In this document: positions 1 to 64,000 of the stretch, piece by piece
Numbering within the stretch: position 1 is the first letter of the stretch
Layout of the letters: each line of letters opens with the position of its first letter
NCBI GenBank assembly: GCA_040221175.1
Contig: JAVJVK010000001.1
Location: 62,001 to 126,000, forward strand
Length of the DNA stretch: 64,000 bases
Direction of reading: 5' to 3'
Source: Phycisphaerales bacterium
GTDB lineage: Bacteria > Planctomycetota > Phycisphaerae > Phycisphaerales > UBA1924
The notes under the pieces: generated by a model
What the model saw: the letters and a program-made list of their open reading frames with translations, nothing else
Told to the model about the DNA's origin: nothing
The model's database searches: none
Translations under genes and position numbers: made by a program

Positions 1-912
1 GTCGGCGGCGGCCATATAGCCGGGCACCTGTTCATAGGGTCGCTGGCCGAGCTGCCGCACGTTTGTCAGCGTGCACCAATCCTCGGGTAGGCTGCACCCG
101 CCGACCAGCATGAACGTGGCTTCTGGAACAGCCTTGGCGACTTCGAGGAACAGCTCCGGATCGAACGTATGCGCATCGATGCCGCCCACGAAGCCCACCA
201 GCGGGCGCGGCAGGTCGGTCGTGTCCGCCGGTGCAGGCGTCTCGCCGAGCCCGGCGGCCTCGAAGGGCTCGTAGTCCACGCCGTGGTCGACGAACGCCGA
301 ACCCCGCGGCTGGTCGCGTTCCTGATCCATCAACCAACTCGAGCAGAAGAGCGTAACGTCCGCTCGCTCCTTCAACAGCCGATCAAATCGCGAGATCCGC
401 TGGCGGTCGACGCCGCGGTACTCCTCGAAGCGATCCGTGCGCTGGTACACCACGCCCACGGGGTCTAGCGCATCGACGACCGGCTGCCCGGGCGGACAAG
501 CGACCCACACCAGCGGATTGCGGATGCCCGCCTTGCGCGCGGCCCGGCGGACCTGCATCATGAGCGCTCGTTCATTCACGCTCGCGCCGAGCCCGGCGGG
601 CGCCACGACCGGGCTGAGCACCCAGAACCCTTCGCGCACCCTGGTCAGCCCGTGGCTAAAGCTCTTGAGCTTGCGCAGCACGCGCTTGACGAACATGCCG
701 CCTTTGCCCGGTCGGGGCACGCGCATGCCGATGGAGTTGACGTAGAGCACCGGCACGCGAGCGCTCAATTCCCGCATCATCTGCAGATCATAGTGCCCGC
801 GATTGTGGTACCACCAGTCCACTCCGCCGAAGCAAATCACGCCGTCGAACGTGCGCACCGTGTCCGCGGCGGAGCTGAGCAGGGACGCTCTGGTGCTCGC
901 GACGGCCGCCAC
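1..912 (-). CDS. glycosyltransferase, group 1 / GT4-like (partial, runs off the left edge)
   Basis: An open frame of 304 codons begins at a GTG (912-910), three bases after the stop of the upstream dehydrogenase gene, and is still open at base 1, so the C-terminal half is missing. The visible part reads like the N-terminal Rossmann half of a GT-B glycosyltransferase: FDGVICFGGVDWWYHNRGHY near residue 22, then VPVLYVNSIG, and a later LPRPLVGFVGGIDAHTFDPE segment typical of the inter-domain region before the donor-sugar domain. The family transfers nucleotide-activated sugars during capsule, teichuronic or exopolysaccharide assembly at the cytoplasmic face of the membrane. Its place at the end of a minus-strand operon with a UDP-sugar dehydrogenase and an Alg13/Alg14-type pair supports this role. 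Donor and acceptor cannot be told. An ATG lies further in, but the GTG keeps the conserved N-terminus. Confidence 0.72.
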   Translation of the reverse strand, partial: MAAVASTRASLLSSAADTVRTFDGVICFGGVDWWYHNRGHYDLQMMRELSARVPVLYVNSIGMRVPRPGKGGMFVKRVLRKLKSFSHGLTRVREGFWVLSPVVAPAGLGASVNERALMMQVRRAARKAGIRNPLVWVACPPGQPVVDALDPVGVVYQRTDRFEEYRGVDRQRISRFDRLLKERADVTLFCSSWLMDQERDQPRGSAFVDHGVDYEPFEAAGLGETPAPADTTDLPRPLVGFVGGIDAHTFDPELFLEVAKAVPEATFMLVGGCSLPEDWCTLTNVRQLGQRPYEQVPGYMAAAD

Positions 913-915
913 CGG

Positions 916-2280
916 TCAGGCCTTCACGAGCCGGTCGCCCATGCCATCGGCGTAGGCCGCCATGGCGTTGCGGGTGTCGACGACCAGGCTCGCGTGCTGG
1001 GCGATCGCGGCGTAATCAAACGCCTTGTGGTTCGTCACCACGATCACGGCGTCGAACTTCTTCAGGTTGTCGGGCGTGAGTTCCACCGAGTGCATCTGGA
1101 GGTCGTGCTTGCGCACGGGCACGGTCTTGGGCACGTGCGGATCGCTGTAGTCCACGCTGGCTCCACGCTCGCGCAACAGCTCGATGACCTCGAACGACGG
1201 GCTCTCACGCGTGTCGTCCACATCGGGCTTGTACGCCAGGCCCAGCACCAGCACCTTCGAGCCGTGCACGGGCTTGCCGTGCTGGTTCAGGGCACTCGCC
1301 AAGCGATCGACGACGTACGCCGGCATGGCGTGGTTGATCTCGCCGGCCAGCTCGATGAACCGCGTCACGTGCCCGAACTCCCGCGCCTTCCACGTCAGGT
1401 AGAACGGATCGATCGGGATGCAGTGCCCGCCCAGGCCAGGGCCGGGGTAGAAGGGCATGAACCCGAAGGGCTTGGTGCTGGCCGCCTCGATGACCTTCCA
1501 CACGTCGATGCCCATGCGGGTCAGGATGAGCTTCATCTCGTTGACCATCGCGATGTTGACGGCGCGGAAGATGTTCTCCAGCAGCTTGGCAGCCTCGGCG
1601 ATCTCGGCGCTGTCCACGCGGTGCAGGTTCTCGATGCCCTTGGCGTACATCTGCATCGCCAAGTCAGTCGAGGTGTCGTCAAGTCCGCCCACCAACTTGG
1701 GGATGGTGCTGGTCGTATGGCTCTGGCGGCCCGGGTCCTCTCGCTCGGGCGAGTAGGCGACGAAGTAGTCCTTGCCGCATGCAAGGTTCACGCCGCGCTT
1801 GCGCGCCTCGCGTTCAATGGCCTCCAGGAACTCACCCCGCGTGGTTCCGGGGTACGTCGTCGATTCCAGCGCGATGAGTTGGCCGGCCCGCAGCGTGCGG
1901 CCAATCTGCTCGCCCGCGACCACGACGTAGCTCAGGTCTGGCTCGTGGTGCTTCCCAAGCGGCGTGGGCAGGCACACGATGATGACGTCCGCGTCGGCCA
2001 GCCGAGAAAAGTCGCTCGTGGCCTCGAAGCGATCGCTGCCTGCCAGCGTCCGGGTCATTTCGTCGCCCAGGTGCTTGAGATAATTCTCGCCCCGGCCGAG
2101 CGCCTCGATCTTGGTGGGGTCGACGTCCAGCCCGAGCACGGGCAGTCCACCTTCATGCAGGCTCGCCGCCAGCGGCAGCCCGACGTATCCCAAGCCGATC
2201 ACGCCCACCATCGCGGTGTTCGTCTCAAGTTTGGTCTTCAGGCCGTGTGCCACCGTTGCGTCCATGGTCGCTTCGCTCAT
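916..2280 (-). CDS. wbpA: UDP-N-acetylglucosamine/UDP-glucose 6-dehydrogenase family (WbpA-like nucleotide sugar dehydrogenase)
   Basis: A 454-residue member of the UDP-glucose/UDP-ManNAc dehydrogenase superfamily, full length for the family. It oxidises C6 of a UDP-hexose(NAc) to the uronic acid with two NAD+ per turn, supplying acidic sugars for surface polysaccharide. Seen in the sequence: the NAD-binding VIGLGYVGLPLA near residue 27, a central dimerisation helix region, the catalytic cysteine in GLGGHCIPIDPFYLTWKARE, and a C-terminal UDP-binding domain (VLGLAYKPDVDDTRESPS). The GGHCIPIDPFYLTWKA form is the one I associate with WbpA-type UDP-GlcNAc 6-dehydrogenases rather than plain UDP-glucose enzymes, but the substrate remains an inference. 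It lies 72 bases after the Alg13-like gene and 3 bases before the next glycosyltransferase, so the four genes are probably one transcript. Confidence 0.88.
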   Translation of the reverse strand: MSEATMDATVAHGLKTKLETNTAMVGVIGLGYVGLPLAASLHEGGLPVLGLDVDPTKIEALGRGENYLKHLGDEMTRTLAGSDRFEATSDFSRLADADVIIVCLPTPLGKHHEPDLSYVVVAGEQIGRTLRAGQLIALESTTYPGTTRGEFLEAIEREARKRGVNLACGKDYFVAYSPEREDPGRQSHTTSTIPKLVGGLDDTSTDLAMQMYAKGIENLHRVDSAEIAEAAKLLENIFRAVNIAMVNEMKLILTRMGIDVWKVIEAASTKPFGFMPFYPGPGLGGHCIPIDPFYLTWKAREFGHVTRFIELAGEINHAMPAYVVDRLASALNQHGKPVHGSKVLVLGLAYKPDVDDTRESPSFEVIELLRERGASVDYSDPHVPKTVPVRKHDLQMHSVELTPDNLKKFDAVIVVTNHKAFDYAAIAQHASLVVDTRNAMAAYADGMGDRLVKA

Positions 2281-2352
2281 CGCTCGTGTACTCCCTGGGT
2301 CTTCGGTGGCTATCGGCCATCCTCGGACCCCGCATGATCCTAAGTCACGTAG

Positions 2353-2841
2353 CTATCGGGCCACGTCGCCGAATACCACCCCGCGTACCGCGGCGATGAG
2401 CGAGTCTTGGGCATTGGGGCCGATCGCGCCGGCCGCCCTGAGTTCCTCAAGACGCCCAAGCCGCTCGATGAGTTCTTTCTCATCCATCGCCACCGCCACC
2501 TTGCCCAATTCGCTCAGCCGGCGGGCCGTGGCCACCTGATGGTCGTTGCGAGTCTCCCGAAGGTCGCCCCGCCGGGGCATGACCAGGATGGGCTTGCCCA
2601 TCGTCAAGGCCGTGATGATCGACCCCATGCCCGCATGAGCCACGATGACGTCGGCCGCCCGAGCCCGCTCGGCGAACTGCGGTGGCTCCAGGAACCCCGT
2701 GTGCTCGATGTGCTCGGGCACATACTCGGCAGGTCCGATCTGAGCGAACACGTCCGTCCGGCCCGCATCCTTGGCCCACTGGTCCACGGCCCGGATCATG
2801 CGGTCGAAGGCCATCTGGGCGCCCACGGTGACGAAAATCAC
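2353..2841 (-). CDS. Alg13-like glycosyltransferase catalytic subunit (PssE/EpsF-type)
   Basis: A 162-residue protein matching the C-terminal, donor-binding half of MurG/GT28 enzymes. It starts VIFVTVGAQMAFDRMIRAVD and carries VIVAHAGMGSIITALTMGKP, the family signature for binding UDP-sugar. In bacteria such short Alg13-like proteins work only with a separate membrane-bound Alg14-like partner, which is the gene just upstream. The GTG start (2841-2839) overlaps the partner's TGA in the string GTGA, so translation is likely coupled and the subunits made in equal amounts. The frame is open further upstream, but that extension is only the antisense/alternative frame of the partner gene and has no family resemblance. 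Role: second sugar transfer in exopolysaccharide repeat-unit synthesis (inferred). Confidence 0.82.
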   Translation of the reverse strand: MIFVTVGAQMAFDRMIRAVDQWAKDAGRTDVFAQIGPAEYVPEHIEHTGFLEPPQFAERARAADVIVAHAGMGSIITALTMGKPILVMPRRGDLRETRNDHQVATARRLSELGKVAVAMDEKELIERLGRLEELRAAGAIGPNAQDSLIAAVRGVVFGDVAR

Positions 2842-3311
2842 AACACGCTCCCGTGGCAGGCGGGCCCACCCTCGCCGGCCAGATGCGGCCACTGGGTCAT
2901 CCACAGCGTGGCGTGGTCCTTGACAAGCATGCCGGTCATCGACATCTCCTCGACGTTGGCGATGCTGTCCAGCCAGATCGTCCGCGCCCCGAGCACCTTG
3001 CCCAGGCGGATGGCGAAGTAGCCCGGCGCCGCACCGGTCGAGATGACCACGTTCGGTCGCACCCGCAGCATAATCACCAGGAGCTTGAAGGCCATGCGAG
3101 CCAGGCCCACCCTGTCCCACCGCGTCGCGTCGTTGATGGACACGAACCGCTCGCCCGGCACGTCGCTGGCGTAGGCAGGCCGGACGCTGACATACGTCAC
3201 CCGGGCCCCCTCGAAGGCCGGCCGCAGCCGGAGCAACTGCACCCAGTGGCCGCCGCCCGACGCGATGGCCAGGACGCGAGGCTCGCGTTTGGTTGTTTTC
3301 CGGTCTGCCAA
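2838..3311 (-). CDS. Alg14-like membrane-anchoring subunit of a split glycosyltransferase (PssD/EpsE-type)
   Basis: A 157-residue protein starting at a TTG (3311-3309) chosen because GGGAGGA (3327-3321) sits nine bases upstream and because the family N-terminus, RVLAIASGGGHWVQLLRL, follows directly. The motif ASGGGHWVQ and the later PNVVISTGAAPGYFAIRLGK are hallmarks of Alg14/PssD proteins. These form the acceptor-binding half of a two-piece GT28 enzyme and recruit the Alg13-like subunit to the membrane. A hydrophobic stretch (MAFKLLVIMLRVRPNVVI) could be the membrane-associated helix. It is the first gene of the minus-strand operon; the tRNA-Phe gene on the other strand begins about 170 bases away. 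A frame extension to about 3710 crosses the tRNA in antisense and is rejected. Confidence 0.82.
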   Translation of the reverse strand: MADRKTTKREPRVLAIASGGGHWVQLLRLRPAFEGARVTYVSVRPAYASDVPGERFVSINDATRWDRVGLARMAFKLLVIMLRVRPNVVISTGAAPGYFAIRLGKVLGARTIWLDSIANVEEMSMTGMLVKDHATLWMTQWPHLAGEGGPACHGSVL

Positions 3312-3415
3312 GGGGCGGTCTCCTCCCGTCACTCCGGCTATCGGCCGTTCGAGGGCCGGGCATGAGGGTACGAGCGGTCGCGCCACCCGCCGACGACTCG
3401 GCGCACCCCATCGGC

Positions 3416-3444
3416 TTTCCGCCGGACGACAGTGGGTGTATACT
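3416..3444 (+). promoter_or_regulatory. possible promoter of tRNA-Phe
   Basis: TATACT at 3439-3444 is a near-consensus -10 element, 38 bases before the mature tRNA 5' end. The -35 region seventeen bases upstream (TTTCCG, 3416-3421) is poor. A start near 3451 would give a leader of about 30 bases for processing by RNase P. Position and -10 quality are the only support. Confidence 0.4.
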
Positions 3445-3481
3445 CGCCCCTGACGCCGACGGGCCCAATCCGGCGGCGGCG

Positions 3482-3554
3482 GGGCAGATAGCTCAGTTGG
3501 TAGAGCACGGCATTGAAAATGCCGGTGTCCCCGGTTCAAGTCCGGGTCTGCCCA
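3482..3554 (+). tRNA. tRNA-Phe (anticodon GAA)
   Basis: A complete 73-base cloverleaf. The acceptor stem GGGCAGA (3482-3488) pairs with TCTGCCC (3547-3553), followed by discriminator A. The D arm reads AGCTCAGTTGGTAGAGC. The anticodon stem CGGCA/TGCCG encloses the loop TTGAAAA, giving anticodon GAA for phenylalanine. The T arm is CCCGGTTCAAGTCCGGG. No CCA is encoded. The gene lies in the gap between the divergent Alg14-like gene and the lipoprotein gene, 55 bases before the latter, so the two may share a transcript. Confidence 0.97.
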
Positions 3555-3609
3555 TTTCCAAGGTTCTGACCGATTGGTGGACGCCTCGGCGTCCCACGCG
3601 GGGGCGGGG

Positions 3610-5031
3610 ATGCGAACCCCTCGAAAACAGCCGTCCCGATGGCTGGCGATCGCCGCGGCCGCCCTGGCCTTGCCCGCCTGCCACGCTCCCATGGCCGACC
3701 TGGCCGCCATCTACAACACCCCTGCCCAGCAGATCGGCGATGCTCGCACGCCGGTGGTCGTTATTCCGGGCATCCTGGGCTCTCGCATCGAGAACCGGAC
3801 CACGGGCCAGAAGATCTGGGGCTCGTTCACCTATGGGGCCGCCGATGCCGACACGCCCGACGGCGCTCGCGAGATGGCCCTGCCCATGGCCATGGGCGTC
3901 CCCCTCCGAGATCTTCGCGACGATGGGTACAGCCCCGGCGTGCTCGATCTGCTCGTCGCCGACGTCACGCCTTTCCGCCGCATCCGCATCGGAGCCTACG
4001 TCGACATCCTCACGACGCTGGCCGTGGGGGAGTACCGCGACGAAGAACTGGGCAACAGCGGCGCCGTCGACTACGGCGGGCTGCACTACACGTGCTTTCA
4101 GTACGGCTACGACTGGCGGCGCGACGTCTCCGAGAACGCCACCGAGCTCCACGAACGGATCCTCGACGCCCAGCACCAGGCCCGACAAGGCAAGGGACTC
4201 GCACCCGACGAACACGTAAAGGTCGACGTCGTCGCCCACTCCATGGGCGGGCTCGTGTTGCGTTATTACCTGCGCTACGGCGATGCCCCATTGCCCGAAG
4301 ACGGCTCGCTCCCTGAACTGACCTGGGCGGGCGCGAAGAACGTGCGGAAGGCCATCTTGATCGGTACGCCCAACGCCGGGTCAGCCAAGGCCCTCGAGCA
4401 ACTCGTCGAGGGCCTGAACCTCAACCCGCTGTTCCCCAACTACCGGGCGCCCATCCTCGGCACCATGCCCGCGATCTACCAGCTTCTCCCACGCTCGCGC
4501 CACGCGACGGTGATCGAGGCTTCATCAGGAGAGCCCGTCGATGTGCTCGACGTCACGACCTGGGAGCGATTCGGCTGGGGACTGGCAAGCCCAAGGGCCG
4601 ACCGGGTCCTCAAGTGGCTTCTGCCCGAGGTGCAGACTGAGCAGGAGCGTCGGGACATCGCCCTGGATCATCTCGCCAAGTGCCTGGCTCGCGCCGACCA
4701 ACTGTTTCGTGCGTTGGACGTCCCCGCCAGCCCGCCCGAGGGCACGCAGATTCGCATCTTCATCGGCGATGCCATGCCCACCAACGACCTGATCTCCGTG
4801 GATGAAGATGGACGCATCTCAGTCACCCGGCGATCTCCCGGCGACGGCACCGTGACGCGGTCGAGCGCCCTCATGGACGAGCGGCAGGGCAGCGGGTATG
4901 CCGTGGGGCTGGTTTCCCCGGTCGATTGGCATCGCGTCCAGTTCATCAATGCCGATCACCTCGGCTTGACGCGGTCGCCCGACTTCGTGAACAACATCCT
5001 GTACATGCTGCTCGAAGAGCCGGACCAATAA
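3610..5031 (+). CDS. lecithin:cholesterol acyltransferase-like (LCAT/PDAT family) alpha/beta-hydrolase lipoprotein
   Basis: Taken from ATG 3610 this is 473 residues. The ATG is preferred over in-frame TTG/GTG codons upstream (3574, 3577) because it gives a clean lipoprotein signal: MRTPRKQPSRWLAIAAAALA, then LPAC as lipobox. Next come the oxyanion-loop segment VVVIPGILGSRI typical of LCAT and phospholipid:diacylglycerol acyltransferases, and the nucleophile elbow VVAHSMGGLVLRYYLRY with catalytic Ser at about residue 211. A late INADHLGL supplies a plausible catalytic His. The family hydrolyses or transacylates ester-linked lipids; here it would act outside the cytoplasmic membrane. Specific substrate unknown. 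It ends opposite the spondin-domain gene, with a strong hairpin between them. Confidence 0.8.
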   Translation: MRTPRKQPSRWLAIAAAALALPACHAPMADLAAIYNTPAQQIGDARTPVVVIPGILGSRIENRTTGQKIWGSFTYGAADADTPDGAREMALPMAMGVPLRDLRDDGYSPGVLDLLVADVTPFRRIRIGAYVDILTTLAVGEYRDEELGNSGAVDYGGLHYTCFQYGYDWRRDVSENATELHERILDAQHQARQGKGLAPDEHVKVDVVAHSMGGLVLRYYLRYGDAPLPEDGSLPELTWAGAKNVRKAILIGTPNAGSAKALEQLVEGLNLNPLFPNYRAPILGTMPAIYQLLPRSRHATVIEASSGEPVDVLDVTTWERFGWGLASPRADRVLKWLLPEVQTEQERRDIALDHLAKCLARADQLFRALDVPASPPEGTQIRIFIGDAMPTNDLISVDEDGRISVTRRSPGDGTVTRSSALMDERQGSGYAVGLVSPVDWHRVQFINADHLGLTRSPDFVNNILYMLLEEPDQ

Positions 5032-5037
5032 CAACAT

Positions 5038-5072
5038 CGCCGCAGCCGCGCGTTCCCGACGCGGCTGCGGCG
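5038..5072. terminator. perfect 13-bp hairpin between convergent genes
   Basis: CGCCGCAGCCGCG (5038-5050) and its exact complement (5060-5072) enclose a nine-base loop. It sits between two convergent genes ending at 5031 and 5100 and probably stops transcription from both sides. On the plus strand it is followed by AAAAA rather than T, so it is not a textbook intrinsic terminator in either direction. Confidence 0.6.
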
Positions 5073-5099
5073 AAAAACCAAGGCAGGTTCCGAGTCGCG

Positions 5100-5885
5100 C
5101 TATCGACGTCGGCGGGCCATCATGCCCAGGCCGCCGATGATCCCGAGGCTGGCAACGCCGGGTGCCGGCACGATGGTGATCCGGCCGATCAACTCGCCCT
5201 CGGTGAACACGCGCGTGATCTCATCGCCCGGCGCGGTCGTGGTCCCGATGATCGAGGCCAGATACGCGTCGGCCCCCGGGCGAGAGAAGAATGCCTGGAT
5301 GTCCTCGAACTCGGCGGTGCCCCCGGTCGCGTCGATGCCTTCGACGAAGGCGGGTCCGTCGGTGATGTCGTTTACCTCGGTGCCGTTGTCCCACACGCTG
5401 CGGCCGAAGATGTCGATCGTGACCGGTCCGAGGAAGCGGCCGCTGGCGTCGAACAACTCGCGCGACATGTCGTTGCCGACGAACAGGTCATTGGTCGGCA
5501 CGACCATCGACGCGTAGTTGAAGAAGCGGTTCTCGCTCGCATCGCCCACGTCGATGTCGATCGTGGCGCTCTCGCCCGGGCTGAACACCGGCGGGCCGCT
5601 CGGGTCGGCGAACGTCGTGCTCACGCCACCTGGCTGTTCGGTCATGAAGCGGCTGGTCAGCGGCCCGGTGTCTCCCAGTTCGGCGATCTCGGTGATCCCG
5701 CCCGAGGCCATGGTGCCGGCATCGAACACGTCGAAGCTGCCATCATGGAAGCCGAGGAAAAAGGGCGTGAAGGACATCCCGCCGGATTCCTGGAGGTTTT
5801 CGATCCGCACCTGCACGGTCTGGGCCATCGCGGGCCCGGCGGTCAGCGCCGCCAGTGCGAGCATCAAGACTGCGTTGCGATTCAT
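5100..5885 (-). CDS. secreted spondin_N-domain protein with PEP-CTERM-like sorting tail
   Basis: A 261-residue exported protein. MNRNAVLMLALAALTAGPAM followed by AQ is a Sec signal peptide. Residues from about 24 (VRIENLQESGGMSFTPFFLG, then FHDGSFDVFDAG) match the start of the spondin_N domain, a secreted beta-sandwich of unknown bacterial function. The C-terminus VPAPGVASLGIIGGLGMMAR plus Arg residues is a short motif, a hydrophobic helix and a basic end: the tripartite layout of PEP-CTERM/exosortase sorting signals, with VPAP in place of VPEP. An AAGGAGA lies nine bases before the ATG. It is unlike the neighbouring secreted proteins, which end in dockerin tails, so this organism seems to use at least two surface-sorting routes. 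Confidence 0.78.
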   Translation of the reverse strand: MNRNAVLMLALAALTAGPAMAQTVQVRIENLQESGGMSFTPFFLGFHDGSFDVFDAGTMASGGITEIAELGDTGPLTSRFMTEQPGGVSTTFADPSGPPVFSPGESATIDIDVGDASENRFFNYASMVVPTNDLFVGNDMSRELFDASGRFLGPVTIDIFGRSVWDNGTEVNDITDGPAFVEGIDATGGTAEFEDIQAFFSRPGADAYLASIIGTTTAPGDEITRVFTEGELIGRITIVPAPGVASLGIIGGLGMMARRRR

Positions 5886-6004
5886 CTTCTGCGTCTCCTT
5901 CGTTGGGTCTCTCTCAAGGCTCCCGGCGCGGCGAACCCTCGCCGCTCGACCGGTGGGTCGAGCGCGCAGCCATGACCTTGCGCGTCACGCAGAAAAATGT
6001 CAGC

Positions 6005-6295
6005 TTACGTGTGATCGTGCTCGCGAAGCCGCGCGACAAGCCGCTGCTGCATCGCTTCAGGCATCGGCGTGGGTTCGCCCGAATCGTCGAATTCCCCGAG
6101 AGCGTCCCCGATGTCGCGCATCGCGCGCCGGGCCGCCCGGCACGAACTGCACAGCGCACTGTGCATCCGCTCGCCAACCTTCTGGGCGCGCGTCACGTCC
6201 GGATCATTGAAGTTGGCTCGAATGCGGTCGGCCTCTTCGCATCGAAGCGAAAGGACGTACCAGAGCGTCTTCATGAGTGCGAGCGCGCGCTTCAT
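6005..6295 (-). CDS. zinc-binding anti-sigma factor-like protein
   Basis: A 96-residue small protein with Cys19 and, further on, His45-x3-Cys49-x2-Cys52 (HSALCSSC). This is the zinc-coordinating pattern of ZAS-type anti-sigma factors (zf-HC2). Its ATG overlaps the stop of the ECF sigma gene by four bases, the usual arrangement of a sigma factor and its inhibitor. It has no membrane helix, so it would be a soluble, cytoplasmic regulator of the partner sigma factor, perhaps redox sensitive through the zinc-bound cysteines (inference). Length and gene order fit well. Confidence 0.78.
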   Translation of the reverse strand: MKRALALMKTLWYVLSLRCEEADRIRANFNDPDVTRAQKVGERMHSALCSSCRAARRAMRDIGDALGEFDDSGEPTPMPEAMQQRLVARLREHDHT

Positions 6296-6906
6296 CGCTC
6301 GCCCTCCGCGGCCCGGCCGCCGCCCAGTTCGCGGCGCACGCGAGCCTTCGCCCGGTGCACCAGCGTCCAGACCTGCGAGGGCGTCACGCCCAAGGCTTCT
6401 CCTAGTTCGGCCGAACTCAACCCGTCAACCTCCCGCAGCACCAGCACCGCTCGCATCGGTTCGGGCAGGCGTTCCACCGCCTGGGCTACCCGGCGGGCGA
6501 ACTCCGCACGTTCCATGGCCCCCAGCGGCGAAGCGCTCTCCCCTGAGTCGCTCGGGCCGCCAAATCCTTGCTGGTGCACCCGCCAGAAACCATCGGAGAA
6601 GTCCTCCAGCGGCGCCGAAGCCATCTCGGCAAGCCCCGACGCGTGCTCCTTGCGGCGATATCGGGCCCGCAGCACGTCCAGAACCTTGTGCTTCAGGATG
6701 CCCGTCAGCCACGTCCGCTCGGCCGAATCCCCCCGAAAAGGCCGGGATGCCCCCAGGGCCGCCAGCAGGCAGTCCTGGACCGCATCCTCTGCCTGCGACG
6801 CATCACCCAGCCGGCGCAGCGCATAGGCGTACAGCGCGTCGCCATGGGCGGCCACCCATTGGCTGGGGTCGACGCTCGGCTCGCGGTCGGTCGGGTCGTT
6901 GTTCAT
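6292..6906 (-). CDS. ECF-family RNA polymerase sigma factor
   Basis: A 204-residue sigma-70 family protein of the extracytoplasmic-function group. Region 2 is seen at about residues 17-85 (DALYAYALRRLGDASQAEDA, then RTWLTGILKHKVLDVLRAR). Region 4 is near the end (LPEPMRAVLVLREVDGLSSA, then a helix-turn-helix ending VWTLVHRAKARVRREL). Regions 1 and 3 are absent, as expected. ATG 6906 (MNNDPTDREP) is preferred; a longer frame upstream would run into the divergent channel gene's promoter. The stop overlaps the start of the zinc-binding anti-sigma gene. The pair diverges from the large mechanosensitive channel gene 103 bases away, so it may respond to envelope or osmotic stress (speculative). Confidence 0.9.
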   Translation of the reverse strand: MNNDPTDREPSVDPSQWVAAHGDALYAYALRRLGDASQAEDAVQDCLLAALGASRPFRGDSAERTWLTGILKHKVLDVLRARYRRKEHASGLAEMASAPLEDFSDGFWRVHQQGFGGPSDSGESASPLGAMERAEFARRVAQAVERLPEPMRAVLVLREVDGLSSAELGEALGVTPSQVWTLVHRAKARVRRELGGGRAAEGER

Positions 6907-6945
6907 ACGAGCACCACGTCTTGATCCGGATCGGTTTGTTCGATC

Positions 6946-6975
6946 TTGCCAGCGTACCCGGCCCGCGGGCATAAT
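6946..6975 (+). promoter_or_regulatory. predicted sigma70-type promoter of the MscK-like gene
   Basis: TTGCCA (6946-6951) and CATAAT (6970-6975) are separated by 18 bases and lie 35 bases before the ATG at 7010. A start near 6983 would exclude the in-frame ATG at 6974 as start codon, which agrees with the signal-peptide position. Confidence 0.45.
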
Positions 6976-7009
6976 GAAGGCCGAACCCTATCGCGCTTAC
7001 ACTGCCGCA

Positions 7010-10000
7010 ATGCGATATCCATCCGTCTGGTTTATCACGCCGATCATCGTCCTCTTCGCTGCCCTGGGAGCCGCCGCCCAAGATGAGGCGACGCCCGAAC
7101 AGTCCGGGCAATCGCCCGTCACCCAGCCCGAGGCCGCTCAGAGCACACCGCCTGCCCCGATCGAGACGCCGACGGTCGCGCAGGTGCAGGAGCGCATTGC
7201 GCAAGTCGAGGCAGACGAAGAACTGGACGATGCGTCAAAGGACGCCATCCTCGCGCCGTTGCGTGCCGCCGTCGACGCCCTGCAGCAGCGAAACGCCGCC
7301 CAAACGCAGCGCCGGGAGTTTGCCGACGCAACGGCCGCGGTGCCCGGCACGCTGGAACAACTGCGCTCCGAAGTTGATCAACCGGTAACCACGCCGGTGC
7401 TGCCCGACTACGGGCAGATGCCTGCCGATCAGGCCCTGGATGCGGTCCGTGCCGTGATGGGGGAGGCCCAGGCTCGTCTCGATGCGGCCCGGGCCGAGCA
7501 GGCCCGCCTCCAGGCCGAGGCAGCCGAGCGCGAGCAGCAACTTGCAGCCGCTCCGACGCAACTGGTGCAGTGGGGCGAGCAACTCACCGAGGCGACGACC
7601 GAGTTGGCGGCGCTGCCGCAAGACCCTGCCGATCCCGCCGCCCAGGCCCGCCGCTGGCAGAAGCAGGCCGAAGCCGCCGAACTCGCCGCACGCATCGCTC
7701 GCCTGGAAGCCGAGGTCGCCAGCTACACGGCTCGGCGCGAGTTGCTGCCGCTGCGCCAGACGCTCGCCCAGCGCAAGGCCGACACCGCTTCGAGACTGCT
7801 TGAGAAGCTCCGCGCAGCCGAGACCGAGGCTGCCAATCGCAAGGCGCGTCAGGCCCAGCAGGAAGCCCGCCAGCAGGCCGACGAGGTCGCCGACGCCCAA
7901 CTGAGCGAGCTGGCCAAGGAGACCAGCGAACTCGCCTCACGCCGCCTGGGCCCCAAGGGCACGCTAGAACGCCTCGAATCGGTTCGGGTCGAACACAATC
8001 GAGCGGAAGAAAAACTCGCCGAACTCCAGCGAAGGGCCCGCAACACCACCGCCCGCGTACAGGCCGCCGGCCTCACGCAAATCGTCGGCCAGTCCCTGCG
8101 CAGCGAGTTGCGCGAGCTTTCCCGCTTCGAGCCCGAGTCAGACGACCAGCTCAAGTCCAAGATCGACGACGCACAGCTCAAGCTCATTGAGATCGAAGAG
8201 AAGCTCCTGCAGTATCGCGACGTGCAGTCGGCAATCGAGCGGGCTCGCCAACGCGTCGCCAACGGCGACGAGGCCCTGCCCCCGGCCGTCGAACAGCAGA
8301 TCACCAGCATCATCACCAGCTACGTCGACACGCTCCAGGCGCTCGAGTCGGAGTACCGCAGCTACATCGATGAGGCGTACGAGCTCGCCGCGACACGCAA
8401 GACGCTCGCGCAGACGCTCGAAGCGTTCCGCACCTATATCGAAGAACGCATTCTCTGGACCCGAAGCGTCCAGGGGTCGTCCATTCCTCGAGTCGAGGAC
8501 GTCGTGGATGGGGGCATCTGGTTGCTCGGCGGCCAGCGTGTGCCCGCCCGAGCGACGGGCGTCGTCTCGCGTTCGACGCCCATCGGCACTCGGTGGCTCG
8601 ACGCCCTGGCCGACTGGTGGCCGCCGCAGGTCCTCGTGTTTCCCGTGACGATCGCACTGATCGCTTCCCTCTGGGCGCGCCGCCGCGCGCGACGGGCCCT
8701 GCGAAGCATCGCCGGCCAGGTCCGCAAGTTCAACAGCGACCGCATGCGGCTGACGCTCGAAGCGCTTCCGCTGACAGTCGTCGTCAGCCTGCCCCTGCCC
8801 ATCGCCCTCGCGCTGGCCAGCCTGCTCCTTACCGGCACCGACGTCGAGGTTGCCCAGGCCGTCGGGAAGGCCTTGTTCGAAGCGGCCATCTTCGCCTTCG
8901 TGCTGGAATTCGTCCGTCACGCGGCCCGCACCGATGGACTGCTCGAGGCGCACTTCCGCTGGCGTCGCGATGGCCTCGTGCAACTCCGCCGGCTGGTGTT
9001 CCTGCTCGAGGCCTCGCTGATTCCCGTCGCAATCCTCACACGCGCCTATGCCCACCAGCCTGACTTCGTCATCAACGACGCCGTCGGACGGCTCCTGTTC
9101 ATGCTCGGCCAGCTCATCCTGGCGGGCTTCACGGCGTGGGCGTTTGCGCCCTGGCTGCCCTTCGTCCAGAACTATCTCGTCAAGCATCGATCGGGCGTGG
9201 TGAACCAGACGCGATGGGCGTGGTACCCGCTGCTGGTCGCCGCGCCCCTCGCGCTGACCGTCCTGGCTGGCGTGGGGTACTACTACACCGCCGCGCAGCT
9301 CGACGAGCGTCTGCACCTGACCGTGTGGCTCGCGGTCGCCGCCATCATCGCGTACAACCTCGTCCTGCGATGGCTCTTCATCGAGCGGCGACGCTTGCTC
9401 GTCAAGCGCGCACAGCAACGCCGCGAAGAAGAAGCCGCCGAACGAGCCGAGAAGGACGAGGGCGGCGGGGGCGAAGACGGCGGCATAGAAGTCGAAACAC
9501 CCGAGCTCGATGCGGCCGAGGTCGATACCCAGACACGCCGCGTGCTCGTTGCCGCCGTGCTCGTGAGCGTCGTGCTGGGCATGTACGGCCTGTGGTCCGC
9601 GCAGTTGCCGGCGTTGCGGATGCTCGAACGCGTCCAACTGTGGCCCACGATCACCGTGCTCGAGTCCGACGTGGCCGCATCGCCCGTGCTGACCGATCCG
9701 GCGCCGGCAGAGCCCGAAACTCCGTCCGACGCTTCGGCGAGTGAGGCGCCCGCAAGTGAAAGCTCCGGAACCGGTCTGCTCGGCCTGGGGTCCACGAGCG
9801 AGCCGGCTGCGGGCCAGAGCGTCAACGTCATCACCCTCGCCGACGTTGGCGCTGCCTTCCTGTTCTTCGCGATCACCTGGGTGCTTGCGCGGAACCTCCC
9901 AGGCTTGCTCGAGATCACCATCCTCAAGCGGCTGCCCTTCGACGCGGGCGCCCGATTCGCCGTCACCAGCATCCTGCGATACCTCCTCGTCATCGTCGGC

Positions 10001-10690
10001 ATCTTTCTGGGCTTCGGCGCCATCGGCATCGGCTGGTCCCAGGTCCAGTTTCTGGCCGCGGCTCTTACGTTCGGCCTGGCCTTCGGCCTCCAGGAGATCT
10101 TCGCGAACTTCATCTCGGGCCTGATCATCCTCGTTGAGCGTCCCATGCGGGTGGGCGACACCGTGACGGTCAACAACATGAACGGCAAGGTGACCCGCAT
10201 CCGCATGCGCGCCACGACCCTGCTCGACTGGGACCTTCGCGAGGTCATCGTGCCCAACAAGGTCTTTATCACGCAGGAGTTCACCAACTGGACGCTCTCG
10301 GATCCGCGCATCCGTGTCACCGTGCCGGTCGGGGTCTCCTATGGCTCGGACGTTCGCCTCGTCCAGCAGACGCTCTTGGAGATCGGTCAGAGCCACCCCC
10401 ACGTCGTGACCGAGCCCCGCGTCCGATCACTCTTCCTGGGCTTTGCGGACAGCACGCTGAACTTCGAGCTGCGCGTCTACCTCGAGAGCTACGACTTCTT
10501 CCTCGACGTCAAGAGCGATCTACACACCCGGATCGCAGAACGATTCCGAGAGCTCGACATCGAAATCGCATTCCCGCAGCGGGACCTCAACATCCGGAGC
10601 ATCGGCCCGCTGGCCGACGTTCTCGCGCAGCGTTCGAGTGATCGAGACGGCCAGCACGAGAAGCCCAGGCCCGAGGGCGAGCAGCCATGA
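7010..10690 (+). CDS. mscK: MscK/KefA-type large mechanosensitive channel
   Basis: From ATG 7010 the product has 1226 residues; this start opens the signal peptide MRYPSVWFITPIIVLFAALG (cleavage after AAA-Q). Residues about 30-500 are Ala/Gln/Glu-rich, heptad-like and almost certainly coiled coil, matching the periplasmic MscS_porin region of MscK. Then come roughly eleven hydrophobic helices (about 540-1030), interrupted by a charged cytoplasmic loop (RRREEEAAERAEKDEGGGGE) and a Pro/Ser-rich linker. The last 230 residues are the MscS core: the pore helix (FLAAALTFGLAFGLQEIFAN, FISGLIILVERP) and the beta domain (MRVGDTVTVNNMNGKVTRIR, VIVPNKVFITQEFTNW). The family releases ions and solutes on membrane tension. 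Length is close to E. coli MscK (1120). It diverges from the ECF sigma pair. Confidence 0.9.
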   Translation: MRYPSVWFITPIIVLFAALGAAAQDEATPEQSGQSPVTQPEAAQSTPPAPIETPTVAQVQERIAQVEADEELDDASKDAILAPLRAAVDALQQRNAAQTQRREFADATAAVPGTLEQLRSEVDQPVTTPVLPDYGQMPADQALDAVRAVMGEAQARLDAARAEQARLQAEAAEREQQLAAAPTQLVQWGEQLTEATTELAALPQDPADPAAQARRWQKQAEAAELAARIARLEAEVASYTARRELLPLRQTLAQRKADTASRLLEKLRAAETEAANRKARQAQQEARQQADEVADAQLSELAKETSELASRRLGPKGTLERLESVRVEHNRAEEKLAELQRRARNTTARVQAAGLTQIVGQSLRSELRELSRFEPESDDQLKSKIDDAQLKLIEIEEKLLQYRDVQSAIERARQRVANGDEALPPAVEQQITSIITSYVDTLQALESEYRSYIDEAYELAATRKTLAQTLEAFRTYIEERILWTRSVQGSSIPRVEDVVDGGIWLLGGQRVPARATGVVSRSTPIGTRWLDALADWWPPQVLVFPVTIALIASLWARRRARRALRSIAGQVRKFNSDRMRLTLEALPLTVVVSLPLPIALALASLLLTGTDVEVAQAVGKALFEAAIFAFVLEFVRHAARTDGLLEAHFRWRRDGLVQLRRLVFLLEASLIPVAILTRAYAHQPDFVINDAVGRLLFMLGQLILAGFTAWAFAPWLPFVQNYLVKHRSGVVNQTRWAWYPLLVAAPLALTVLAGVGYYYTAAQLDERLHLTVWLAVAAIIAYNLVLRWLFIERRRLLVKRAQQRREEEAAERAEKDEGGGGEDGGIEVETPELDAAEVDTQTRRVLVAAVLVSVVLGMYGLWSAQLPALRMLERVQLWPTITVLESDVAASPVLTDPAPAEPETPSDASASEAPASESSGTGLLGLGSTSEPAAGQSVNVITLADVGAAFLFFAITWVLARNLPGLLEITILKRLPFDAGARFAVTSILRYLLVIVGIFLGFGAIGIGWSQVQFLAAALTFGLAFGLQEIFANFISGLIILVERPMRVGDTVTVNNMNGKVTRIRMRATTLLDWDLREVIVPNKVFITQEFTNWTLSDPRIRVTVPVGVSYGSDVRLVQQTLLEIGQSHPHVVTEPRVRSLFLGFADSTLNFELRVYLESYDFFLDVKSDLHTRIAERFRELDIEIAFPQRDLNIRSIGPLADVLAQRSSDRDGQHEKPRPEGEQP

Positions 10691-10712
10691 ACCGACCGTC
10701 AATCGCGCGGGC

Positions 10713-11237
10713 TTAACCAGCGCTCCGCTCGGGCTCGAGCGCATCGAGCATGTCGGCGTAGGTTCCCGACACGGGCTCGCCCAGCGTTGGCCCCAGGATG
10801 TGGCGTAGCTCGCCGATGTTCTCGTGGCAGCGTGCAACGTTGTGCGCCGTGCTCACCGCGGCCTCGAGTTCGCAGAACTGCCCCAGCCCGGCGATCTCGT
10901 CGAAATGGATCCGCACGTTGCTGCGCATCAAGGCGACGCGGGTCTTGCACACCACCCGCCACGTGGGCGGGTCGGTCCGGCCGAAGCGAAGCCGCATCTG
11001 CGCCTCGTCGTACAACGTGAATCGGCTCAGGTGTGGCGCCAGGTCATCCCGCCGGTCGTAGAAGATGTACTCCACCGGCTCGTCGACCGCCTCGCGTTTC
11101 TTGAATACACCGCTAGGAACGCGGAAGTAGGTGTCGCGCAGCTCGAGCGTGGTGAGCGGCGTGGCCCCGGCGCGCAGCAGCGCGGCCATCGCCGTCTCGG
11201 GGTCCCGTAACTCGCTGCGAAACTCCAGGCTCTGCAT
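10713..11237 (-). CDS. CYTH-like domain protein (class IV adenylyl cyclase/triphosphatase superfamily)
   Basis: A 174-residue protein that begins MQSLEFRSELRDPETAM, a variant of the ExExK-type opening strand of CYTH tunnel-fold enzymes. Further family features are the DTYFRVPSGVFKKR segment and paired basic/acidic strands (QMRLRFGRTDPPTWRVVCKT, then VRIHFDEIAGLGQFCELEAA). CYTH proteins bind triphosphorylated substrates with divalent metals; activities include class IV adenylyl cyclase and thiamine- or inorganic triphosphatase. The first motif here is EFRSEL rather than a full ExExK, so catalytic competence is doubtful. The gene ends 23 bases from the convergent channel gene and is 78 bases downstream of ligA on the same strand. 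Confidence 0.68.
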   Translation of the reverse strand: MQSLEFRSELRDPETAMAALLRAGATPLTTLELRDTYFRVPSGVFKKREAVDEPVEYIFYDRRDDLAPHLSRFTLYDEAQMRLRFGRTDPPTWRVVCKTRVALMRSNVRIHFDEIAGLGQFCELEAAVSTAHNVARCHENIGELRHILGPTLGEPVSGTYADMLDALEPERSAG

Positions 11238-11314
11238 GCGGGGCCCGCCCTCCCGGGCGCACCGATCGCGCCCGAACCCACTATCGGCGATTCAGGGCGT
11301 CGAACGCAGCGAGC

Positions 11315-14413
<3,099 letters not shown>

Positions 14414-14419
14414 GTCCGC

Positions 14420-15097
14420 TTACGGGCAGCCGGCGTCGAACTCGTTCTGGAACGCCAGGAAGTCGAACAGGGTGAGCGAGCCGTCGCCGTCGAAGTCGGC
14501 AAGCGGGTCGCCGCTGTCGAACAGGTTCTGGAACGCCAGGAAGTCGAAGATCGTCAAGGACCCATCGCCGTCCAGGTCGGCCCGGCAATCGTCGCCCGCC
14601 TCGATGACGATCGAGCCGGTCATGCCGGTATGGAACTCGACGCGGCAGGTGTAGTAGTACTGGCCCGCGTCGTCGGCGGTGGGCGTCCATTCGATGAAGT
14701 CATCGGTGGGCGCGGGATCGGCCGTAAACGCGTCGATGGGCTCGAGCGTGGCGGCGTCGATCACTGCGCCATCGGTCGTGGTGCGCTGGAACATGCCGTC
14801 GCTGCCGTCCACGGGCAGCGTGTCGTCGCAGATGACGAACGGATGCGCCCCGGTCAGGCGACGAAACCGATAGGTCTCGCCGGCTGTCAGGATCAGCGTC
14901 GGATCGACGACATCCACGAAGCTTCCGCCGGTGTCGGACCAGTTGAACAGGTAGTCGCTCGCGCCCAGATTGTTCAGGCCGAACTCCACGCCCCCGGGTA
15001 CGCGGTAGACGCTGGGTGCGGGCTGGGTTGTCTGGGCGGCGGCCGTGGCGGCCAGGGCCGAGATGAGGGCGGCGCCAGTTAAGAATCGTATCGACAT
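14420..15097 (-). CDS. secreted cupredoxin-like protein with C-terminal GC-type dockerin
   Basis: 225 residues. The N-terminal signal MSIRFLTGAALISALAATAA is followed by AQ. Residues about 30-168 resemble a plastocyanin-type cupredoxin: His85 in GAHPFVI, and Cys151, His156 and Met159 in YYYTCRVEFHTGMTGSIVI match the order and spacing of type 1 copper ligands (His ... Cys-x4-His-x2-Met). The end holds two EF-hand-like repeats (ADLDGDGSLTIFDFLAFQN and ADFDGDGSLTLFDFLAFQN) closing in AGCP, the GC-type dockerin tail. It may be an electron carrier or copper binder held outside the cell. There is a large insert (about residues 92-140) between the first His and the Cys. Its stop lies seven bases from the convergent folD stop. 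Confidence 0.78.
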   Translation of the reverse strand: MSIRFLTGAALISALAATAAAQTTQPAPSVYRVPGGVEFGLNNLGASDYLFNWSDTGGSFVDVVDPTLILTAGETYRFRRLTGAHPFVICDDTLPVDGSDGMFQRTTTDGAVIDAATLEPIDAFTADPAPTDDFIEWTPTADDAGQYYYTCRVEFHTGMTGSIVIEAGDDCRADLDGDGSLTIFDFLAFQNLFDSGDPLADFDGDGSLTLFDFLAFQNEFDAGCP

Positions 15098-15245
15098 GGG
15101 GTCTCTCCTTCTTCGGGACGTCTTCCTTCCTGTTGGCTATGTCCATGCTCGCCCATGGCGTTGCATGCGGCGCACGAAAAAACGCGCGGCACTGGCTCTC
15201 CCGCACGTCCAGAGGGGATTCGGGGCGAACAGCGACCGAGACGGC

Positions 15246-16259
15246 TCAGCTGAACCGGCTCAGCAGTTCGCGAACCTTCGGCTGGCGATGTTCGATCTGC
15301 AGGCTCTTGCGGAAGTGCTCCAGGGCCTGTTGGAGGGCCACCGAATCGGTCCGGTCGCTCTGGATGAACTGGTTCAAGCGGAGCACGGCCAGGCCGTTCA
15401 GGGCCGGGTAGTGGCGGGCGTCGATCTCCAGGGCGCGCTCGAAGCTCGTTTGCGCTGCGTCGAAGTCACCCATGCGGAACAGGGCCGAGCCGCGACGCTC
15501 CCACGCCAGCGACGTCTCGTTGGTCCGCAAGAGCTGGTCGAGCACGTTCACCGCCTGAGCATCTTCACCCAGCACGCGCAAGCTTTCGGCGAGGTTCACC
15601 AGCAACTCGGGCGAGATCGGATCGACCAATTCGGCGGCCTGCTGGTATTCGTCCACCGCTTTGCGGTGTTCGCCCATCGCCGCGTAGATCGAGCCAAGGT
15701 TGATGCGGGCTGGCGCGCTGTTGGGGTCGATGTACACAGCACGCTCGGCAAACGGACGAGCCAAGCGGGGCTCCTCGGCCTGCATGTAGGCAACCGAGAC
15801 GTTGATGTTGGCCGGTGCGTCGGTCGGGTCGAGTTCCAGCGAGTTGAGGTACGCGCGGATGGCGTCGGTGACGCGGCCGAGCGCTTGGAGCACCTGGCCC
15901 CGCTTGAAGTGGATGCGCGGGTTGTTGGGGTCCAGTTCCGACGCGCGGGTGTAGTACTGCTCGGCCGCGGCGGGATCGTTCAATTCGCGGGCGGCGTCGC
16001 CAGCGCCCACGTATGCGCGGGTCAGCAGCGGGTTGAGCTCGATGGCGCGTTGGAACTCGCTCAGGGCGGCCTGCGAGTCGCCCAGGCGGACATGGGCCGT
16101 GCCCTGATCGGCCGCGTCGTTGGCGGCGGTCAAGCGGGCCTGCTTCTTGGGGGATGGCCCCGAACTGCACGCGGACAGGCACAATCCCACCGCGACCATG
16201 GCGGCCACGAGGCCTCCCCTGGTCGTAATCCGTCGCGTGCCCGCCTGGCTGATGATCAT
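15246..16259 (-). CDS. TPR-repeat lipoprotein
   Basis: 337 residues from ATG 16259, preceded by GGAAGGGG. MIISQAGTRRITTRGGLVAA plus a hydrophobic run ends in LSAC, a lipobox. From about residue 45 to the end the protein is tandem tetratricopeptide repeats of 34 residues, e.g. GTAHVRLGDSQAALSEFQRA, EQYYTRASELDPNNPRIHFK and NLGSIYAAMGEHRKAVDEYQ, at least eight units. TPR lipoproteins act as scaffolds for envelope complexes; partner unknown. A frame extension of 93 codons upstream crosses the intergenic region and lacks a signal, so it is rejected. The gene lies upstream of the cupredoxin gene with a 148-base gap. Confidence 0.82.
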   Translation of the reverse strand: MIISQAGTRRITTRGGLVAAMVAVGLCLSACSSGPSPKKQARLTAANDAADQGTAHVRLGDSQAALSEFQRAIELNPLLTRAYVGAGDAARELNDPAAAEQYYTRASELDPNNPRIHFKRGQVLQALGRVTDAIRAYLNSLELDPTDAPANINVSVAYMQAEEPRLARPFAERAVYIDPNSAPARINLGSIYAAMGEHRKAVDEYQQAAELVDPISPELLVNLAESLRVLGEDAQAVNVLDQLLRTNETSLAWERRGSALFRMGDFDAAQTSFERALEIDARHYPALNGLAVLRLNQFIQSDRTDSVALQQALEHFRKSLQIEHRQPKVRELLSRFS

Positions 16260-16516
16260 CCGATGCCCCTTCCCAACTCTTCCGACACGATCCCCATGAA
16301 GTCGAGCCCTTCCAACGATCGGCGGGCGATCAGGGTTCGGCCTGCCCCGCCCGCAGAGGCCATTATCGCACCTTCTCGTCCACCGCATGAGGCCCGATCG
16401 GCCGGTTTGCTCTTCTGTGGCCACTACGCGCAATTTCGGCCGATAAGCTCCCGATGCGCCCCCTGCCGTTCTTGGGATGCCTGTGCCACACCGAGCCCCG
16501 TTCCGCCAAAGGTCAT

Positions 16517-17335
16517 ATGACTCCGATCCCATCGTCAATCACCGGGTCCAAGATCAGTCGGACCGGCCGTGTCACCGCTTTGTTCGGGTTGTTGGCCATG
16601 ATCGTCGTGTTCGCGCCGCTCGCCGGTTGCGTCCGCAAGTCCGAATTGCCGGTCACCCTGAGCTTCCGCAACGTGCGGGCCGTGGTGGTTCGTGGCGACA
16701 CGACGAGCGGGCAGAGCCGCATCACTCGCAGCGAGTGGGACCAAATCTGGCCGGTGGTCATCCGCCACCACAAGGTGAACAACCGCATGGCGATGAAGCC
16801 CAGCTTCGACGCTGGCCCGCCCACGATGGACTCGATCGCCGGCGTCGAGGTGCGCGACTATACCGCGAACATCGTCGTCGACAGCTTTAGCGGGCTCTCG
16901 AAGCTGCATCGAAGCCTGGAATCGCTCCAAGGCCAGCCGATCGCCCCCGGCCGGCGGTTGCAGTTGTCCCTCAGCGAGGTCTCGCTGGGCTTCTCGGGTA
17001 ACTTCATCAGCGCCCGGCGGACCGAGATGCTCCAGGGCCGGACCCTGCCGGGTGCCACGGTGGTGTTGTATGACCGCGATCCGGATCGGCCGCGGATCGT
17101 GCGGGCCGATGAGAGCGGGCAGTGGATGGTGCCGATCGTGACGACGCCCAGCCAGCGGTCGGTGGTGGGCTACAGCGTGCCGCCGGGCGTGCGCGACCGG
17201 CCCGAGACACGGCGGTACTTCCGCATCGACCTGACGACCAACATCGGGGAAGACATCGACGAGCGGCGCTTCAACAGCGAGATCGACGCCATGCGCGGCG
17301 GCATGAGCGGGTTCATCAACCGCATCACCAACTGA
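16517..17335 (+). CDS. lipoprotein of unknown function
   Basis: 272 residues from ATG 16517, with AAAGG seven bases upstream. The signal sequence carries basic residues (KISRTGR) and a hydrophobic core (VTALFGLLAMIVVFAPLAGC) ending in the lipobox LAGC. The mature part has no motif I can name: a beta-rich segment (LPVTLSFRNVRAVVVRGDTT) and a region ATVVLYDRDPDRPRIVRADE that reads like a carboxypeptidase-regulatory or Ig-like beta strand pair. An upstream in-frame start at 16454 would place extra residues before the signal and is unlikely. It is followed 67 bases later by an SDR gene on the same strand and diverges from the TPR lipoprotein. Confidence 0.7.
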   Translation: MTPIPSSITGSKISRTGRVTALFGLLAMIVVFAPLAGCVRKSELPVTLSFRNVRAVVVRGDTTSGQSRITRSEWDQIWPVVIRHHKVNNRMAMKPSFDAGPPTMDSIAGVEVRDYTANIVVDSFSGLSKLHRSLESLQGQPIAPGRRLQLSLSEVSLGFSGNFISARRTEMLQGRTLPGATVVLYDRDPDRPRIVRADESGQWMVPIVTTPSQRSVVGYSVPPGVRDRPETRRYFRIDLTTNIGEDIDERRFNSEIDAMRGGMSGFINRITN

Positions 17336-17402
17336 CGCTGGGCACCCCGGAGCAGCAGTCGTCACGGGCTTGAACCGCCTTCGGTGTGGCTATCGTCGGG
17401 GC

Positions 17403-18170
17403 ATGAGCGACTTCAAGGACCGTGTGGCCATCGTGACCGGCGCGAGTGCCGGCATCGGCCTGTCGACCGCACGCATGCTCGCCGAGGGCGGGGCCGTCGT
17501 CGTGGTCAACGCTCGGCGGGCGGGCCGGCTCGATGAACTGGTGGAGATCGATCCGCGCCGCGTGAAGCCCGTTGCCGGCGATGCCGCCGAGCCCGAGGTC
17601 ATCGAGGCCATGCTCGAGGCGGCCAAGGCCGCGGGCGGGCGCGAGGTCGACATGGTGATCGCCAACGCGGGTCGCGGCCTGCGTGGCTCACCGCTTGATT
17701 CGGACCAGGACGAATGGGAAGAGGTCCTGCAGATCAACACGCTGGCAGCGGCGAAGCTGATGCGGGCGGCGATCCACCGCATGTTCGCCGAGATCGGTGA
17801 GTACCAGGGACCGCCGAAACGCCCCCGCGACGTGGTCGTGCTGGGTTCGACGGTGGGGCGGAACCTGAGTCCGTTCAGCAGCTTCTACGGCGCCGCCAAG
17901 GCGGCCGTGCACATGATCGCCGAGGCCATGCGCCGCGAAGCGGGCCCGAAGGGCATCCGCGTGACGACTATCGAGCCGGGCGTCGTGGCCAGCGAGTTCC
18001 AATCGGCGGCGGGGTATGACCCCAAGGCCTTCGGCGAATTCATGGAGTCGATGGCGCCGGTGCTGACGCCCGAAGACGTGGCGCGATCGATCCTGTTTGC
18101 GTGTGCCCAGCCTGCGGGCGTGCACCTGAGCGAGATCATGCTGCGCCCCACGCGGCAGGCGTATCCGTAG
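17403..18170 (+). CDS. short-chain dehydrogenase/reductase (SDR)
   Basis: 255 residues, the normal length of a classical SDR. The nucleotide-binding motif TGASAGIG is at residues 13-20, an NAG motif follows at about 92 (VIANAGRGL), and the catalytic triad is Ser in VVVLGSTVG with Tyr and Lys in SSFYGAAKAAVHMIAEAM. After this comes PGVVASEF, the usual PG turn. The protein would reduce or oxidise a small carbonyl/alcohol with NAD(P)H in the cytoplasm; substrate unknown. The start ATG (17403) gives the standard short lead before the first strand. The stop faces the FKBP gene across a GC-rich hairpin. Confidence 0.9.
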   Translation: MSDFKDRVAIVTGASAGIGLSTARMLAEGGAVVVVNARRAGRLDELVEIDPRRVKPVAGDAAEPEVIEAMLEAAKAAGGREVDMVIANAGRGLRGSPLDSDQDEWEEVLQINTLAAAKLMRAAIHRMFAEIGEYQGPPKRPRDVVVLGSTVGRNLSPFSSFYGAAKAAVHMIAEAMRREAGPKGIRVTTIEPGVVASEFQSAAGYDPKAFGEFMESMAPVLTPEDVARSILFACAQPAGVHLSEIMLRPTRQAYP

Positions 18171-18181
18171 CGCATCAGAAA

Positions 18182-18201
18182 GCCCGGGCTCGCGCCCGGG
18201 C
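18182..18201. terminator. 8-bp GC hairpin between convergent genes
   Basis: GCCCGGGC (18182-18189), loop TCGC, GCCCGGGC (18194-18201). It lies 12 bases after the SDR stop and 24 bases from the convergent FKBP stop. No T-run follows, so termination may be factor-assisted. Confidence 0.5.
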
Positions 18202-18224
18202 CTCGTTCTGGTCGCCGCCGGGTC

Positions 18225-18566
18225 TTACTTGACGTCGAGCAGTTCGATGTCGAAGACCAGGTTGGCGCGAGGCGGAATGCTTGGTGGCGCGCCACGCTCG
18301 CCGTAGCCCAAGCTGTAGGGAATCTCGAGCCGGCGCTTGCCGCCGACCTTCATGCCGGGAATGCCGATCTGCCAGCCCTGGATGAGGCTGCCCAGCGGGA
18401 AGGTGATGGGTTCGCCGCGGTCGTAGCTGGAATCAAACTGGGTGCCGTCTTCCAGCGTGCCGCGATAGTGCACCTTCACGGTGGCGCCGTGCGGGCACTC
18501 GGCCCCCGAGCCAACCTCGACGTCTTCGGCCACCAGGCCGCCGGGCATTTCATGTCGTTCGGTCAT
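18225..18566 (-). CDS. FKBP-type peptidyl-prolyl cis-trans isomerase
   Basis: 113 residues, a single cytoplasmic FKBP domain with no signal peptide. VKVHYRGTLEDGTQFDSSYD, then IPGMKVGGKRRLEIPYSLGY and PPRANLVFDIELLDV are the core FKBP segments. Active-site positions expected for PPIase activity are present: Tyr in VHY, Phe-Asp in QFDSS, Trp in IQGWQIG, and Tyr in LGYGERG. It catalyses proline isomerisation in protein folding. The ATG at 18566 follows AAAGGAA. It lies 59 bases downstream of the four-domain FKBP lipoprotein gene and closely resembles that protein's first domain, so the two probably arose by duplication. Confidence 0.92.
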   Translation of the reverse strand: MTERHEMPGGLVAEDVEVGSGAECPHGATVKVHYRGTLEDGTQFDSSYDRGEPITFPLGSLIQGWQIGIPGMKVGGKRRLEIPYSLGYGERGAPPSIPPRANLVFDIELLDVK

Positions 18567-18625
18567 GCGAATCGGTTCCTTTCTTCCCGGGCCGTCCCGG
18601 GCATGTCTGCGGACTCTTCGGTGGC

Positions 18626-20335
18626 TTACTGCACGCCCATCAGTTCGACTTCGAACGTGATGGGCGTATCGGCGGGCACCATGGGCGGGTTGCCCTGGGC
18701 GCCGAACGCCTGTTCGGCCGCGAGCTCGATGCGACGGACGCCGCCCACCTTCATGCCCACGATGGCCTTGCGCAGACCGGGCAGGGGGTCGGCGCCATCG
18801 AGCGGCACCACCTGCATGTCGCCGGTGTCGAACGTGTTGGCGACGATGGTGCCGTCGGGCAACTCGGCCAAGTAGTGAATCACGGCCATCTGGCCCTCGG
18901 CGGCTTCGGGGCCCTCGCCCACGCTCACCTGGCGGATGGTGATGCCCTCTTCGAGCTGCTCGGCTTCGCCGACGAACTCGGTCGAGAACTCTCGGGGCAT
19001 GCGCCAATCGAACAACTCGATCTCAAAGGTCAGCGTCTCGTTACCCGGCACGGCCGGGGGCTGGCCTTCCTCGCCGAAGCCGAGTTCGGGCGGAACGACG
19101 ATCTGGCGGATCTCGCCCGGCCGCATGCCCACCACGCCCTGGCTCCAGCCCTCGATCACGGCCTGCTCGAGCGGCACGGTGGCCTGCTGGCCCTGGTCGA
19201 ACGTCGAATCGAAGACGGTGCCGTCTTCAAGCACGCCCATGGTGTGCAGCACGGCGATGCCGCCTTCGGGGATGGGTTCCTTCTCGGCGTCGCCTTCCTT
19301 CACCACGCGCACGACCAGGCCATTCTCGCGCGTCTCCTCGCTGACCCACTCGGTGCTCAGTTCGCGTGGGTTGGCCATGCTCAGCAACTCGACCTCGAAG
19401 ACGAGATCGCTGTTCGGCGGTACCACGTCGCCCGCGCCCTGGGCGCCAAAGCCCAGCTCGGCGGGCACCTCGATGCGACGCGTGCCCTCGGGCTTCATGC
19501 CCACGATGCCCTGCGCCAGGCCGGGCAGCATCCGCGGGTCTCCAAGATCGAGCTGCTGCGGCCCACCGGCTTCGCGGCTGGAGGCGAACTGCTCGCCGCT
19601 CTCGGCCTGCACGCCCAGGATGTGCACGAACACCTTGGCGCCCGGCTTCACGCTCTTCTCGCCCTGGCCCACGGTGATGTCGCGGACGACCAGCCCGCCG
19701 TCAAGTTCCTGCGGCTCACCCTCGAATTCGCTGGCAAGATCGGGCGTCTTGGGCGGTTCGGGCTTCTCCACGTCGACCAACTCGACCTCGAAGACCAGGT
19801 CCGAGCGCGGCGGGATCGTGGGCGGGCTGCCTTGTTCGCCGTAGGCAAGGCGATACGGAATCTCGATGCGGCGCTTGCCGCCCACGCGCATGCCTTCGAC
19901 GCCCTGGCTGAAGCCGGGCACGAAGTTCCGCAGCGGCAGCGTGAAGGGCTCGCCCCGGCTGTAGCTGGAATCGAACTCCTCGCCGCTTTCGCGGAAGGTG
20001 CCGCGATAGTGGACCGTCACGATGTCCTGTATGTCGGCTTGGGCGCCATCTCCGACCTCAATGTCGGTGGTGCGGACCTCCTGGAACGGCTGCGACTGAT
20101 CGCTCGCCGCCGGCTCGCCGCTGGGCTCGGTCTGCTCTGCGGATGGCGTCTGATCGGGTCCCGAAGCATCGCCGGCCGGCTGTTCGGTCGTCGGACGATC
20201 CTGGCCCGTGGCGCCTTGGCCGGCATCGGTGCCGTTCTGGGAAGAGTTGCCGCACCCGGCGACAAACGCCGTTCCGGCCACCGCGAGGATGGCCGCGGCG
20301 CGGAATGTCGTGGAAGAAAGCTTGGTGATATCCAT
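18626..20335 (-). CDS. lipoprotein with four tandem FKBP domains
   Basis: 569 residues. The signal FRAAAILAVAGTAFVAGC gives lipobox VAGC (Cys28), followed by an acidic Gln/Thr/Pro-rich linker to about residue 85. Four FKBP domains follow: about 88-190, 213-320, 338-445 and 461-569. Each ends in the strand pattern FEVEL or FEIEL. Domain 1 keeps Tyr110, Phe121-Asp122 and Tyr165, though Trp is Phe142; domain 3 keeps Phe375-Asp376 and Trp397. Domain 2 has FA for FD and lacks the Trp, and domain 4 has Asn500-Thr in place of the FD pair; both are probably poor isomerases and may act as chaperone modules. It would fold secreted proteins at the membrane surface. Confidence 0.9.
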   Translation of the reverse strand: MDITKLSSTTFRAAAILAVAGTAFVAGCGNSSQNGTDAGQGATGQDRPTTEQPAGDASGPDQTPSAEQTEPSGEPAASDQSQPFQEVRTTDIEVGDGAQADIQDIVTVHYRGTFRESGEEFDSSYSRGEPFTLPLRNFVPGFSQGVEGMRVGGKRRIEIPYRLAYGEQGSPPTIPPRSDLVFEVELVDVEKPEPPKTPDLASEFEGEPQELDGGLVVRDITVGQGEKSVKPGAKVFVHILGVQAESGEQFASSREAGGPQQLDLGDPRMLPGLAQGIVGMKPEGTRRIEVPAELGFGAQGAGDVVPPNSDLVFEVELLSMANPRELSTEWVSEETRENGLVVRVVKEGDAEKEPIPEGGIAVLHTMGVLEDGTVFDSTFDQGQQATVPLEQAVIEGWSQGVVGMRPGEIRQIVVPPELGFGEEGQPPAVPGNETLTFEIELFDWRMPREFSTEFVGEAEQLEEGITIRQVSVGEGPEAAEGQMAVIHYLAELPDGTIVANTFDTGDMQVVPLDGADPLPGLRKAIVGMKVGGVRRIELAAEQAFGAQGNPPMVPADTPITFEVELMGVQ

Positions 20336-20438
20336 CGAGAATGGTAGCCGCCGGGTTTGTGTCCCCCGGCATCACGTGAGTTCATCTTCATGGTTTCCCC
20401 GCAAACGAGTGCGCAGGCCGGCTCTGGTACCATTCTGC

Positions 20439-21455
20439 ATGGAGAGCGCGCCAGCCACACGCCCCTGCATCGCCGTTTCGATGGGCGACCCGGGTGGAAT
20501 CGGCCCCGAGGTGCTCTGCGCCGCGTTGAATGGTGGGGCCGGCGATGCGGCGAGGATCGTGATATACGGCCCGTCTCGCGCGCTCGGACGGCACGACTGG
20601 CCCGTGGTCGATTCGCTCGAAGACATCGACCCCAACGAGCCGGTGACGGTGTGCCAACTCGACGACGGCGACGATGGCCAGCCGTTCGATCACGAGCCAA
20701 CGGCGCGGAACGGCGCGATCAGCCATGCCCAGGTGCTGCACGCGGTCGACGCGACGATGCTGCCCGATGGACACCCCGCCCGGGCGCAGGCAATCTGCAC
20801 CGGGCCGATCAGCAAGGCCGCCTGGGTCGCGGCGGGGCAGGGCGCCCACCTGGGGCACACCGAGTTGCTGGCCGAGCGGCTCGGCGCCCAGCGCCATGCC
20901 ATGGCATTCGTGAGCCGGCCGCTGCTCGTCGCGCTGGTTACCGCCCACATCCCGCTCCGCCTGGTCGCCGAGACGATCACCACCGAACGGGTGCTGGACG
21001 TCATCGAACTGTCGGCCGCGCTATGCCGCGATCTGGGCGTCCAGCGGCCACGCGTCGCCGTTGCCGGGCTGAATCCGCACGCGGGCGAGGGTGGGGCCCT
21101 GGGCGAGGAGGACGAGGCGATCATCGCCCCGGCCGTGGACGCCGCCAAGGCACGCGGCCTGGACGTCACCGGTCCCCTGCCGGGAGACACGGTGTTCCGC
21201 GACGCCCGCCGGCCGGGGGGCATCTTCGACGTTGTCGTCGCGATGTACCACGATCAGGCCCTGGCGCCGCTGAAGCTGGTGGCCTTCGACGAGGCGGTGA
21301 ACATAACCTTGGGGCTCGCCGTGCCGCGAACCAGCCCCGACCACGGAACCGCGTTCGGCATCGCCGGGCGGGGCGTGGCCGACGCCGGCTCGATGGCCGC
21401 GGCGCTGCGTCTGGCCGCGAAGCTCGCGGCCGCACGCGCCACCTCCCCCCCGTAA
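20439..21455 (+). CDS. pdxA: 4-hydroxythreonine-4-phosphate dehydrogenase PdxA
   Basis: 338 residues from ATG 20439. PdxA oxidises 4-phosphohydroxy-threonine in the DXP-dependent pyridoxal phosphate pathway using NAD+ and a divalent metal. Seen: AVSMGDPGGIGPEVLCAAL at the start, then TGPISKAAW and GHTELLAERL (first metal His), GLNPHAGEGG (second), MYHDQALAPLKL (third), and RTSPDHGTAFGIAGRGVAD near the end. The last motif usually reads DHGTAFDIAG or similar; Gly replaces Asp here, which may matter little. An in-frame extension upstream overlaps the divergent FKBP gene's start and is rejected. The MATE gene follows 31 bases later. Confidence 0.93.
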   Translation: MESAPATRPCIAVSMGDPGGIGPEVLCAALNGGAGDAARIVIYGPSRALGRHDWPVVDSLEDIDPNEPVTVCQLDDGDDGQPFDHEPTARNGAISHAQVLHAVDATMLPDGHPARAQAICTGPISKAAWVAAGQGAHLGHTELLAERLGAQRHAMAFVSRPLLVALVTAHIPLRLVAETITTERVLDVIELSAALCRDLGVQRPRVAVAGLNPHAGEGGALGEEDEAIIAPAVDAAKARGLDVTGPLPGDTVFRDARRPGGIFDVVVAMYHDQALAPLKLVAFDEAVNITLGLAVPRTSPDHGTAFGIAGRGVADAGSMAAALRLAAKLAAARATSPP

Positions 21456-21486
21456 CGGCGTCCGCGGGCGTCGTGGAAGCCTCCCC

Positions 21487-22905
21487 ATGACCCTCCCCGG
21501 CGCTCAAGACGAGCAACGCGAGTTCCTGCGGCATCCGCTGCTGGACATGCTGTTCATCGCCGCCCCCAGCATCGTGCAGATGGTCAGCTACTCGGCGATG
21601 CAGTTCGTCGACATGCTCATGGTCACCCAATGGGGCAACGACCCCATCTACGTCTCGGCCCAGGGCAACGGCGGCTTCGCGGTGTGGATCCCCCTGTCAC
21701 TGGTCTTCGGCATGTCGGGCGTGGTATCGAGCTTCGTCTCGCAGAACCTGGGCGCCGGCACGCCACGCAAGGGCGCGCGCTACGTCTGGGCACAGTGGTG
21801 GATCGCCGTGACGGCAGCCGCCATGCTGCTTCCGATGGTGTTCCTGCTGCCGTCGATCTTCGCGGCGATGGGGCACTCGGCCGAACTGGTCGAACTCGAG
21901 AGCCAGTACGCCAACGTGCTCATCTTCGGCGCGATCCTCACCATGGGCGGACGCACCGTCGCGCAGTACTTCTTCGGCATGCACAAGCCGGTGATTCCGA
22001 TGGTGGCCGCGCTCATCGGCAACGTGGTGAACGTCCTGGCCAACTGGGTGCTCATCTTCGGGCTCCTGGGCTTTCCGGAGATGGGCCTGATCGGCGCGGC
22101 CTTGGGCACCGTCATCGGCAGCGCGGTCGAGATGGCCATCCCCGCGGCCCTGTTCCTGGCGCCCCGTTGGGCGAAGAACTTCGAGACCCGTGCGCCCTGG
22201 AAGCCGGCATGGAAGCCCATCAAGGACATCCTGCGCGTCGGGATGCCCGCGGGCGTCATGTTCGTGAACGAGATGGTGTGCTTCGGCTACCTGCTGGTGG
22301 GCCTTGGCGGGCGGTTCGGGCCCGAGCAGCAGGCCGCGGGTTTCATCGCATTGCGGTACATGAGCCTGTCGTTCATGCCCACGGTGGGCCTGTCGATCGC
22401 TATTACCGCCATCGTCGGTCGGCTCATCGGCATGGGACGCATCGACCTGGCGGAGAAGCGCGCCTGGCTGGGCATGGGCCTGGGCATCGGTTACATGGGC
22501 GCGTGCGCCACGTGCTTCATCGTGTTCCGGCACGAGCTCATGGGCCTGTTCGTGACCGCCGACATGGAACGCGAGTCGGCCGCCGAGGTAGTCCGCGTGG
22601 GCTCGATGATCCTCGTCGCCGCGGCGGTGTTCCAGATGTTCGACGCCGTTGCGGTGACCATGACCGGCGCCCTGCGCGGGGCGGGCGACACGTTCGTGCC
22701 CAGCCTGCTGACCATCGTCCTCTCGTGGATGCTGATCGTCGGCGGCGGGCATCTGGCCGTGGCGGTCGTGCCCCAGTGGGGCGCCGTGGGCCCGTGGATC
22801 TTCGCCTCGGCCTACATCGTGGTGCTCGGCGTGTGCCTTCTGGTGCGTTTCAAGTTGGGGGCGTGGAAGCGGATGAAGCTGTCGGGGGATGAGATCGAGC
22901 TCTAG
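21487..22905 (+). CDS. MATE-family multidrug/Na+ antiporter
   Basis: 472 residues with about twelve hydrophobic helices in two similar halves, the MATE layout. The first half contains PSIVQMVSYSAMQFVDMLMV and a GVVSSFVSQNLGAGTPRKGA segment typical of the SQ/GAG turn. The second half repeats it as VGLSIAITAIVGRLIGMGRI, and MTGALRGAGDTFVPSLLTI follows near helix 10. MATE proteins export cationic drugs or metabolites in exchange for Na+ or H+ across the cytoplasmic membrane. It lies 31 bases after pdxA on the same strand and may share its transcript. Substrate cannot be inferred. Confidence 0.9.
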   Translation: MTLPGAQDEQREFLRHPLLDMLFIAAPSIVQMVSYSAMQFVDMLMVTQWGNDPIYVSAQGNGGFAVWIPLSLVFGMSGVVSSFVSQNLGAGTPRKGARYVWAQWWIAVTAAAMLLPMVFLLPSIFAAMGHSAELVELESQYANVLIFGAILTMGGRTVAQYFFGMHKPVIPMVAALIGNVVNVLANWVLIFGLLGFPEMGLIGAALGTVIGSAVEMAIPAALFLAPRWAKNFETRAPWKPAWKPIKDILRVGMPAGVMFVNEMVCFGYLLVGLGGRFGPEQQAAGFIALRYMSLSFMPTVGLSIAITAIVGRLIGMGRIDLAEKRAWLGMGLGIGYMGACATCFIVFRHELMGLFVTADMERESAAEVVRVGSMILVAAAVFQMFDAVAVTMTGALRGAGDTFVPSLLTIVLSWMLIVGGGHLAVAVVPQWGAVGPWIFASAYIVVLGVCLLVRFKLGAWKRMKLSGDEIEL

Positions 22906-23010
22906 GCCGTGCCGGAGGCCGGTCCGAGAGGCCTATGCCATAGCCGCCTAGAATCACGATCCAGCCACCCGATTCGGCCGTTCTTCGGCCCCTTGCTTGG
23001 AGGTCTCGCC

Positions 23011-23949
23011 TTGAGTTCCAGTTCGTCCCCCAGTGCGCTCGACATGGTCATCGGTTCCGGTGGAGACTCGGCTCAGGCAGCCCGGTTGCTTGAGGAGGCA
23101 CGCCAGCAGGCCGCCGCGGGCGACCGCATGGACGCCATCGAGACGCTCCGCAAGGCCGTCCAGGCCGACGCCGGGCACGACGAGGCCGCCTTCCAACTTG
23201 CCTACCACCTCGACCTGGCGGGCGAGGAAGACGAGGCCATCAGCCTCTACGAGCGCCTGTGCGACAAGACGCCCGCCCCGGTGAACGCCCTGCTGAACCT
23301 GGCCGTGCTCTACGAAGACCGCGGCGAGTTCTCCCGGGCCGAGCGGTGCCTGCGGCAGGTGCTGGACACCGACCCCAACCACCCCAGGGCCCGGCTCTAC
23401 ATGAAGGACGTCATCGCCAGCCGCGATGAGGGCGTGGTCGAAGACGCCGAGAGCGACCACCTGAAGCGCCGCCAGGAGATGGAGACCGCCGTCACCGATT
23501 TCGACCTCTCGGTGCGGACGCGTACGGCCCTCAAGCGGATGAACATCCGCACGCTGGGCGACCTGCTGCGGACCACCGAAGCCGAGCTGATGAGCTACAA
23601 GAACTTCGGGGATTCCAGCCTGGACGAGATCAAGAAGATGCTCTCGGCCAAGGGCATGGCCCTGGGCCAGGGCGTCGACGATGGCCATCGCTCGGGCCGG
23701 CGCACCGCCCTGGACCGCTTCCGTGGCACCAGCCAGGAGGCGATGCTCAACAAGCCGGTGACCGACTTGGCCCTTTCCGTGCGTGCCCGCCGGGCCCTGC
23801 AATTGCTCAACATCCAGAGCCTGGGCGACCTGGTGAGCCACACCGAGGCCGAGCTGATGGGCGTGAAGAACTTCGGCGCCACGTCGCTCACGGAGGTGAA
23901 AGAGCGGCTGGGCGAGATCGGAATGACCCTTCGCACCATCGATGAGTAG
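23011..23949 (+). CDS. TPR protein with two tandem RNA polymerase alpha-CTD-like domains
   Basis: 312 residues from TTG 23011, chosen because GGAGGT (22999-23004) is six bases upstream; ATG 23044 is the alternative. Residues 20-150 form TPR-like helices (DAIETLRKAVQADAGHDEAA; NLAVLYEDRGEFSRAERCLR). Residues 160-219 and 249-308 each match the alpha-subunit C-terminal domain of RNA polymerase: DLSVRTRTALKRMNIRTLGD with YKNFGDSSLDEIKKML, and ALSVRARRALQLLNIQSLGD with VKNFGATSLTEVKERL. The arginine corresponding to E. coli alpha Arg265, central to UP-element DNA contact, is present in both; Asn268 and Lys298 are not. No polymerase core part is present. A transcription-linked or DNA-binding adaptor is plausible; function unknown. 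Confidence 0.85.
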   Translation: MSSSSSPSALDMVIGSGGDSAQAARLLEEARQQAAAGDRMDAIETLRKAVQADAGHDEAAFQLAYHLDLAGEEDEAISLYERLCDKTPAPVNALLNLAVLYEDRGEFSRAERCLRQVLDTDPNHPRARLYMKDVIASRDEGVVEDAESDHLKRRQEMETAVTDFDLSVRTRTALKRMNIRTLGDLLRTTEAELMSYKNFGDSSLDEIKKMLSAKGMALGQGVDDGHRSGRRTALDRFRGTSQEAMLNKPVTDLALSVRARRALQLLNIQSLGDLVSHTEAELMGVKNFGATSLTEVKERLGEIGMTLRTIDE

Positions 23950-24010
23950 GTAAATACACCCACTTTCGTGGGGCTTCCTGCGGCATTAATTGCGCGAATA
24001 TGCACCAGAT

Positions 24011-24042
24011 CCCCCTCCCGAGCCGGGTGGGGGCTTCTTTTT
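24011..24042 (+). terminator. intrinsic terminator after the TPR/alpha-CTD gene
   Basis: CCCCCTCCCG (24011-24020) pairs with CGGGTGGGGG (24024-24033) around loop AGC, with one T-T mismatch, and is followed by CTTCTTTTT. It lies about 60 bases after the stop codon at 23949. Confidence 0.8.
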
Positions 24043-24064
24043 GCATGGAATGATGAAAAAAGGG

Positions 24065-24094
24065 TTTACAAGACCCCATGGTTTCGGGTAATCT
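24065..24094 (+). promoter_or_regulatory. predicted promoter of the candidate small RNA
   Basis: TTTACA (24065-24070) and TAATCT (24089-24094) are separated by 18 bases. The element lies between two intrinsic terminators with no coding frame, so it would drive only a short transcript. Confidence 0.45.
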
Positions 24095-24100
24095 GGAGCC

Positions 24101-24175
24101 GTTCCGGGATATGCCCCGGGATGCATTCCTCGCAACAGGCGACCCGGCGTCTCGTGGAGTCGGGTCGCCTTTTTT
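24101..24175 (+). ncRNA. candidate small RNA ending in a strong intrinsic terminator
   Basis: The segment starts about seven bases after a promoter-like element and ends with a nine-pair hairpin, GGCGACCCG (24138-24146) with CGGGTCGCC (24161-24169), followed directly by TTTTTT. A first hairpin, CCGGG (24104-24108) with CCCGG, loops ATATGC. The region lies downstream of another complete terminator (24011-24042), so it is not needed to end the preceding gene, and no ribosome site or reading frame is seen. A transcript of about 75 bases is predicted. Homology to a known RNA family was not recognised. It could instead be a second, backup terminator. Confidence 0.45.
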
Positions 24176-24203
24176 CTTGCGATGATTCTCCTCGCGTGCT
24201 TCT

Positions 24204-24557
24204 CTACGCCTCCGCCGGAGGGCCGGATCCCCGTTCTGAGTCGCCCGACCGCTCCTGGGGCCGTACGCCGGTCTTCCGGTAGCTTCGACGGCCGCTGGCG
24301 TAGAGCTCTGGGTCGACTCGGACCTCCATGGGCTGGCTCTGGGCGTGCTGGCGATGGAGCTTCTTGAGCACCGGGACGCACCAGCCGCAGCCGGTGCCCG
24401 CCCCCAGGCACTCGCTGATGAGCGAGGCGACCGGTGGATCCTCGCGCTGGATGAATCGCTTGACCTTCCCCAGCGGCACGTGGAAGCACAGGCACACGTC
24501 GTCGGTGTCGCTCAATTGGCCTTCACCGGGGGCTTCGGGCTGGGTGGGGCCGTCCAT
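24204..24557 (-). CDS. BFD-like [2Fe-2S]-binding protein
   Basis: 117 residues from ATG 24557. The N-terminal half has the bacterioferritin-associated ferredoxin fold: VCLCFHVPLGKVKRFIQRED with Cys-x-Cys, then SECLGAGTGCGWCVPVLKKL with the second Cys pair, giving four ligands for one [2Fe-2S] cluster. The C-terminal 45 residues are basic, Ser/Gly-rich and probably disordered (GRRSYRKTGVRPQERSGDSE). BFD domains pass electrons to iron-storage proteins or serve as modules of larger enzymes. No bacterioferritin is nearby. A far longer frame upstream is antisense to asnS and is rejected. It diverges from asnS with 57 bases between. Confidence 0.82.
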   Translation of the reverse strand: MDGPTQPEAPGEGQLSDTDDVCLCFHVPLGKVKRFIQREDPPVASLISECLGAGTGCGWCVPVLKKLHRQHAQSQPMEVRVDPELYASGRRSYRKTGVRPQERSGDSERGSGPPAEA

Positions 24558-24614
24558 GGGTGAGCGTACGATGCCCGCCCCCGAAGGATCGGCAGCGTGG
24601 AAAGGACGGCGGCG

Positions 24615-26012
24615 ATGGCATCGATGCGTGTGAAGGACGCCCTGGCGGCGGACGTCGGAACTGCGGTGACGCTCAAGGGCTGGGTCAGGACCCGGAGAGA
24701 CTCCAAGGCCGGGCTGAGCTTCATCCAACTCCACGACGGGTCGTGCTTCGACCCCATCCAAGTCGTCGCCAAGACCGACCTTGGCAACTACGACAACGAG
24801 ATCCTGCACCTGACCACCGGCTGCGCGATCGAGGTCGACGGCGAACTGGTCGAGAGCCAGGGCAAGGGCCAGTGCGTGGAGGTGGTCGCAAGCGAGGTTC
24901 GCGTCGTGGGCTGGGTGGAAGACCCCGATACCTATCCCGCCAGCGCCAAGCGGCACAGCTTCGAGTATCTCCGCGAGGTCGCGCACCTGCGGCCGCGCAC
25001 GAACACGTTCGGCGCCATGGCCCGCGTCCGGCATCGCCTGGCGTATGCGATCCACAGCTACTTCGAGCAAAACGGCTTCTACTGGGTCCACACGCCCATC
25101 ATCACCACGAGCGACGCCGAGGGAGCCGGACACCTGTTCCGCGTCAGCACGCTGGACGCGGTGAACCCGCCGATGACCGAGGACAAACGGGGCGTTGACT
25201 GGAAGGAAGACTTCTTCGGCAAGCAGTCGTTCCTGACGGTGTCGGGGCAGCTCAACGTCGAGACGTACTGCTGTGCGCTTAGCCGGGTGTACACATTCGG
25301 ACCCACGTTCCGTGCCGAGAACAGCAACACGAGCCGCCACCTGGCCGAGTTCTGGATGATCGAGCCGGAGATCGCGTTCGCGGACCTCAACGACAACGCG
25401 AAGCTGGCCGAGGGGTTGCTGAAGTACGTCTTCGACGACCTGCTGACGCACTGCGCCGATGACGCGCAGTTCTTCGACGAGCGGATCGAAAAGGGGCTGA
25501 TCGATCGGCTCAAGCACGTGATCGCCTCGCCCTTCCGCATGCTGCCCTACACCGAGGCGGTGGACATCCTGCAAAAGAGCGGCAAGAAGTTCGAGTTCCC
25601 CGTCGAGTGGGGCACCGACCTGCAGAGCGAGCACGAGCGGTACCTGACCGAGGAGAAGTTCAAGCAGCCCGTGGTGGTGGTGGACTATCCCAAGGACATC
25701 AAGGCCTTCTACATGCGGCTGAACGACGACAAGAAGACTGTCGCCGCGATGGACGTACTGGTGCCGGGCGTGGGCGAGTTGATCGGGGGCAGCCAACGCG
25801 AGGAGCGGCTGGACGTGCTCGATCAGCGCATCGACGAGATGGGCCTGCCCAAGGACGAGTACGGCTGGTATCGCGATTTGCGTCGATATGGGACGGTGCC
25901 GCACGCAGGATTTGGCCTGGGCTTTGAACGCCTGGTGATGTACTGCACGGGCCTGCAGAACATCCGCGACGCGATTCCATTCCCGCGCGCGCCGGGGCAG
26001 GCGGCGTTCTGA
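24615..26012 (+). CDS. asnS: asparaginyl-tRNA synthetase
   Basis: 465 residues, standard length. AsnRS charges tRNA-Asn with asparagine using ATP. The N-terminal OB anticodon-binding domain is seen ([20 protein letters not shown]). The class II core follows: motif 2 with [20 protein letters not shown], and motif 3 near the end with [20 protein letters not shown] and [10 protein letters not shown]. The ATG at 24615 is chosen because AAAGGA lies nine bases upstream; a GTG at 24597 and ATG at 24624 are alternatives. The stop TGA abuts the stop of folC on the other strand (TGATCA, 26010-26015), leaving no intergenic base. Confidence 0.96.
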
Positions 26013-27368
26013 TCAGCCAAGCGACTTGATCGCACCGGCGAGCATGAACGAGCCGCAGGCGAGGATGAGGCCCGCCGGGCCTGCCAACTCGTGTGCGCGC
26101 TGAAGGGCTTGGGCAGGGTCGGCACGCACTTCGCTCGAGCATGCATAGATTACCGCGAGTTCTTCTGCCGGACGCGATCTTGGCCCGGCTTGCGTAAAGA
26201 CCACCTGGCCGCCCGCTCTGGCGAGCTGGTCGAGCATGCCGGCGGCGTCCTTGTCCTTTGCGCAGCCGAAGATGATGACGAGGCCCCCGTCGTGCTCGGG
26301 GAGGGCTGCCAGCGTGGCGCGCAGGGAGGCGGGCGTGTGGGCGCCGTCGATGATGAGCGTGGGGCTCGTGGCGATCGTCTCCATGCGTCCGTCGCGGGGC
26401 GTGTGCGCGAGTCCATCGGCGACCACGGTCTCGGTGAGCCGCTCGCCGAGGAGCCGGGCGCATGCGGCGATCGCGGCGGCGGTGTTGGCCGCCTGATGCG
26501 CGCCCGGAAGGGGGCTTCGGACGTTGGAGAGCACGCGGCCGTCGATGGTCACCGTGACCATGGCGTGGCCCGCGTCCATGCGGTGCGTGAAGGCGATGTC
26601 GTCTCCCAGGACGAGCAGCGGAGCACCAACCTCGGCGGCGCATGCCTCGAACACCTCGAGCACCTCGGGCGGCTGGGGCGTACAGATGGCGGGCACGCCG
26701 GGCTTGAGGATGCCGGCCTTTTCGGCGGCGATCTTCGCGAGCGTGTCGCCCAGGATGTCGGTGTGCTCGAGCTCGATCGACGCGAGCACGCAAGCGGCAG
26801 GGCTGAGGATGTTGGTCGAGTCGAGCCGTCCGCCCAGGCCAACCTCGTAGACGGCCGCGTGGCAGCCCGAACGTGCGAAGTGGTCGAATGCGGCGGCGGT
26901 GATGGCCTCGAAGTAGGTGGGCGAGCCAAATCGCTCGATGACCTCGGCTGGGAGGGCAGCCTCGGCCTGGTTGACCCGCCAGATGGCCGTGGCCAGCTCG
27001 GCGTCACTGCATGGCTGGCGGTCGACGGCGATGCGCTCGTTGGGATGGATCAGGTGCGGGCTGGTGAAGGCGCCGCTGCGCATGCCCGCGGCGGTCAGGA
27101 TGCTGGCGGCCATGCGGGTGATGCTGCCCTTGCCCTTGCTGCCGGCCACGTGGATGGCCGGCACGGCCAGGTGCGGGTCTCCCAGGGCGGCCGATAGCGC
27201 CCGCATGCGGTCGAGCTTCAACACGCGGGTGGCCAGGCTCCGGTCGGGCTGGCGCTCGAAGTTCACCTTGGCATTCAGCCAGGCCAGGGCGGCATGGAGC
27301 GACCAATCTGCAGGTGACCAGGGGGTGGGGGCTTGCTTATGGCCGTCGGGGGCCGATGATCCGGGCAT
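26013..27368 (-). CDS. folC: bifunctional folylpolyglutamate synthase/dihydrofolate synthase FolC
   Basis: 451 residues. FolC adds L-glutamate to dihydropteroate and then to reduced folates, using ATP. The P-loop is HVAGSKGKGSITRMAASIL, followed by TSPHLIHPNERI (the folate-binding omega loop region), EVGLGGRLDSTNI and the Mur-ligase-type SIELEHTDILGDTLAKIAAE. The C-terminal glutamate ligase domain has IDGAHTPASLRATLAALPEH. The only nearby in-frame start is ATG 27368, whose bases overlap the start codon of the divergent LOG gene in the palindrome CATG. With folD it is the second folate gene in the window. Confidence 0.93.
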   Translation of the reverse strand: MPGSSAPDGHKQAPTPWSPADWSLHAALAWLNAKVNFERQPDRSLATRVLKLDRMRALSAALGDPHLAVPAIHVAGSKGKGSITRMAASILTAAGMRSGAFTSPHLIHPNERIAVDRQPCSDAELATAIWRVNQAEAALPAEVIERFGSPTYFEAITAAAFDHFARSGCHAAVYEVGLGGRLDSTNILSPAACVLASIELEHTDILGDTLAKIAAEKAGILKPGVPAICTPQPPEVLEVFEACAAEVGAPLLVLGDDIAFTHRMDAGHAMVTVTIDGRVLSNVRSPLPGAHQAANTAAAIAACARLLGERLTETVVADGLAHTPRDGRMETIATSPTLIIDGAHTPASLRATLAALPEHDGGLVIIFGCAKDKDAAGMLDQLARAGGQVVFTQAGPRSRPAEELAVIYACSSEVRADPAQALQRAHELAGPAGLILACGSFMLAGAIKSLG

Positions 27369-28227
27369 GGCCGAGCATACGGACGGACGTGCGGGTGGCG
27401 AGACACGAGGCTCGAAGTTCGGGCCCTTCCCAGAGGCGCACCCCGATCGAGGCCACGACTCGTGGCGGGTCCTTCGCATCATGAGCGAGTTTGTCGAGGG
27501 TTTTGACACCCTCGAGCGGCTGCCGCCGGCGGTCACGGTGTTCGGCTCGGCCCGCACCAAGGCCGATGACCCCATGTACGATGCCGCCCGGAAGATGGGA
27601 GCGGCATTGGCCGAGTCTGGGCTCACCGTGATCACCGGCGGCGGACCGGGCATCATGGAGGCGGCCAATCGCGGGGCGTACGACGTCGGTGGTCGATCGG
27701 TGGGCATGAACATCGCCTTGCCCATGGAACAGGAGCCAAACCCGTATCAGACCGACGAACTGACGTTCGAGTACTTCTTCGTGCGAAAGGTCATGCTGGT
27801 GAAGTACGCCCGTGCGTTCGTGATCTTTCCGGGCGGGTTCGGAACGCTGGACGAGTTCTTCGAGGCCATGACGCTGATGCAGACGCTGAAGGTCGAGCCC
27901 TTCCCGCTGATCCTGTACGGCTCGGAGTTCTGGGCCGAGCCGGTGGCGTGGATCCGAGACAAGATGTGGAACAAGTTCCGAACAATTTCTGAAGCCGACC
28001 TGTCCCTTTTTCATCTTGTGGACAGCATCGAGGGGGCCATGTCGCTGGTGAAGCGTGCGATCGAGGGCACGTACGAGACGTCTTTGCCCAGCGTCATCGG
28101 ACCTGCCGCTCGCGAAAGTGGGGAGGGAACCCGCCGTGGCGTGCGTCCCAGGCACGGTGGGCAGGCTTCGGACCAGAAAGCCGAGGGCTACCGTTCGCGG
28201 TCGGTGCGTCATTTCGAAGCAGACTGA
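27367..28227 (+). CDS. LOG-family (Rossmann-fold) nucleotide-binding protein
   Basis: 286 residues. The core reads VTVFGSARTKADDPMYDAAR, then VITGGGPGIMEAANRGAYDV and FVIFPGGFGTLDEFFEAMTL. The GGGPGIMEA and PGGxGTxxE motifs define the LYSINE DECARBOXYLASE-like/LOG family. Such proteins hydrolyse nucleoside 5'-monophosphates to base and ribose 5-phosphate; some make cytokinins. The first 37 residues and the last 50 (GEGTRRGVRPRHGGQASDQK) are polar and probably flexible. Start ATG 27367 precedes the family's conserved RVLRIMSEFVEGFDTL; ATG 27481 would remove part of it. The start codon overlaps that of folC on the other strand. The HU promoter begins just past the stop. Confidence 0.85.
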   Translation: MAEHTDGRAGGETRGSKFGPFPEAHPDRGHDSWRVLRIMSEFVEGFDTLERLPPAVTVFGSARTKADDPMYDAARKMGAALAESGLTVITGGGPGIMEAANRGAYDVGGRSVGMNIALPMEQEPNPYQTDELTFEYFFVRKVMLVKYARAFVIFPGGFGTLDEFFEAMTLMQTLKVEPFPLILYGSEFWAEPVAWIRDKMWNKFRTISEADLSLFHLVDSIEGAMSLVKRAIEGTYETSLPSVIGPAARESGEGTRRGVRPRHGGQASDQKAEGYRSRSVRHFEAD

Positions 28228-28229
28228 GG

Positions 28230-28258
28230 TTGATTCTCGTCGGCAAATCCGCGATACT
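28230..28258 (+). promoter_or_regulatory. predicted promoter of the HU-like gene
   Basis: TTGATT (28230-28235) and GATACT (28253-28258) have an ideal 17-base spacer. A start near 28265 would leave a leader of about 108 bases before the HU ATG at 28373. Confidence 0.5.
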
Positions 28259-28372
28259 GCCCGTTCGGGCGTCCGCGCTTTCGGTATGACGCCCGTCCGA
28301 ATCGCGGCGGCCGGGCAAAGTGGGGGCCGGCCGCTCATAGCCTGCTCCGGCTAGACCCCTCCAGGAGTCGAT

Positions 28373-28810
28373 ATGGCTTCCAAAGGCAACGCGAGCGTCG
28401 GCAACGACAAGAACGTGACCAAGAAGCACCTGGTGGACGAGATCACTCGCCAGACCAAGCTTTCGCGACACGACGTCCAGACCGTCGTCCAGGGCGTCCT
28501 CGATCAGATGATCGAGGCCATTGGCAGCGGCCAGCGGATCGAGATCCGGGACTTTGGCGTCTTCGAGGTGAAGTCTCGCGCGGCGCGGACCGCTCAGAAT
28601 CCGAAAACACTCGAACCGGTTCCCGTACCGCCCAAGCGTGCGGTTCGCTTCAAGCCGGGCCGGCTCATGAAGGCGGCGCTCGAGTCTCAGGTGAGCCAGC
28701 CCGCAGCCACGGGCGCGACGGCAAACGGCCATGCGGCCGAACTGCCCGAACCGCCCATCGTGGAAGTGCGCCGCGAAGAGCGCGTGCCGGCGGGGGCTGG
28801 ACGGAGCTGA
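28373..28810 (+). CDS. HU/IHF-family nucleoid DNA-binding protein with C-terminal tail
   Basis: 145 residues with AGGAG seven bases before the ATG. Residues about 14-104 are the HU fold: VTKKHLVDEITRQTKLSRHD, then IEIRDFGVFEVKSRAARTAQ, NPKTLEPVPVPPKRAVRFKP and GRLMKAALES. The intercalating proline arm is seen in NPKTLEPVPVPPKR. A Ser/Gly-rich dozen residues precede it and an Ala/Pro/Glu-rich tail of about 40 residues follows (ATGATANGHAAELPEPPIVE), which is longer than classic HU (90 residues). Such proteins bend and compact DNA. It has its own predicted promoter and the ferredoxin gene follows 152 bases later. Confidence 0.92.
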   Translation: MASKGNASVGNDKNVTKKHLVDEITRQTKLSRHDVQTVVQGVLDQMIEAIGSGQRIEIRDFGVFEVKSRAARTAQNPKTLEPVPVPPKRAVRFKPGRLMKAALESQVSQPAATGATANGHAAELPEPPIVEVRREERVPAGAGRS

Positions 28811-28962
28811 TCCGCATCACAGCCGGGAATGCATTGGGGGAGACGGCCGCCCGGGATGACGGGGTGGTCGCGGCTTCTACAATGGCGACCTGAGCCGCAC
28901 CATCCGAGCCGAAGGGCCTGATCCGGGCCCGATCGCGCTCGCTTCTGAGTTGGAGTCGTGAT

Positions 28963-29226
28963 ATGCCGCATGTGATCGCCGAGCCCTGCATCGGGACGAA
29001 GGACACCTCGTGCGTCGAGGTCTGCCCGGTTGACTGCATCCATCCGGGCAAGGACGAGGGCGACTTCGAGCAGGCCAACCAGTTGTACATCGATCCGGAC
29101 ACCTGCATCGATTGCGGGCTGTGCGTGGATGAATGCCCCGTTCAGGCGATCTTCCCCGAGGAAGACCTGCCCGAACAGTGGAACAAGTACGTCGAACTCA
29201 ATCTGGACTACTACAAGGACAAGTAG
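28963..29226 (+). CDS. fdxA: ferredoxin with two Fe-S clusters (FdxA type)
   Basis: 87 residues, close to FdxA-type 7Fe ferredoxins. The first cluster motif is CIGTKDTSCVEVCPVDCIHP, where wide Cys spacing suits a [3Fe-4S] or modified site, and the second is CIDCGLCVDECPVQAIFPEE, a classic CxxCxxCxxxCP [4Fe-4S] site. The tail (EQWNKYVELNLDYYKDK) resembles FdxA tails. It is a soluble low-potential electron carrier; partner unknown. The ATG follows GTTGGAGTCGTGAT, with GGAG eight bases upstream. TACAAT at 28878-28883 could be its -10 element, with no clear -35. Confidence 0.93.
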   Translation: MPHVIAEPCIGTKDTSCVEVCPVDCIHPGKDEGDFEQANQLYIDPDTCIDCGLCVDECPVQAIFPEEDLPEQWNKYVELNLDYYKDK

Positions 29227-29243
29227 CAGCCGGTGCCGGCCGC

Positions 29244-29768
29244 TCAGGAGCCGGGCCGATTTCGGACGCCCTGGAGCGTGGAGTTGCCCTGGCGCTCGCC
29301 TGTGGGCACGACGCTGAAGCTGCCATCGGTTTCGAGGACCACGGCATGGGCCTGCTCGAATGCGGCCAGGCCGTTGGTGCGGAGAGCCGACCGGATTTCG
29401 TCGGTCGTGACTCGGGTGCGCTTCATGGCCTCACTGAGCATGCGCCCCTCGAAGAGCAGGAGCACCGGCTCGCCGGTCACGGCCTGCTTGATGAGCCGCC
29501 ATCGTGCGCTGCTCCAGGTGACCACGAACTGGAGCGTGATGAGCAGCCCGAGGGCGGTGACGCCCTGGGCCAGGCTGACATCTTTGCTTATCAAGACCGT
29601 GGCCAGCGTCGAACCCAGGGCGATCGTGACGATGAAGTCAAACGCATTCATCTTGGATAAGGTGCGCGGGCCTGAGATCCGAAGGAAGACCACCACGGCC
29701 ACGTAGGCCAGGACGCCCACCAGCAGCGTCCGGCCGATGGTGTTCCAGTTGTCGAAGAAGATCTGCAT
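29244..29768 (-). CDS. DUF421 (YetF-like) membrane protein
   Basis: 174 residues. Three hydrophobic helices occupy the first 85 residues (RTLLVGVLAYVAVVVFLRIS; FIVTIALGSTLATVLI; GVTALGLLITLQFVVTW), with the family's RISGPRTLSKMNAFDFIVTI between the first two. A cytoplasmic alpha/beta domain follows (PVLLLFEGRMLSEAMKRTRV; LRTNGLAAFEQAHAVVLETD). DUF421 proteins such as YetF/YdfS form oligomers with unclear, perhaps sporulation- or envelope-related roles. The gene is convergent with the ferredoxin gene, 17 bases between stops. Confidence 0.85.
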   Translation of the reverse strand: MQIFFDNWNTIGRTLLVGVLAYVAVVVFLRISGPRTLSKMNAFDFIVTIALGSTLATVLISKDVSLAQGVTALGLLITLQFVVTWSSARWRLIKQAVTGEPVLLLFEGRMLSEAMKRTRVTTDEIRSALRTNGLAAFEQAHAVVLETDGSFSVVPTGERQGNSTLQGVRNRPGS

Positions 29769-29831
29769 CGCGGCCCTCCGCGTGCAGTCTATCGGAGGGA
29801 TCGCCCGCGGCGTGGCTGGATGAGCGTTCGC

Positions 29832-30395
29832 TCAGGCGGCGCTGTCGCCCTTCCTGAAGGCCGCCCGAGCGGCCGCATTGCGCTGCAGTTGCTTGTCGGT
29901 CCGCACGTTGTGGGGCGCCTCGGGCGGTTCGGTCCAGTCCTCGGCTCGGCCCAGGTCCACGGCGGCCTTCTGCACCTTGCGGTAGCCCAGCAGGCGGATG
30001 ATCTCCAGCACGTCGCTCCACGCGGGGAAGGTCACGTCGTTGCCCTTCTTGAATGCGTCGATGGCCATCAGGAACATGAACTGCTCCTGCGTCATCTCAC
30101 CCTCCTCGGCAGAGCGGTGGAAGTCGCTCAGCCGGCGTCCGCGGCCGCGACGACGCTCCAGTCCCGTGGGCCGTTCGGCACCGGGCATGTTGCGACGGTC
30201 CAGGCCCAGGCGGCGATCGACGACCTCGGCGCGCCGGGTGTCGGGCGGCGGCGAATCGTCGTCGCTGGAGAGCGAATCGGAATCGGCCAACGGGGCGATC
30301 GCCTCGTCGAGCGAGGCGGACTCGTCTTCGTTGAGTTCGAAGTCGAAGGCGTCGGATTCGTTGGCGTGATGATCGTTGCGATGTGCTTGCGGCAT
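29832..30395 (-). CDS. conserved hypothetical protein with RR-rich motif
   Basis: 187 residues, no signal peptide. The first 60 residues are acidic (FDFELNEDESASLDEAIAPL). A basic repeat-like segment follows: RRLGLDRRNMPGAERPTGLE, then RRRGRGRRLSDF. From about residue 100 there is a compact helical region, MTQEQFMFLMAIDAFKKGND, then VTFPAWSDVLEIIRLLGYRK, which I associate with small conserved planctomycete proteins of unknown function. The end is basic and Ala-rich. The gene is 63 bases downstream of the DUF421 start on the same side and 89 bases from the acidic protein gene; whether they are co-transcribed is unclear. Confidence 0.68.
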   Translation of the reverse strand: MPQAHRNDHHANESDAFDFELNEDESASLDEAIAPLADSDSLSSDDDSPPPDTRRAEVVDRRLGLDRRNMPGAERPTGLERRRGRGRRLSDFHRSAEEGEMTQEQFMFLMAIDAFKKGNDVTFPAWSDVLEIIRLLGYRKVQKAAVDLGRAEDWTEPPEAPHNVRTDKQLQRNAAARAAFRKGDSAA

Positions 30396-30484
30396 GGACG
30401 GCGTGCTCCTGGCCGCCGGCTCAGAACACGCAAGCGAGCGTCGGCCGGAGGTGGCCGGGCTCAGGGCGTGATGGGCCCTTGGCC

Positions 30485-30742
30485 TTAGAGGTCTTCGTCG
30501 TCCTCATCGGCATCTTCGTCGTCGTCGGCCACCTCATCTTCGTCGTCGTCGAGGAAGTCGGCGTCGTAGTCCTCGTCTTCCTCTTCATCGTCGTAGTCGA
30601 GGTCGTCAAAATCGTCATCGTCCTCATCGTCGTCGTAGGCCACAAGGTCCGAGTTGTCGGGCAGCCAGGGCGAGGCGGGCTCGGGAGCCAGGCCCGGAGC
30701 GGCCCAGGTGACTTCTTCGGCATCGAGCATGAGCGTGGGCAT
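30485..30742 (-). CDS. small polyacidic protein, function unknown
   Basis: 85 residues from ATG 30742 (MPTLMLDAEEVTWAAPGLAP). The first 35 residues are ordinary, with a Trp/Pro-rich segment (ASPWLPDNSDLVAYD). The rest is nearly all Asp and Glu with scattered Tyr, Leu, Phe and Ala (DDFDDLDYDDEEEDEDYDAD). Codon use there is GAC/GAT/GAA/GAG with GTC-rich antisense, as in the surrounding GC-rich genes, and the frame has an intact stop, so it is likely real. Such tails can bind basic proteins, metals or ribosomal components, but nothing points to one of these. Confidence 0.55.
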   Translation of the reverse strand: MPTLMLDAEEVTWAAPGLAPEPASPWLPDNSDLVAYDDDEDDDDFDDLDYDDEEEDEDYDADFLDDDEDEVADDDEDADEDDEDL

Positions 30743-30974
30743 GTCTGTTCGTCCGCAAGGGTGCGGCGGTAGAGAGCCGCACCGGTGGTCCAAGTGGGGA
30801 GCCGGTACACCGCGTGCTCCCGTGGCCCGTCGCCCGGCGGCCCCCTTTCCAAGGGCTGAGCGAGCGCGACCGGGGAGCGCCGCAAGGCTACACCCCTTTC
30901 GGGCCGTGTCAACTGTTCAGGCCGCCCGTCGCCGCACGCGGAGGCCCGGAGGCCCTGGGGCTACCATCGGCCTC

Positions 30975-31619
30975 ATGTCCGACACCCCCGCACCGCCCGG
31001 CACCGCACCCACCCCGCCCGCTCCCCGGGCGAGCGTTTCGCGGTTCGCGCCGGGGCCGGAGCGGTTCCACCCCGTTGCCGGGGTTGCCGGGCTGCTGCTG
31101 CCCGGCCTTGGCCACCTCGTGCTTGGGCAACCCCGACGAGCCCTGGCCATCGGCCTGGGCATCCTGGGCCTGTTCTTCGGGGGCATCCTGCTGGGTGGCA
31201 TCGACACGGTGGACAGCCGCGAGGACCGTCTCTGGTTCTACGTGCACGCGTTCGTCGGGCCGGCCACGTTCGTCGCCGACTGGGTCAACCAGAACCAGTT
31301 CAAGGCCTGGGCGATGGACGATTCGGCCCCGGGACGGCCGCAGCCGATCTTCCGGTCTGCCTTCCCGGGCGAGGTCCGTGTCGCAACCGCCCAGGATGGT
31401 CGCTTGCCCTACCCGCAACTGGCTCGCACGCCGCAGTGGGGCGATTCGGGTAGCTTCCAGGGGCGACCCGGGGCGGGCAAGTCGGTGGGCAAGGTCAACG
31501 AGGTCGCCCTCCTGATGGTCGCGCTGGCGGGCATGCTGAACCTGGTGGCGGTGCTCGATGCCCTGTTCAATCGTCGCCGACCCGAATCGGAGTTGTACGG
31601 ACGGGGGGCCACGCCATGA
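30975..31619 (+). CDS. multi-helix membrane protein (possible DUF6677-like)
   Basis: 214 residues. A Pro/Ala-rich N-terminus leads into a hydrophobic hairpin, VAGVAGLLLPGLGHLVLGQP, then RRALAIGLGILGLFFGGILL. PGLGHLVLGQPRRALA is the recurrent P-G-x-GH-x3-G motif of small TM2-like membrane proteins; similar planctomycete proteins carry the label DUF6677, though I cannot verify that. A third hydrophobic stretch (WFYVHAFVGPATFVADWV) and a last one (VNEVALLMVALAGMLNLVAV) give four helices. It is the first of three genes linked by ATGA overlaps. The 232 bases before it contain no recognised gene. Confidence 0.7.
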   Translation: MSDTPAPPGTAPTPPAPRASVSRFAPGPERFHPVAGVAGLLLPGLGHLVLGQPRRALAIGLGILGLFFGGILLGGIDTVDSREDRLWFYVHAFVGPATFVADWVNQNQFKAWAMDDSAPGRPQPIFRSAFPGEVRVATAQDGRLPYPQLARTPQWGDSGSFQGRPGAGKSVGKVNEVALLMVALAGMLNLVAVLDALFNRRRPESELYGRGATP

Positions 31620-31885
31620 GTTCGCTCCCGCTTGCGCTGACGCTCGGGTGGCGTCCGTTCATCGATCCCATCGATGCCCACGCGTGGTGGTTCCTGCTCT
31701 TGATCCCCATCGCGCTTCTCGTGAGCCTGTCCTGGAAGTCGGTGCGCATCGACGACATCAAGCGTCTGCCGCGTCCAGTGCTGGTCATGACGGCCCAGGT
31801 CATCCTGGCGATGCTGGGTCTGGGACTTGCGGCCTTCATCGGCCTGGTCGTCGTCCTTCCCCTGCTGGCGAGTATTTCGAGATGA
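31616..31885 (+). CDS. small two-helix membrane protein
   Basis: 89 residues, unknown function. Two hydrophobic helices are seen: HAWWFLLLIPIALLVSLSWK and VLVMTAQVILAMLGLGLAAF plus IGLVVVLPLLAS. Between them is a short basic cytoplasmic loop (SVRIDDIKRLPRP). The start overlaps the upstream stop by four bases (ATGA) and its own stop overlaps the next start in the same way, so the three genes are translationally coupled and the products may work together in the membrane. Confidence 0.72.
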   Translation: MSSLPLALTLGWRPFIDPIDAHAWWFLLLIPIALLVSLSWKSVRIDDIKRLPRPVLVMTAQVILAMLGLGLAAFIGLVVVLPLLASISR

Positions 31886-32352
31886 CGGCGCTTCGGCTGG
31901 TCTTGCTGGCCTGGGTGTTCGGAGCCATCGCAGCAGGCGGGTGCGTTACGCGCCCCACGGCCAACGTCGAGGGCGTCAGCATCCAGAACACGACCGCCGA
32001 GGCAGCGGTGCTCTCGTTCACCATCGTCGCGAACAACACGGGCGAGACCGAACTGCCCCTGCGGATGGTGGACTACACGCTGAGCATCGAGGGCGAGCGT
32101 GTGTTCCGTGGGCGACGCAGCGCCGAGGCGACGCTTAGCCGCAAGGACCAACAGTCGGTGGAACTTCCGGTGCCCATCGCGTGGGATGATCTGCCGGTGC
32201 GCGAGGTGCGGTATCGCTTGCGAGGCCGCCTCGGCTATACGCTACCGGGCATCTTCTGGCGCGCCATGTTCGACTCGGGGCTGTATCGCCCCGATGCGAG
32301 CTTCGAGTACGAGGGCACGCTCGATGCGTCGGCCCTGGCTCCCCGCGGCTGA
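31882..32352 (+). CDS. LEA14-like (water-stress/hypersensitive-response domain) lipoprotein
   Basis: 156 residues. Signal MTALRLVLLAWVFGAIAA ends in lipobox AGGC (Cys21). The mature part is a beta-sandwich resembling LEA14/WHy domains: VEGVSIQNTTAEAAVLSFTI, then VANNTGETELPLRMVDYTLS and RKDQQSVELPVPIAW, the usual alternation where Asn-rich strands describe how the domain contributes. WHy/LEA14 proteins are linked to stress protection; in bacteria the target is unknown. It is the last of the three coupled genes and its stop lies 4 bases from the convergent glgP stop. Confidence 0.78.
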   Translation: MTALRLVLLAWVFGAIAAGGCVTRPTANVEGVSIQNTTAEAAVLSFTIVANNTGETELPLRMVDYTLSIEGERVFRGRRSAEATLSRKDQQSVELPVPIAWDDLPVREVRYRLRGRLGYTLPGIFWRAMFDSGLYRPDASFEYEGTLDASALAPRG

Positions 32353-32355
32353 CGC

Positions 32356-34284
32356 CTACACGAAGTACAGGCCCGAGACGTATTCGCGCACCATCCGCTG
32401 TGTGGTGAAATGCGAGCCGTTGATGGCGATGGAGTGCGCCATGATGTCGGCCCACTTCGTGCGGTTTTCGTAGGTCGGCAGGATGACCTGATCGAGCTTG
32501 TCGTAGATGTCCTGGGCGTGGTTGCGGTCCTGGGTGTTGGTGGTGGGAGCCTTGCGCTTGCGGTTGGGTCCGAAGTCGTCCTTGCCGATGGCCCAGCCGG
32601 TGAGGCCCTCGATGCAGCCCTCCAGCCACCAGCCGTCCAGCGTGCTGAGGTTGGGCACGCCGTTGATGGCGGCCTTCATGCCGCTGGTGCCGCTGGCCTC
32701 CAGGGGTGGGCGCGGGGTGTTGAGCCAGATGTCGCTGCCAGCGGTCATGAGCCCGCACAGCGCCATGTTGTAGTTGGGCAGGTACACCACGCGGGCATGC
32801 TTGAGCCGCTTGGCCTTGCGCAGCGTGTCGACGATCATGGCCTGGCCCGGCTCGTCCTTGGGGTGGGCCTTGCCGGCCAGGACGACCTGGATGCCGTCGT
32901 GCTTCTCGGCGATTTCGTCGAACTTCTTAGGGTTGCGCAGCAGCAGCGTCAGCCGCTTGTACGCCGTGGCGCGGCGACCAAAGCCGATGGTGAAGGTGTC
33001 CAGGTCGAAGTCGGCGTGCGTCAGCTCGTTCACGCGATCGATCAGCGCGACCTTGGCGCGCAGGTGTGCCTTGAGCAAGGCCTTGCGATCCAGGTCGATG
33101 GCAAAGCGAAGCTCGCTGTTGTCGTCGCGCCAGCCGGGCATGTGCTTGTCAAACAGCTTCGCCATGTCGCCGCACACCCAGGTGCGGGCATGGATGCCAT
33201 TGGTGACCGATTGGATATCGTCGCGGCCGAACATCTTGCGCGAGACCTCGGCGTGGCGGCGGGCGACGGCGTTGATGCGTCCGCTGCCCCAGAAGCCCGT
33301 GAGCGTCATGTTCAGCGTGCCCTTGGGCGGGGGCGGGGGCTCGGCCACGGCGGTACCGCCGCCGTAGCGACGGCTCGCACGCTCGACCATCGGTACGCCC
33401 GCGGGCAGGGCATACGCGGGAACCGGGCCATCGTGGCTGGCGACCGCCTGGGCCACGGGCTCGGGCGGCTCGGTTGTGGCGTTCGGATTGGCTTCCATCG
33501 GCGCCTCGTGCATCGCTCCCTCGGGTTCGGGATGCAGTAACTCGACGATCTCGGGGTCGAGGATGCTGTGCACCATCTCCATGGGGAAGCGGTCGTGGCC
33601 TGCCGGCACCGGAGTGTGCGTCGTGAACACGCACTTTTCCTGAACCTCGGCCAGCACGGACGGGTCCGTTGGCTTGCGATGGCTGAAGCGTGACGTATGT
33701 CGGATCAACTCGGGCACCAGCAGGCTGGCGTGGCCCTCGTTCATGTGGTAGATCTTGATGCCGTCGCCGCCCAGGATGTTGAGCATGCGCACGCCGCCGA
33801 TGCCCAGGATCGCTTCCTGCCGCAGGCGCAGCTCGTCGTCCCCGCCGTAGAGGCGGTTGGTGATGCCGCGATGGTCCTTGCGGTTCTGGGGCAGATCGGT
33901 ATCCAGGAAGATGACCGGCGTCTCGAAGCCATGGTACTTGTCGCGGATGGCGGTCTTCCACGCGCCCACGCGCACGGTGCGGCCATCGAGCTTCACGCTG
34001 ATCTCGTTGGGCAGCCGGGTCATGAACTTCTCGGGTCGCCACGAGATGGGCTCGTCGTGCTGCGTGCCGTTGGCTTCGAGCGTCTGCTTGAAGTACCCGC
34101 CGCGATGCAGCAGCGACACGGCCACCATCGGCACCTTCAGGTTGCACGCCGACCGCACGGTGTCGCCGGCCAGGACGCCCAGCCCACCGGAGTAGGTCGG
34201 GATCTTGTCGTTGATGGCGATCTCCATCGTGAAGTAGGCCACGCGGGGATCGATGCCGAGATGCTGGTTTTGGCGTGCGGGCAT
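32356..34284 (-). CDS. glgP: alpha-glucan (glycogen) phosphorylase, GT35
   Basis: 642 residues. GlgP releases glucose 1-phosphate from glycogen ends using PLP and phosphate. The first half is VAYFTMEIAINDKIPTYSGG, then LGVLAGD and KIYHMNEGHASLLVPEL, with the substrate channel. The PLP-lysine motif is EASGTSGMKAAINGVPNLST with Lys537. It belongs to the shorter alpha-glucan phosphorylase group typical of many non-enteric bacteria. Odd feature: about 70 residues (roughly 252-322) are Pro/Ala/Glu-rich low complexity (ANPNATTEPPEPVAQAVASH ... AVAEPPPPPKG), inserted between two conserved core blocks without breaking the frame. The GT3 synthase gene is 27 bases upstream. Confidence 0.92.
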   Translation of the reverse strand: MPARQNQHLGIDPRVAYFTMEIAINDKIPTYSGGLGVLAGDTVRSACNLKVPMVAVSLLHRGGYFKQTLEANGTQHDEPISWRPEKFMTRLPNEISVKLDGRTVRVGAWKTAIRDKYHGFETPVIFLDTDLPQNRKDHRGITNRLYGGDDELRLRQEAILGIGGVRMLNILGGDGIKIYHMNEGHASLLVPELIRHTSRFSHRKPTDPSVLAEVQEKCVFTTHTPVPAGHDRFPMEMVHSILDPEIVELLHPEPEGAMHEAPMEANPNATTEPPEPVAQAVASHDGPVPAYALPAGVPMVERASRRYGGGTAVAEPPPPPKGTLNMTLTGFWGSGRINAVARRHAEVSRKMFGRDDIQSVTNGIHARTWVCGDMAKLFDKHMPGWRDDNSELRFAIDLDRKALLKAHLRAKVALIDRVNELTHADFDLDTFTIGFGRRATAYKRLTLLLRNPKKFDEIAEKHDGIQVVLAGKAHPKDEPGQAMIVDTLRKAKRLKHARVVYLPNYNMALCGLMTAGSDIWLNTPRPPLEASGTSGMKAAINGVPNLSTLDGWWLEGCIEGLTGWAIGKDDFGPNRKRKAPTTNTQDRNHAQDIYDKLDQVILPTYENRTKWADIMAHSIAINGSHFTTQRMVREYVSGLYFV

Positions 34285-34311
34285 GGGCGATGCTTCCTTC
34301 CGATAATCGAT

Positions 34312-36243
34312 TCACTCGAGCGATGAAGAGCCAGACTCCCCAACTTCGGCAGGTTTGGGGCCTCGGTGCAGCGCAAGATCGTGGGCCTGGGCATATGCCT
34401 CGCCCATTTCCATCCAGTCGAACAGCCACGACCGCTGCTCGGCCGAGTTCCGCACGCGGATCCGCTCGCGCTGGGTGAGCTGGCAGAACTCGAGCATGCG
34501 GCGGGCCAGGGCCTCGACCGCCTGGGCCGTGGTCTTGTGCTTGCGCTGGAGCACCCACGGCGCCCAGCCGGCGGGCTGTGCGTGGCGTTCGGTGACGAAG
34601 TCGCCGAAGCCCGACATGTCGGTGGTGATGGCCGGTACACCCAGGGCCAGGCACTCCAGCGGCGTGTAACCCCAGGGCTCGTACGTGCTGGGAAAGATTC
34701 CCAGGTGGCAGCCGCGCACGAACTGGTCGTACTCCATGCCCCATAGGGGGTTCGTGGGGCTGATGAACTGGGGGTGGTAGACGATCTTGACACGGTCTTC
34801 AGGGTCGTTGCGCAGGCCGGCGACGGCGATCTCGCTGAGAACCTCGTCGCGGGGGTCGCCCTCGAGCGTGTGGGTGATGACGCTGGGCCAGCCCCGCGTG
34901 CGGAAGGCCGCCTGCGTGCGCTTGAGCCGGAGCATCCAGTACTCCTCGGCCATCGAGTCGAGCGAGACCCGCCCCTCGCTGGCCGCCGTCCGGAAGAGCC
35001 GCTCGCGCAGATCGTCGGCGATGTGTTCGCACACGTCCTCGAGTTCGTCCAGCACGGCCCGGTTCTGGAGCACCACCGGATCGATGGACCGCACGTCGCG
35101 CCGAGTGACGATGAACGATACCACCGTGTGGGGGTTGTCGGTCTCCTTCAGCAGTTCGTTCAGCCGGGCGTTGGCGCGGATGAACAGGTCGAAGCCCTTG
35201 TTGCGAGGCTCGTAGCGCCCGCTGGTGAAGAAGTAGAGCGTGTGGTCCAGGTCGATGGGCCGGGTGGGGAAGAAGTGCCCCATCGTGAAGTGGTGGACCT
35301 TGTCCTTGAACAGCGCGTGCAGCGTCTGGAACTCGTGGCCCACGCTCAGGCGGCCGATGTCCAGCCCGTTGGGCAGGATGGCGTCGGGCTTGCGTCCCAG
35401 CAGGTGCTCGCACTCCACGCCCGTCAGCGGGCTGATGGTCGTCATTACGTCGCAATCGCGCGCAGCCAGCCGCTCGTAGTCGTGCCGCGAGCGGATGCCG
35501 AAGCGGTCGGCCTCGGCGGCCGGGTCCAGCCCCACAACGGTCTCGGGTGGGTCGTCACTGCTGGCCAGGTAGCGGCCCAGCAGGGTGGCGTGCGTGGTGA
35601 ACACCGTCGAGATCGGCTGCTCTTCACGCTTCATGAGCGGAATGGCAAGCCCGCCCATCCACTCGTGGAAGTGGGCCATCACGCGGCGCGGGTGGCGGCG
35701 GGCGGGCCGCTGATCTCGCCAGGCGTGGTCCACGGCCCGCATGAAGTGGCGCGTGACGTCGGCAAAGGCGATCACCCCGTCGACCATCTCGTCGCCGCTG
35801 GGCGAACTCACCTTGTCGTGCTGCCAGAGGTAGAACTTCTCGCTGTTGATGCGTTCGGCCGGCAGCTTGTTGTCCAGCAGCACCACGCGAGGCCGCCCCG
35901 GCACCAGCCAGCGCCCGGTATGGCACGCGATGCCGATGTCGTCCAGGGCGGCCACGGCCCGGGCCAGCCACCCCGTAGGCCGACGCGGCTCCATCTCCAG
36001 GGCCGCCTGCTCGGGCACGTACGGGCCGACCATCAGGTATCGATCATCCCAATGGTCGACCATGGTGGCCGCCTTCGACCGCAGCACCTGGTAGATGCCC
36101 CCGATGGGGTTGCACACCTCGTAGCCGACCTCGACCAGCAGCACCCCCGGCGAACCACGGCCGCCGGGCAGCGTCGTGGGTCGGTCTGGTTCATGTTCCG
36201 CTCTGATCGGGGCCACGTCGCTCTCCGTGCGAGGCATCGCCAT
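34312..36243 (-). CDS. GT3-type (eukaryote-like) glycogen synthase
   Basis: 643 residues from ATG 36243; ATG 36237 and TTG 36258 are alternatives. GT3 synthases elongate glycogen with UDP-glucose, unlike the common bacterial GT5 enzyme GlgA that uses ADP-glucose. Family marks: EVGYEVCNPIGGIYQVLRSK at the start, HFHEWMGGLAIPLMKR, VFTTHATLLGRYLA, TTISPLTGVECEHLLGRKPD, LPNGLDI, FFTSGRYEPRNKGFDLFIRA and YEPWGYTPLECLALGVPAIT. The last resembles the donor-binding signature of yeast and animal glycogen synthases. It lies upstream of glgP and opposite the branching-enzyme operon. No glgA or glgC is in the window. Confidence 0.9.
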   Translation of the reverse strand: MAMPRTESDVAPIRAEHEPDRPTTLPGGRGSPGVLLVEVGYEVCNPIGGIYQVLRSKAATMVDHWDDRYLMVGPYVPEQAALEMEPRRPTGWLARAVAALDDIGIACHTGRWLVPGRPRVVLLDNKLPAERINSEKFYLWQHDKVSSPSGDEMVDGVIAFADVTRHFMRAVDHAWRDQRPARRHPRRVMAHFHEWMGGLAIPLMKREEQPISTVFTTHATLLGRYLASSDDPPETVVGLDPAAEADRFGIRSRHDYERLAARDCDVMTTISPLTGVECEHLLGRKPDAILPNGLDIGRLSVGHEFQTLHALFKDKVHHFTMGHFFPTRPIDLDHTLYFFTSGRYEPRNKGFDLFIRANARLNELLKETDNPHTVVSFIVTRRDVRSIDPVVLQNRAVLDELEDVCEHIADDLRERLFRTAASEGRVSLDSMAEEYWMLRLKRTQAAFRTRGWPSVITHTLEGDPRDEVLSEIAVAGLRNDPEDRVKIVYHPQFISPTNPLWGMEYDQFVRGCHLGIFPSTYEPWGYTPLECLALGVPAITTDMSGFGDFVTERHAQPAGWAPWVLQRKHKTTAQAVEALARRMLEFCQLTQRERIRVRNSAEQRSWLFDWMEMGEAYAQAHDLALHRGPKPAEVGESGSSSLE

Positions 36244-36554
36244 GCCCGCGCCGCGCAATCCTTGCGCCGCTCGGGTCGGCTCGTCGTATCTTCGGCTCCG
36301 TCAGTGGGAGAGGAGCGTCAATCCACTATCGGTCTTGGCGGTGGCGGGCGTGAGCGGGAATCGGCCCACGATGTCGCGAAATGCGCATGCTCGCAGGCTG
36401 TTCGTTGGGGTTTTATGAATCCGTCGCCAGACTGCCGCAAAAGTCGGCCCTTCGGCTGGTCGATATTTTCGGCGAACCGTACGATTGATCAGGAGAATCA
36501 ATCGGTGCGGCGGCTCTCGGCGGACGAATTCCGCCGCCCGGATGGAGGTGGGCC
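36244..36554. other. divergent intergenic region of the glycogen cluster
   Basis: This 311-base gap separates the minus-strand synthase operon from the plus-strand DUF2934 gene. No convincing reading frame is seen. It should hold promoters for both directions. It is AT-richer around 36415-36505 and contains a perfect inverted repeat, GATTGAT/ATCAATC (36483-36489 and 36497-36503), whose seven-base loop reads CAGGAGA. This may be an operator, or a hairpin presenting a ribosome-binding-like sequence. Confidence 0.5.
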
Positions 36555-36962
36555 GTGATCGGCTCGAACAGCACAGCGCTCCGCCAGCATGCCTATTCGG
36601 TGTTCACCGCATCGCGGCGCGAGCGTGAGAGCAGGGCGCCGGAATCTGTTCGCCGGCTCCTCATTCCTGACCAGCCGGCATCGGGCCGGATAGAGCCCCA
36701 GCGAGTCGTCGAGGCCAAGCGCCCGCTCGGCGGTGTCGCCGCCAACGAGAGCCCCGGGGCCGTCCGGGCATCGCTGCTGCGAGCCGAGCCGGCAAAGTCC
36801 CGTGCGGCTTCGGAGCGAGCCCGTGGTCCCGAGCCAACGCACGAAGAGATCCGCCAGCGGGCCTATGAGTTGTTCGAGGCGCGGGGCGGCGCTCCCGGCG
36901 ACCCCGTCGCAGACTGGCTCCAAGCCGAGAGAGAGCTTCGCCAGGAGCGAGGTCACGGCTGA
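36555..36962 (+). CDS. DUF2934 domain protein
   Basis: 135 residues from GTG 36555 with GGAGG six bases upstream. The end is the short DUF2934 motif: EEIRQRAYELFEARGGAPGD, then PVADWLQAERELRQE. The N-terminus has a partial echo of the same motif, LRQHAYSVFTASRRERE, and the middle is a Pro/Ala/Arg-rich linker. DUF2934 domains are found in many soil and marine bacteria with no assigned role. In this cluster it precedes glgB by 116 bases, and a glycogen-related role is only a guess. Confidence 0.72.
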   Translation: MIGSNSTALRQHAYSVFTASRRERESRAPESVRRLLIPDQPASGRIEPQRVVEAKRPLGGVAANESPGAVRASLLRAEPAKSRAASERARGPEPTHEEIRQRAYELFEARGGAPGDPVADWLQAERELRQERGHG

Positions 36963-37078
36963 TTCAGCGGGCATGACTTCGATCTAAGGGGTTTCCGAAG
37001 GCGATCCGTGCTGGATCGGCCACGGTTTTCGGTCGATCTGGGCTCTGGCGGCCCTCGCGCCGCTCGGAGAGCCCAGAC

Positions 37079-39034
37079 GTGACCAACCATCTCTTAATGA
37101 TCCCGCCCGACGCACGCCACGCTGTAGGCCAGACCCAAGACCACGGCTGGATCTCTGCCGACGACCAGTACTGGTTCAACGAGGGCACCCACGCCCACCT
37201 GTACGAGAAGCTCGGCGCCCACCCGCTGCCGGGCGGGCAGGGCGTTCGGTTCGGCGTCTGGGCGCCCAATGCCCGGGCCGTCTCGGTGGTGGGGGATTGG
37301 AACTACTGGTCTCCCGGAGCCGACACCCTGACCCCGGTGGGCAGCAGCGGGCTGTGGGTCGGCGTCGCCGCCAACGCGCGCGAGGGCGCCCACTACAAGT
37401 ACGTCATCGACTCGCACGCGGGCGGCAGGCGGCTCGAAAAAACCGATCCATTTGGTTTTCGGCAGGAGCAGCCGCCCCGTACGGCCTCGATCGTGCAGGG
37501 GCTCGGCTACGAATGGAATGACGACGCGTGGATGCGGACCCGCGGCCAGCGCCACAAGGTCGACCAGCCCATGAGCATCTACGAATTGCACCTGGGCTCG
37601 TGGCGGCGCGTGCCAGAAGACGGCAACCGAAGCCTGAACTACCGCGAACTCGCGCCCGTGCTGTCCGAGTACTGCAACCGGCTTGGGTTCACGCACGTCG
37701 AGCTCATGCCGGTCATGGAGCACCCGCTCTACAAGAGCTGGGGCTACCAGACCGTGGGCTACTTCGCGCCCACGAGCCGGTATGGCACGCCGCAGGACTT
37801 CATGTTCCTCATTGATACGCTGCACCAGGCGGGCATCGGCGTGATCCTCGACTGGGTGCCCAGCCACTTCCCGGCCGACGCCCACGGGCTGGCGCTGTTC
37901 GACGGCACGCACCTGTTCGAGCATGCCGACCCGCGCGAGGGCTTCCACCCCGACTGGAAGTCGATGATCTTCAACTATGGGCGGCACGAGGTCCGCAGCT
38001 TCCTCATCTCCAGCGCCATGTTCTGGCTGGACAAATACCACGTTGATGGCATCCGCGTCGACGCCGTCGCCTCGATGCTCTACCGCGACTACTCGCGCAA
38101 GGAAGGCGAGTGGGTGCCCAACCGCTTCGGCGGGCGCGAGAACCTGGAAGCCATCGACTTCCTCCGCCAGCTCAATACGACGCTGTACGGGGCCCATCCG
38201 GACATCGTGACCTTTGCCGAGGAATCGACCGCATGGCCCGGCGTGACGCGCCCGGCCCATCTGGGCGGGCTGGGCTTCGGGTACAAGTGGGACATGGGCT
38301 GGATGCACGACACACTGACGTACCTGGGGCACGAGCCCATCCACCGCAAGTACCACCACAACGAGATCAGCTTCCGCGCGGTCTACCAGTTCAGCGAGAA
38401 CTACGTCATGCCGCTCAGCCACGACGAGGTCGTGCACGGCAAGGGCTCGCTGCTGGATCGCATGCCGGGTGACGAATGGCAGCGGCTTGCAAACCTTCGG
38501 CTTCTCTACGGATTGCAATGGACCCAGCCGGGCAAGAAGCTGCTGTTCATGGGCGGCGAGCTGGCGCAGGTGCCCGAATGGGACCACGACTCGAGCATCG
38601 AGTGGCATCTGGAGGGCGTGCCCAGCCACGCGGGCATCGCTGCGCTGGTGGGCACGCTGAACGATCTCTACAAGCGAGAGCCGGCGCTGCACGAGCGAGA
38701 CTGCGAGCAGCGTGGGTTCGAATGGGTCGACTGCACCGATAGCGAAGACACGGTCATCGCGTTCCTCCGCCGCGGCGTGCGGGAGCGCGACACCGTGCTG
38801 GTGGTGGCAAACTTCACGCCCGTGGTTCGCTACGGCTACACGCTGGGCGTGCCCTTCGGCGGGCGGTGGCGCGAAGTGCTGAATACCGATGCCGAGTGCT
38901 TCGGTGGATCGGGCGTGGGCAACATGGGCGGTGTCGACGCCATCGAAGCGCCCTCGCACGGTCGACCGAATCGACTCGACCTCACGCTGCCGCCGCTGTC
39001 GGTCATCGTGCTGCGGTGCGAGCCGGCCGAATGA
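37079..39034 (+). CDS. glgB: 1,4-alpha-glucan branching enzyme GlgB, GH13
   Basis: 651 residues from GTG 37079, preceded by GGAGA. GlgB cuts alpha-1,4 chains and re-joins them as alpha-1,6 branches. The N-terminal CBM48 is seen (GVRFGVWAPNARAVSVVGDW). The GH13 barrel carries the four conserved regions: DWVPSHFPAD; GIRVDAVASMLYRDY, with the nucleophile Asp; TFAEESTAWPGVT, with the general acid Glu; and PLSHDEVVHGKGSLL, with the third catalytic Asp. The C-terminal beta domain ends LPPLSVIVLRCEP. The start of malQ overlaps its stop by four bases (ATGA), so synthesis of both enzymes is coupled. Confidence 0.95.
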   Translation: MTNHLLMIPPDARHAVGQTQDHGWISADDQYWFNEGTHAHLYEKLGAHPLPGGQGVRFGVWAPNARAVSVVGDWNYWSPGADTLTPVGSSGLWVGVAANAREGAHYKYVIDSHAGGRRLEKTDPFGFRQEQPPRTASIVQGLGYEWNDDAWMRTRGQRHKVDQPMSIYELHLGSWRRVPEDGNRSLNYRELAPVLSEYCNRLGFTHVELMPVMEHPLYKSWGYQTVGYFAPTSRYGTPQDFMFLIDTLHQAGIGVILDWVPSHFPADAHGLALFDGTHLFEHADPREGFHPDWKSMIFNYGRHEVRSFLISSAMFWLDKYHVDGIRVDAVASMLYRDYSRKEGEWVPNRFGGRENLEAIDFLRQLNTTLYGAHPDIVTFAEESTAWPGVTRPAHLGGLGFGYKWDMGWMHDTLTYLGHEPIHRKYHHNEISFRAVYQFSENYVMPLSHDEVVHGKGSLLDRMPGDEWQRLANLRLLYGLQWTQPGKKLLFMGGELAQVPEWDHDSSIEWHLEGVPSHAGIAALVGTLNDLYKREPALHERDCEQRGFEWVDCTDSEDTVIAFLRRGVRERDTVLVVANFTPVVRYGYTLGVPFGGRWREVLNTDAECFGGSGVGNMGGVDAIEAPSHGRPNRLDLTLPPLSVIVLRCEPAE

Positions 39035-40713
39035 GCGTCCGAAGCGAAGATTCTCGCGATCCCGCCCTGCTGCGCGTCGCACGGGCCCATGGCCTGCTCA
39101 CCGAGCACGAGAACGGGATGGGCGTGCGGTGCTTCCCGAGCGAGGCGGCGATCATTGCCGTGCTGCGTGGGCTGGGCGTCGATCCCGATCGCCCCAGCGA
39201 CGCGCAACCCAGATCGCCAGTAGCCGGTCCGCCCAAGCGGTTCTGGCGCGACGAGCGGCGGCGCCTGGGCATTTTTGCGCCGCTCTATGCGATCCGATCC
39301 ATGCGTAGTGCCGGGGTGGGGGGACTGGAAGACCTCGGTCGCCTGTGCGAGTGGGCCGGTGGCCTGGGCGTCTCGCTGGTGAGCACGCTGCCGCTGCTGT
39401 CGGGTCGCTATGCCACACCCATCGATGGCTGCCCTTATGCGCCGCTGAGCCGAAGCGTGTTCAGCGAACTCTTCCTCGATCTATGGGATGTCATGACGCC
39501 CACTGAACGTGAGGAATCGGCAAGGCTCACCGCGTCTCCCATGATTGACTATGAAGCGAGCTGGCAGCTCAAGCGCGGCGTGCTGGCGCGAGAATCCACC
39601 GCGGCCGATCCGGTGGCGATCGAGACCCTTCTTGACGCCGATCCGCTCGTGGCCCAGTACGTCCGCTGGCGGGCCGAGCACGAGGGCGGCGGCCCCGACG
39701 CCGAGCGACTCTATGGCTTTGCCCAGTTGCGGCTGCACGAGCAACTCTCGGCCCTGCGATCGCGTGCCGAGGCGGCCGGCTGCGGGCTCTACCTCGACCT
39801 GCCCGTGGGCGTGACCGCCAACGGGTTCGACGTCCATCGCACGCCCGATGCGTACGCCAAGGGCATCGCCGTCGGTGCGCCGCCCGACGCATACTTCCCC
39901 GAGGGCCAGGTCTGGGGCTTCCCGCCGATGCTGCCCGAGCACGCCCGCCTGAGCGGCCACGGCGAACTGATCGAGGCCACGCGACGACACCTGCGCTACG
40001 CCAGCACCCTGCGGCTCGACCACGTCATGGGCCTGTGGCGGTTGTACTGGGTGCCCGAAGGCCACGGCGCCGACGACGGCGTCTATGTTCAGTACGATGC
40101 GGGCGGGGCGCTCGACGCAATGGCCGAACTCTCCCAAGAGCACGAAGCGCTCTTCATCGGCGAGAACCTGGGAACGGTGCCGCCCGAAGTCGATGCGGCC
40201 ATGATCGACCGGGGCCTGGTCGGCATGACGGCCGCCCAGTACGACGGCGGCGATCAGGCCATGGCTCCCGGGGCCGCCAAGCCCGATCTCATCGCCGCCC
40301 CGAACACCCACGACATGCCGACCTTCGCGGGCTATCTGGCGGGCCGGGACATCGACCTGCGTCGATCGCTACGACTGCTCGATGCCTCGGGCGCCGCGTT
40401 CGATCATCGCATTCGGTCGGCTGCCGTAAAGGCCCTGCACGAGCGGCTGAGCGTGCGCGATGAAGCGGGGTTGTTTGATGCACTCGTCGATCGGCTGTGC
40501 GCTTCGCCGGCGCCGATCGTGATGGTGGCGCTCGAGGACCTGTGGGCGGAGACCGAACCACAGAACATTCCAGGCGTCAGCGAGGGCTACCCATGCTGGC
40601 GGCGGCCCATGCGATGGACGCTTGAAGAAGTGATCGCCGACGATAGCATCGCGGCCCGGCTGCGCGGCTGGGCGAGCGGTATTGGTCAGCGATCCGGAGC
40701 AGGCGCCTCATGA
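39031..40713 (+). CDS. malQ: 4-alpha-glucanotransferase (amylomaltase), GH77
   Basis: 560 residues. MalQ moves maltodextrin segments between chains and frees glucose. All three GH77 catalytic residues are visible: Asp330 in TLRLDHVMGLWRLYW, Glu378 in FIGENLGTVPPEV and Asp428 in PNTHDMPTF. Other family marks are FAPLYAIRSMRSAG at the start, GLYLDLPVGVTANGFDV, and PPDAYFPEGQVWGFPP. The C-terminal part (NIPGVSEGYPCWRRPMRWTL) is also typical. Its start and stop both overlap neighbours by four bases. It would process short dextrins left by GlgP and the GH57 enzyme. Confidence 0.93.
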   Translation: MSVRSEDSRDPALLRVARAHGLLTEHENGMGVRCFPSEAAIIAVLRGLGVDPDRPSDAQPRSPVAGPPKRFWRDERRRLGIFAPLYAIRSMRSAGVGGLEDLGRLCEWAGGLGVSLVSTLPLLSGRYATPIDGCPYAPLSRSVFSELFLDLWDVMTPTEREESARLTASPMIDYEASWQLKRGVLARESTAADPVAIETLLDADPLVAQYVRWRAEHEGGGPDAERLYGFAQLRLHEQLSALRSRAEAAGCGLYLDLPVGVTANGFDVHRTPDAYAKGIAVGAPPDAYFPEGQVWGFPPMLPEHARLSGHGELIEATRRHLRYASTLRLDHVMGLWRLYWVPEGHGADDGVYVQYDAGGALDAMAELSQEHEALFIGENLGTVPPEVDAAMIDRGLVGMTAAQYDGGDQAMAPGAAKPDLIAAPNTHDMPTFAGYLAGRDIDLRRSLRLLDASGAAFDHRIRSAAVKALHERLSVRDEAGLFDALVDRLCASPAPIVMVALEDLWAETEPQNIPGVSEGYPCWRRPMRWTLEEVIADDSIAARLRGWASGIGQRSGAGAS

Positions 40714-43124
40714 ATCGGTACGTGTGCATCCATGGCCACTTCTATCAGCCGCCGCGCGAGAACCCATGGCTCGAAGCGGTCGAAGTGCAGGACTCGGCCT
40801 ATCCGTATCACGATTGGAACGAGCGGATCACCGCCGAGTGCTACCAGCCTAACGGGCAGGCGCGAATCCTTGACGAGCAGGGCTGGATCGAGCGCATCAA
40901 CAACAACTACGCCCACATCAGCTTCAACTTCGGCCCCACGCTGCTCTCATGGATGCAGGAACATGCGCCGGAGGCCTACCAGGCGATCCTCGAAGCCGAT
41001 CGGCACAGCATCGAGATCAACGCCGGGCACGGCTCGGCCATCGCCCAGGCGTACAACCACATGATCATGCCGCTCGCCAACGCGCGAGACCGGCGGACGC
41101 AGGTGCTGTGGGGCATCCGAGACTTCGAGCATCGCTTCGGCCGTCGCCCGGAGGGCATGTGGCTGCCCGAGACCGCGGCAAATCGCGACACGCTCGACGA
41201 ACTGGCTCGTCAGCGGGTTGCCTTTACGATACTCGCGCCACGCCAGGCGATGCGCTATCGCAGGATCGGCAGCGACCAGTGGATTGACGCCAGGCATCAC
41301 GGCGTCGATCCGCGGCGGCCGTATCTCGTCAGGCTCGAGGATGGACGCAGCATCGCCGTCTTCTTCTACGACGGCCCGCTCTCCCAAGCGGTCGCCTTCG
41401 AGCGTCTGCTGGCAAACGGCGAGCAATTCGCCAACCGCCTGCTCGGAGGCATCGATCACGGCCGCCACGAGCCCCAACTGGTCCACATCGCCACCGATGG
41501 CGAGAGCTACGGCCACCATCACCCCTATGGCGACATGGCCCTGTCGTACGCGGTGCGACGGATCATGACCGGCAGCGAGGCGACGCTGGTCAACTACGGC
41601 CGCTTCCTCGAATTGCACCCGCCAGAATGGGAAGCCGAGATCATCGATGATTCGTCCTGGAGCTGCGTGCACGGCGTGGAGCGTTGGCGGAGCGACTGCG
41701 GCTGTCATTCCGGTGGCCGACCGAACTGGAACCAATCCTGGCGTGCCCCGCTGCGAGAAGCGCTCGACTGGCTCCGAGACGAGATGGCGCCACGCTTCGA
41801 GCGCGAGGCGGGGGCCCTGCTCATCGATACGTGGGCGGCTCGAGACGAGTACATCGAGGTCATCCTCGACCGAGACCAGGGACGGGTCAAGGACTTCATC
41901 GAGCGACACGTCGGCGCCCACGAGGGCACGATCGACTACACGCGTATCCTGCGACTGCTCGAGATCCAGCGCAACGCCATGCTCATGTACACGAGCTGCG
42001 GCTGGTTCTTCGACGAGCTGACGGGCATCGAGACCGTGCAGGTCTTGCAGTATGCCGGCCGCGTGATTCAGATCGCCGAAGGCCTGTTCGAAGAGAGCTT
42101 CGAGGAAGCGTTCCTGGATCGCCTCAGCAAGGCGCGCAGCAATCTCCCCGAGCATGGCGATGGACGTGAGGTGTATCTGAGCATGGTCCGGCCGGCCAAG
42201 GTCGACCTCCTGAAGATGGCCGAGCACTACGCGGTCATCTCGCTCTTCGAAGAGACCGACGAAGCCAGCCAGGTGTACTGCTATGACGTTCGGAGCGACG
42301 ATCGACACGAAATGAGTGCGGGGCGGACGCGACTGCGCGTGGGTCGGGCCACGCTGACCAGTCGCATCAGCCTCAACAGCCAGCAAGTGACCTATGCCGT
42401 TCTTCACCTGGCCGATCACATCATCACCGGCGGCGCCGGGCTTGAGGTCAGCGACGAGGTGCTCGCGGGTTTCCTGGGGGAGGCCCGGCAGGCGTTCGAC
42501 ATGGCCCAGTACGGCAAGCTGCTGCGGCTGATCGAGCAGAACTTCGGCAGTTCCACATTCTCGCTGGCCTCGCTCTTTAAGGACGAGCAGCGCCGCGTGG
42601 CCGAACAAGTTCTCGAGGGCGCTCTGGATAGCGCCGAGGCGACCTATCGGCGGATGTACGACGACCAGGCGCCGCTGCTGCACTTCCTGCATGCGTTGAA
42701 GATTCCGGCCCCACGGGCCCTGTACTTCCCGGTCGAACTGGTGCTCAATGCCGACCTGGTCCGCATCCTGCGCGACGATCATCCTGACGTAGGCAAGGCC
42801 CGGCAGATCCTCCAGCGGGCAGAGCAGGCCGGCGTCGAACTCGATCGCTCGACGCTGTCATACGTGGCCGAAGCCGCCCTGGCCCGCCTGAGCGAGCGGC
42901 TGCTGGCCGACCCAGCCGACGCCGAATCACTGCATTCGATCGGCATCCTCGTGGACATGGTCGAGGCTTCGCCATTCCAGGTGCGATTGGACGCTGCGCA
43001 GAACGCCTTGTACCGGGTGCTCCAGGACCTCGACCACACGCTGCACTCCGGCCGCGTCGTCGATGCATCCGCGTGGCGGCACGAGGTCGAGCGGGTCGCG
43101 GCGCTCCTGAAAATCCGTTCATAA
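40710..43124 (+). CDS. GH57-family glycoside hydrolase with DUF3536 C-terminus
   Basis: 804 residues. The N-terminal 7-stranded barrel begins YVCIHGHFYQPPRENPWLEA, the GH57 opening, and has GMWLPETAANRDTL with the predicted nucleophile Glu154. HIATDGESYGHHHPYGDMAL is another family block, whose Asp is the likely acid/base. The DUF3536-type C-terminal half is largely helical (EIQRNAMLMYTSCGWFFDEL; ETVQVLQYAGRVIQIAEGLF). GH57 covers amylases, branching enzymes and 4-alpha-glucanotransferases; for the DUF3536 subgroup the substrate is not settled in my knowledge. The start overlaps malQ by four bases, so it probably acts on glycogen-derived glucans in the cytoplasm (no signal peptide). Confidence 0.88.
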   Translation: MNRYVCIHGHFYQPPRENPWLEAVEVQDSAYPYHDWNERITAECYQPNGQARILDEQGWIERINNNYAHISFNFGPTLLSWMQEHAPEAYQAILEADRHSIEINAGHGSAIAQAYNHMIMPLANARDRRTQVLWGIRDFEHRFGRRPEGMWLPETAANRDTLDELARQRVAFTILAPRQAMRYRRIGSDQWIDARHHGVDPRRPYLVRLEDGRSIAVFFYDGPLSQAVAFERLLANGEQFANRLLGGIDHGRHEPQLVHIATDGESYGHHHPYGDMALSYAVRRIMTGSEATLVNYGRFLELHPPEWEAEIIDDSSWSCVHGVERWRSDCGCHSGGRPNWNQSWRAPLREALDWLRDEMAPRFEREAGALLIDTWAARDEYIEVILDRDQGRVKDFIERHVGAHEGTIDYTRILRLLEIQRNAMLMYTSCGWFFDELTGIETVQVLQYAGRVIQIAEGLFEESFEEAFLDRLSKARSNLPEHGDGREVYLSMVRPAKVDLLKMAEHYAVISLFEETDEASQVYCYDVRSDDRHEMSAGRTRLRVGRATLTSRISLNSQQVTYAVLHLADHIITGGAGLEVSDEVLAGFLGEARQAFDMAQYGKLLRLIEQNFGSSTFSLASLFKDEQRRVAEQVLEGALDSAEATYRRMYDDQAPLLHFLHALKIPAPRALYFPVELVLNADLVRILRDDHPDVGKARQILQRAEQAGVELDRSTLSYVAEAALARLSERLLADPADAESLHSIGILVDMVEASPFQVRLDAAQNALYRVLQDLDHTLHSGRVVDASAWRHEVERVAALLKIRS

Positions 43125-43175
43125 GATGTTCTTAAGAAAACATTCACGCGAAAAGCCGCGTCCGACGGGGGAAAC

Positions 43176-44171
43176 GTGCGCCTCCATGCCGAAGAATACG
43201 GCATGGAGGAATACGAGAGAGCATGCGACACCCGGGCCGTGTCCGATCCCGACCCTCGGGAAGCGATCTGGACCGAGCCGGCAGTCCTTCGAGACGAGCA
43301 AACCGGCGCCGAGCGACTGGACCTGCGGTACCGGACCATCTTCTTGAGCGACCTGCACCTGGGCAGCAACGGTTGCCAGGCAAAGGAACTCAGCGCCTTC
43401 CTCAAGAGCGTGCGTTGCGACACGCTCTATCTCGTGGGCGACGTCATCGACATGTGGCGCCTCAAGAGCAAGTGGTACTGGCCCGGCAAGCACAACCGCG
43501 TCATCAGCCGCATCCTCAAGATGGCACGCAAGGGAACGCGGGTGGTCTACATCCCGGGCAACCACGACGAGGGCGCACGCCAGTACGCGGGCCTGAGCTT
43601 CGGGGGTGTCGAACTCGTACTCGATGCCGAGCACGTCACGGCGGATGGCCGTCGTCTGTACATCAGCCACGGCGACCAGTTCGACATGGTGGTCAAGCAC
43701 GCACGGGCGTTGTCCATGCTTGGTTCGGCCAGCTACGAACTTCTGCTGCGGCTGAATCGACACTATAACCGTGTCCGCCGGCTCTTTGGTCTGAACTACT
43801 GGAGCCTCAGCCAGTTCCTCAAGCTGAAGGTCAAGAGCGCATGCACCTACATCAGCAAGTTCGAAGAGGCGCTGGTTGAAGAAGCGAAGGGCAAGGGGTT
43901 CGACGGGGTCGTCTGCGGACACATCCACAAGGCCGAGATCCGGCCCGATGACACGCACCCGGGCATGATGTACTACAACTGTGGCGACTGGGTCGAGAGC
44001 TGTACGGCCCTGGTCGAGGACTTCGATGGTTCCATCCGGCTGTTGGATGGCAAGGCCGTCGTGGAGCGTTTGCGGCAGTATGGCCAGGTCTCGGGCGGCA
44101 AGAAAGCACGGCGCACTCGCCGGCGTGTCGTGCCCGTGTCCCTCCGCCAGCAGGGCGTCGAAGCCAGCTAG
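43176..44171 (+). CDS. UDP-2,3-diacylglucosamine diphosphatase-like metallophosphoesterase (LpxH family)
   Basis: 331 residues from GTG 43176 (ATG 43203 is possible). The calcineurin-like core is complete: FLSDLHLGSNGCQAKE, LVGDVIDMWRLKSKW, YIPGNHDEGARQY, YISHGDQFDMVVKHARALSM and VVCGHIHKAEIRP. These supply the two-metal site. The sequence around VGDVIDMW and HGDxFD matches LpxH-like proteins of the UDP-2,3-diacylglucosamine pyrophosphatase group, which make lipid X in lipid A synthesis, but related proteins have other substrates. A long helical region (LRLNRHYNRVRRLFGLNYWS) between HGD and CGHIH is usual for the LpxH-like branch. An AT-rich run (43126-43143) upstream may be its promoter. Confidence 0.83.
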   Translation: MRLHAEEYGMEEYERACDTRAVSDPDPREAIWTEPAVLRDEQTGAERLDLRYRTIFLSDLHLGSNGCQAKELSAFLKSVRCDTLYLVGDVIDMWRLKSKWYWPGKHNRVISRILKMARKGTRVVYIPGNHDEGARQYAGLSFGGVELVLDAEHVTADGRRLYISHGDQFDMVVKHARALSMLGSASYELLLRLNRHYNRVRRLFGLNYWSLSQFLKLKVKSACTYISKFEEALVEEAKGKGFDGVVCGHIHKAEIRPDDTHPGMMYYNCGDWVESCTALVEDFDGSIRLLDGKAVVERLRQYGQVSGGKKARRTRRRVVPVSLRQQGVEAS

Positions 44172-44192
44172 CCGAGCACACTACCCTTGGCC

Positions 44193-44828
44193 ATGGCCGG
44201 GGGCATTCAGATCACGTGGACCAGCGAACGCAGCCTGTGCGTGCGTGGCGCGCGTTCAGATCCGGCGGCAGTCGTGGCGCTGCGGAGCGTGGAGGGCGTG
44301 CGTGACGCCGCACCGGCGGAGATGGATCTCTACGTCCAGGTCGATCCGCTCGCGGGCGTCACCGAACGCGAGATTCTGCAAGCGCTCGAATCTGCCTCGG
44401 GCCGAACGGCCTTTGAACCGCGTACGCACGAGATCCCGGTGTGCTATGACGCTCGGTACGGGCCGGATCTCGCCTACGTCGCCGAGCATTGTGGGCTCTC
44501 ATCGGGCGACGTCGTCGAGTTGCACGCATCGATCGAGTTCAGGGTCAAGTTCCTCGGCTTTGCGCCAGGGTTCGGATACCTCGACGGCCTGCCCGAGTCG
44601 CTCCACGTGCCCAGGCTTGCCTCGCCCCGCACGCGCGTGGAGGCGGGCAGCGTGGGCCTTGCGGGTCCCTATTCGGGCGTATACGGGCTGGCCGGGCCTG
44701 GCGGGTGGCGCATCATCGGGCGCACGAAGGCGGTTATGTTCGGCGTGGAACGCGCCGAGCCCGCATTACTGCGCGCCGGAGACGTCGTGCGGTTCTGCCC
44801 GGTGAGCGCGCAGAGGTTCGAGTCGTGA
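44193..44828 (+). CDS. pxpB: 5-oxoprolinase subunit PxpB (KipI-type)
   Basis: 211 residues from ATG 44193. PxpB is one of three subunits of the ATP-dependent bacterial 5-oxoprolinase, which hydrolyses pyroglutamate to glutamate. Family features are [20 protein letters not shown], then [20 protein letters not shown] and [30 protein letters not shown] near the end. In Bacillus the homologue KipI inhibits kinase KinA. The TTG six bases further upstream (44187) is not needed. Its stop overlaps the GTG of pxpC in GTGA, the usual pxpB-pxpC coupling. Confidence 0.9.
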
Positions 44829-45694
44829 GCCTGCGCGTGGTCAATGTGCACGGCATCGCGACGGTGCAGGACCTGGGGCGGCCCGGGCTGGCGCACCAGG
44901 GCGTGCCCATCGGCGGCGCGGCCGACACCCTCTCATTGCGTGTTGCCAATCTGGCGGCGGGGAACGACCCGGGAGACGCCGCGGTCGAACTCGCGATGGG
45001 CGAACTCGAATTGGAGGCTACCAAGCCCTGCACGGTCGTGGTCAGTTCCGGCGAACGACCCTTCGAGCCGGTCAACCTGGCGGTGGGCAAACGAGTCGCC
45101 GTTCGGCCCGACGATGGGCACTGCCGGGCTTACCTGTCCGTTGCCGGAGGCATCGAAGTTCCTCGCGTGCTCCATTCGCGGTCGACCTTTCGGAGCGCCG
45201 GCCTTGGTGGTGTGGAGGGTCGGGCGCTGCGCGCGGGAGATGTGTTGCCCATTGGCCTGCCGGGGGCGTCGTGCCGGAATATCGCCCTGCATGTGCGCGC
45301 GATGATCGCGTTCTCCTTGCAACGGAGGCTGCTTCGGATCGTCACCGACGGCGCCGAAGCGCGACTGCCCGAGGGCCTGCTTCGCATCTCGCCCCACGGC
45401 GACCGGGTGGGCGTTCGCCTGACGCGTGCGGGGGGCGGCCCGGCGCGAACGACGGGTCCGAGTCGTGGCGTGCTGCACGGCACGATCCAGGCGCCGTCCG
45501 CCGGCGAACTGGTCATCCTGGGCCCTGATGGCCCGACGACGGGTGGGTATGCCACGGTGGGAACGGTGATCGCGGCGGACCTCCCCGCGGTCGGTCAGTT
45601 CGTGCCCGGGCAGTGGGTGGGCTTCGAGCCGGTTGGCCGGGACAACGCCATCGCCGTCCTTCGCGAACGGGAAGCCATACTGGCCTCGCTCTAG
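44825..45694 (+). CDS. pxpC: 5-oxoprolinase subunit PxpC (KipA-type)
   Basis: 289 residues starting at GTG 44825. The protein opens [20 protein letters not shown], then [20 protein letters not shown], the diagnostic start of the carboxyltransferase/biotin-dependent allophanate-type fold. [20 protein letters not shown] and [20 protein letters not shown] are further marks. Together with PxpB and PxpA it forms 5-oxoprolinase. The PxpA gene is 2.9 kb further on the same strand, beyond an opposite-strand secreted-protein gene, rather than adjacent as is usual. The stop is eight bases from that convergent gene's stop. Confidence 0.9.
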
Positions 45695-45701
45695 CCCGCC
45701 T

Positions 45702-48383
45702 TCAGCAGCCCAGGTCGAATGCGTTCTGGAACGCCAGGAAGTCAAACAGCGTCAGTTCGCCATCACCGTCGAAGTCGGCGACGGGGTCGCCGGCGTCGAA
45801 CGCGTTCTGGAAGGCCAGGAAATCGAAGAGTGTCGCCCGACCATCGCCATCGAGGTCCACGCGACAGCCGGCGCCCGGTTCGAACGCAATCGTACGGTCG
45901 TCGCCCGAAGCCGTTGCCTGGAATCGCTCGTCGACCGCCACGATGCGAACACGCACGTTCTCGAGCGTGGCGTCGAGCGGTGGCAGGCGGAGGTCGTACG
46001 CTCGGCGATCGCCCGCGATGGTGTCGAACGTGCTCCACGTGCGACCGTCGTTCAGCGAGACCTGGATGCGAAACTCGCGCAGCGACTCATCGTCGCTGGC
46101 CGTCCACGTCATGGGCACGACCGATCCACCGCTGAACCGATCGCCCTGCACGGGCGTGAGCATGCTTGCGGTCGGCGGTCGATCGGGAAAGTGGGCACTG
46201 GGACGGACCTCGAAGGGATGGGAGAAGTACCAGTCGTTGTCGTTGCCCACGCCGTCCGAGAAGAGCAGGAAGCGGGCGCGATTGGTCGAGACGGCCGGGA
46301 AACGCAGGGAACTGATCGAGCACTCCCCGATGCCCGCTCTGCCGCTCGGGCCTCGCTGCAGGCTGTTGGCTTCGGTATCGAGCACGAGGAAGAACGTGAT
46401 GTTTCCTGCCGCGATGCCGGTGGCGTCGTAGCAGATATTGCGTTCTTCCCGCGGCACGAACCCTTCGGCCGGGCTGGGCCGGAAGGTAACCAGGCCGTCG
46501 GGGCGGTTCTGGGTTGGAACCTGCAGCGTGATGTCGTGCGTGCCGACGTTGCCGGCGTCGTCGGCGGCCTCGACACGGAGTAGGCTCGAACGGGCATCGC
46601 CAGTCAGGCCGATATCAGGAATGGTGATGAAGGCGCTGCGCTGGTCGCCGTCCAGGCCGTCCTTCAGCACGACGTACTCGAAGGCGCCGCCACCCGAAAT
46701 ATCCAGCAGGATGCGTTGGTCGGTGATGCTGCCATCGTCCCGGGCATCCCAGCGCAGCAGCAGCGTGTCGCCAGGCTCGGCCAGGATGAAGGGATAATGG
46801 ATGTCGACGTACGGCGGGGTATCGGTCAGGTCCGGTCGCTGCGTCAGCCAGGGCTCGGCTTCGACGGCAAATCCGATCTCGTCTCCGCGGCCGTCGGGGT
46901 TGATGAACGGCGAGAACGGGCCTGAAGTGTCGCCCCACCAATTGAGCTGTGCGGGGAAGTCGCCGCTACGGCCGCTGGGGCTCGCGTTGTTCTGCGCGGC
47001 GATCGTGTTTCCTTCGAGGATGTTGGGTCGCCCGCCCGCACCAGGAACACCGCCCGCCATGTCGATCGCGGGCGAACTGGACGCATCGTCTTCCACGCCG
47101 ACGTCGTTGTCGTAGATCTGGCACCCTCGAATCTCCACCGTGGCGCTCGCGTCGCCGAAGATCCCAACGAGACTCTGACGAATCGTGCTCTCGCGGATGA
47201 AGTTGAAGCCCGAGGTGGAGGTGATGCGCATGCCCGTCACGTCGAGGTACTCAGCGGTGGACGTGAAGAGCGCCAGGCCGCCGGGCTCGTCATCCGGATG
47301 GAGCCGCTCCAGGTAGACGGGCGTCTCGGGCGTACCACGGAAGATGGTGGAGTCGTCGAAGAAGTTGCCGAAGATCTGGAGGCTGTCGAACAGGCCAAGC
47401 TTGAAGACCGTGCCGGGAGCCGGTCGTACGCGCCCCTGGACGCGTGCGTCGTCTTCGACGTGGTAGGGAAGGCCAAGGTCAGGCCAGTCGCAGACGCCCG
47501 AACCGGCGCCCGCCCCGCCGATGGCGATGGCGTTTCGGTCGTTTCCGGTCAAGGGGAGCACGCTGTCGGGGTGGAGCCCTCCGGTGCGCAGCCGAACGGG
47601 ATATTCGGCGCCGACGAGCTGGCAATCGGCATCGATCAGGAGATTGCTTCCGGGTCCGACGCCGCCAGCCGTGGCGATGATGGCCGCGCCCTGGAAGGGG
47701 TCCAGGACGTCGACGTTGCTCAGCAGCCGAGGCTGGTAGTCCACGACGACCTCGAGATTGCGCCCGTGCATGACCACGTCCCGTGCCAGCAGGTAGGCGC
47801 CCACGCTGGTAAACGGACCGGGATCGCGGAACTCGACGCCATGGAAGGCAAGCTGGCCAAAGGCATTGACAAAGCCTCGCTCGACCACAACGTCTTCGAG
47901 CGCGACGACCGCGTCGCGCACGGGCTGGGAAAGATCGCTTCCATCGGGCACGACGCCGTGGGCGAGCCTGATCGCCGCGCGCGCACCGCTGGCCGCGTTG
48001 ACGTCCAGCGTCACGGTGGCGTGCTCCATGTCCATGAGGCCGGCCACCAGCGCCTGGCCGCCGCCCTCGATCGTGATGGGGCTGGCTTCCGTTCCCAGTG
48101 CTCGCAGTTCGCCCTGCACCGAGAGCGTGACGCCGCTCGAAACGACGAGCCGCGTGCCCGGGGCCAACTCGACGGTGGCGCCTGCGGGAATGGTGGTGTC
48201 CTGGCAGATCTGGATCGGGCTGAGGCTGGCGTCCCAAACGAGGGTCTCCCCCGGTGCCGGGATGGGCGGGTCGCAGGCGACGGCGACGGCGCTCGCGGCC
48301 TGGATTGGCATCGTCGTGAGCCCGATGGCGGCGCCTGAGAGTGCGAGAATGAGGAAAATGCTGGGGACGGGCGACCGCGGCAT
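45702..48383 (-). CDS. large secreted beta-helix-like protein with GC-type dockerin tail
   Basis: 893 residues from ATG 48383 with GGAGAG upstream. The signal peptide runs from SPVPSIFLILALSGAAIGLT to IQAASA. Residues about 50-480 hold short repetitive strands (TVELAPGTRLVVSSGVTLSV; GTVFKLGLFDSLQIFGNFFD), suggesting a right-handed parallel beta-helix with asparagine-rich turns (IYDNDVGVEDDASS). A middle part has Ig/FN3-like segments (ASDDESLREFRIQVSLNDGR). The end is two EF-hand-like units (VDLDGDGRATLFDFLAFQNA; ADFDGDGELTLFDFLAFQNA) closing in LGC. Probably surface-attached, perhaps binding polysaccharide; no catalytic motif is seen. It interrupts the 5-oxoprolinase locus on the opposite strand. 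Confidence 0.78.
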   Translation of the reverse strand: MPRSPVPSIFLILALSGAAIGLTTMPIQAASAVAVACDPPIPAPGETLVWDASLSPIQICQDTTIPAGATVELAPGTRLVVSSGVTLSVQGELRALGTEASPITIEGGGQALVAGLMDMEHATVTLDVNAASGARAAIRLAHGVVPDGSDLSQPVRDAVVALEDVVVERGFVNAFGQLAFHGVEFRDPGPFTSVGAYLLARDVVMHGRNLEVVVDYQPRLLSNVDVLDPFQGAAIIATAGGVGPGSNLLIDADCQLVGAEYPVRLRTGGLHPDSVLPLTGNDRNAIAIGGAGAGSGVCDWPDLGLPYHVEDDARVQGRVRPAPGTVFKLGLFDSLQIFGNFFDDSTIFRGTPETPVYLERLHPDDEPGGLALFTSTAEYLDVTGMRITSTSGFNFIRESTIRQSLVGIFGDASATVEIRGCQIYDNDVGVEDDASSSPAIDMAGGVPGAGGRPNILEGNTIAAQNNASPSGRSGDFPAQLNWWGDTSGPFSPFINPDGRGDEIGFAVEAEPWLTQRPDLTDTPPYVDIHYPFILAEPGDTLLLRWDARDDGSITDQRILLDISGGGAFEYVVLKDGLDGDQRSAFITIPDIGLTGDARSSLLRVEAADDAGNVGTHDITLQVPTQNRPDGLVTFRPSPAEGFVPREERNICYDATGIAAGNITFFLVLDTEANSLQRGPSGRAGIGECSISSLRFPAVSTNRARFLLFSDGVGNDNDWYFSHPFEVRPSAHFPDRPPTASMLTPVQGDRFSGGSVVPMTWTASDDESLREFRIQVSLNDGRTWSTFDTIAGDRRAYDLRLPPLDATLENVRVRIVAVDERFQATASGDDRTIAFEPGAGCRVDLDGDGRATLFDFLAFQNAFDAGDPVADFDGDGELTLFDFLAFQNAFDLGC

Positions 48384-48487
48384 GATATTGGCTCTCCGTG
48401 TTGATCGGACCTCGGGCGATGGCAACGCTGCGGCACGTTGACCGCTGGGTTCGGCGATACAACTCGCATGCCAGGCGTGACATGGAT

Positions 48488-48505
48488 CTAGAATACTCAT
48501 TCTAG
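48488..48505. promoter_or_regulatory. perfect palindrome, candidate operator
   Basis: CTAGAAT (48488-48494) and ATTCTAG (48499-48505) are exact inverted repeats around ACTC. The element is AT-rich against a GC-rich background and lies in the 260-base gap between the divergent beta-helix gene (start 48383) and pxpA (start 48644). It is symmetric enough to be a dimeric regulator site; the regulator is unknown. Confidence 0.35.
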
Positions 48506-48643
48506 TTCTTGCGTAGGGCCTTCGGGGCCTGGTCTGGCTTGCATCAAACGGCTCGCGTGCACCGCCAGGTGGCTGGTGGTGGCCGCAAAGTGGTGGCGGC
48601 CTGGCCAGCATTGGCCGCCGCGCGCCATCCCGTACACTGCTGC

Positions 48644-49396
48644 ATGGACGACGCAAGCCTGCTTGGACCGGTCATCGATCTCAATGCCGACGCCGGCGAG
48701 CGCGATGACCTGCTCGCCAGCGACAGCGCGTTGCTGGGCCTGGTGACGTCGGTCAACGTTGCGTGCGGCGGGCACGCCGGCACTGAGCAACTGATGCGAG
48801 CGGTGATCAGACGTGCGGCCGACCAGGGTGTTGCGATCGGAGCCCACCCGGGATTCGCCGACCCGGAGGGGTTCGGCCGTAAAGATATGGGGCTCGCCCC
48901 TGATGCCGTCTATACGCTCTGCCGAGAGCAGGTTGGGCGATTGGCACGGGTGGCCGCCGCCGACGGGCTGACGCTCTCGCACGCGAAGCCCCACGGGGCG
49001 TTGTACCACCGGGCGATGACCGAGCCCGACGTGGCCGAAGCCGTCGGGCGTGGATGCCTCGATGCGGTGGCGGAGGTCAGCGGCGACCCGTTCGCGTCGC
49101 TGGTGTTCTTCGGGCTGCCGAAGACCCCCGGCATCGCCCGGTGGGAAGAGATGGACCTTCCCGTGCGGCGCGAGGGTTTTGCCGATCGCCGGTACGGATC
49201 CGATGGCTCGCTGATTGCTCGCAGCGAACCCGACGCGGTGCTTCACGATGCCGGGGCCGCGGCCGCTCAGGCCCTCTCGCTGGCCCGCAGCGGTGATTTC
49301 GACACGCTGTGCGTGCACGGTGACAGCCCCGAAGCGCTGGCGATCGCACGCGCCGTTCGCGAGGCGTTGCTCGCTGGGGGCGTGCGGGTCGGTTGA
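48644..49396 (+). CDS. pxpA: 5-oxoprolinase subunit PxpA (LamB/YcsF family)
   Basis: 250 residues from ATG 48644. The start VIDLNADAGERDDLLASDSA is the LamB/YcsF signature (usually DLNCDxGE); Ala replaces Cys. TSVNVACGGHAGTEQLMRAV, AIGAHPGFADPEGFGRKDMG and LSHAKPHGALYHRA are further conserved blocks with metal-binding histidines. GFADRRYGSDGSLIARSEPD and FDTLCVHGDSPEALAIARAV close the family pattern. This is the catalytic-type subunit of 5-oxoprolinase with PxpB and PxpC. An extension upstream is open but has no family features. The histidine leader region begins 20 bases after its stop. Confidence 0.92.
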   Translation: MDDASLLGPVIDLNADAGERDDLLASDSALLGLVTSVNVACGGHAGTEQLMRAVIRRAADQGVAIGAHPGFADPEGFGRKDMGLAPDAVYTLCREQVGRLARVAAADGLTLSHAKPHGALYHRAMTEPDVAEAVGRGCLDAVAEVSGDPFASLVFFGLPKTPGIARWEEMDLPVRREGFADRRYGSDGSLIARSEPDAVLHDAGAAAAQALSLARSGDFDTLCVHGDSPEALAIARAVREALLAGGVRVG

Positions 49397-49415
49397 CCGC
49401 GCACGGGATGGGCGC

Positions 49416-49443
49416 TTGACCGGCGTCGGAGCAAGGCTAATGT
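49416..49443 (+). promoter_or_regulatory. candidate promoter of the histidine operon
   Basis: TTGACC (49416-49421) and TAATGT (49438-49443) have a 16-base spacer. A start about seven bases beyond would fall at 49450-49451, immediately before the ATG at 49452, which would make the leader peptide mRNA leaderless. If so, the alternative leader start at 49440 lies outside the transcript. Transcription from further upstream is the other option. Confidence 0.45.
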
Positions 49444-49520
49444 CTGCCGAGATGAATCGACCCACGTTCCATCATCATGTCCATGCCAAGCACCCGCGAG
49501 GGAGCCGGATGTGCGCGTGA
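49440..49520 (+). CDS. hisL: histidine operon leader peptide
   Basis: A 26-codon open frame (22 if it starts at ATG 49452) just upstream of hisG. It holds the run FHHHVHAKH: five histidine codons within eight positions, in an otherwise short, functionless peptide ending RMCA. Histidine is rare, so the cluster is very unlikely by chance, and it resembles the enterobacterial HisL peptide with its seven consecutive His. ATG 49440 has GGAG (49428-49431) eight bases upstream; ATG 49452 would fit a leaderless transcript. Ribosomes should stall on the His codons (CAT at 49470-49478 and 49482-49484, CAC at 49491-49493) when charged tRNA-His is scarce. See the paired structures downstream. Confidence 0.8.
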   Translation: MSAEMNRPTFHHHVHAKHPRGSRMCA

Positions 49521-49562
49521 TCTGATGGATCGTTGATCCGTAGGACGCAAACGCCGGCCCCC
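49500..49562 (+). promoter_or_regulatory. predicted antiterminator of the histidine attenuator
   Basis: GGGAGCCGG (49500-49508), inside the leader-peptide frame, can pair with CCGGCCCCC (49554-49562) with one A-C mismatch. This occupies most of the left arm and loop of the terminator at 49549-49576, so the two structures exclude each other. A ribosome stalled at the third or fourth His codon would leave 49500-49508 free and favour antitermination. One that reaches the TGA (49518-49520) would cover it and let the terminator form. This is inferred from base pairing read by eye. Confidence 0.65.
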
Positions 49563-49576
49563 GAGCCGGCGTTTTT
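49549..49576 (+). terminator. intrinsic terminator (attenuator) upstream of hisG
   Basis: ACGCCGGC (49551-49558) pairs with GCCGGCGT (49565-49572) around CCCCGA, extended by two A-T pairs, and followed by TTTTTC. It lies 61-88 bases before hisG and 29 bases after the leader-peptide stop, with no gene ending just upstream except that peptide. This is where an attenuator is expected. Confidence 0.85.
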
Positions 49577-49636
49577 CGTGCACGGGCAGCGTCCTCGTGC
49601 GGGAGCGTCGGCGGGGGCCAGGCCCGGAGCCGACCG

Positions 49637-50524
49637 ATGACCGTCATGCAGGAAGCCGTCGCGACCGCGACGACGATCAAGTTCGCGATTCCCAAGGGGC
49701 GGATGTTCGAGGGCGTGCGCCGGTTGCTGGCCGACGGCGGCATCGACATTCGTTCGACCGAGCGCGGCTATCGGCCATCGGTGCCGTTGCCGGGCTTTGG
49801 TGTGAAGCTGCTGAAGCCGCGCGCGATCGTGGAGATGCTCGACGCCGGGGCGCGAGACCTTGGCTTTGCCGGAGCCGACTGGGTGCGCGAGACCGGGGCG
49901 GACCTGGTCGAAGTGGTGGATACGGGGCTGGATCGGGTTCGGCTGGTCGCGGCGGCGCCGGCAGGACTGCTAGAGGATGGTCGGTTGCCCGACCGATCTC
50001 TGGTGGTCGCCTCCGAGTACGAGCGGATCGCGCGGGCATGGATCAAAGAGCGCGGGCTGGATGCGACGCTGCTGCGGTCGTATGGCGCGACCGAAGTGCT
50101 GCCGCCCGAAGACGCCGACTGCATCATTGACAACACCGCAACCGGCGCCACCCTGGCTGCCAATGGGCTGGTGATCATCGATGAGCTTATGACCTCTTCG
50201 ACTCGGCTGTATGCGTCGCGGGCGGCGATGGAAGACCCTCGCAAGCGCGAGCAGGTCCAGCGGATCGGGCTCATCGTGCGGTCCGTGCTGGAAGCACGTC
50301 AACGCGTGATGATCGAGATCAACGTGCCGGCGGAAAAGCTCGATGCGGTGGTCGGCGTGCTGCCGTGCATGCGTGAGCCCACGGTGTCTGCGCTGCGGTC
50401 GCAGTCTGGCTTTGCGGTGAAGGCGGCGGTGCGGCGGAGCGAACTGGCCGAGGTCGTGCCGATGGTCAAGCAGTTGGGTGGGACGGACATCGTGGTGACC
50501 CGGCCGGAGCAGATCGTGCCATGA
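49637..50524 (+). CDS. hisG: ATP phosphoribosyltransferase HisG (long form)
   Basis: 295 residues, the self-sufficient long form that does not need HisZ. It condenses ATP and PRPP, the first and committed step of histidine synthesis. KFAIPKGRMFEGVRRLLADG opens the catalytic domain; LGFAGADWVRETGADLVEVV and YGATEVLPPEDADCIIDNTA (then TGATLAANGLVIIDEL) bind PRPP. The last 80 residues form the ACT-like regulatory domain that binds histidine for feedback inhibition (IEINVPAEKLDAVVGVLPCM; QLGGTDIVVTRPEQIVP). The ATG 49637 follows GGAG by seven bases. It is the first structural gene after the attenuator and its stop overlaps hisC by four bases. Confidence 0.95.
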   Translation: MTVMQEAVATATTIKFAIPKGRMFEGVRRLLADGGIDIRSTERGYRPSVPLPGFGVKLLKPRAIVEMLDAGARDLGFAGADWVRETGADLVEVVDTGLDRVRLVAAAPAGLLEDGRLPDRSLVVASEYERIARAWIKERGLDATLLRSYGATEVLPPEDADCIIDNTATGATLAANGLVIIDELMTSSTRLYASRAAMEDPRKREQVQRIGLIVRSVLEARQRVMIEINVPAEKLDAVVGVLPCMREPTVSALRSQSGFAVKAAVRRSELAEVVPMVKQLGGTDIVVTRPEQIVP

Positions 50525-51573
50525 GCGTTGCGACCAAAGACATACCGCTTCGGCCGGCGGCGCGGCTGACGGGGCTCACGCCCTATGGCACGGGTAGCGT
50601 GCGATCACCGGATGCGCTGCTTCTGGACGCCAACGAGGGGCCGTCCGCTTCCAAGGCGTGGCTCGATCGATTGCACGCCGTTGATGCCGAGGCGTTGCGG
50701 CGGTATCCGGAGGCCGGCGATCTCGAAGCGGCGCTTGCGGAGCAATTCGGAGTCGACGCCGGCTGCGTCGTGCTCACGGCGGGAGGCGACGACGCGATCG
50801 ATCGCATCTGCCGGGTATCTCTCGAGCCCGGACGCGTGCTGGTCGTACACACGCCGACGTTCGAAATGATCACGCGTGGAGCGATGCTGGCGGGCGCTGA
50901 GGTTCGCGCCGTGCCGTGGATGAGCGGCCGCTTTCCGGTCGAGGCGTTCGAGGCGGCGATCTCGCCCGATACGGGCCTGGTCGCGATCGTTTCACCAAAT
51001 AATCCAACGGGCGGCGTGGTATCGGTCGAGGACATCGAGCGTGTGTGCCGGGTGGCGCGAGGGGTTAGCGCGTTTGTGCTGGTCGATCTGGCGTACGTCG
51101 AGTACGCCGATGAAGACCCGACGGCGCGGCTCACGGAATTCGACAACGTAGTAATTGTGCGGACGTTCTCCAAGGCGTTCGGCCTGGCCGGATTGCGCGT
51201 CGGCTATGCGATCGCGAGCGAGCCGGTTGCCGGATGGTTGCGCACGGTGGGGGGGCCGTATCCAGTGTCGGCTCCCGGGCTTGCGGTCGCGGGGCTGGCG
51301 CTCGAGACGGGTGTAGATGGTGCGTACCTGAGCCGCATCAGGCAAGAGCGGAGCGCATTGATCGACTGGCTTCGTGGCCGGGAGATCGACGTGCAGGATT
51401 CGCAGGCGAACTTCGTGCTCGCGCGCGTCGATGCCGATCGGCTGGCAAACGTCGGCGTCGTCGTCCGGGCGTTCCGTGGCGAACTGGCCGGCTGGGCGCG
51501 GATCTCGCTGCCCGGTGACGACCGTTTGTTTGCACAATTGTTGGACGCGCTGGCGGAGGTGTGCGGTGACTGA
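50521..51573 (+). CDS. hisC: histidinol-phosphate aminotransferase HisC
   Basis: 350 residues, fold-type I PLP aminotransferase. It converts imidazole-acetol phosphate and glutamate to histidinol phosphate. Seen: LLLDANEGPSASKAWLDRLH and RRYPEAGDLEAALAEQF at the start, VLTAGGDDAIDRICR, IVSPNNPTGGVVSVEDIERV and LVDLAYVEY around the cofactor. The PLP-binding Lys is in VRTFSKAFGLAGLRVGYAIA. It overlaps hisG by four bases (ATGA) and hisB by eight. No other his paralogue is needed for this step. Confidence 0.94.
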   Translation: MSVATKDIPLRPAARLTGLTPYGTGSVRSPDALLLDANEGPSASKAWLDRLHAVDAEALRRYPEAGDLEAALAEQFGVDAGCVVLTAGGDDAIDRICRVSLEPGRVLVVHTPTFEMITRGAMLAGAEVRAVPWMSGRFPVEAFEAAISPDTGLVAIVSPNNPTGGVVSVEDIERVCRVARGVSAFVLVDLAYVEYADEDPTARLTEFDNVVIVRTFSKAFGLAGLRVGYAIASEPVAGWLRTVGGPYPVSAPGLAVAGLALETGVDGAYLSRIRQERSALIDWLRGREIDVQDSQANFVLARVDADRLANVGVVVRAFRGELAGWARISLPGDDRLFAQLLDALAEVCGD

Positions 51574-52156
51574 TCGAAGGGCCCGAATCGAACGAACGAC
51601 ACGCGAGACGAAGATCGAGGCGTTGATCGATCTTGATGGCGTTGGCAATGGCGCAATCAATACGGGCATCGGCTTTCTGGATCACATGCTCAGCGCAGTC
51701 GCGCTGCACGGCCGGGTCGATCTCGATCTCACGTGCGAGGGCGACCTGGACGTCGACGATCACCACACTGTGGAGGACGTTGCGATCGTCGTTGGGCAGT
51801 TGGTCGATCAGGCCCTGGGCGATCGGACCGGCATCGTGCGGTTCGCCCACGCGTATGCGCCGCTGGACGAGGCGCTGGCGCGGGTGGTCGTCGACCTCTC
51901 GGGCCGCCCATCGGCGACGATCGCTCTCGGTCTGAAGCGCGAGATGCTCGGGGGCGTGGCCTGCGAAAACCTCACGCACTGGTTCGTCTCGTTCGCCACG
52001 GCCGCGCGGTGCGCCTTGCACGTCGACGTGCTGCGGGGCGAGAATGACCACCACAGGGCCGAGGCGGCGTTCAAGGCCTTCACGCTCGCGTTGCGCGGGG
52101 CGATTGCGATGGATCCGCGGCCGGCGGGCGTGCCATCGACCAAGGGGGTGCTGTGA
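51566..52156 (+). CDS. hisB: imidazoleglycerol-phosphate dehydratase HisB
   Basis: 196 residues from GTG 51566, with GGAGGT eight bases upstream inside the hisC end. It dehydrates imidazole-glycerol phosphate with two Mn ions. RIERTTRETKIEALIDLDGV opens the protein. The paired metal motifs are GFLDHMLSAVALHGRVDLDL and DDHHTVEDVAIVVGQ in the first half, then CENLTHWFVSFATAA and ENDHHRAEAAFKAFTLALRG in the second. This is the monofunctional form; it has no N-terminal histidinol phosphatase domain, and no such enzyme is in the operon. Confidence 0.95.
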   Translation: MTDRRARIERTTRETKIEALIDLDGVGNGAINTGIGFLDHMLSAVALHGRVDLDLTCEGDLDVDDHHTVEDVAIVVGQLVDQALGDRTGIVRFAHAYAPLDEALARVVVDLSGRPSATIALGLKREMLGGVACENLTHWFVSFATAARCALHVDVLRGENDHHRAEAAFKAFTLALRGAIAMDPRPAGVPSTKGVL

Positions 52157-52755
52157 TGGTGTCGATCGTGCAAACCGGAGTTGCGAATACGGCATCCGTC
52201 GTTGCGGCGTTCGAGCGTTGCGGCGTGGAGGCGACGCGAGCGGCAACGGCCGGGGACGTCGAGGCCGCGTCGTTGCTCGTGCTGCCGGGCGTGGGGTCGT
52301 TCGGCGCCGGCATGGAGGCATTGCGGGCGGCGGGAATTGTCGACGTCCTGCGGGCGCGGATCGAGGCGGATCGGCCCACGCTGGCGATCTGCCTGGGGAT
52401 GCAGCTCTTGTGCGCCTCGTCCGAGGAATCCCCGGGCGTCGAGGGGCTGGGCGTGATCGATGCACGGGTCGAAAGTCTGTCGCAACCACCCAAGCCGCGG
52501 TTTGGATGGAACCGCGTGGCGCCCGAGGCCGGGTGCGAGGTAATCACGGAGGGCTTTGCGTACTACGCGAACTCCTTCGGCGTGCGCGAGCGGCCGGCGG
52601 GCTGGGCGTGCGCGACGTCGGCGCTCGAGGCGCCCTTCGTGGGCGCGTTGCAGCGTGGCGCCGTCGTGGCGTGCCAGTTCCACCCGGAACTGTCGGGCCC
52701 GTGGGGGCTCGATCTGTTGCGGCGATGGATGGCGATGGAGGTGGCGGCATGCTGA
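52156..52755 (+). CDS. hisH: imidazole glycerol phosphate synthase glutaminase subunit HisH
   Basis: 199 residues from ATG 52156 (GTG 52153 just before it is possible). A class I glutamine amidotransferase: [19 protein letters not shown] gives the oxyanion region, [16 protein letters not shown] carries nucleophile Cys, and [17 protein letters not shown] the His/Glu. PRFGWNRV is a HisH-specific block. It supplies ammonia through a tunnel to HisF. The start overlaps the hisB stop by one base and the stop overlaps the hisF start by seven, giving the two subunits coupled synthesis. Confidence 0.94.
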
Positions 52756-53516
52756 CCAAGCGCGTGATCCCGTGCCTGGACGTCCGCGACGGGCGCATCG
52801 TCAAGGGTACGAGCTTTGCCAACCTGCGCGACGCGGGCGATCCGGTCGAGCGGGCGACGGCGTACGAGGCGCAGGGAGCCGACGAGCTCGTCATGCTTGA
52901 CGTGTCGGCGACGCCCGATGGTCGTGAGGCGGCCCTGCACACGGTCGGGGCGATTCGGCGGGCGATCTCGATCCCGCTGACCGTTGGGGGCGGCGTGCGC
53001 ACTGTCGCGCACGCGCGGGCGCTGCTGGAAGCCGGCGCCGACAAGGTGGGTGTGAACTCGGCGGCGGTCGATCGGCCAGAGCTCTTGACCGAGATTGCCG
53101 AGCGCATGGGGGGCCAGTGCGTGGTGCTGGCGATCGACGCGGCGCGCGCGGGCTATTCGTGGGAGGTCGTCACGCGATCGGGCACGCAGCGCACGGGCAT
53201 CGACGCGGTGGCGTGGGCGCGCGCCGGCGTGGCGGCAGGCGCGGGCGAGATCCTGCTGACCAGCTTCGACCAGGACGGCCGCGGCAACGGGTACGACCTG
53301 GCGTTGATCCGGTCGGTCGCGAGCGCGGTCAACGTCTCGATCATCGCCTCGGGTGGGGCGTCGACGGCTGCGCACATGGCCCAAGGCTTCGAGGCCGGGG
53401 CCGACGCGGTGCTGGCGGCGTCGATCTTCCACGACGGCGTGACGAGCGTGGGCGAACTGAAGGGCGAGCTGGCGGCCGCGGGCGTGCCGGTGCGGACCAT
53501 GGAGGTGGCGCGATGA
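52749..53516 (+). CDS. hisF: imidazole glycerol phosphate synthase cyclase subunit HisF
   Basis: 255 residues, a (beta-alpha)8 barrel. [20 protein letters not shown] has the catalytic Asp of the first strand (CLDV), [20 protein letters not shown] and [20 protein letters not shown] bind phosphate, VVLAIDAAR holds the second catalytic Asp, and [20 protein letters not shown] with [20 protein letters not shown] complete the family pattern. HisF-HisH makes imidazole glycerol phosphate and AICAR. It overlaps hisH and the next gene by seven and four bases. Confidence 0.96.
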
Positions 53517-54796
53517 TGGTTCCATCGGTGGATCTTCGCGGCGGCAATGCCGTGCAGCTCGTGGGTGGCAGGAAGCTGGCGGTCGATGCGGGCGATCCGG
53601 TGCCGATCGCCGAGCGCTTCGGCCTGGTGGGCGAGGTCGCGGTCATCGACCTGGACGCGGCGATGGGCAGTGGCTCGAACCGCGCCGTGGTGCTCGATCT
53701 GGTGCGGCGGGTGCCGTGCCGGGTGGGCGGGGGCATTCGCGATGCGCAGTCGGCGATCGAGCTCTTGGACGCGGGAGCACGCCGGGTCATCCTGGGAACG
53801 GCCGCACGCCCCGACGTGCTTCGCGAGCTGCCGCGCGAGCGCGTGATCGCCGCCTTGGACGCCCGCGATGGCGAGGTGGTCGACCAGGGCTGGACGCGCG
53901 GCACGGGCCGGCGCGTCGAGGATCGCATCGCCGAGCTGCGCGACTATGTCGGCGGGTTCCTCGTCACGTTCGTCGAGCAGGAGGGCGGGCTCGGCGGGTG
54001 GAGCGAGCCCCAGCTCGAGCGGATCGCCGCGCTTGTTGATCTGGCCGGGCCGGCGCGGCTGACGGTGGCGGGGGGCGTGAAGACGCCGGCGGACGTCGCG
54101 GCGGTCGATCGCCTGGGCGCCGATGCGCAGGTGGGCATGGCGCTGTACACCGGGGCGTTCGACCTGGCCGAGGGCTTCTGTGCACCGCTCACGAGCGACC
54201 GGCCCGACGGGCTGTGGCCGACCATCGTGGCCGACCCCGGTGGGCGCGCGCTCGGGCTGGTGTACTCGAACCTGGACTCGGTGCGGGCGTCGATCGAGCG
54301 GCGGCGGGGCGTGTACTACTCGCGATCGCGCAGCGGGCTGTGGGCCAAGGGGGAGTCGTCTGGCAATACGCAGGAACTCCTGGGCATCTCGGCCGACTGC
54401 GACCGCGATGCCTTGCGGTTCACCGTGCGGCAGCGCGGGCCGTTCTGCCACACCGGGACGACCACGTGCTTCGGCGCATCGCGGGGCATGGCGAGCCTGG
54501 ACCAAGCACTGGAACAGCGGATGCTGGCGCCGCCGGCGGGCTCGTACACCGCGCGGCTGCTCGGTGGTCCCTCGCTGCTGAAGGCCAAGCTGCTCGAAGA
54601 AGCCGAAGAACTGATAGACGCGTCTTCGCCCCAAGCGGCGGCGCACGAGGCGGCCGACGTCGCGTACTTCGCGCTCGTGGCCGCGCGGGCGCGGGGGGCA
54701 TCGCTCGAGGACGTCGAACGCGAACTGGACCAACGCGGCCTGCGCATAACGCGCCGGCCGGGCAACGCGAAAGTGAAGACGGGGAACGCGTCATGA
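53513..54796 (+). CDS. hisA: HisA-HisI-HisE trifunctional fusion
   Basis: 427 residues. Residues 1-222 are HisA, ProFAR isomerase: SVDLRGGNAVQLVGG with catalytic Asp7, VIDLDAAMGSGSNR, RVGGGIRDAQSAIELLDAGA, AALDARDG with the second Asp, and TVAGGVKTPADVAAVDRLGA. Residues about 228-322 are HisI, PRA-CH: VYYSRSRSGLWAKGESSGNT, then DCDRDAL (metal-binding Asp295/297/299 with Cys296) and CHTGTTTCF with Cys312 and Cys319. Residues about 327-410 are HisE, PRA-PH: the KLLEEAEELIDA and HEAADVAYFALVAARARG motifs. The chain has no internal stop or start near the joints. It would catalyse steps 2, 3 and 4 in one protein. ATG 53513 overlaps the hisF stop; ATG 53516 is also usable. Confidence 0.93.
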   Translation: MMVPSVDLRGGNAVQLVGGRKLAVDAGDPVPIAERFGLVGEVAVIDLDAAMGSGSNRAVVLDLVRRVPCRVGGGIRDAQSAIELLDAGARRVILGTAARPDVLRELPRERVIAALDARDGEVVDQGWTRGTGRRVEDRIAELRDYVGGFLVTFVEQEGGLGGWSEPQLERIAALVDLAGPARLTVAGGVKTPADVAAVDRLGADAQVGMALYTGAFDLAEGFCAPLTSDRPDGLWPTIVADPGGRALGLVYSNLDSVRASIERRRGVYYSRSRSGLWAKGESSGNTQELLGISADCDRDALRFTVRQRGPFCHTGTTTCFGASRGMASLDQALEQRMLAPPAGSYTARLLGGPSLLKAKLLEEAEELIDASSPQAAAHEAADVAYFALVAARARGASLEDVERELDQRGLRITRRPGNAKVKTGNAS

Positions 54797-56082
54797 TGCT
54801 CGAACGGATCACCGAGGCCGAGGCGATGCGGCGCAGCCGCCGGGGCGCGATCGACGCCGACGCGATGGCCGACGCGGCGAAGATCGTTGGGGACGTCCGT
54901 GAGCGCGGCGAGGCGGCGGTGCGCGAGCAGGCCGAGCGGTTCGGCGAGCGGCGCGCGGACGAGCCGCTCGTGCTGGATCGATCGGCGATGCAGGCGGCGC
55001 TCGGGTCGCTCGACCTTGAGACCCGCGGCGTGCTGGAGCGCACGGCCTGCAGGATCGAGGCGTTCGCCCGGGCGCAGCGAGACTCGATCCGGGACCTGGA
55101 CGCGGCCATCGAGGGCGGCCGGGCCGGGCACACGCTCGTACCCATCCGGGCCGCGGGGTGCTACGCGCCGGCGGGGCTGCACCCGCTGCCGTCCTCAGCG
55201 CTCATGGGCGCCATCCCTGCGCGGGTCGCCGGGTGCGAGCGGGTCGTCGTTGCCTCGCCCGGTGCTTCTCCTGTCATGCTGGCCGCGGCGGCGATCGCCG
55301 GGGCCGACGCGTTCCTGGCCGTCGGCGGCGCACACGCCGTCGCGGCGCTCGCCTGCGGCTTCGATGGCTTCGAGCCGGTGGACCTCATCGCCGGTCCGGG
55401 CAACGCCTGGGTCACCGCCGCCAAGCACCTGGTCTCGCCCGGTGTTGGCATCGACATGCTCGCGGGTCCCAGCGAACTGCTGGTGATCGCCGACGACTCG
55501 GCCGACCCGGCGCTCGTGGCCGCCGACCTGTTGGCCCAGGCCGAGCACGATCCCAGGGCCGCGGCGATGCTGGTGACGACCAGCGCGAGCCTCGCGGGCG
55601 CGGTCGATGGCGAGCTCTCCCGCCAGATACGTGAGCTTCAGACCAGGGACGTCGCCGCGCGCGGCATCGCCCACGGCTTTACGTGCGTGGTCGGCTCGAT
55701 CGACGCGGCATTGCGCGTGGCCGACGCCATCGCCGCCGAGCACGTGGAGGTGCTGACGCGAGATGCCCAGGCCGATGCGGCGCGGCTGCGGCACGCGGGG
55801 GGCGTCTTCATCGGCCCCCAGAGCGCCGAGGTCTTTGGCGACTACGGCGCCGGCCCCAACCACACCCTGCCCACCGGGGGCGGGGCGCGGTTCGCGGCCG
55901 GGCTGAGCGTGCTGACCTTCCTGCGGGCCCGGACGTGGCTGCGCATGGACGACGGCCCCTCGGCCGACGCGGTGCGCGCCGACGCGGCGGCGCTGGCGGC
56001 CATCGAGGGGCTCGACGGGCACCGGCGGGCGGCGGCCCGGCGTTGCCGGGAGCATCCCCGACGTGGGCAACCCGTGCCATGA
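54793..56082 (+). CDS. hisD: histidinol dehydrogenase HisD
   Basis: 429 residues, full length. HisD oxidises histidinol to histidine in two NAD+ steps using zinc. Seen: PAGLHPLPSSALMGAIPARV, then GPGNAWVTAAKHLVSPGVGI, DMLAGPSELLVIADDSA and LLAQAEHDPRAAAMLV, which supply zinc ligands (Gln, His). The catalytic pair is IAAEHVEVLTRD (Glu-His) and the final zinc ligands are in FGDYGAGPNHTLPTGGGARF. It overlaps the trifunctional gene by four bases and ends the operon. The C-terminus runs 15-20 residues past the usual end (AARRCREHPRRGQPVP). Confidence 0.95.
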   Translation: MMLERITEAEAMRRSRRGAIDADAMADAAKIVGDVRERGEAAVREQAERFGERRADEPLVLDRSAMQAALGSLDLETRGVLERTACRIEAFARAQRDSIRDLDAAIEGGRAGHTLVPIRAAGCYAPAGLHPLPSSALMGAIPARVAGCERVVVASPGASPVMLAAAAIAGADAFLAVGGAHAVAALACGFDGFEPVDLIAGPGNAWVTAAKHLVSPGVGIDMLAGPSELLVIADDSADPALVAADLLAQAEHDPRAAAMLVTTSASLAGAVDGELSRQIRELQTRDVAARGIAHGFTCVVGSIDAALRVADAIAAEHVEVLTRDAQADAARLRHAGGVFIGPQSAEVFGDYGAGPNHTLPTGGGARFAAGLSVLTFLRARTWLRMDDGPSADAVRADAAALAAIEGLDGHRRAAARRCREHPRRGQPVP

Positions 56083-56318
56083 TTTTCGCCAACCGCTCAC
56101 GCTGCACGGAGCCGCCGACCGACAAGGTCTTCGGACGAAGCGCACGCTCGAAGCGCACGAACGGGAGAGAGAGGGCGCGGCCGACCCCTGGCCGCGTCGT
56201 CCCCGAGGGGCCCACGAGGGCCGTCCGAAGCCGCGACCGCAGTGTTTGAGACCCGTCGCGGCTTTCGGACGCCGGCGGGTGTCAAGGTGGGACAAGTGGG
56301 GGGCTTGGGCGTGACGGT
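56083..56318. other. intergenic region after the histidine operon
   Basis: A 236-base gap between hisD and the convergent membrane-protein gene. GC-rich throughout, with scattered short inverted repeats but no clear hairpin plus T-run. No gene or RNA was recognised. Confidence 0.5.
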
Positions 56319-57089
56319 TCAGGCGTCGCCGCGAGGCGTGGGCTTGCGCAGCAGCTTCGCGTCCACCGGCCCGGTCAGCACGTCGTCGATGCGCTGGGGC
56401 TTGATGACGCTCGTCAGCGTCGGCAACGCCTCGCGCAGCTCGGCCTCAAGCAAGTCTGGGTCTTCGCCGGTTGCCAGGACGATCCAGCCGCGGTTGGTGT
56501 GGGCCAACTGCACGTTGCCGACGGTGAACGCGCGGGCGAAGTGCAGCAGCGTTGTGGTGATCGGCCCTCGCTCGAACTCGATTTCTTTCGGCGGCGTGAG
56601 CCTGCCGTGCAGCACGGCGACCGATGCGTAGCCCGTGATGGCCAGGGGCTGGCCCCGGGCCAGCATCGGACAGACGTAGAGGTGCAGTCCGTCGACGTCG
56701 CCCTTCCAGCAGGCAAACTCCATGTCGGGCCATCGAAGGTCGGCGGCGCCTGTGCGCAGGTCGATGCGCAGGCGGCGCTCCACGGGTAGCCCGGCCAGCA
56801 TGAAGAGCAGGGTCGCGGCCAGCAACGAGAGCGAGACCCAGGCAGACAGCATCACGACGGACGTGGCCGGCCGGACGACCGGCAGCAGGGACAGGCCGAG
56901 CGCTGCCATGGCTAGGCACGTGGTCATCGTCCATAGCAGCGTCCGGTTGCTCATTCCCGGATGCCGCCGCGCGGAGTCGTACATCGTCACCACGTCGCCC
57001 GCATGCTCCACGTCCAGCGGCGCATGCAGGAAGCGCACGGTCAGCCGCTGGCTGTCGCGCGGGGTGGGTAGGGGGCCGGCGTCGGGCAT
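56319..57089 (-). CDS. two-helix membrane protein, function unknown
   Basis: 256 residues from ATG 57089. Two hydrophobic helices lie in the first half: TLLWTMTTCLAMAALGLSLL and SVVMLSAWVSLSLLAATLLF. A cytoplasmic beta-rich domain follows (RRLRIDLRTGAADLRWPDME; ITGYASVAVLHGRLTPPKEI; GWIVLATGEDPDLLEAELRE). The layout, a PH-like domain after a helical hairpin, recalls bacterial PH-domain proteins, but the sequence is not diagnostic. A longer frame upstream overlaps the neighbouring plus-strand small gene and is rejected. It ends 236 bases from hisD. Confidence 0.65.
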   Translation of the reverse strand: MPDAGPLPTPRDSQRLTVRFLHAPLDVEHAGDVVTMYDSARRHPGMSNRTLLWTMTTCLAMAALGLSLLPVVRPATSVVMLSAWVSLSLLAATLLFMLAGLPVERRLRIDLRTGAADLRWPDMEFACWKGDVDGLHLYVCPMLARGQPLAITGYASVAVLHGRLTPPKEIEFERGPITTTLLHFARAFTVGNVQLAHTNRGWIVLATGEDPDLLEAELREALPTLTSVIKPQRIDDVLTGPVDAKLLRKPTPRGDA

Positions 57090-57135
57090 GGGGCGATGGT
57101 ATTGCGAGGCAGCGCCTGTGCGTAGCCTGCCGTCG

Positions 57136-57351
57136 ATGGTCTTCGCCGTGCTTATCGCGATCGTGGTGGGGCTGCTCTTGGTCCTTGCGTGGGCGGGGCT
57201 GCGAGGCCTGTTGTATGGCGACCTGCCCCCGGAGCGGGGCGTGCGTGCGTCGGACGCCTCGCGCCTGCTCGCCCGCTGCGTGGGCGCGGCCCTGGTGCTG
57301 GCGCTGCTCGGCGCGGTGTTGCTGGTGGGGTGGTTCACATCGGTGGACTGA
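57136..57351 (+). CDS. small membrane protein, function unknown
   Basis: 71 residues from ATG 57136. Two hydrophobic helices, MVFAVLIAIVVGLLLVLAWA and CVGAALVLALLGAVLLVGWF, are joined by a polar loop with GDLPPERGVRASDAS. No motif identifies the family. No strong ribosome site is visible upstream, and it starts 46 bases from the divergent membrane gene. The regular hydrophobic pattern argues for a real protein, but support is modest. Confidence 0.5.
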   Translation: MVFAVLIAIVVGLLLVLAWAGLRGLLYGDLPPERGVRASDASRLLARCVGAALVLALLGAVLLVGWFTSVD

Positions 57352-57365
57352 GTTGCCCCTGGGCC

Positions 57366-58085
57366 CTACGCCGCGTCTTGCCCGCGTTGGCCAGCCCGGC
57401 CGCCGTTCCCCGCCTGATTCGGATCGGCCGCCGGCTCGCTCACCCCCTGCCGGCAGCCGAAGGTCACCTGCCCGGGCACGCACCAGTCGCTCTGGCGGCC
57501 GGTGCTCAGGCGGGCCCGCACCCGGTAGCGCACGGCGTAGACGCCCCGCGGCACGCGGCGGTCGCGCACGCGCTTGTGCCCGGTGTGGGCGATCGTCTCC
57601 CAGGGCTGCTCGCGGAAGTCCAGGTCGATCACGCTCCGCTGCACCTCGTACTGGGCCCCCTCGCCGCTGGGGGTGAACGAGAGTTCGACCGGCCCGTAGC
57701 CGAGCATCCTCGGCCGGCGCAGCACGGGCGTGGGCGGGGCCGGCCGCTTGCCGGGCTTCTCGGGCCGGGGGATGCCGGCCTTCGGGTAGACGCCCGCATC
57801 GCCGGTGGCCTTGGCGTGAGCGTCGATCTGGCCGGTGGCGGCGCCGAAGCTGGCCCGCAGGGCGCCCATCGCGATCTGCTTGCGCAGCATCGCGTTGGCC
57901 AGGGCGTTCTGGGCCCGTTCCGCGGCGCGTGCGGCGTCGGTGGCGGCCTGGCGCTTCTCCTCGAAGCTGCCCACGAACTGGCTGGACAGCCCGATGAGCG
58001 CCGGATCGATCTTGTCCCACTTGCCCGCCAGCACCATGCACTGGTTCAGGAAGTCCGCCTCGCCCTTCTTCGCCCGCCGCGCCAT
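57366..58085 (-). CDS. hypothetical protein with Ala-rich helical and FN3-like parts
   Basis: 239 residues from ATG 58085, preceded by GGAAGG. The first 110 residues are Ala/Gln-rich and helical (AATDAARAAERAQNALANAM). The second half has beta strands with regular aromatic spacing (GYGPVELSFTPSGEGAQYEV; VYAVRYRVRARLSTGRQSDW), as in fibronectin-type folds. No signal peptide. The frame stays open upstream for another 119 codons through the repeat array at 58182-58370, where it would encode seven-residue repeats; that extension lacks a ribosome site and is not included here. Confidence 0.6.
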   Translation of the reverse strand: MARRAKKGEADFLNQCMVLAGKWDKIDPALIGLSSQFVGSFEEKRQAATDAARAAERAQNALANAMLRKQIAMGALRASFGAATGQIDAHAKATGDAGVYPKAGIPRPEKPGKRPAPPTPVLRRPRMLGYGPVELSFTPSGEGAQYEVQRSVIDLDFREQPWETIAHTGHKRVRDRRVPRGVYAVRYRVRARLSTGRQSDWCVPGQVTFGCRQGVSEPAADPNQAGNGGRAGQRGQDAA

Positions 58086-58181
58086 GGTCCGCCCGCCTTC
58101 CTGCACATTCCAGCACGCCCGCCGCCCGGCCCATCGCCGGGGGTCCAGCATGTCTTCGTCCCGTTGCGAGCGCGACTTGAG

Positions 58182-58370
58182 CGAACGCGACGGGCCGGTA
58201 CGAGAACGCGTCGCCGGCCCGTCAGCACGCGTCCCGGCAGCGCCCGGACGCGTTGGCGCGGGCCCCGAACGCGTTCCCGTCGCGCCGGAACGCTGTCCCG
58301 GGGGTTGGGACAGCGTTCCGGGGGCGCCAGGACGCGTTCGGAGCGTCGCGGGACGTGCGGGCAGTGGTGG
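58182..58370. repeat. nine-unit degenerate 21-bp tandem array
   Basis: Nine units start at 58182, 58203, 58224, 58245, 58266, 58287, 58308, 58329 and 58350, exactly 21 bases apart. Each has the core ACGCG (or ACGCT, CAGCG, ACGTG in units 6, 7 and 9) at the same offset, often extended to the palindrome GGAACGCGTTCC, followed by a variable C/G-rich stretch. It sits in the 413-base gap between the divergent genes starting at 58085 and 58499, about 150 bases from the latter. The spacing equals two turns of B-DNA. No other gene is seen in this gap. Confidence 0.8.
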
Positions 58371-58498
58371 AGCGGGCACGCGGAGGGGCTCGGTGGGCGT
58401 GGGGCGGGGGTCTGGCCATGCGCAGAGCCCCGACAGTGGCATCAGGGGGGCGTGCTTCGGGGCGGAACCCGAGTGCGTGCGGCCGGTAGACTCCCGCG

Positions 58499-59818
58499 AT
58501 GACGCCGTGGATCTTCCTGGCCTTGGCGTGGGTGCTGGGCGTCGGGGGCGTGCTCCTGCTCGCGTGGGCCCTGGTGGGCGATCGGGCCAGGGGACGCACG
58601 CGATGCCCCAAGTGCTGGCACGACCTGTCGGGGGCCTCGCCCGAGGCTGGCCCGGTCGTCTGCCCCGAGTGCGGCCGACGGATCACGCGGGTCCGGTCGC
58701 TTCGTCGCGCCCGCCGGCGGTGGCGGTGGGCGGCGCTCGCGTGCGTCATGATCATCGGCGCCGTCGCCAGCCGCTCGTGGCACGTGGCGCGCGTGCACGA
58801 CTGGTGGCGCGTGGCGCCCGACGCGGTGCTCATCGCGTGCCTGCCGCGGACCGAGGCGTGGTGCACGCAATCCTGGATCGGCAGCCCGGGCGCCGTGCTC
58901 ACCAGCGCTCGCACCGGTCCTTACAAGCGAGAGCTGTACGAACGCTGGGCGCCCGTCGAGCACGCCGAGGGAGCATGGCGGCACGGCGGGCTGAACGCGT
59001 TCGAGCGGTGGCTGCTGGGCCGCAGGGCCGCGGCGTGGCTGCGCTCGGCCGAGGAAAGCGAGTTCCGTTACGTCGCGTGCGAGATGCTCGCTTGGGCGAC
59101 CGACGAGAACCCGCCCGGCTTGTCGCCCGAAGACCTGGGCATGCTCGTGCTCGCGCGGTCGCGCCTGGCCTACCAGACGGCGGCCACCTACATGGACATC
59201 GGCGTGCAGGTCGAGGACTGGTCACGCATCGAACCAGACGATGCGCTGCATTACACGATGGTCGTGAGCGGATTCCAGCGGGGCGTGGGCACGCGCTTCG
59301 AGTGCTCGACGGCCTCGGCGGACTTCGTCGATTCCGATTGGCGCTCGAGCAGGCACTCGGTCACGCTGCAAAGGGCCGGCGGCCCGACGCGCACGTGGGA
59401 CCATGACGGCGAGTTGCCTCCCGACGACGATCCGCCGGCCCCGTACTGGGTGTCGCTGCACCCCGCCGAGGCCCTGGACGCCGATGGCCTGTGGGGCTCG
59501 GTGCTGCGGCCGCAGGATTATGAAGACTGGCTCGCACGCCCCGCGATGGTCCGCGGCCGAGCGTGCTACTACCTCGCCGAGCCATGGCCCGACATCGAGC
59601 TGTGGATCGACCCCGACACCTGGCTCGTGCTTCGCGTGCGCGAGGACTCGATCGATCTCCATATCGAGCCCACGCTGGACGCGAGGTTCGACGACGCGTG
59701 GTGGCGCTTCGATCCCGCCGATCCGGCCGACACGCCGCTGGAGCAACGATTGCACGAGATCGACGCGCTGCTGCCCGATGCGAACGTGCTGGAGGGTTAC
59801 ACGCGGCGACGGCGGTAG
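58499..59818 (+). CDS. membrane protein with zinc ribbon, function unknown
   Basis: 439 residues. An N-terminal helix (MTPWIFLALAWVLGVGGVLL) is followed by a zinc ribbon, CPKCWHDLSGASPEAGPVVC, then PECGRRI, a pattern frequent in planctomycete membrane proteins. A second helix follows (WRWAALACVMIIGAVAS). The remaining 330 residues are acidic and Trp-rich with no named domain (WWRVAPDAVLIACLPRTEAW; AWWRFDPADPADTPLEQRLH). The topology suggests a cytoplasmic zinc ribbon between two helices and an external domain. The ATG lacks a clear ribosome site but begins the helix. The 21-bp array is upstream. Confidence 0.7.
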   Translation: MTPWIFLALAWVLGVGGVLLLAWALVGDRARGRTRCPKCWHDLSGASPEAGPVVCPECGRRITRVRSLRRARRRWRWAALACVMIIGAVASRSWHVARVHDWWRVAPDAVLIACLPRTEAWCTQSWIGSPGAVLTSARTGPYKRELYERWAPVEHAEGAWRHGGLNAFERWLLGRRAAAWLRSAEESEFRYVACEMLAWATDENPPGLSPEDLGMLVLARSRLAYQTAATYMDIGVQVEDWSRIEPDDALHYTMVVSGFQRGVGTRFECSTASADFVDSDWRSSRHSVTLQRAGGPTRTWDHDGELPPDDDPPAPYWVSLHPAEALDADGLWGSVLRPQDYEDWLARPAMVRGRACYYLAEPWPDIELWIDPDTWLVLRVREDSIDLHIEPTLDARFDDAWWRFDPADPADTPLEQRLHEIDALLPDANVLEGYTRRRR

Positions 59819-59898
59819 GGCACGCCGGGACGCTCCGTGTCTGCCCTTGCAACCCTCGGGTCTCCCAAGGTGTAGGCAATGCTGGAAGGAGCACGACG

Positions 59899-61569
59899 AT
59901 GCGAGCGATGCGCGATGGGCGTGGTTGGGGTGTGGCCGGTGCGGTGGTGTTGGCTGTGGCGTGGGGCGGGTCGGCGATGGCCGAGGACCTGCTGGTGCCC
60001 GGCCAGTATCCGACCATCTCGGCGGCCGTGGCCGCAGCGGCGCCGGGCGATGCGGTCGTCATCGCCGCGGGCGTGTACGAGGGCGAGGGCAACTGGGACG
60101 TGGTGATCGACCTGCCGCTGGTGGTGCGGTCGGCCTCGGGCGACCCGGCCGACGTGGTGATCCTGGGCCCGGACATCGTCTTCGAGATCCCCAACAACCG
60201 CGCGTTCCGCGTGGTGGCCGGCGGCGAGGTGGCGTTCGGGGCGATCACGTTCCGCGCGCTCACGGGCGTGGACGGCGGGGCCGTGCTCATCGAGGGCGGC
60301 CAGGGCACGTTTACCGGCTGTTCGTTCGAGGACAACCGCTCGGGCCACGAGTACGACTGCCGCAACTCCACCGGCGGCGCGGTGGCCGTGATGGGCGGGT
60401 CGGCCGTGTTCGATTCCTGCCTGTTCGACGACAACCGGGCTTCGCCCGCGGCGTGCACGGGCACGGGCGACGCGCTGGGCGGGGCGATCGGCGCCGTCGG
60501 CGCGAGCGTCGGCGTGGTCGACTGCACGTTCACCGGCAACTGGGCCTCGGGCGTCGGCGCCGGGTTTGGGGGGGCGATCTACGGCGGCGACGGATCGACG
60601 GTCTCGGTGCGCGACTGCGTCTTCGAGGCCAACAGCGGCAGCGGCGACTTCGGCGTGGGCGGCGGGGCCGTCTCGGTGCGCAACAGCCGCCTCGAGGCGC
60701 TGCGGTGCGACTTTACGGGCAACACGGTGCACTCCAGCGACACCTCGAGCGGCGGGGCGCTCGACGTGCGCGGCGGCACGGCCGACCTGGTCTCGTGCGA
60801 TTTCCGAGACAACATCGTCAGCCCGTCGGGCGAGGGCTACTTCAACTTCGGCGGTGCGATGGTCATCCGCCTTGGGGCGCAGGTGACGCTGACGAACGTG
60901 GTGCTCGAGGGCAACCAGGTCCGCATGGACCAGCCCTGCGACTATGACGACTGGATCGCCCGCGGCGGGGCGATCGCCGTCACCGGGTCGAGCGTGACGC
61001 TGCACCACTGCACGCTGGTGGCCAACACGTCGGCGTGCCCCGGCACGGTGTACGCGGCCGAGTCGGCGGTGGAGCAGGCCGTCGTGGCGGCGGGCAACTC
61101 GATCCTGCGGGGGAGCTCGTTCTTCGACTTGCTCTCGGGCGTGCAGGCCGAGGTCTCGTACAGCAACATCGAGGGCGGCTTCCCCGGCGAGGGCAACATC
61201 GACGCTGACCCGCTGCTGACGGCCGACCTCATGCTGGGCGAGGGCTCGCCGTCGATCGATGCGGGCAGCGTGCTGCTCGTCCCCGCCGACGTGCTCGACG
61301 TCGATGGCGACGGCGACACGGCCGAACTGCTGCCGCTCGACCTGGCGGGCGGCCGGCGCATCGCGGGCGACGGACCCGACATGGGCGCCTTCGAAGTGCA
61401 GGGCTGCCGCGTGGACATTGATGGAGACGGCGAGCTGACCATCTTCGATTTCCTGGCCTTCCAGAACGCCTTCGACGCGATGGACCCGGTGGCCGACTTC
61501 GACGGCGATGGCGCGTTCACGATCTTCGACTTCCTGGCGTTCCAGAACGAGTTCGGTGCAGGGTGCTGA
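59899..61569 (+). CDS. secreted right-handed beta-helix protein with GC-type dockerin
   Basis: 556 residues from ATG 59899 with GGAAGGAG upstream. A signal peptide (GVAGAVVLAVAWGGSAMA) is followed by LLVPGQYPTISAAVAAAAPG and DAVVIAAGVYEGEG, the standard lead of pectin-lyase-like beta-helix proteins. Many rungs with GGAI/GGAV and CxFxxN patterns follow (CLFDDNRASPAA; CTFTGNWASGVGAGFGGAIY; CDFTGNTVHSSDTSSGGALD), similar to polymorphic outer-membrane-type repeats. The end has two EF-hand-like units (VDIDGDGELTIFDFLAFQNA; ADFDGDGAFTIFDFLAFQNE) closing in AGC. It is probably surface-attached; no catalytic residues are seen. Confidence 0.85.
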   Translation: MRAMRDGRGWGVAGAVVLAVAWGGSAMAEDLLVPGQYPTISAAVAAAAPGDAVVIAAGVYEGEGNWDVVIDLPLVVRSASGDPADVVILGPDIVFEIPNNRAFRVVAGGEVAFGAITFRALTGVDGGAVLIEGGQGTFTGCSFEDNRSGHEYDCRNSTGGAVAVMGGSAVFDSCLFDDNRASPAACTGTGDALGGAIGAVGASVGVVDCTFTGNWASGVGAGFGGAIYGGDGSTVSVRDCVFEANSGSGDFGVGGGAVSVRNSRLEALRCDFTGNTVHSSDTSSGGALDVRGGTADLVSCDFRDNIVSPSGEGYFNFGGAMVIRLGAQVTLTNVVLEGNQVRMDQPCDYDDWIARGGAIAVTGSSVTLHHCTLVANTSACPGTVYAAESAVEQAVVAAGNSILRGSSFFDLLSGVQAEVSYSNIEGGFPGEGNIDADPLLTADLMLGEGSPSIDAGSVLLVPADVLDVDGDGDTAELLPLDLAGGRRIAGDGPDMGAFEVQGCRVDIDGDGELTIFDFLAFQNAFDAMDPVADFDGDGAFTIFDFLAFQNEFGAGC

Positions 61570-62078
61570 TGGGCGTACGTGCCATGACGACGTATCAAAC
61601 CACCTCGGTGGCCGTGCTCGCCTCGACACTGTTGGTCGCCGCGTGTGCTGGGCAGGGCACGAAGGCGCCGCCGGTCCAACGGACCGTCGAAACCGCAGCG
61701 GCTCCCGAGCCCGAGATCGCGCCAGCCCCCGGCCCGCGCGTGCACCTGCCCAACCCCGTCATCGATCTGGGCACGCACCTGGACACCGAGGTGCTGACGA
61801 CCGAGGCGGTGATCCAGAACGTGGGCGACGCGGTGCTCGAGCTGGTGTACACCCAGCCGGGTGCGAACTTTGCCGGCGGCGCGACGCTCGTGGAGCCGGG
61901 CGAGACCTACAGGGCTCCGGTGGCGGTGGACCTGAACCGCAGGCCCGGCGGCCCGAACGAGGTGAAGCTGCGGTGGCACACGAACGATCCGGAGAACCGC
62001 CTCATGGTCATCACGCTTCGTTTCCACGTCCGTCCGGTGGTCGATATCACCGTCACGCCGCTGGATCCCGGCCGGTGA
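61569..62078 (+). CDS. lipoprotein with DUF1573/ASPM-like domain
   Basis: 169 residues from ATG 61569, overlapping the previous stop by one base (TGATG). MGVRAMTTYQTTSVAVLAST leads to lipobox VAAC; this start keeps a basic residue before the hydrophobic core, unlike ATG 61584. After a Pro-rich linker the domain reads NPVIDLGTHLDTEVLTTEAV, then IQNVGDAVLELVYTQPGANF and LRWHTNDPENRLMVITLRFH. This is the Ig-like pattern of DUF1573/ASPM-SPD2-Hydin proteins (DLG ... NxGxxxL). Role unknown, at the membrane surface. Confidence 0.75.
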   Translation: MGVRAMTTYQTTSVAVLASTLLVAACAGQGTKAPPVQRTVETAAAPEPEIAPAPGPRVHLPNPVIDLGTHLDTEVLTTEAVIQNVGDAVLELVYTQPGANFAGGATLVEPGETYRAPVAVDLNRRPGGPNEVKLRWHTNDPENRLMVITLRFHVRPVVDITVTPLDPGR

Positions 62079-62183
62079 GCAGCATCGTGCAAGCCGTCGG
62101 CGAAACCCGGTGGGCTGCTTGCGGATAGAAGCAATTGACACCCGCCATCAATGTTCCGTAGGCCCGCCCCGGAGGACCGTTCC

Positions 62184-62936
62184 ATGCGCCGCATCCTTGC
62201 CCCGATTGCCTGTGCTTCCTTGCTCGCGAGCGCCGCGCTCGCCAACGAAACGGGCTTCGACGAATTCGTGCCGGGGTTCCTCGGCTTGTCCTTCGAGTCC
62301 GGGGGCATCACGTTCTCCAACAACATCCAGTTCCGCGGCGAGGACCCGCTGCAGTTCGCCGCGACCAACAGCACGGGCACGTTCACCGGCGATCCGGCGT
62401 TCAGCCCGCTGAACACCATGAACTCGGGGCTGTTCACCTCCGGCACCACCGCCTGGCTCGTGCGCAGCCACCAGTGGCTGGCAACCACGGGCGAACTGGC
62501 CAACCACGCCTCGGTCGAGCTGTGGTACAACTCGGGCGCCGACTGGGACGGCATCGAGGTTTCGCTGGAGGGCCTGGTGGGCGACGCCGTGGTCGTCAGC
62601 GACTCGTTCATCCACCGCGAGACGACCGCCAAGTACGAGCACGCGCGCCTGGAGATCGAGGGCACGCCCTTCGAGCGCATCCGCTTCATCTGCCGCGGCG
62701 TGGGGCCGACGGGCGACCGCGACGGCATCCTGGCCTGCTTCGACAACGTCGTCATCGAGATGACCGCGTGCGCCGCCGACTTCGACGGCGACGGCGAGCT
62801 GACCATCTTCGACTTCCTGGCCTTCCAGAACGCCTTCGACGCGATGGACCCGCTGGCCGACTTCGATGGCGACGGCGAGTTGACCATCTTCGACTTCCTG
62901 GCGTTCCAGAACGCGTTCGCGGCAGGGTGCCCCTGA
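62184..62936 (+). CDS. secreted protein with GC-type dockerin tail
   Basis: 250 residues from ATG 62184, with GGAGG nine bases upstream. The signal is MRRILAPIACASLLASAALA. The body (residues 25-200) is beta-rich (GFLGLSFESGGITFSNNIQF; VSLEGLVGDAVVVSDSFIHR; IRFICRGVGPTGDRDGILAC) and resembles carbohydrate-binding-like jelly-roll proteins without a clear match. The end has two near-identical units (ADFDGDGELTIFDFLAFQNA twice) closing in AGCP. The nucleotide sequence of these repeats is almost the same as in the beta-helix gene 1.3 kb upstream, pointing to recent duplication or gene conversion. Confidence 0.8.
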   Translation: MRRILAPIACASLLASAALANETGFDEFVPGFLGLSFESGGITFSNNIQFRGEDPLQFAATNSTGTFTGDPAFSPLNTMNSGLFTSGTTAWLVRSHQWLATTGELANHASVELWYNSGADWDGIEVSLEGLVGDAVVVSDSFIHRETTAKYEHARLEIEGTPFERIRFICRGVGPTGDRDGILACFDNVVIEMTACAADFDGDGELTIFDFLAFQNAFDAMDPLADFDGDGELTIFDFLAFQNAFAAGCP

Positions 62937-62984
62937 AACCGCGGCGGCGGCTTTGGTGTATACCAGGCGGGAGGAACCGCCAGC

Positions 62985-64000
62985 ATGGACCGATATGCCC
63001 CCGCCATCGCCTCGCTTCTCGCTGCCGCCGGGGTTGCCCAGGCCCAGGGGCCGCTGGCCGAGCCATTTACCGCTGATTTCGCAGTCGAGCAGATCCTGCC
63101 CGATCTTGGGGGCGATGGATCCCTCGGGCTTGCCTTCATCGGGCGGGCGGGGGATACCGCGCGGCTGCCGGCCGGGGTGGGGGACATCAACGGTGACGGT
63201 GTCGACGACTTCGCGGTCATCAGCCGAGATGACGTGGTCGTGGTGTTCGGGCGCGGCGACGGTGCGCTGCCTCCGCTTCTTGATGAGTCCGTAGCCGATG
63301 GCGTGCGTGGGTTCCGGGTGGCCGGCGATTTCCGCTATGGCGGGGCGGACTCGATCGGCCAGGCTGGCGATGTCAACGGCGATGGGCTGGATGATCTGTT
63401 GATCTCGGCCCGCGGGGCGACCTTGGGGCTGACACGCGAGGGCATGGCGTGGGTGATCTTTGGCCGTGGCATGGGCGATCCGTTCCCCGCTGAGGTCGCC
63501 GTTGGCGCGCTCGGCGGAGGCGGCGTCGCGATCCGCGGCGGCGAGGCGGAGGCCGGGGCCGGCGCGAGTGCGGCCGCGTCGGGCGACGTCAACGGCGATG
63601 GGCTGGACGACATCCTGATTGGTGCGCCGGGCCTGAGCCTGGACGGCTATTCGCTTGTGAACGCCGGGGCGGCGTACGTGGTGTTCGGTCGCGAGACGTG
63701 GCCGGGCATGCCGGTGGACCTCTCGCAGCTGGATGGCATGGACGGCTTTCGCATGGAAGGGCCGGCTCGTGTTGCACGCATGGGCTCGGCGGTGTCGGCC
63801 GCGGGCGACATCAACGGCGACGGCGTCAATGACGTGCTACTGGGCGCGTACTACGACCAGCGGATCGAACGCTGCTCGACCTACTCGTGCTACTACATGT
63901 CTGCGGGCCGGGCGTTCGTGGTGTATGGTCGGCCCGATGGCACGCCGTTCCCCGTCACGATGTCGGTCAACGACTTGGATGGCACGGACGGGTTCGCCAT
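62985..64000 (+). CDS. FG-GAP/integrin-alpha-like repeat protein (partial, runs off the right edge)
   Basis: At least 338 residues from ATG 62985, with GGAGG upstream. The signal MDRYAPAIASLLAAAGVAQA is followed by repeated blade units with a calcium-binding loop: GVGDINGDGVDDFAVISRDD, QAGDVNGDGLDDLLISARGA, ASGDVNGDGLDDILIGAPGL and AAGDINGDGVNDVLLGAYYD. These are FG-GAP repeats of a beta-propeller such as integrin alpha. The DxNxDGxxD loops bind Ca2+. At least four units are visible; the C-terminus, which may carry another dockerin tail, is outside the window. The protein is exported. Confidence 0.9.
   Translation, partial: MDRYAPAIASLLAAAGVAQAQGPLAEPFTADFAVEQILPDLGGDGSLGLAFIGRAGDTARLPAGVGDINGDGVDDFAVISRDDVVVVFGRGDGALPPLLDESVADGVRGFRVAGDFRYGGADSIGQAGDVNGDGLDDLLISARGATLGLTREGMAWVIFGRGMGDPFPAEVAVGALGGGGVAIRGGEAEAGAGASAAASGDVNGDGLDDILIGAPGLSLDGYSLVNAGAAYVVFGRETWPGMPVDLSQLDGMDGFRMEGPARVARMGSAVSAAGDINGDGVNDVLLGAYYDQRIERCSTYSCYYMSAGRAFVVYGRPDGTPFPVTMSVNDLDGTDGFA

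Follow-up and report, generated by a model that had tools for sequence, protein, structure and literature searches.

Among the closest described systems, the enterobacterial his attenuator (hisL; RF00514) has a His-rich leader peptide, an intrinsic terminator and mutually exclusive RNA pairings ahead of the hisG operon, as set out in an excerpt of PMC9413887. The same excerpt describes his attenuators in the Bacillus cereus group, Peptostreptococcaceae and Erysipelotrichales, which likewise have a His leader peptide, a terminator and an antiterminator upstream of his genes. The his attenuators documented in PMC9413887 and PMC4833913 belong to Gammaproteobacteria and some Firmicutes; the Firmicutes examples come from few groups, the text of PMC9413887 makes no mention of planctomycetes, and its passages on these attenuators say nothing about leaderless starts. 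Before the His leader that they reported in bacilli, Naville and Gautheret (2010) knew of leader peptide systems in Proteobacteria and Actinobacteria only, apart from the atypical ermC (PMC2965389).

Leaderless leader peptides have been described for other amino acid genes. In S. meliloti, the 5' end of the trpL transcript is the ATG of the leader peptide, and attenuation is ribosome-dependent (PMC7298713). Leaderless leader peptides precede amino acid genes in Streptomyces lividans (PMC8079986), the ilvB leader of Corynebacterium diphtheriae is leaderless (PMC5784534), and a leaderless leader peptide has been discussed for C. glutamicum ilvBNC (PMC11857589). No His leader is found among the eight leaders listed for S. 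lividans or the three for C. diphtheriae, both Actinobacteria.

Here, we describe a locus of a Phycisphaerales bacterium that is very probably a ribosome-mediated transcription attenuator of the his operon, with a leader peptide read from a leaderless mRNA. The locus lies within a stretch of 64,000 nucleotides (the window), and has the following features.

49416-49421, plus strand: putative -35 box TTGACC, from the sequence, with a TTGAC-type box peak 33-39 nt 5' of the leader start in relatives
49438-49443, plus strand: putative -10 box TAATGT, from the sequence, with a spacer of 16 to the -35 box
49452-49520, plus strand: leader peptide ORF MNRPTFHHHVHAKHPRGSRMCA, 22 codons and TGA at 49518-49520
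49468-49480, plus strand: segment 1, the His-codon arm of the putative anti-antiterminator hairpin, from the minimum free energy fold and the own-versus-swapped test
49470-49493, plus strand: putative regulatory His codons, from the sequence, with a His block in 101 of 120 hisG-upstream regions
49500-49508, plus strand: segment 2 (5' part), GGGAGCCGG, the putative antiterminator arm inside the ORF, partner 49554-49562, from fold, swap tests and covariation
49515-49529, plus strand: segment 2 (3' part), the stop-codon region pairing with segment 1, from fold and own-versus-swapped test
49549-49558, plus strand: segment 3, the terminator left arm, which with the start of the loop forms the antiterminator 3' arm, from fold and covariation
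49565-49576, plus strand: segment 4, the terminator right arm and T-run, from fold and covariation
49637-50524, plus strand: hisG, ATP phosphoribosyltransferase, long form, NCBIfam TIGR00070 and TIGR03455 above cut-off
50521-54796, plus strand: remaining his genes of the operon (hisC, hisB, hisH, hisF, then hisA and hisIE fused in one frame), from NCBIfam

A preliminary description of the locus, made from the letters of the window, had placed hisG next after the leader, and the two model matches bear this out. HisG, HisB, HisH, HisF and the HisE part score over their curated NCBIfam cut-offs and the HisC, HisA and HisIE models below theirs; the gene set and order leave the identity of the operon scarcely in doubt. 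Gene bounds were picked from the ORF list, and that of the hisB start is provisional. The hisA and hisIE genes seem to be fused in one frame at 53513-54796 (HisA model, residues 2-221; HisIE model, 228-408). Upstream of the leader, a pxpA-like gene on the same strand ends at 49396, its best NCBIfam model reaching 219.7 bits against a cut-off of 226.

The His-rich frame has 22 codons from ATG 49452, or 26 if read from the in-frame ATG 49440, which agrees with the 22-26 codons first proposed; ATG 49440 falls within the proposed -10 box, and 8 nt separate that box from ATG 49452. The His codons are CAT CAT CAT at 49470-49478, CAT at 49482-49484 and CAC at 49491-49493. The ten-pair terminator and T-run first noted at 49549-49576 are present there: the hairpin AAACGCCGGC-CCCCGA-GCCGGCGTTT (49549-49574, -17.3 kcal/mol) is followed by TT, so that three of the five T (49572-49576) lie inside the stem. 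The proposed antiterminator also forms in silico, with GGGAGCCGG pairing to CCGGCCCCC (49554-49562) at eight of nine positions with one A-C mismatch (-17.6 kcal/mol); its longest ungapped block is just 5 pairs. In addition, the His codons at 49468-49480 pair with the stop-codon region at 49515-49529, a pairing absent from the preliminary description that would serve as anti-antiterminator in a complete attenuator.

The fold of 49416-49580 was only moderately more stable than its shuffles (z -2.09; 5 of 200 shuffles did as well), and generic promoter and terminator scans of the window flagged neither the leader promoter nor this terminator. Support for the attenuator therefore rests on conservation and not on a single sequence; the window sequence by itself is suggestive, and the weight comes from relatives. 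At gathering thresholds no Rfam family matched the leader, no T-box riboswitch was matched upstream of hisG, and the sole match in the window was a tRNA (3482-3554). At E values up to 10, the region around the leader (49300-49700) gave three unrelated families only, below their gathering scores. The His_leader family RF00514 was likewise not matched in the window at gathering, nor under stricter filters in any of 41 genomes of this lineage; the E. coli and C. glutamicum controls both gave matches, one of them over cut-off. Unlike the enterobacterial his attenuator, the planctomycete leader is predicted to be leaderless, and its segment 2 takes in the stop codon, an arrangement closer to that of a 1-2-3-4 trp attenuator.

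A HisG of the window type is present in 86 of the 163 genomes of the family, and 83 of these were fetched besides the window; one (L081) had no upstream sequence, giving 83 family regions including that of the window. To these were added 29 regions out of 31 matches listed for further families in the order and class, which were sampled from larger groups (HisG identity 45-66%), and 8 regions fetched of many with a distant HisG at about 33% identity. A His block, defined as at least four His codons in ten within an open frame, was found in 78 of the 83 family regions, 23 of the 29 near-HisG regions from other families and none of the 8 distant-HisG regions (101/120 in total, with L082 and L112, which reach four or more His through chance frames, counted as misses). 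The expectation that relatives would share the His codons upstream of hisG was thus borne out. The misses include all five near-HisG regions with identity below 50%, and L093, which has three His in its block. In a blind count, ORFs of 8-70 codons with at least four His in ten occurred in 102 of 120 regions on the coding strand and in 3 of 120 on the reverse strand, and the His-rich frame is therefore more than chance; the same count gave 62 (coding) and 79 (reverse) for Arg and 45 and 14 for Pro. Outside the His codons, the leader peptides differ widely by eye. The His-rich frames of L112, L082, L144 and L149 were set aside as chance frames or misreadings. The nearest named relatives carry the labels Phycisphaerae and Phycisphaeraceae, in agreement with the planctomycete source given in the preliminary description.

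Five family regions miss the block: L030, L038, L043 and L067, with at most three His in any ten-codon frame, and L082, which shows none. These exceptions may be decayed or changed leaders. Four members of one genus (g33; L030, L035, L038 and L067) have His-poor leaders, such as VTKALHQLHHCMKQHAAGVRR in L035, and those of them that were inspected retain promoter-like boxes and a hairpin by eye; these leaders may be decaying or carrying another signal. The leader frame of L043, MLFSQAHLACTQCHAAPGGPAFCM, contains three Cys and two His, and might respond to a signal other than histidine. A separate observation concerns the 77 of 163 family genomes with no match to the window-type HisG, 52 of which are among the 112 genomes with completeness of 90% or more and contamination of 5% or less; such genomes may rely on a different HisG or be without the pathway.

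Promoter position points to a leaderless message. Across the 101 leaders, a TTGAC-type box peaked 33-39 nt 5' of the start codon nearest the His block, and a NANNNT box peaked 4-10 nt 5' of it. The combined -35/-10 pattern, ending 4-11 nt before the leader start, was found in 82 leaders against 0.47 (sd 0.78) in shuffles, leaving 19 without it, and in 81 of the 82 the distance from the -10 box to the start codon was 5-10 nt. The usual distance from a -10 box to the transcript start is about 7 nt, so the transcripts are predicted to begin at the AUG or a few bases before it. SD-like 4-mers before the leader start were rarer than chance (3 of 101 against 8.3 in shuffles); counted permissively, they stand ahead of some candidate hisG start in 78 of the 101 regions. 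From the promoter distance and the rarity of SD-like motifs, the leader mRNA is predicted to be leaderless, beginning in the window about 0-3 nt 5' of ATG 49452. The suggestion that TTGACC/TAATGT implies a leaderless leader peptide, drawn originally from the one sequence, is in line with this; the spacings in the window are 16 and 8.

A perfect stem under -12 kcal/mol lies between leader and hisG in 93 of 103 regions, and the pairing tests used these 93; the ten left out are eight without such a stem and two chance frames. Sixty-four representatives share less than 75% HisG identity, of which 54 were within length limits and 49 were aligned, five being left out by hand. The terminator covaries strongly in this alignment, with 94.9% of cells paired and changes on both sides in seven of ten pairs. 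None of 500 shuffles was as high on paired cells, two-sided changes or covariation score, and slid registers reached at most 60.8% paired; the number of pair types was unremarkable (62 of 500 shuffles as high). For the antiterminator (2:3), 75.9% of cells were paired against 32.7-52.0% in six slid registers and 74.9% in shuffles (26 of 500 as high). Two-sided changes were seen in nine cells, where shuffles gave 4.9 (7 of 500 as high); the pair types did not differ from those of shuffles (292 of 500). The antiterminator core is nearly invariant across the aligned sequences, and the pairing is conserved with modest column covariation.

The consensus fold of the full leader recovered the terminator alone because the 5' part aligns poorly, and an alignment-free swap test was therefore used, in which RNA duplex energies are compared within and between genomes. 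For the 64 representatives, the 2:3 duplex averaged -19.6 kcal/mol within genomes and -18.3 kcal/mol when swapped, and the 1:2 duplex -19.6 against -18.1 kcal/mol; none of 5000 permutations reached either value, although these tests leave in place the ancestry shared below 75% HisG identity. All 93 loci gave -19.6 against -18.2 for 2:3 and -20.1 against -18.3 for 1:2. The expected covarying pairings were thus found for the terminator, and for the antiterminator in the swap tests, its column covariation being only modest. Segment 3 paired at -13.6 with the 43 nt 5' of the start codon, at -16.8 (49 loci) with sequence 3' of the terminator, which is GC-rich and pairs fairly well, and at -19.6 with segment 2. 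The longest ungapped 2:3 block had at least six pairs in 83 of 93 loci, and overlapped positions -15 to +11 relative to the stop codon in 89 of 93 (range searched, -27 to +15). When folded without the terminator, the His codons were paired to the stop region at a mean of 0.54 of bases, against 0.23 with a shuffled 3' part.

Individual loci illustrate the three-way relationship. In L023, segments 2 and 4 both read GGUCGGCG and segment 3 reads CGCCGACC, a three-way compensation of which L069 provides a second instance. Among 13 loci with a deviant segment 3, the own 2:3 pairing was worse than the mean of the others' in L076 and L105, and about equal in L056. A different candidate, a hairpin hiding the hisG ribosome-binding site that seemed conserved by eye, was rejected: mean SD pairing was 0.54 against 0.58 in shuffled surroundings (p = 0.39, 71 regions). 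Pairing above 0.7 was seen in 31 of the 71 regions against 10 by shuffle mean, figures that set single values against means and are not comparable.

These results are consistent with a model in which RNA polymerase would initiate at ATG 49452 or no more than a few bases away from it, and the 5'-terminal AUG would be bound by a ribosome. With ample His-tRNA, the ribosome would reach the stop codon (49518) and cover segment 2, so that the 3:4 hairpin forms and transcription terminates before hisG. When His-tRNA is scarce, a ribosome stalled on the His codons would keep segment 1 off segment 2, which would then be free to pair with segment 3, preventing the terminator and allowing the his genes to be transcribed. 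If no ribosome is present, 1:2 and 3:4 would form and transcription would stop. Sequence comparison backs the ORF, the His codons, the promoter distance, the absence of an SD and the three pairings, and we infer the stall, the coupling, the histidine response and the exact 5' end. The attenuator reading of the preliminary description is supported on this comparative basis.

A similar leader appears upstream of trpE in the genome of the window. The trpE match (L202, minus strand of contig C19; 444.8 bits, below the TIGR00564 cut-off of 517.7) is preceded by MSGPNPKSASKAIRSCGWWWRWHMGRGPVGLLRVI, which contains WWWRW, and by a promoter-like TTGACC-17-CATAAT-7-ATG. This Trp leader peptide is also predicted to be leaderless, and tryptophan is probably controlled by such a leader as well. 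TrpE was matched in 160 family genomes and 30 loci were read, with a frame criterion of two Trp in ten that is weak alone, no shuffled control, and the terminator judged by eye only. Where TrpE identity was 58-100%, 13 of 17 loci had a Trp-containing frame with such a promoter (L210 and L215 with weak spacing); L209, L214 and L218 lacked the combination, and L220 was unreadable upstream. None of the 13 loci with TrpE identity of 42-47% had the Trp frame and promoter together. Leaders of leuA and ilvB could not be examined in the window genome, as ilvB (TIGR00118) gave no match and leuA a weak one (TIGR00973, E 8.5e-6, far below cut-off); with a stated completeness of 100, branched-chain amino acid auxotrophy is possible.

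Other explanations of the his locus are less probable. The same type of attenuator could be transcribed from further upstream and initiate in the ordinary way, through an unusually spaced SD or with a 5' UTR of greater length. This would suit the 19 leaders without the promoter pattern and the in-frame ATG 49440, and the 5' end is itself predicted from sequence; we nevertheless consider an upstream start unlikely given that SD-like motifs are rarer than in shuffles, that the promoter box peaks 33-39 nt before the start codon, and that ATG 49440 lies within the -10 box. Runs of histidine bind metals, and the peptide might instead be a small metal-sensing or metal-binding protein, like those of copper-responsive upstream ORFs, with metal and not histidine as the signal. 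A copper-responsive upstream ORF is described in the literature. However, the ORF is tied to hisG, the peptides vary outside their His codons, the His codons participate in the 1:2 pairing and a comparable arrangement with Trp codons is seen at trpE in this genome, all of which make a metal signal very improbable. That the hairpin merely terminates the pxpA-like gene and the ORF arose by chance is barely credible: the gene is on the same strand and ends close by at 49396, but a promoter-like box pair stands between it and the hairpin, and the His frame, promoter and terminator are kept in most of the 101 regions of divergent relatives.

The leaderless his attenuator may not be confined to Planctomycetota. 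Among the best 80 of 386 named relatives, 54 carry the leader as assigned by hand, and 22 of these 54 are in genomes titled as other phyla: nine Spirochaetes, including a Treponema, the rest being Deltaproteobacteria, Myxococcota, Acidobacteria and their orders, Sumerlaeota, Acidimicrobiia and Proteobacteria. These other-phylum leaders sit in MAGs, in which binning can mislabel contigs. Twenty-six loci were inspected closer, namely these 22, three from Planctomycetota and L144, which was judged chance. A looser promoter pattern was present in 18 of the 26 (16 of the 22 other-phylum loci) and a stem of -12 kcal/mol or better in 24, both counts being made with no shuffled control. On a HisG tree of 81 rows, 55 with the leader, leader presence was clustered (15 changes against 22.3 when shuffled), a pattern that fits single origin, transfer and loss alike. 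Rows were labelled for the leader by hand, and the 26 rows scored 'none' include short upstream stretches (L163, L180 and L197) and several with three His codons, so that losses may be overcounted. We speculate that leaderless ribosome-mediated attenuation is general for Phycisphaerales amino acid operons, his and trp at least, and that in the leaderless his attenuator we see an old cassette that a single HisG lineage has kept, or that has travelled with it, across Planctomycetota, Spirochaetota, Acidobacteriota, Myxococcota, Pseudomonadota and others; taken jointly, we hold these two propositions to be slightly less probable than their negation.

The locus combines a His-codon ORF directly upstream of a his operon, an intrinsic terminator and an exclusive antiterminator of modest column covariation, as found in known attenuators, and shares with leaderless attenuators a promoter close to the leader start, here a sequence prediction. 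It has in common with S. meliloti trpL the leaderless start of the leader peptide, predicted in our case, and differs in that trpL concerns tryptophan in Alphaproteobacteria, whereas the present leader concerns histidine, and probably tryptophan in the same genome, in Planctomycetota. The class of mechanism is known; the lineage, the leaderless his leader and its RNA family are new as far as could be seen. No description of an attenuator, a leader peptide or leaderless attenuation in Planctomycetota was found in the open-access literature among the matches listed, which accords with the preliminary description, whose author knew of none.

Leader-peptide attenuation is known from Proteobacteria, Actinobacteria and some Firmicutes; with this finding its range would take in Planctomycetota as well as MAGs that bear the labels of several other phyla, and histidine sensing is predicted to be coupled to leaderless translation initiation. 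The alignment of leaders offers a starting point for a new RNA family, and the presence of two such operons, his and trp, in one genome permits a direct test.
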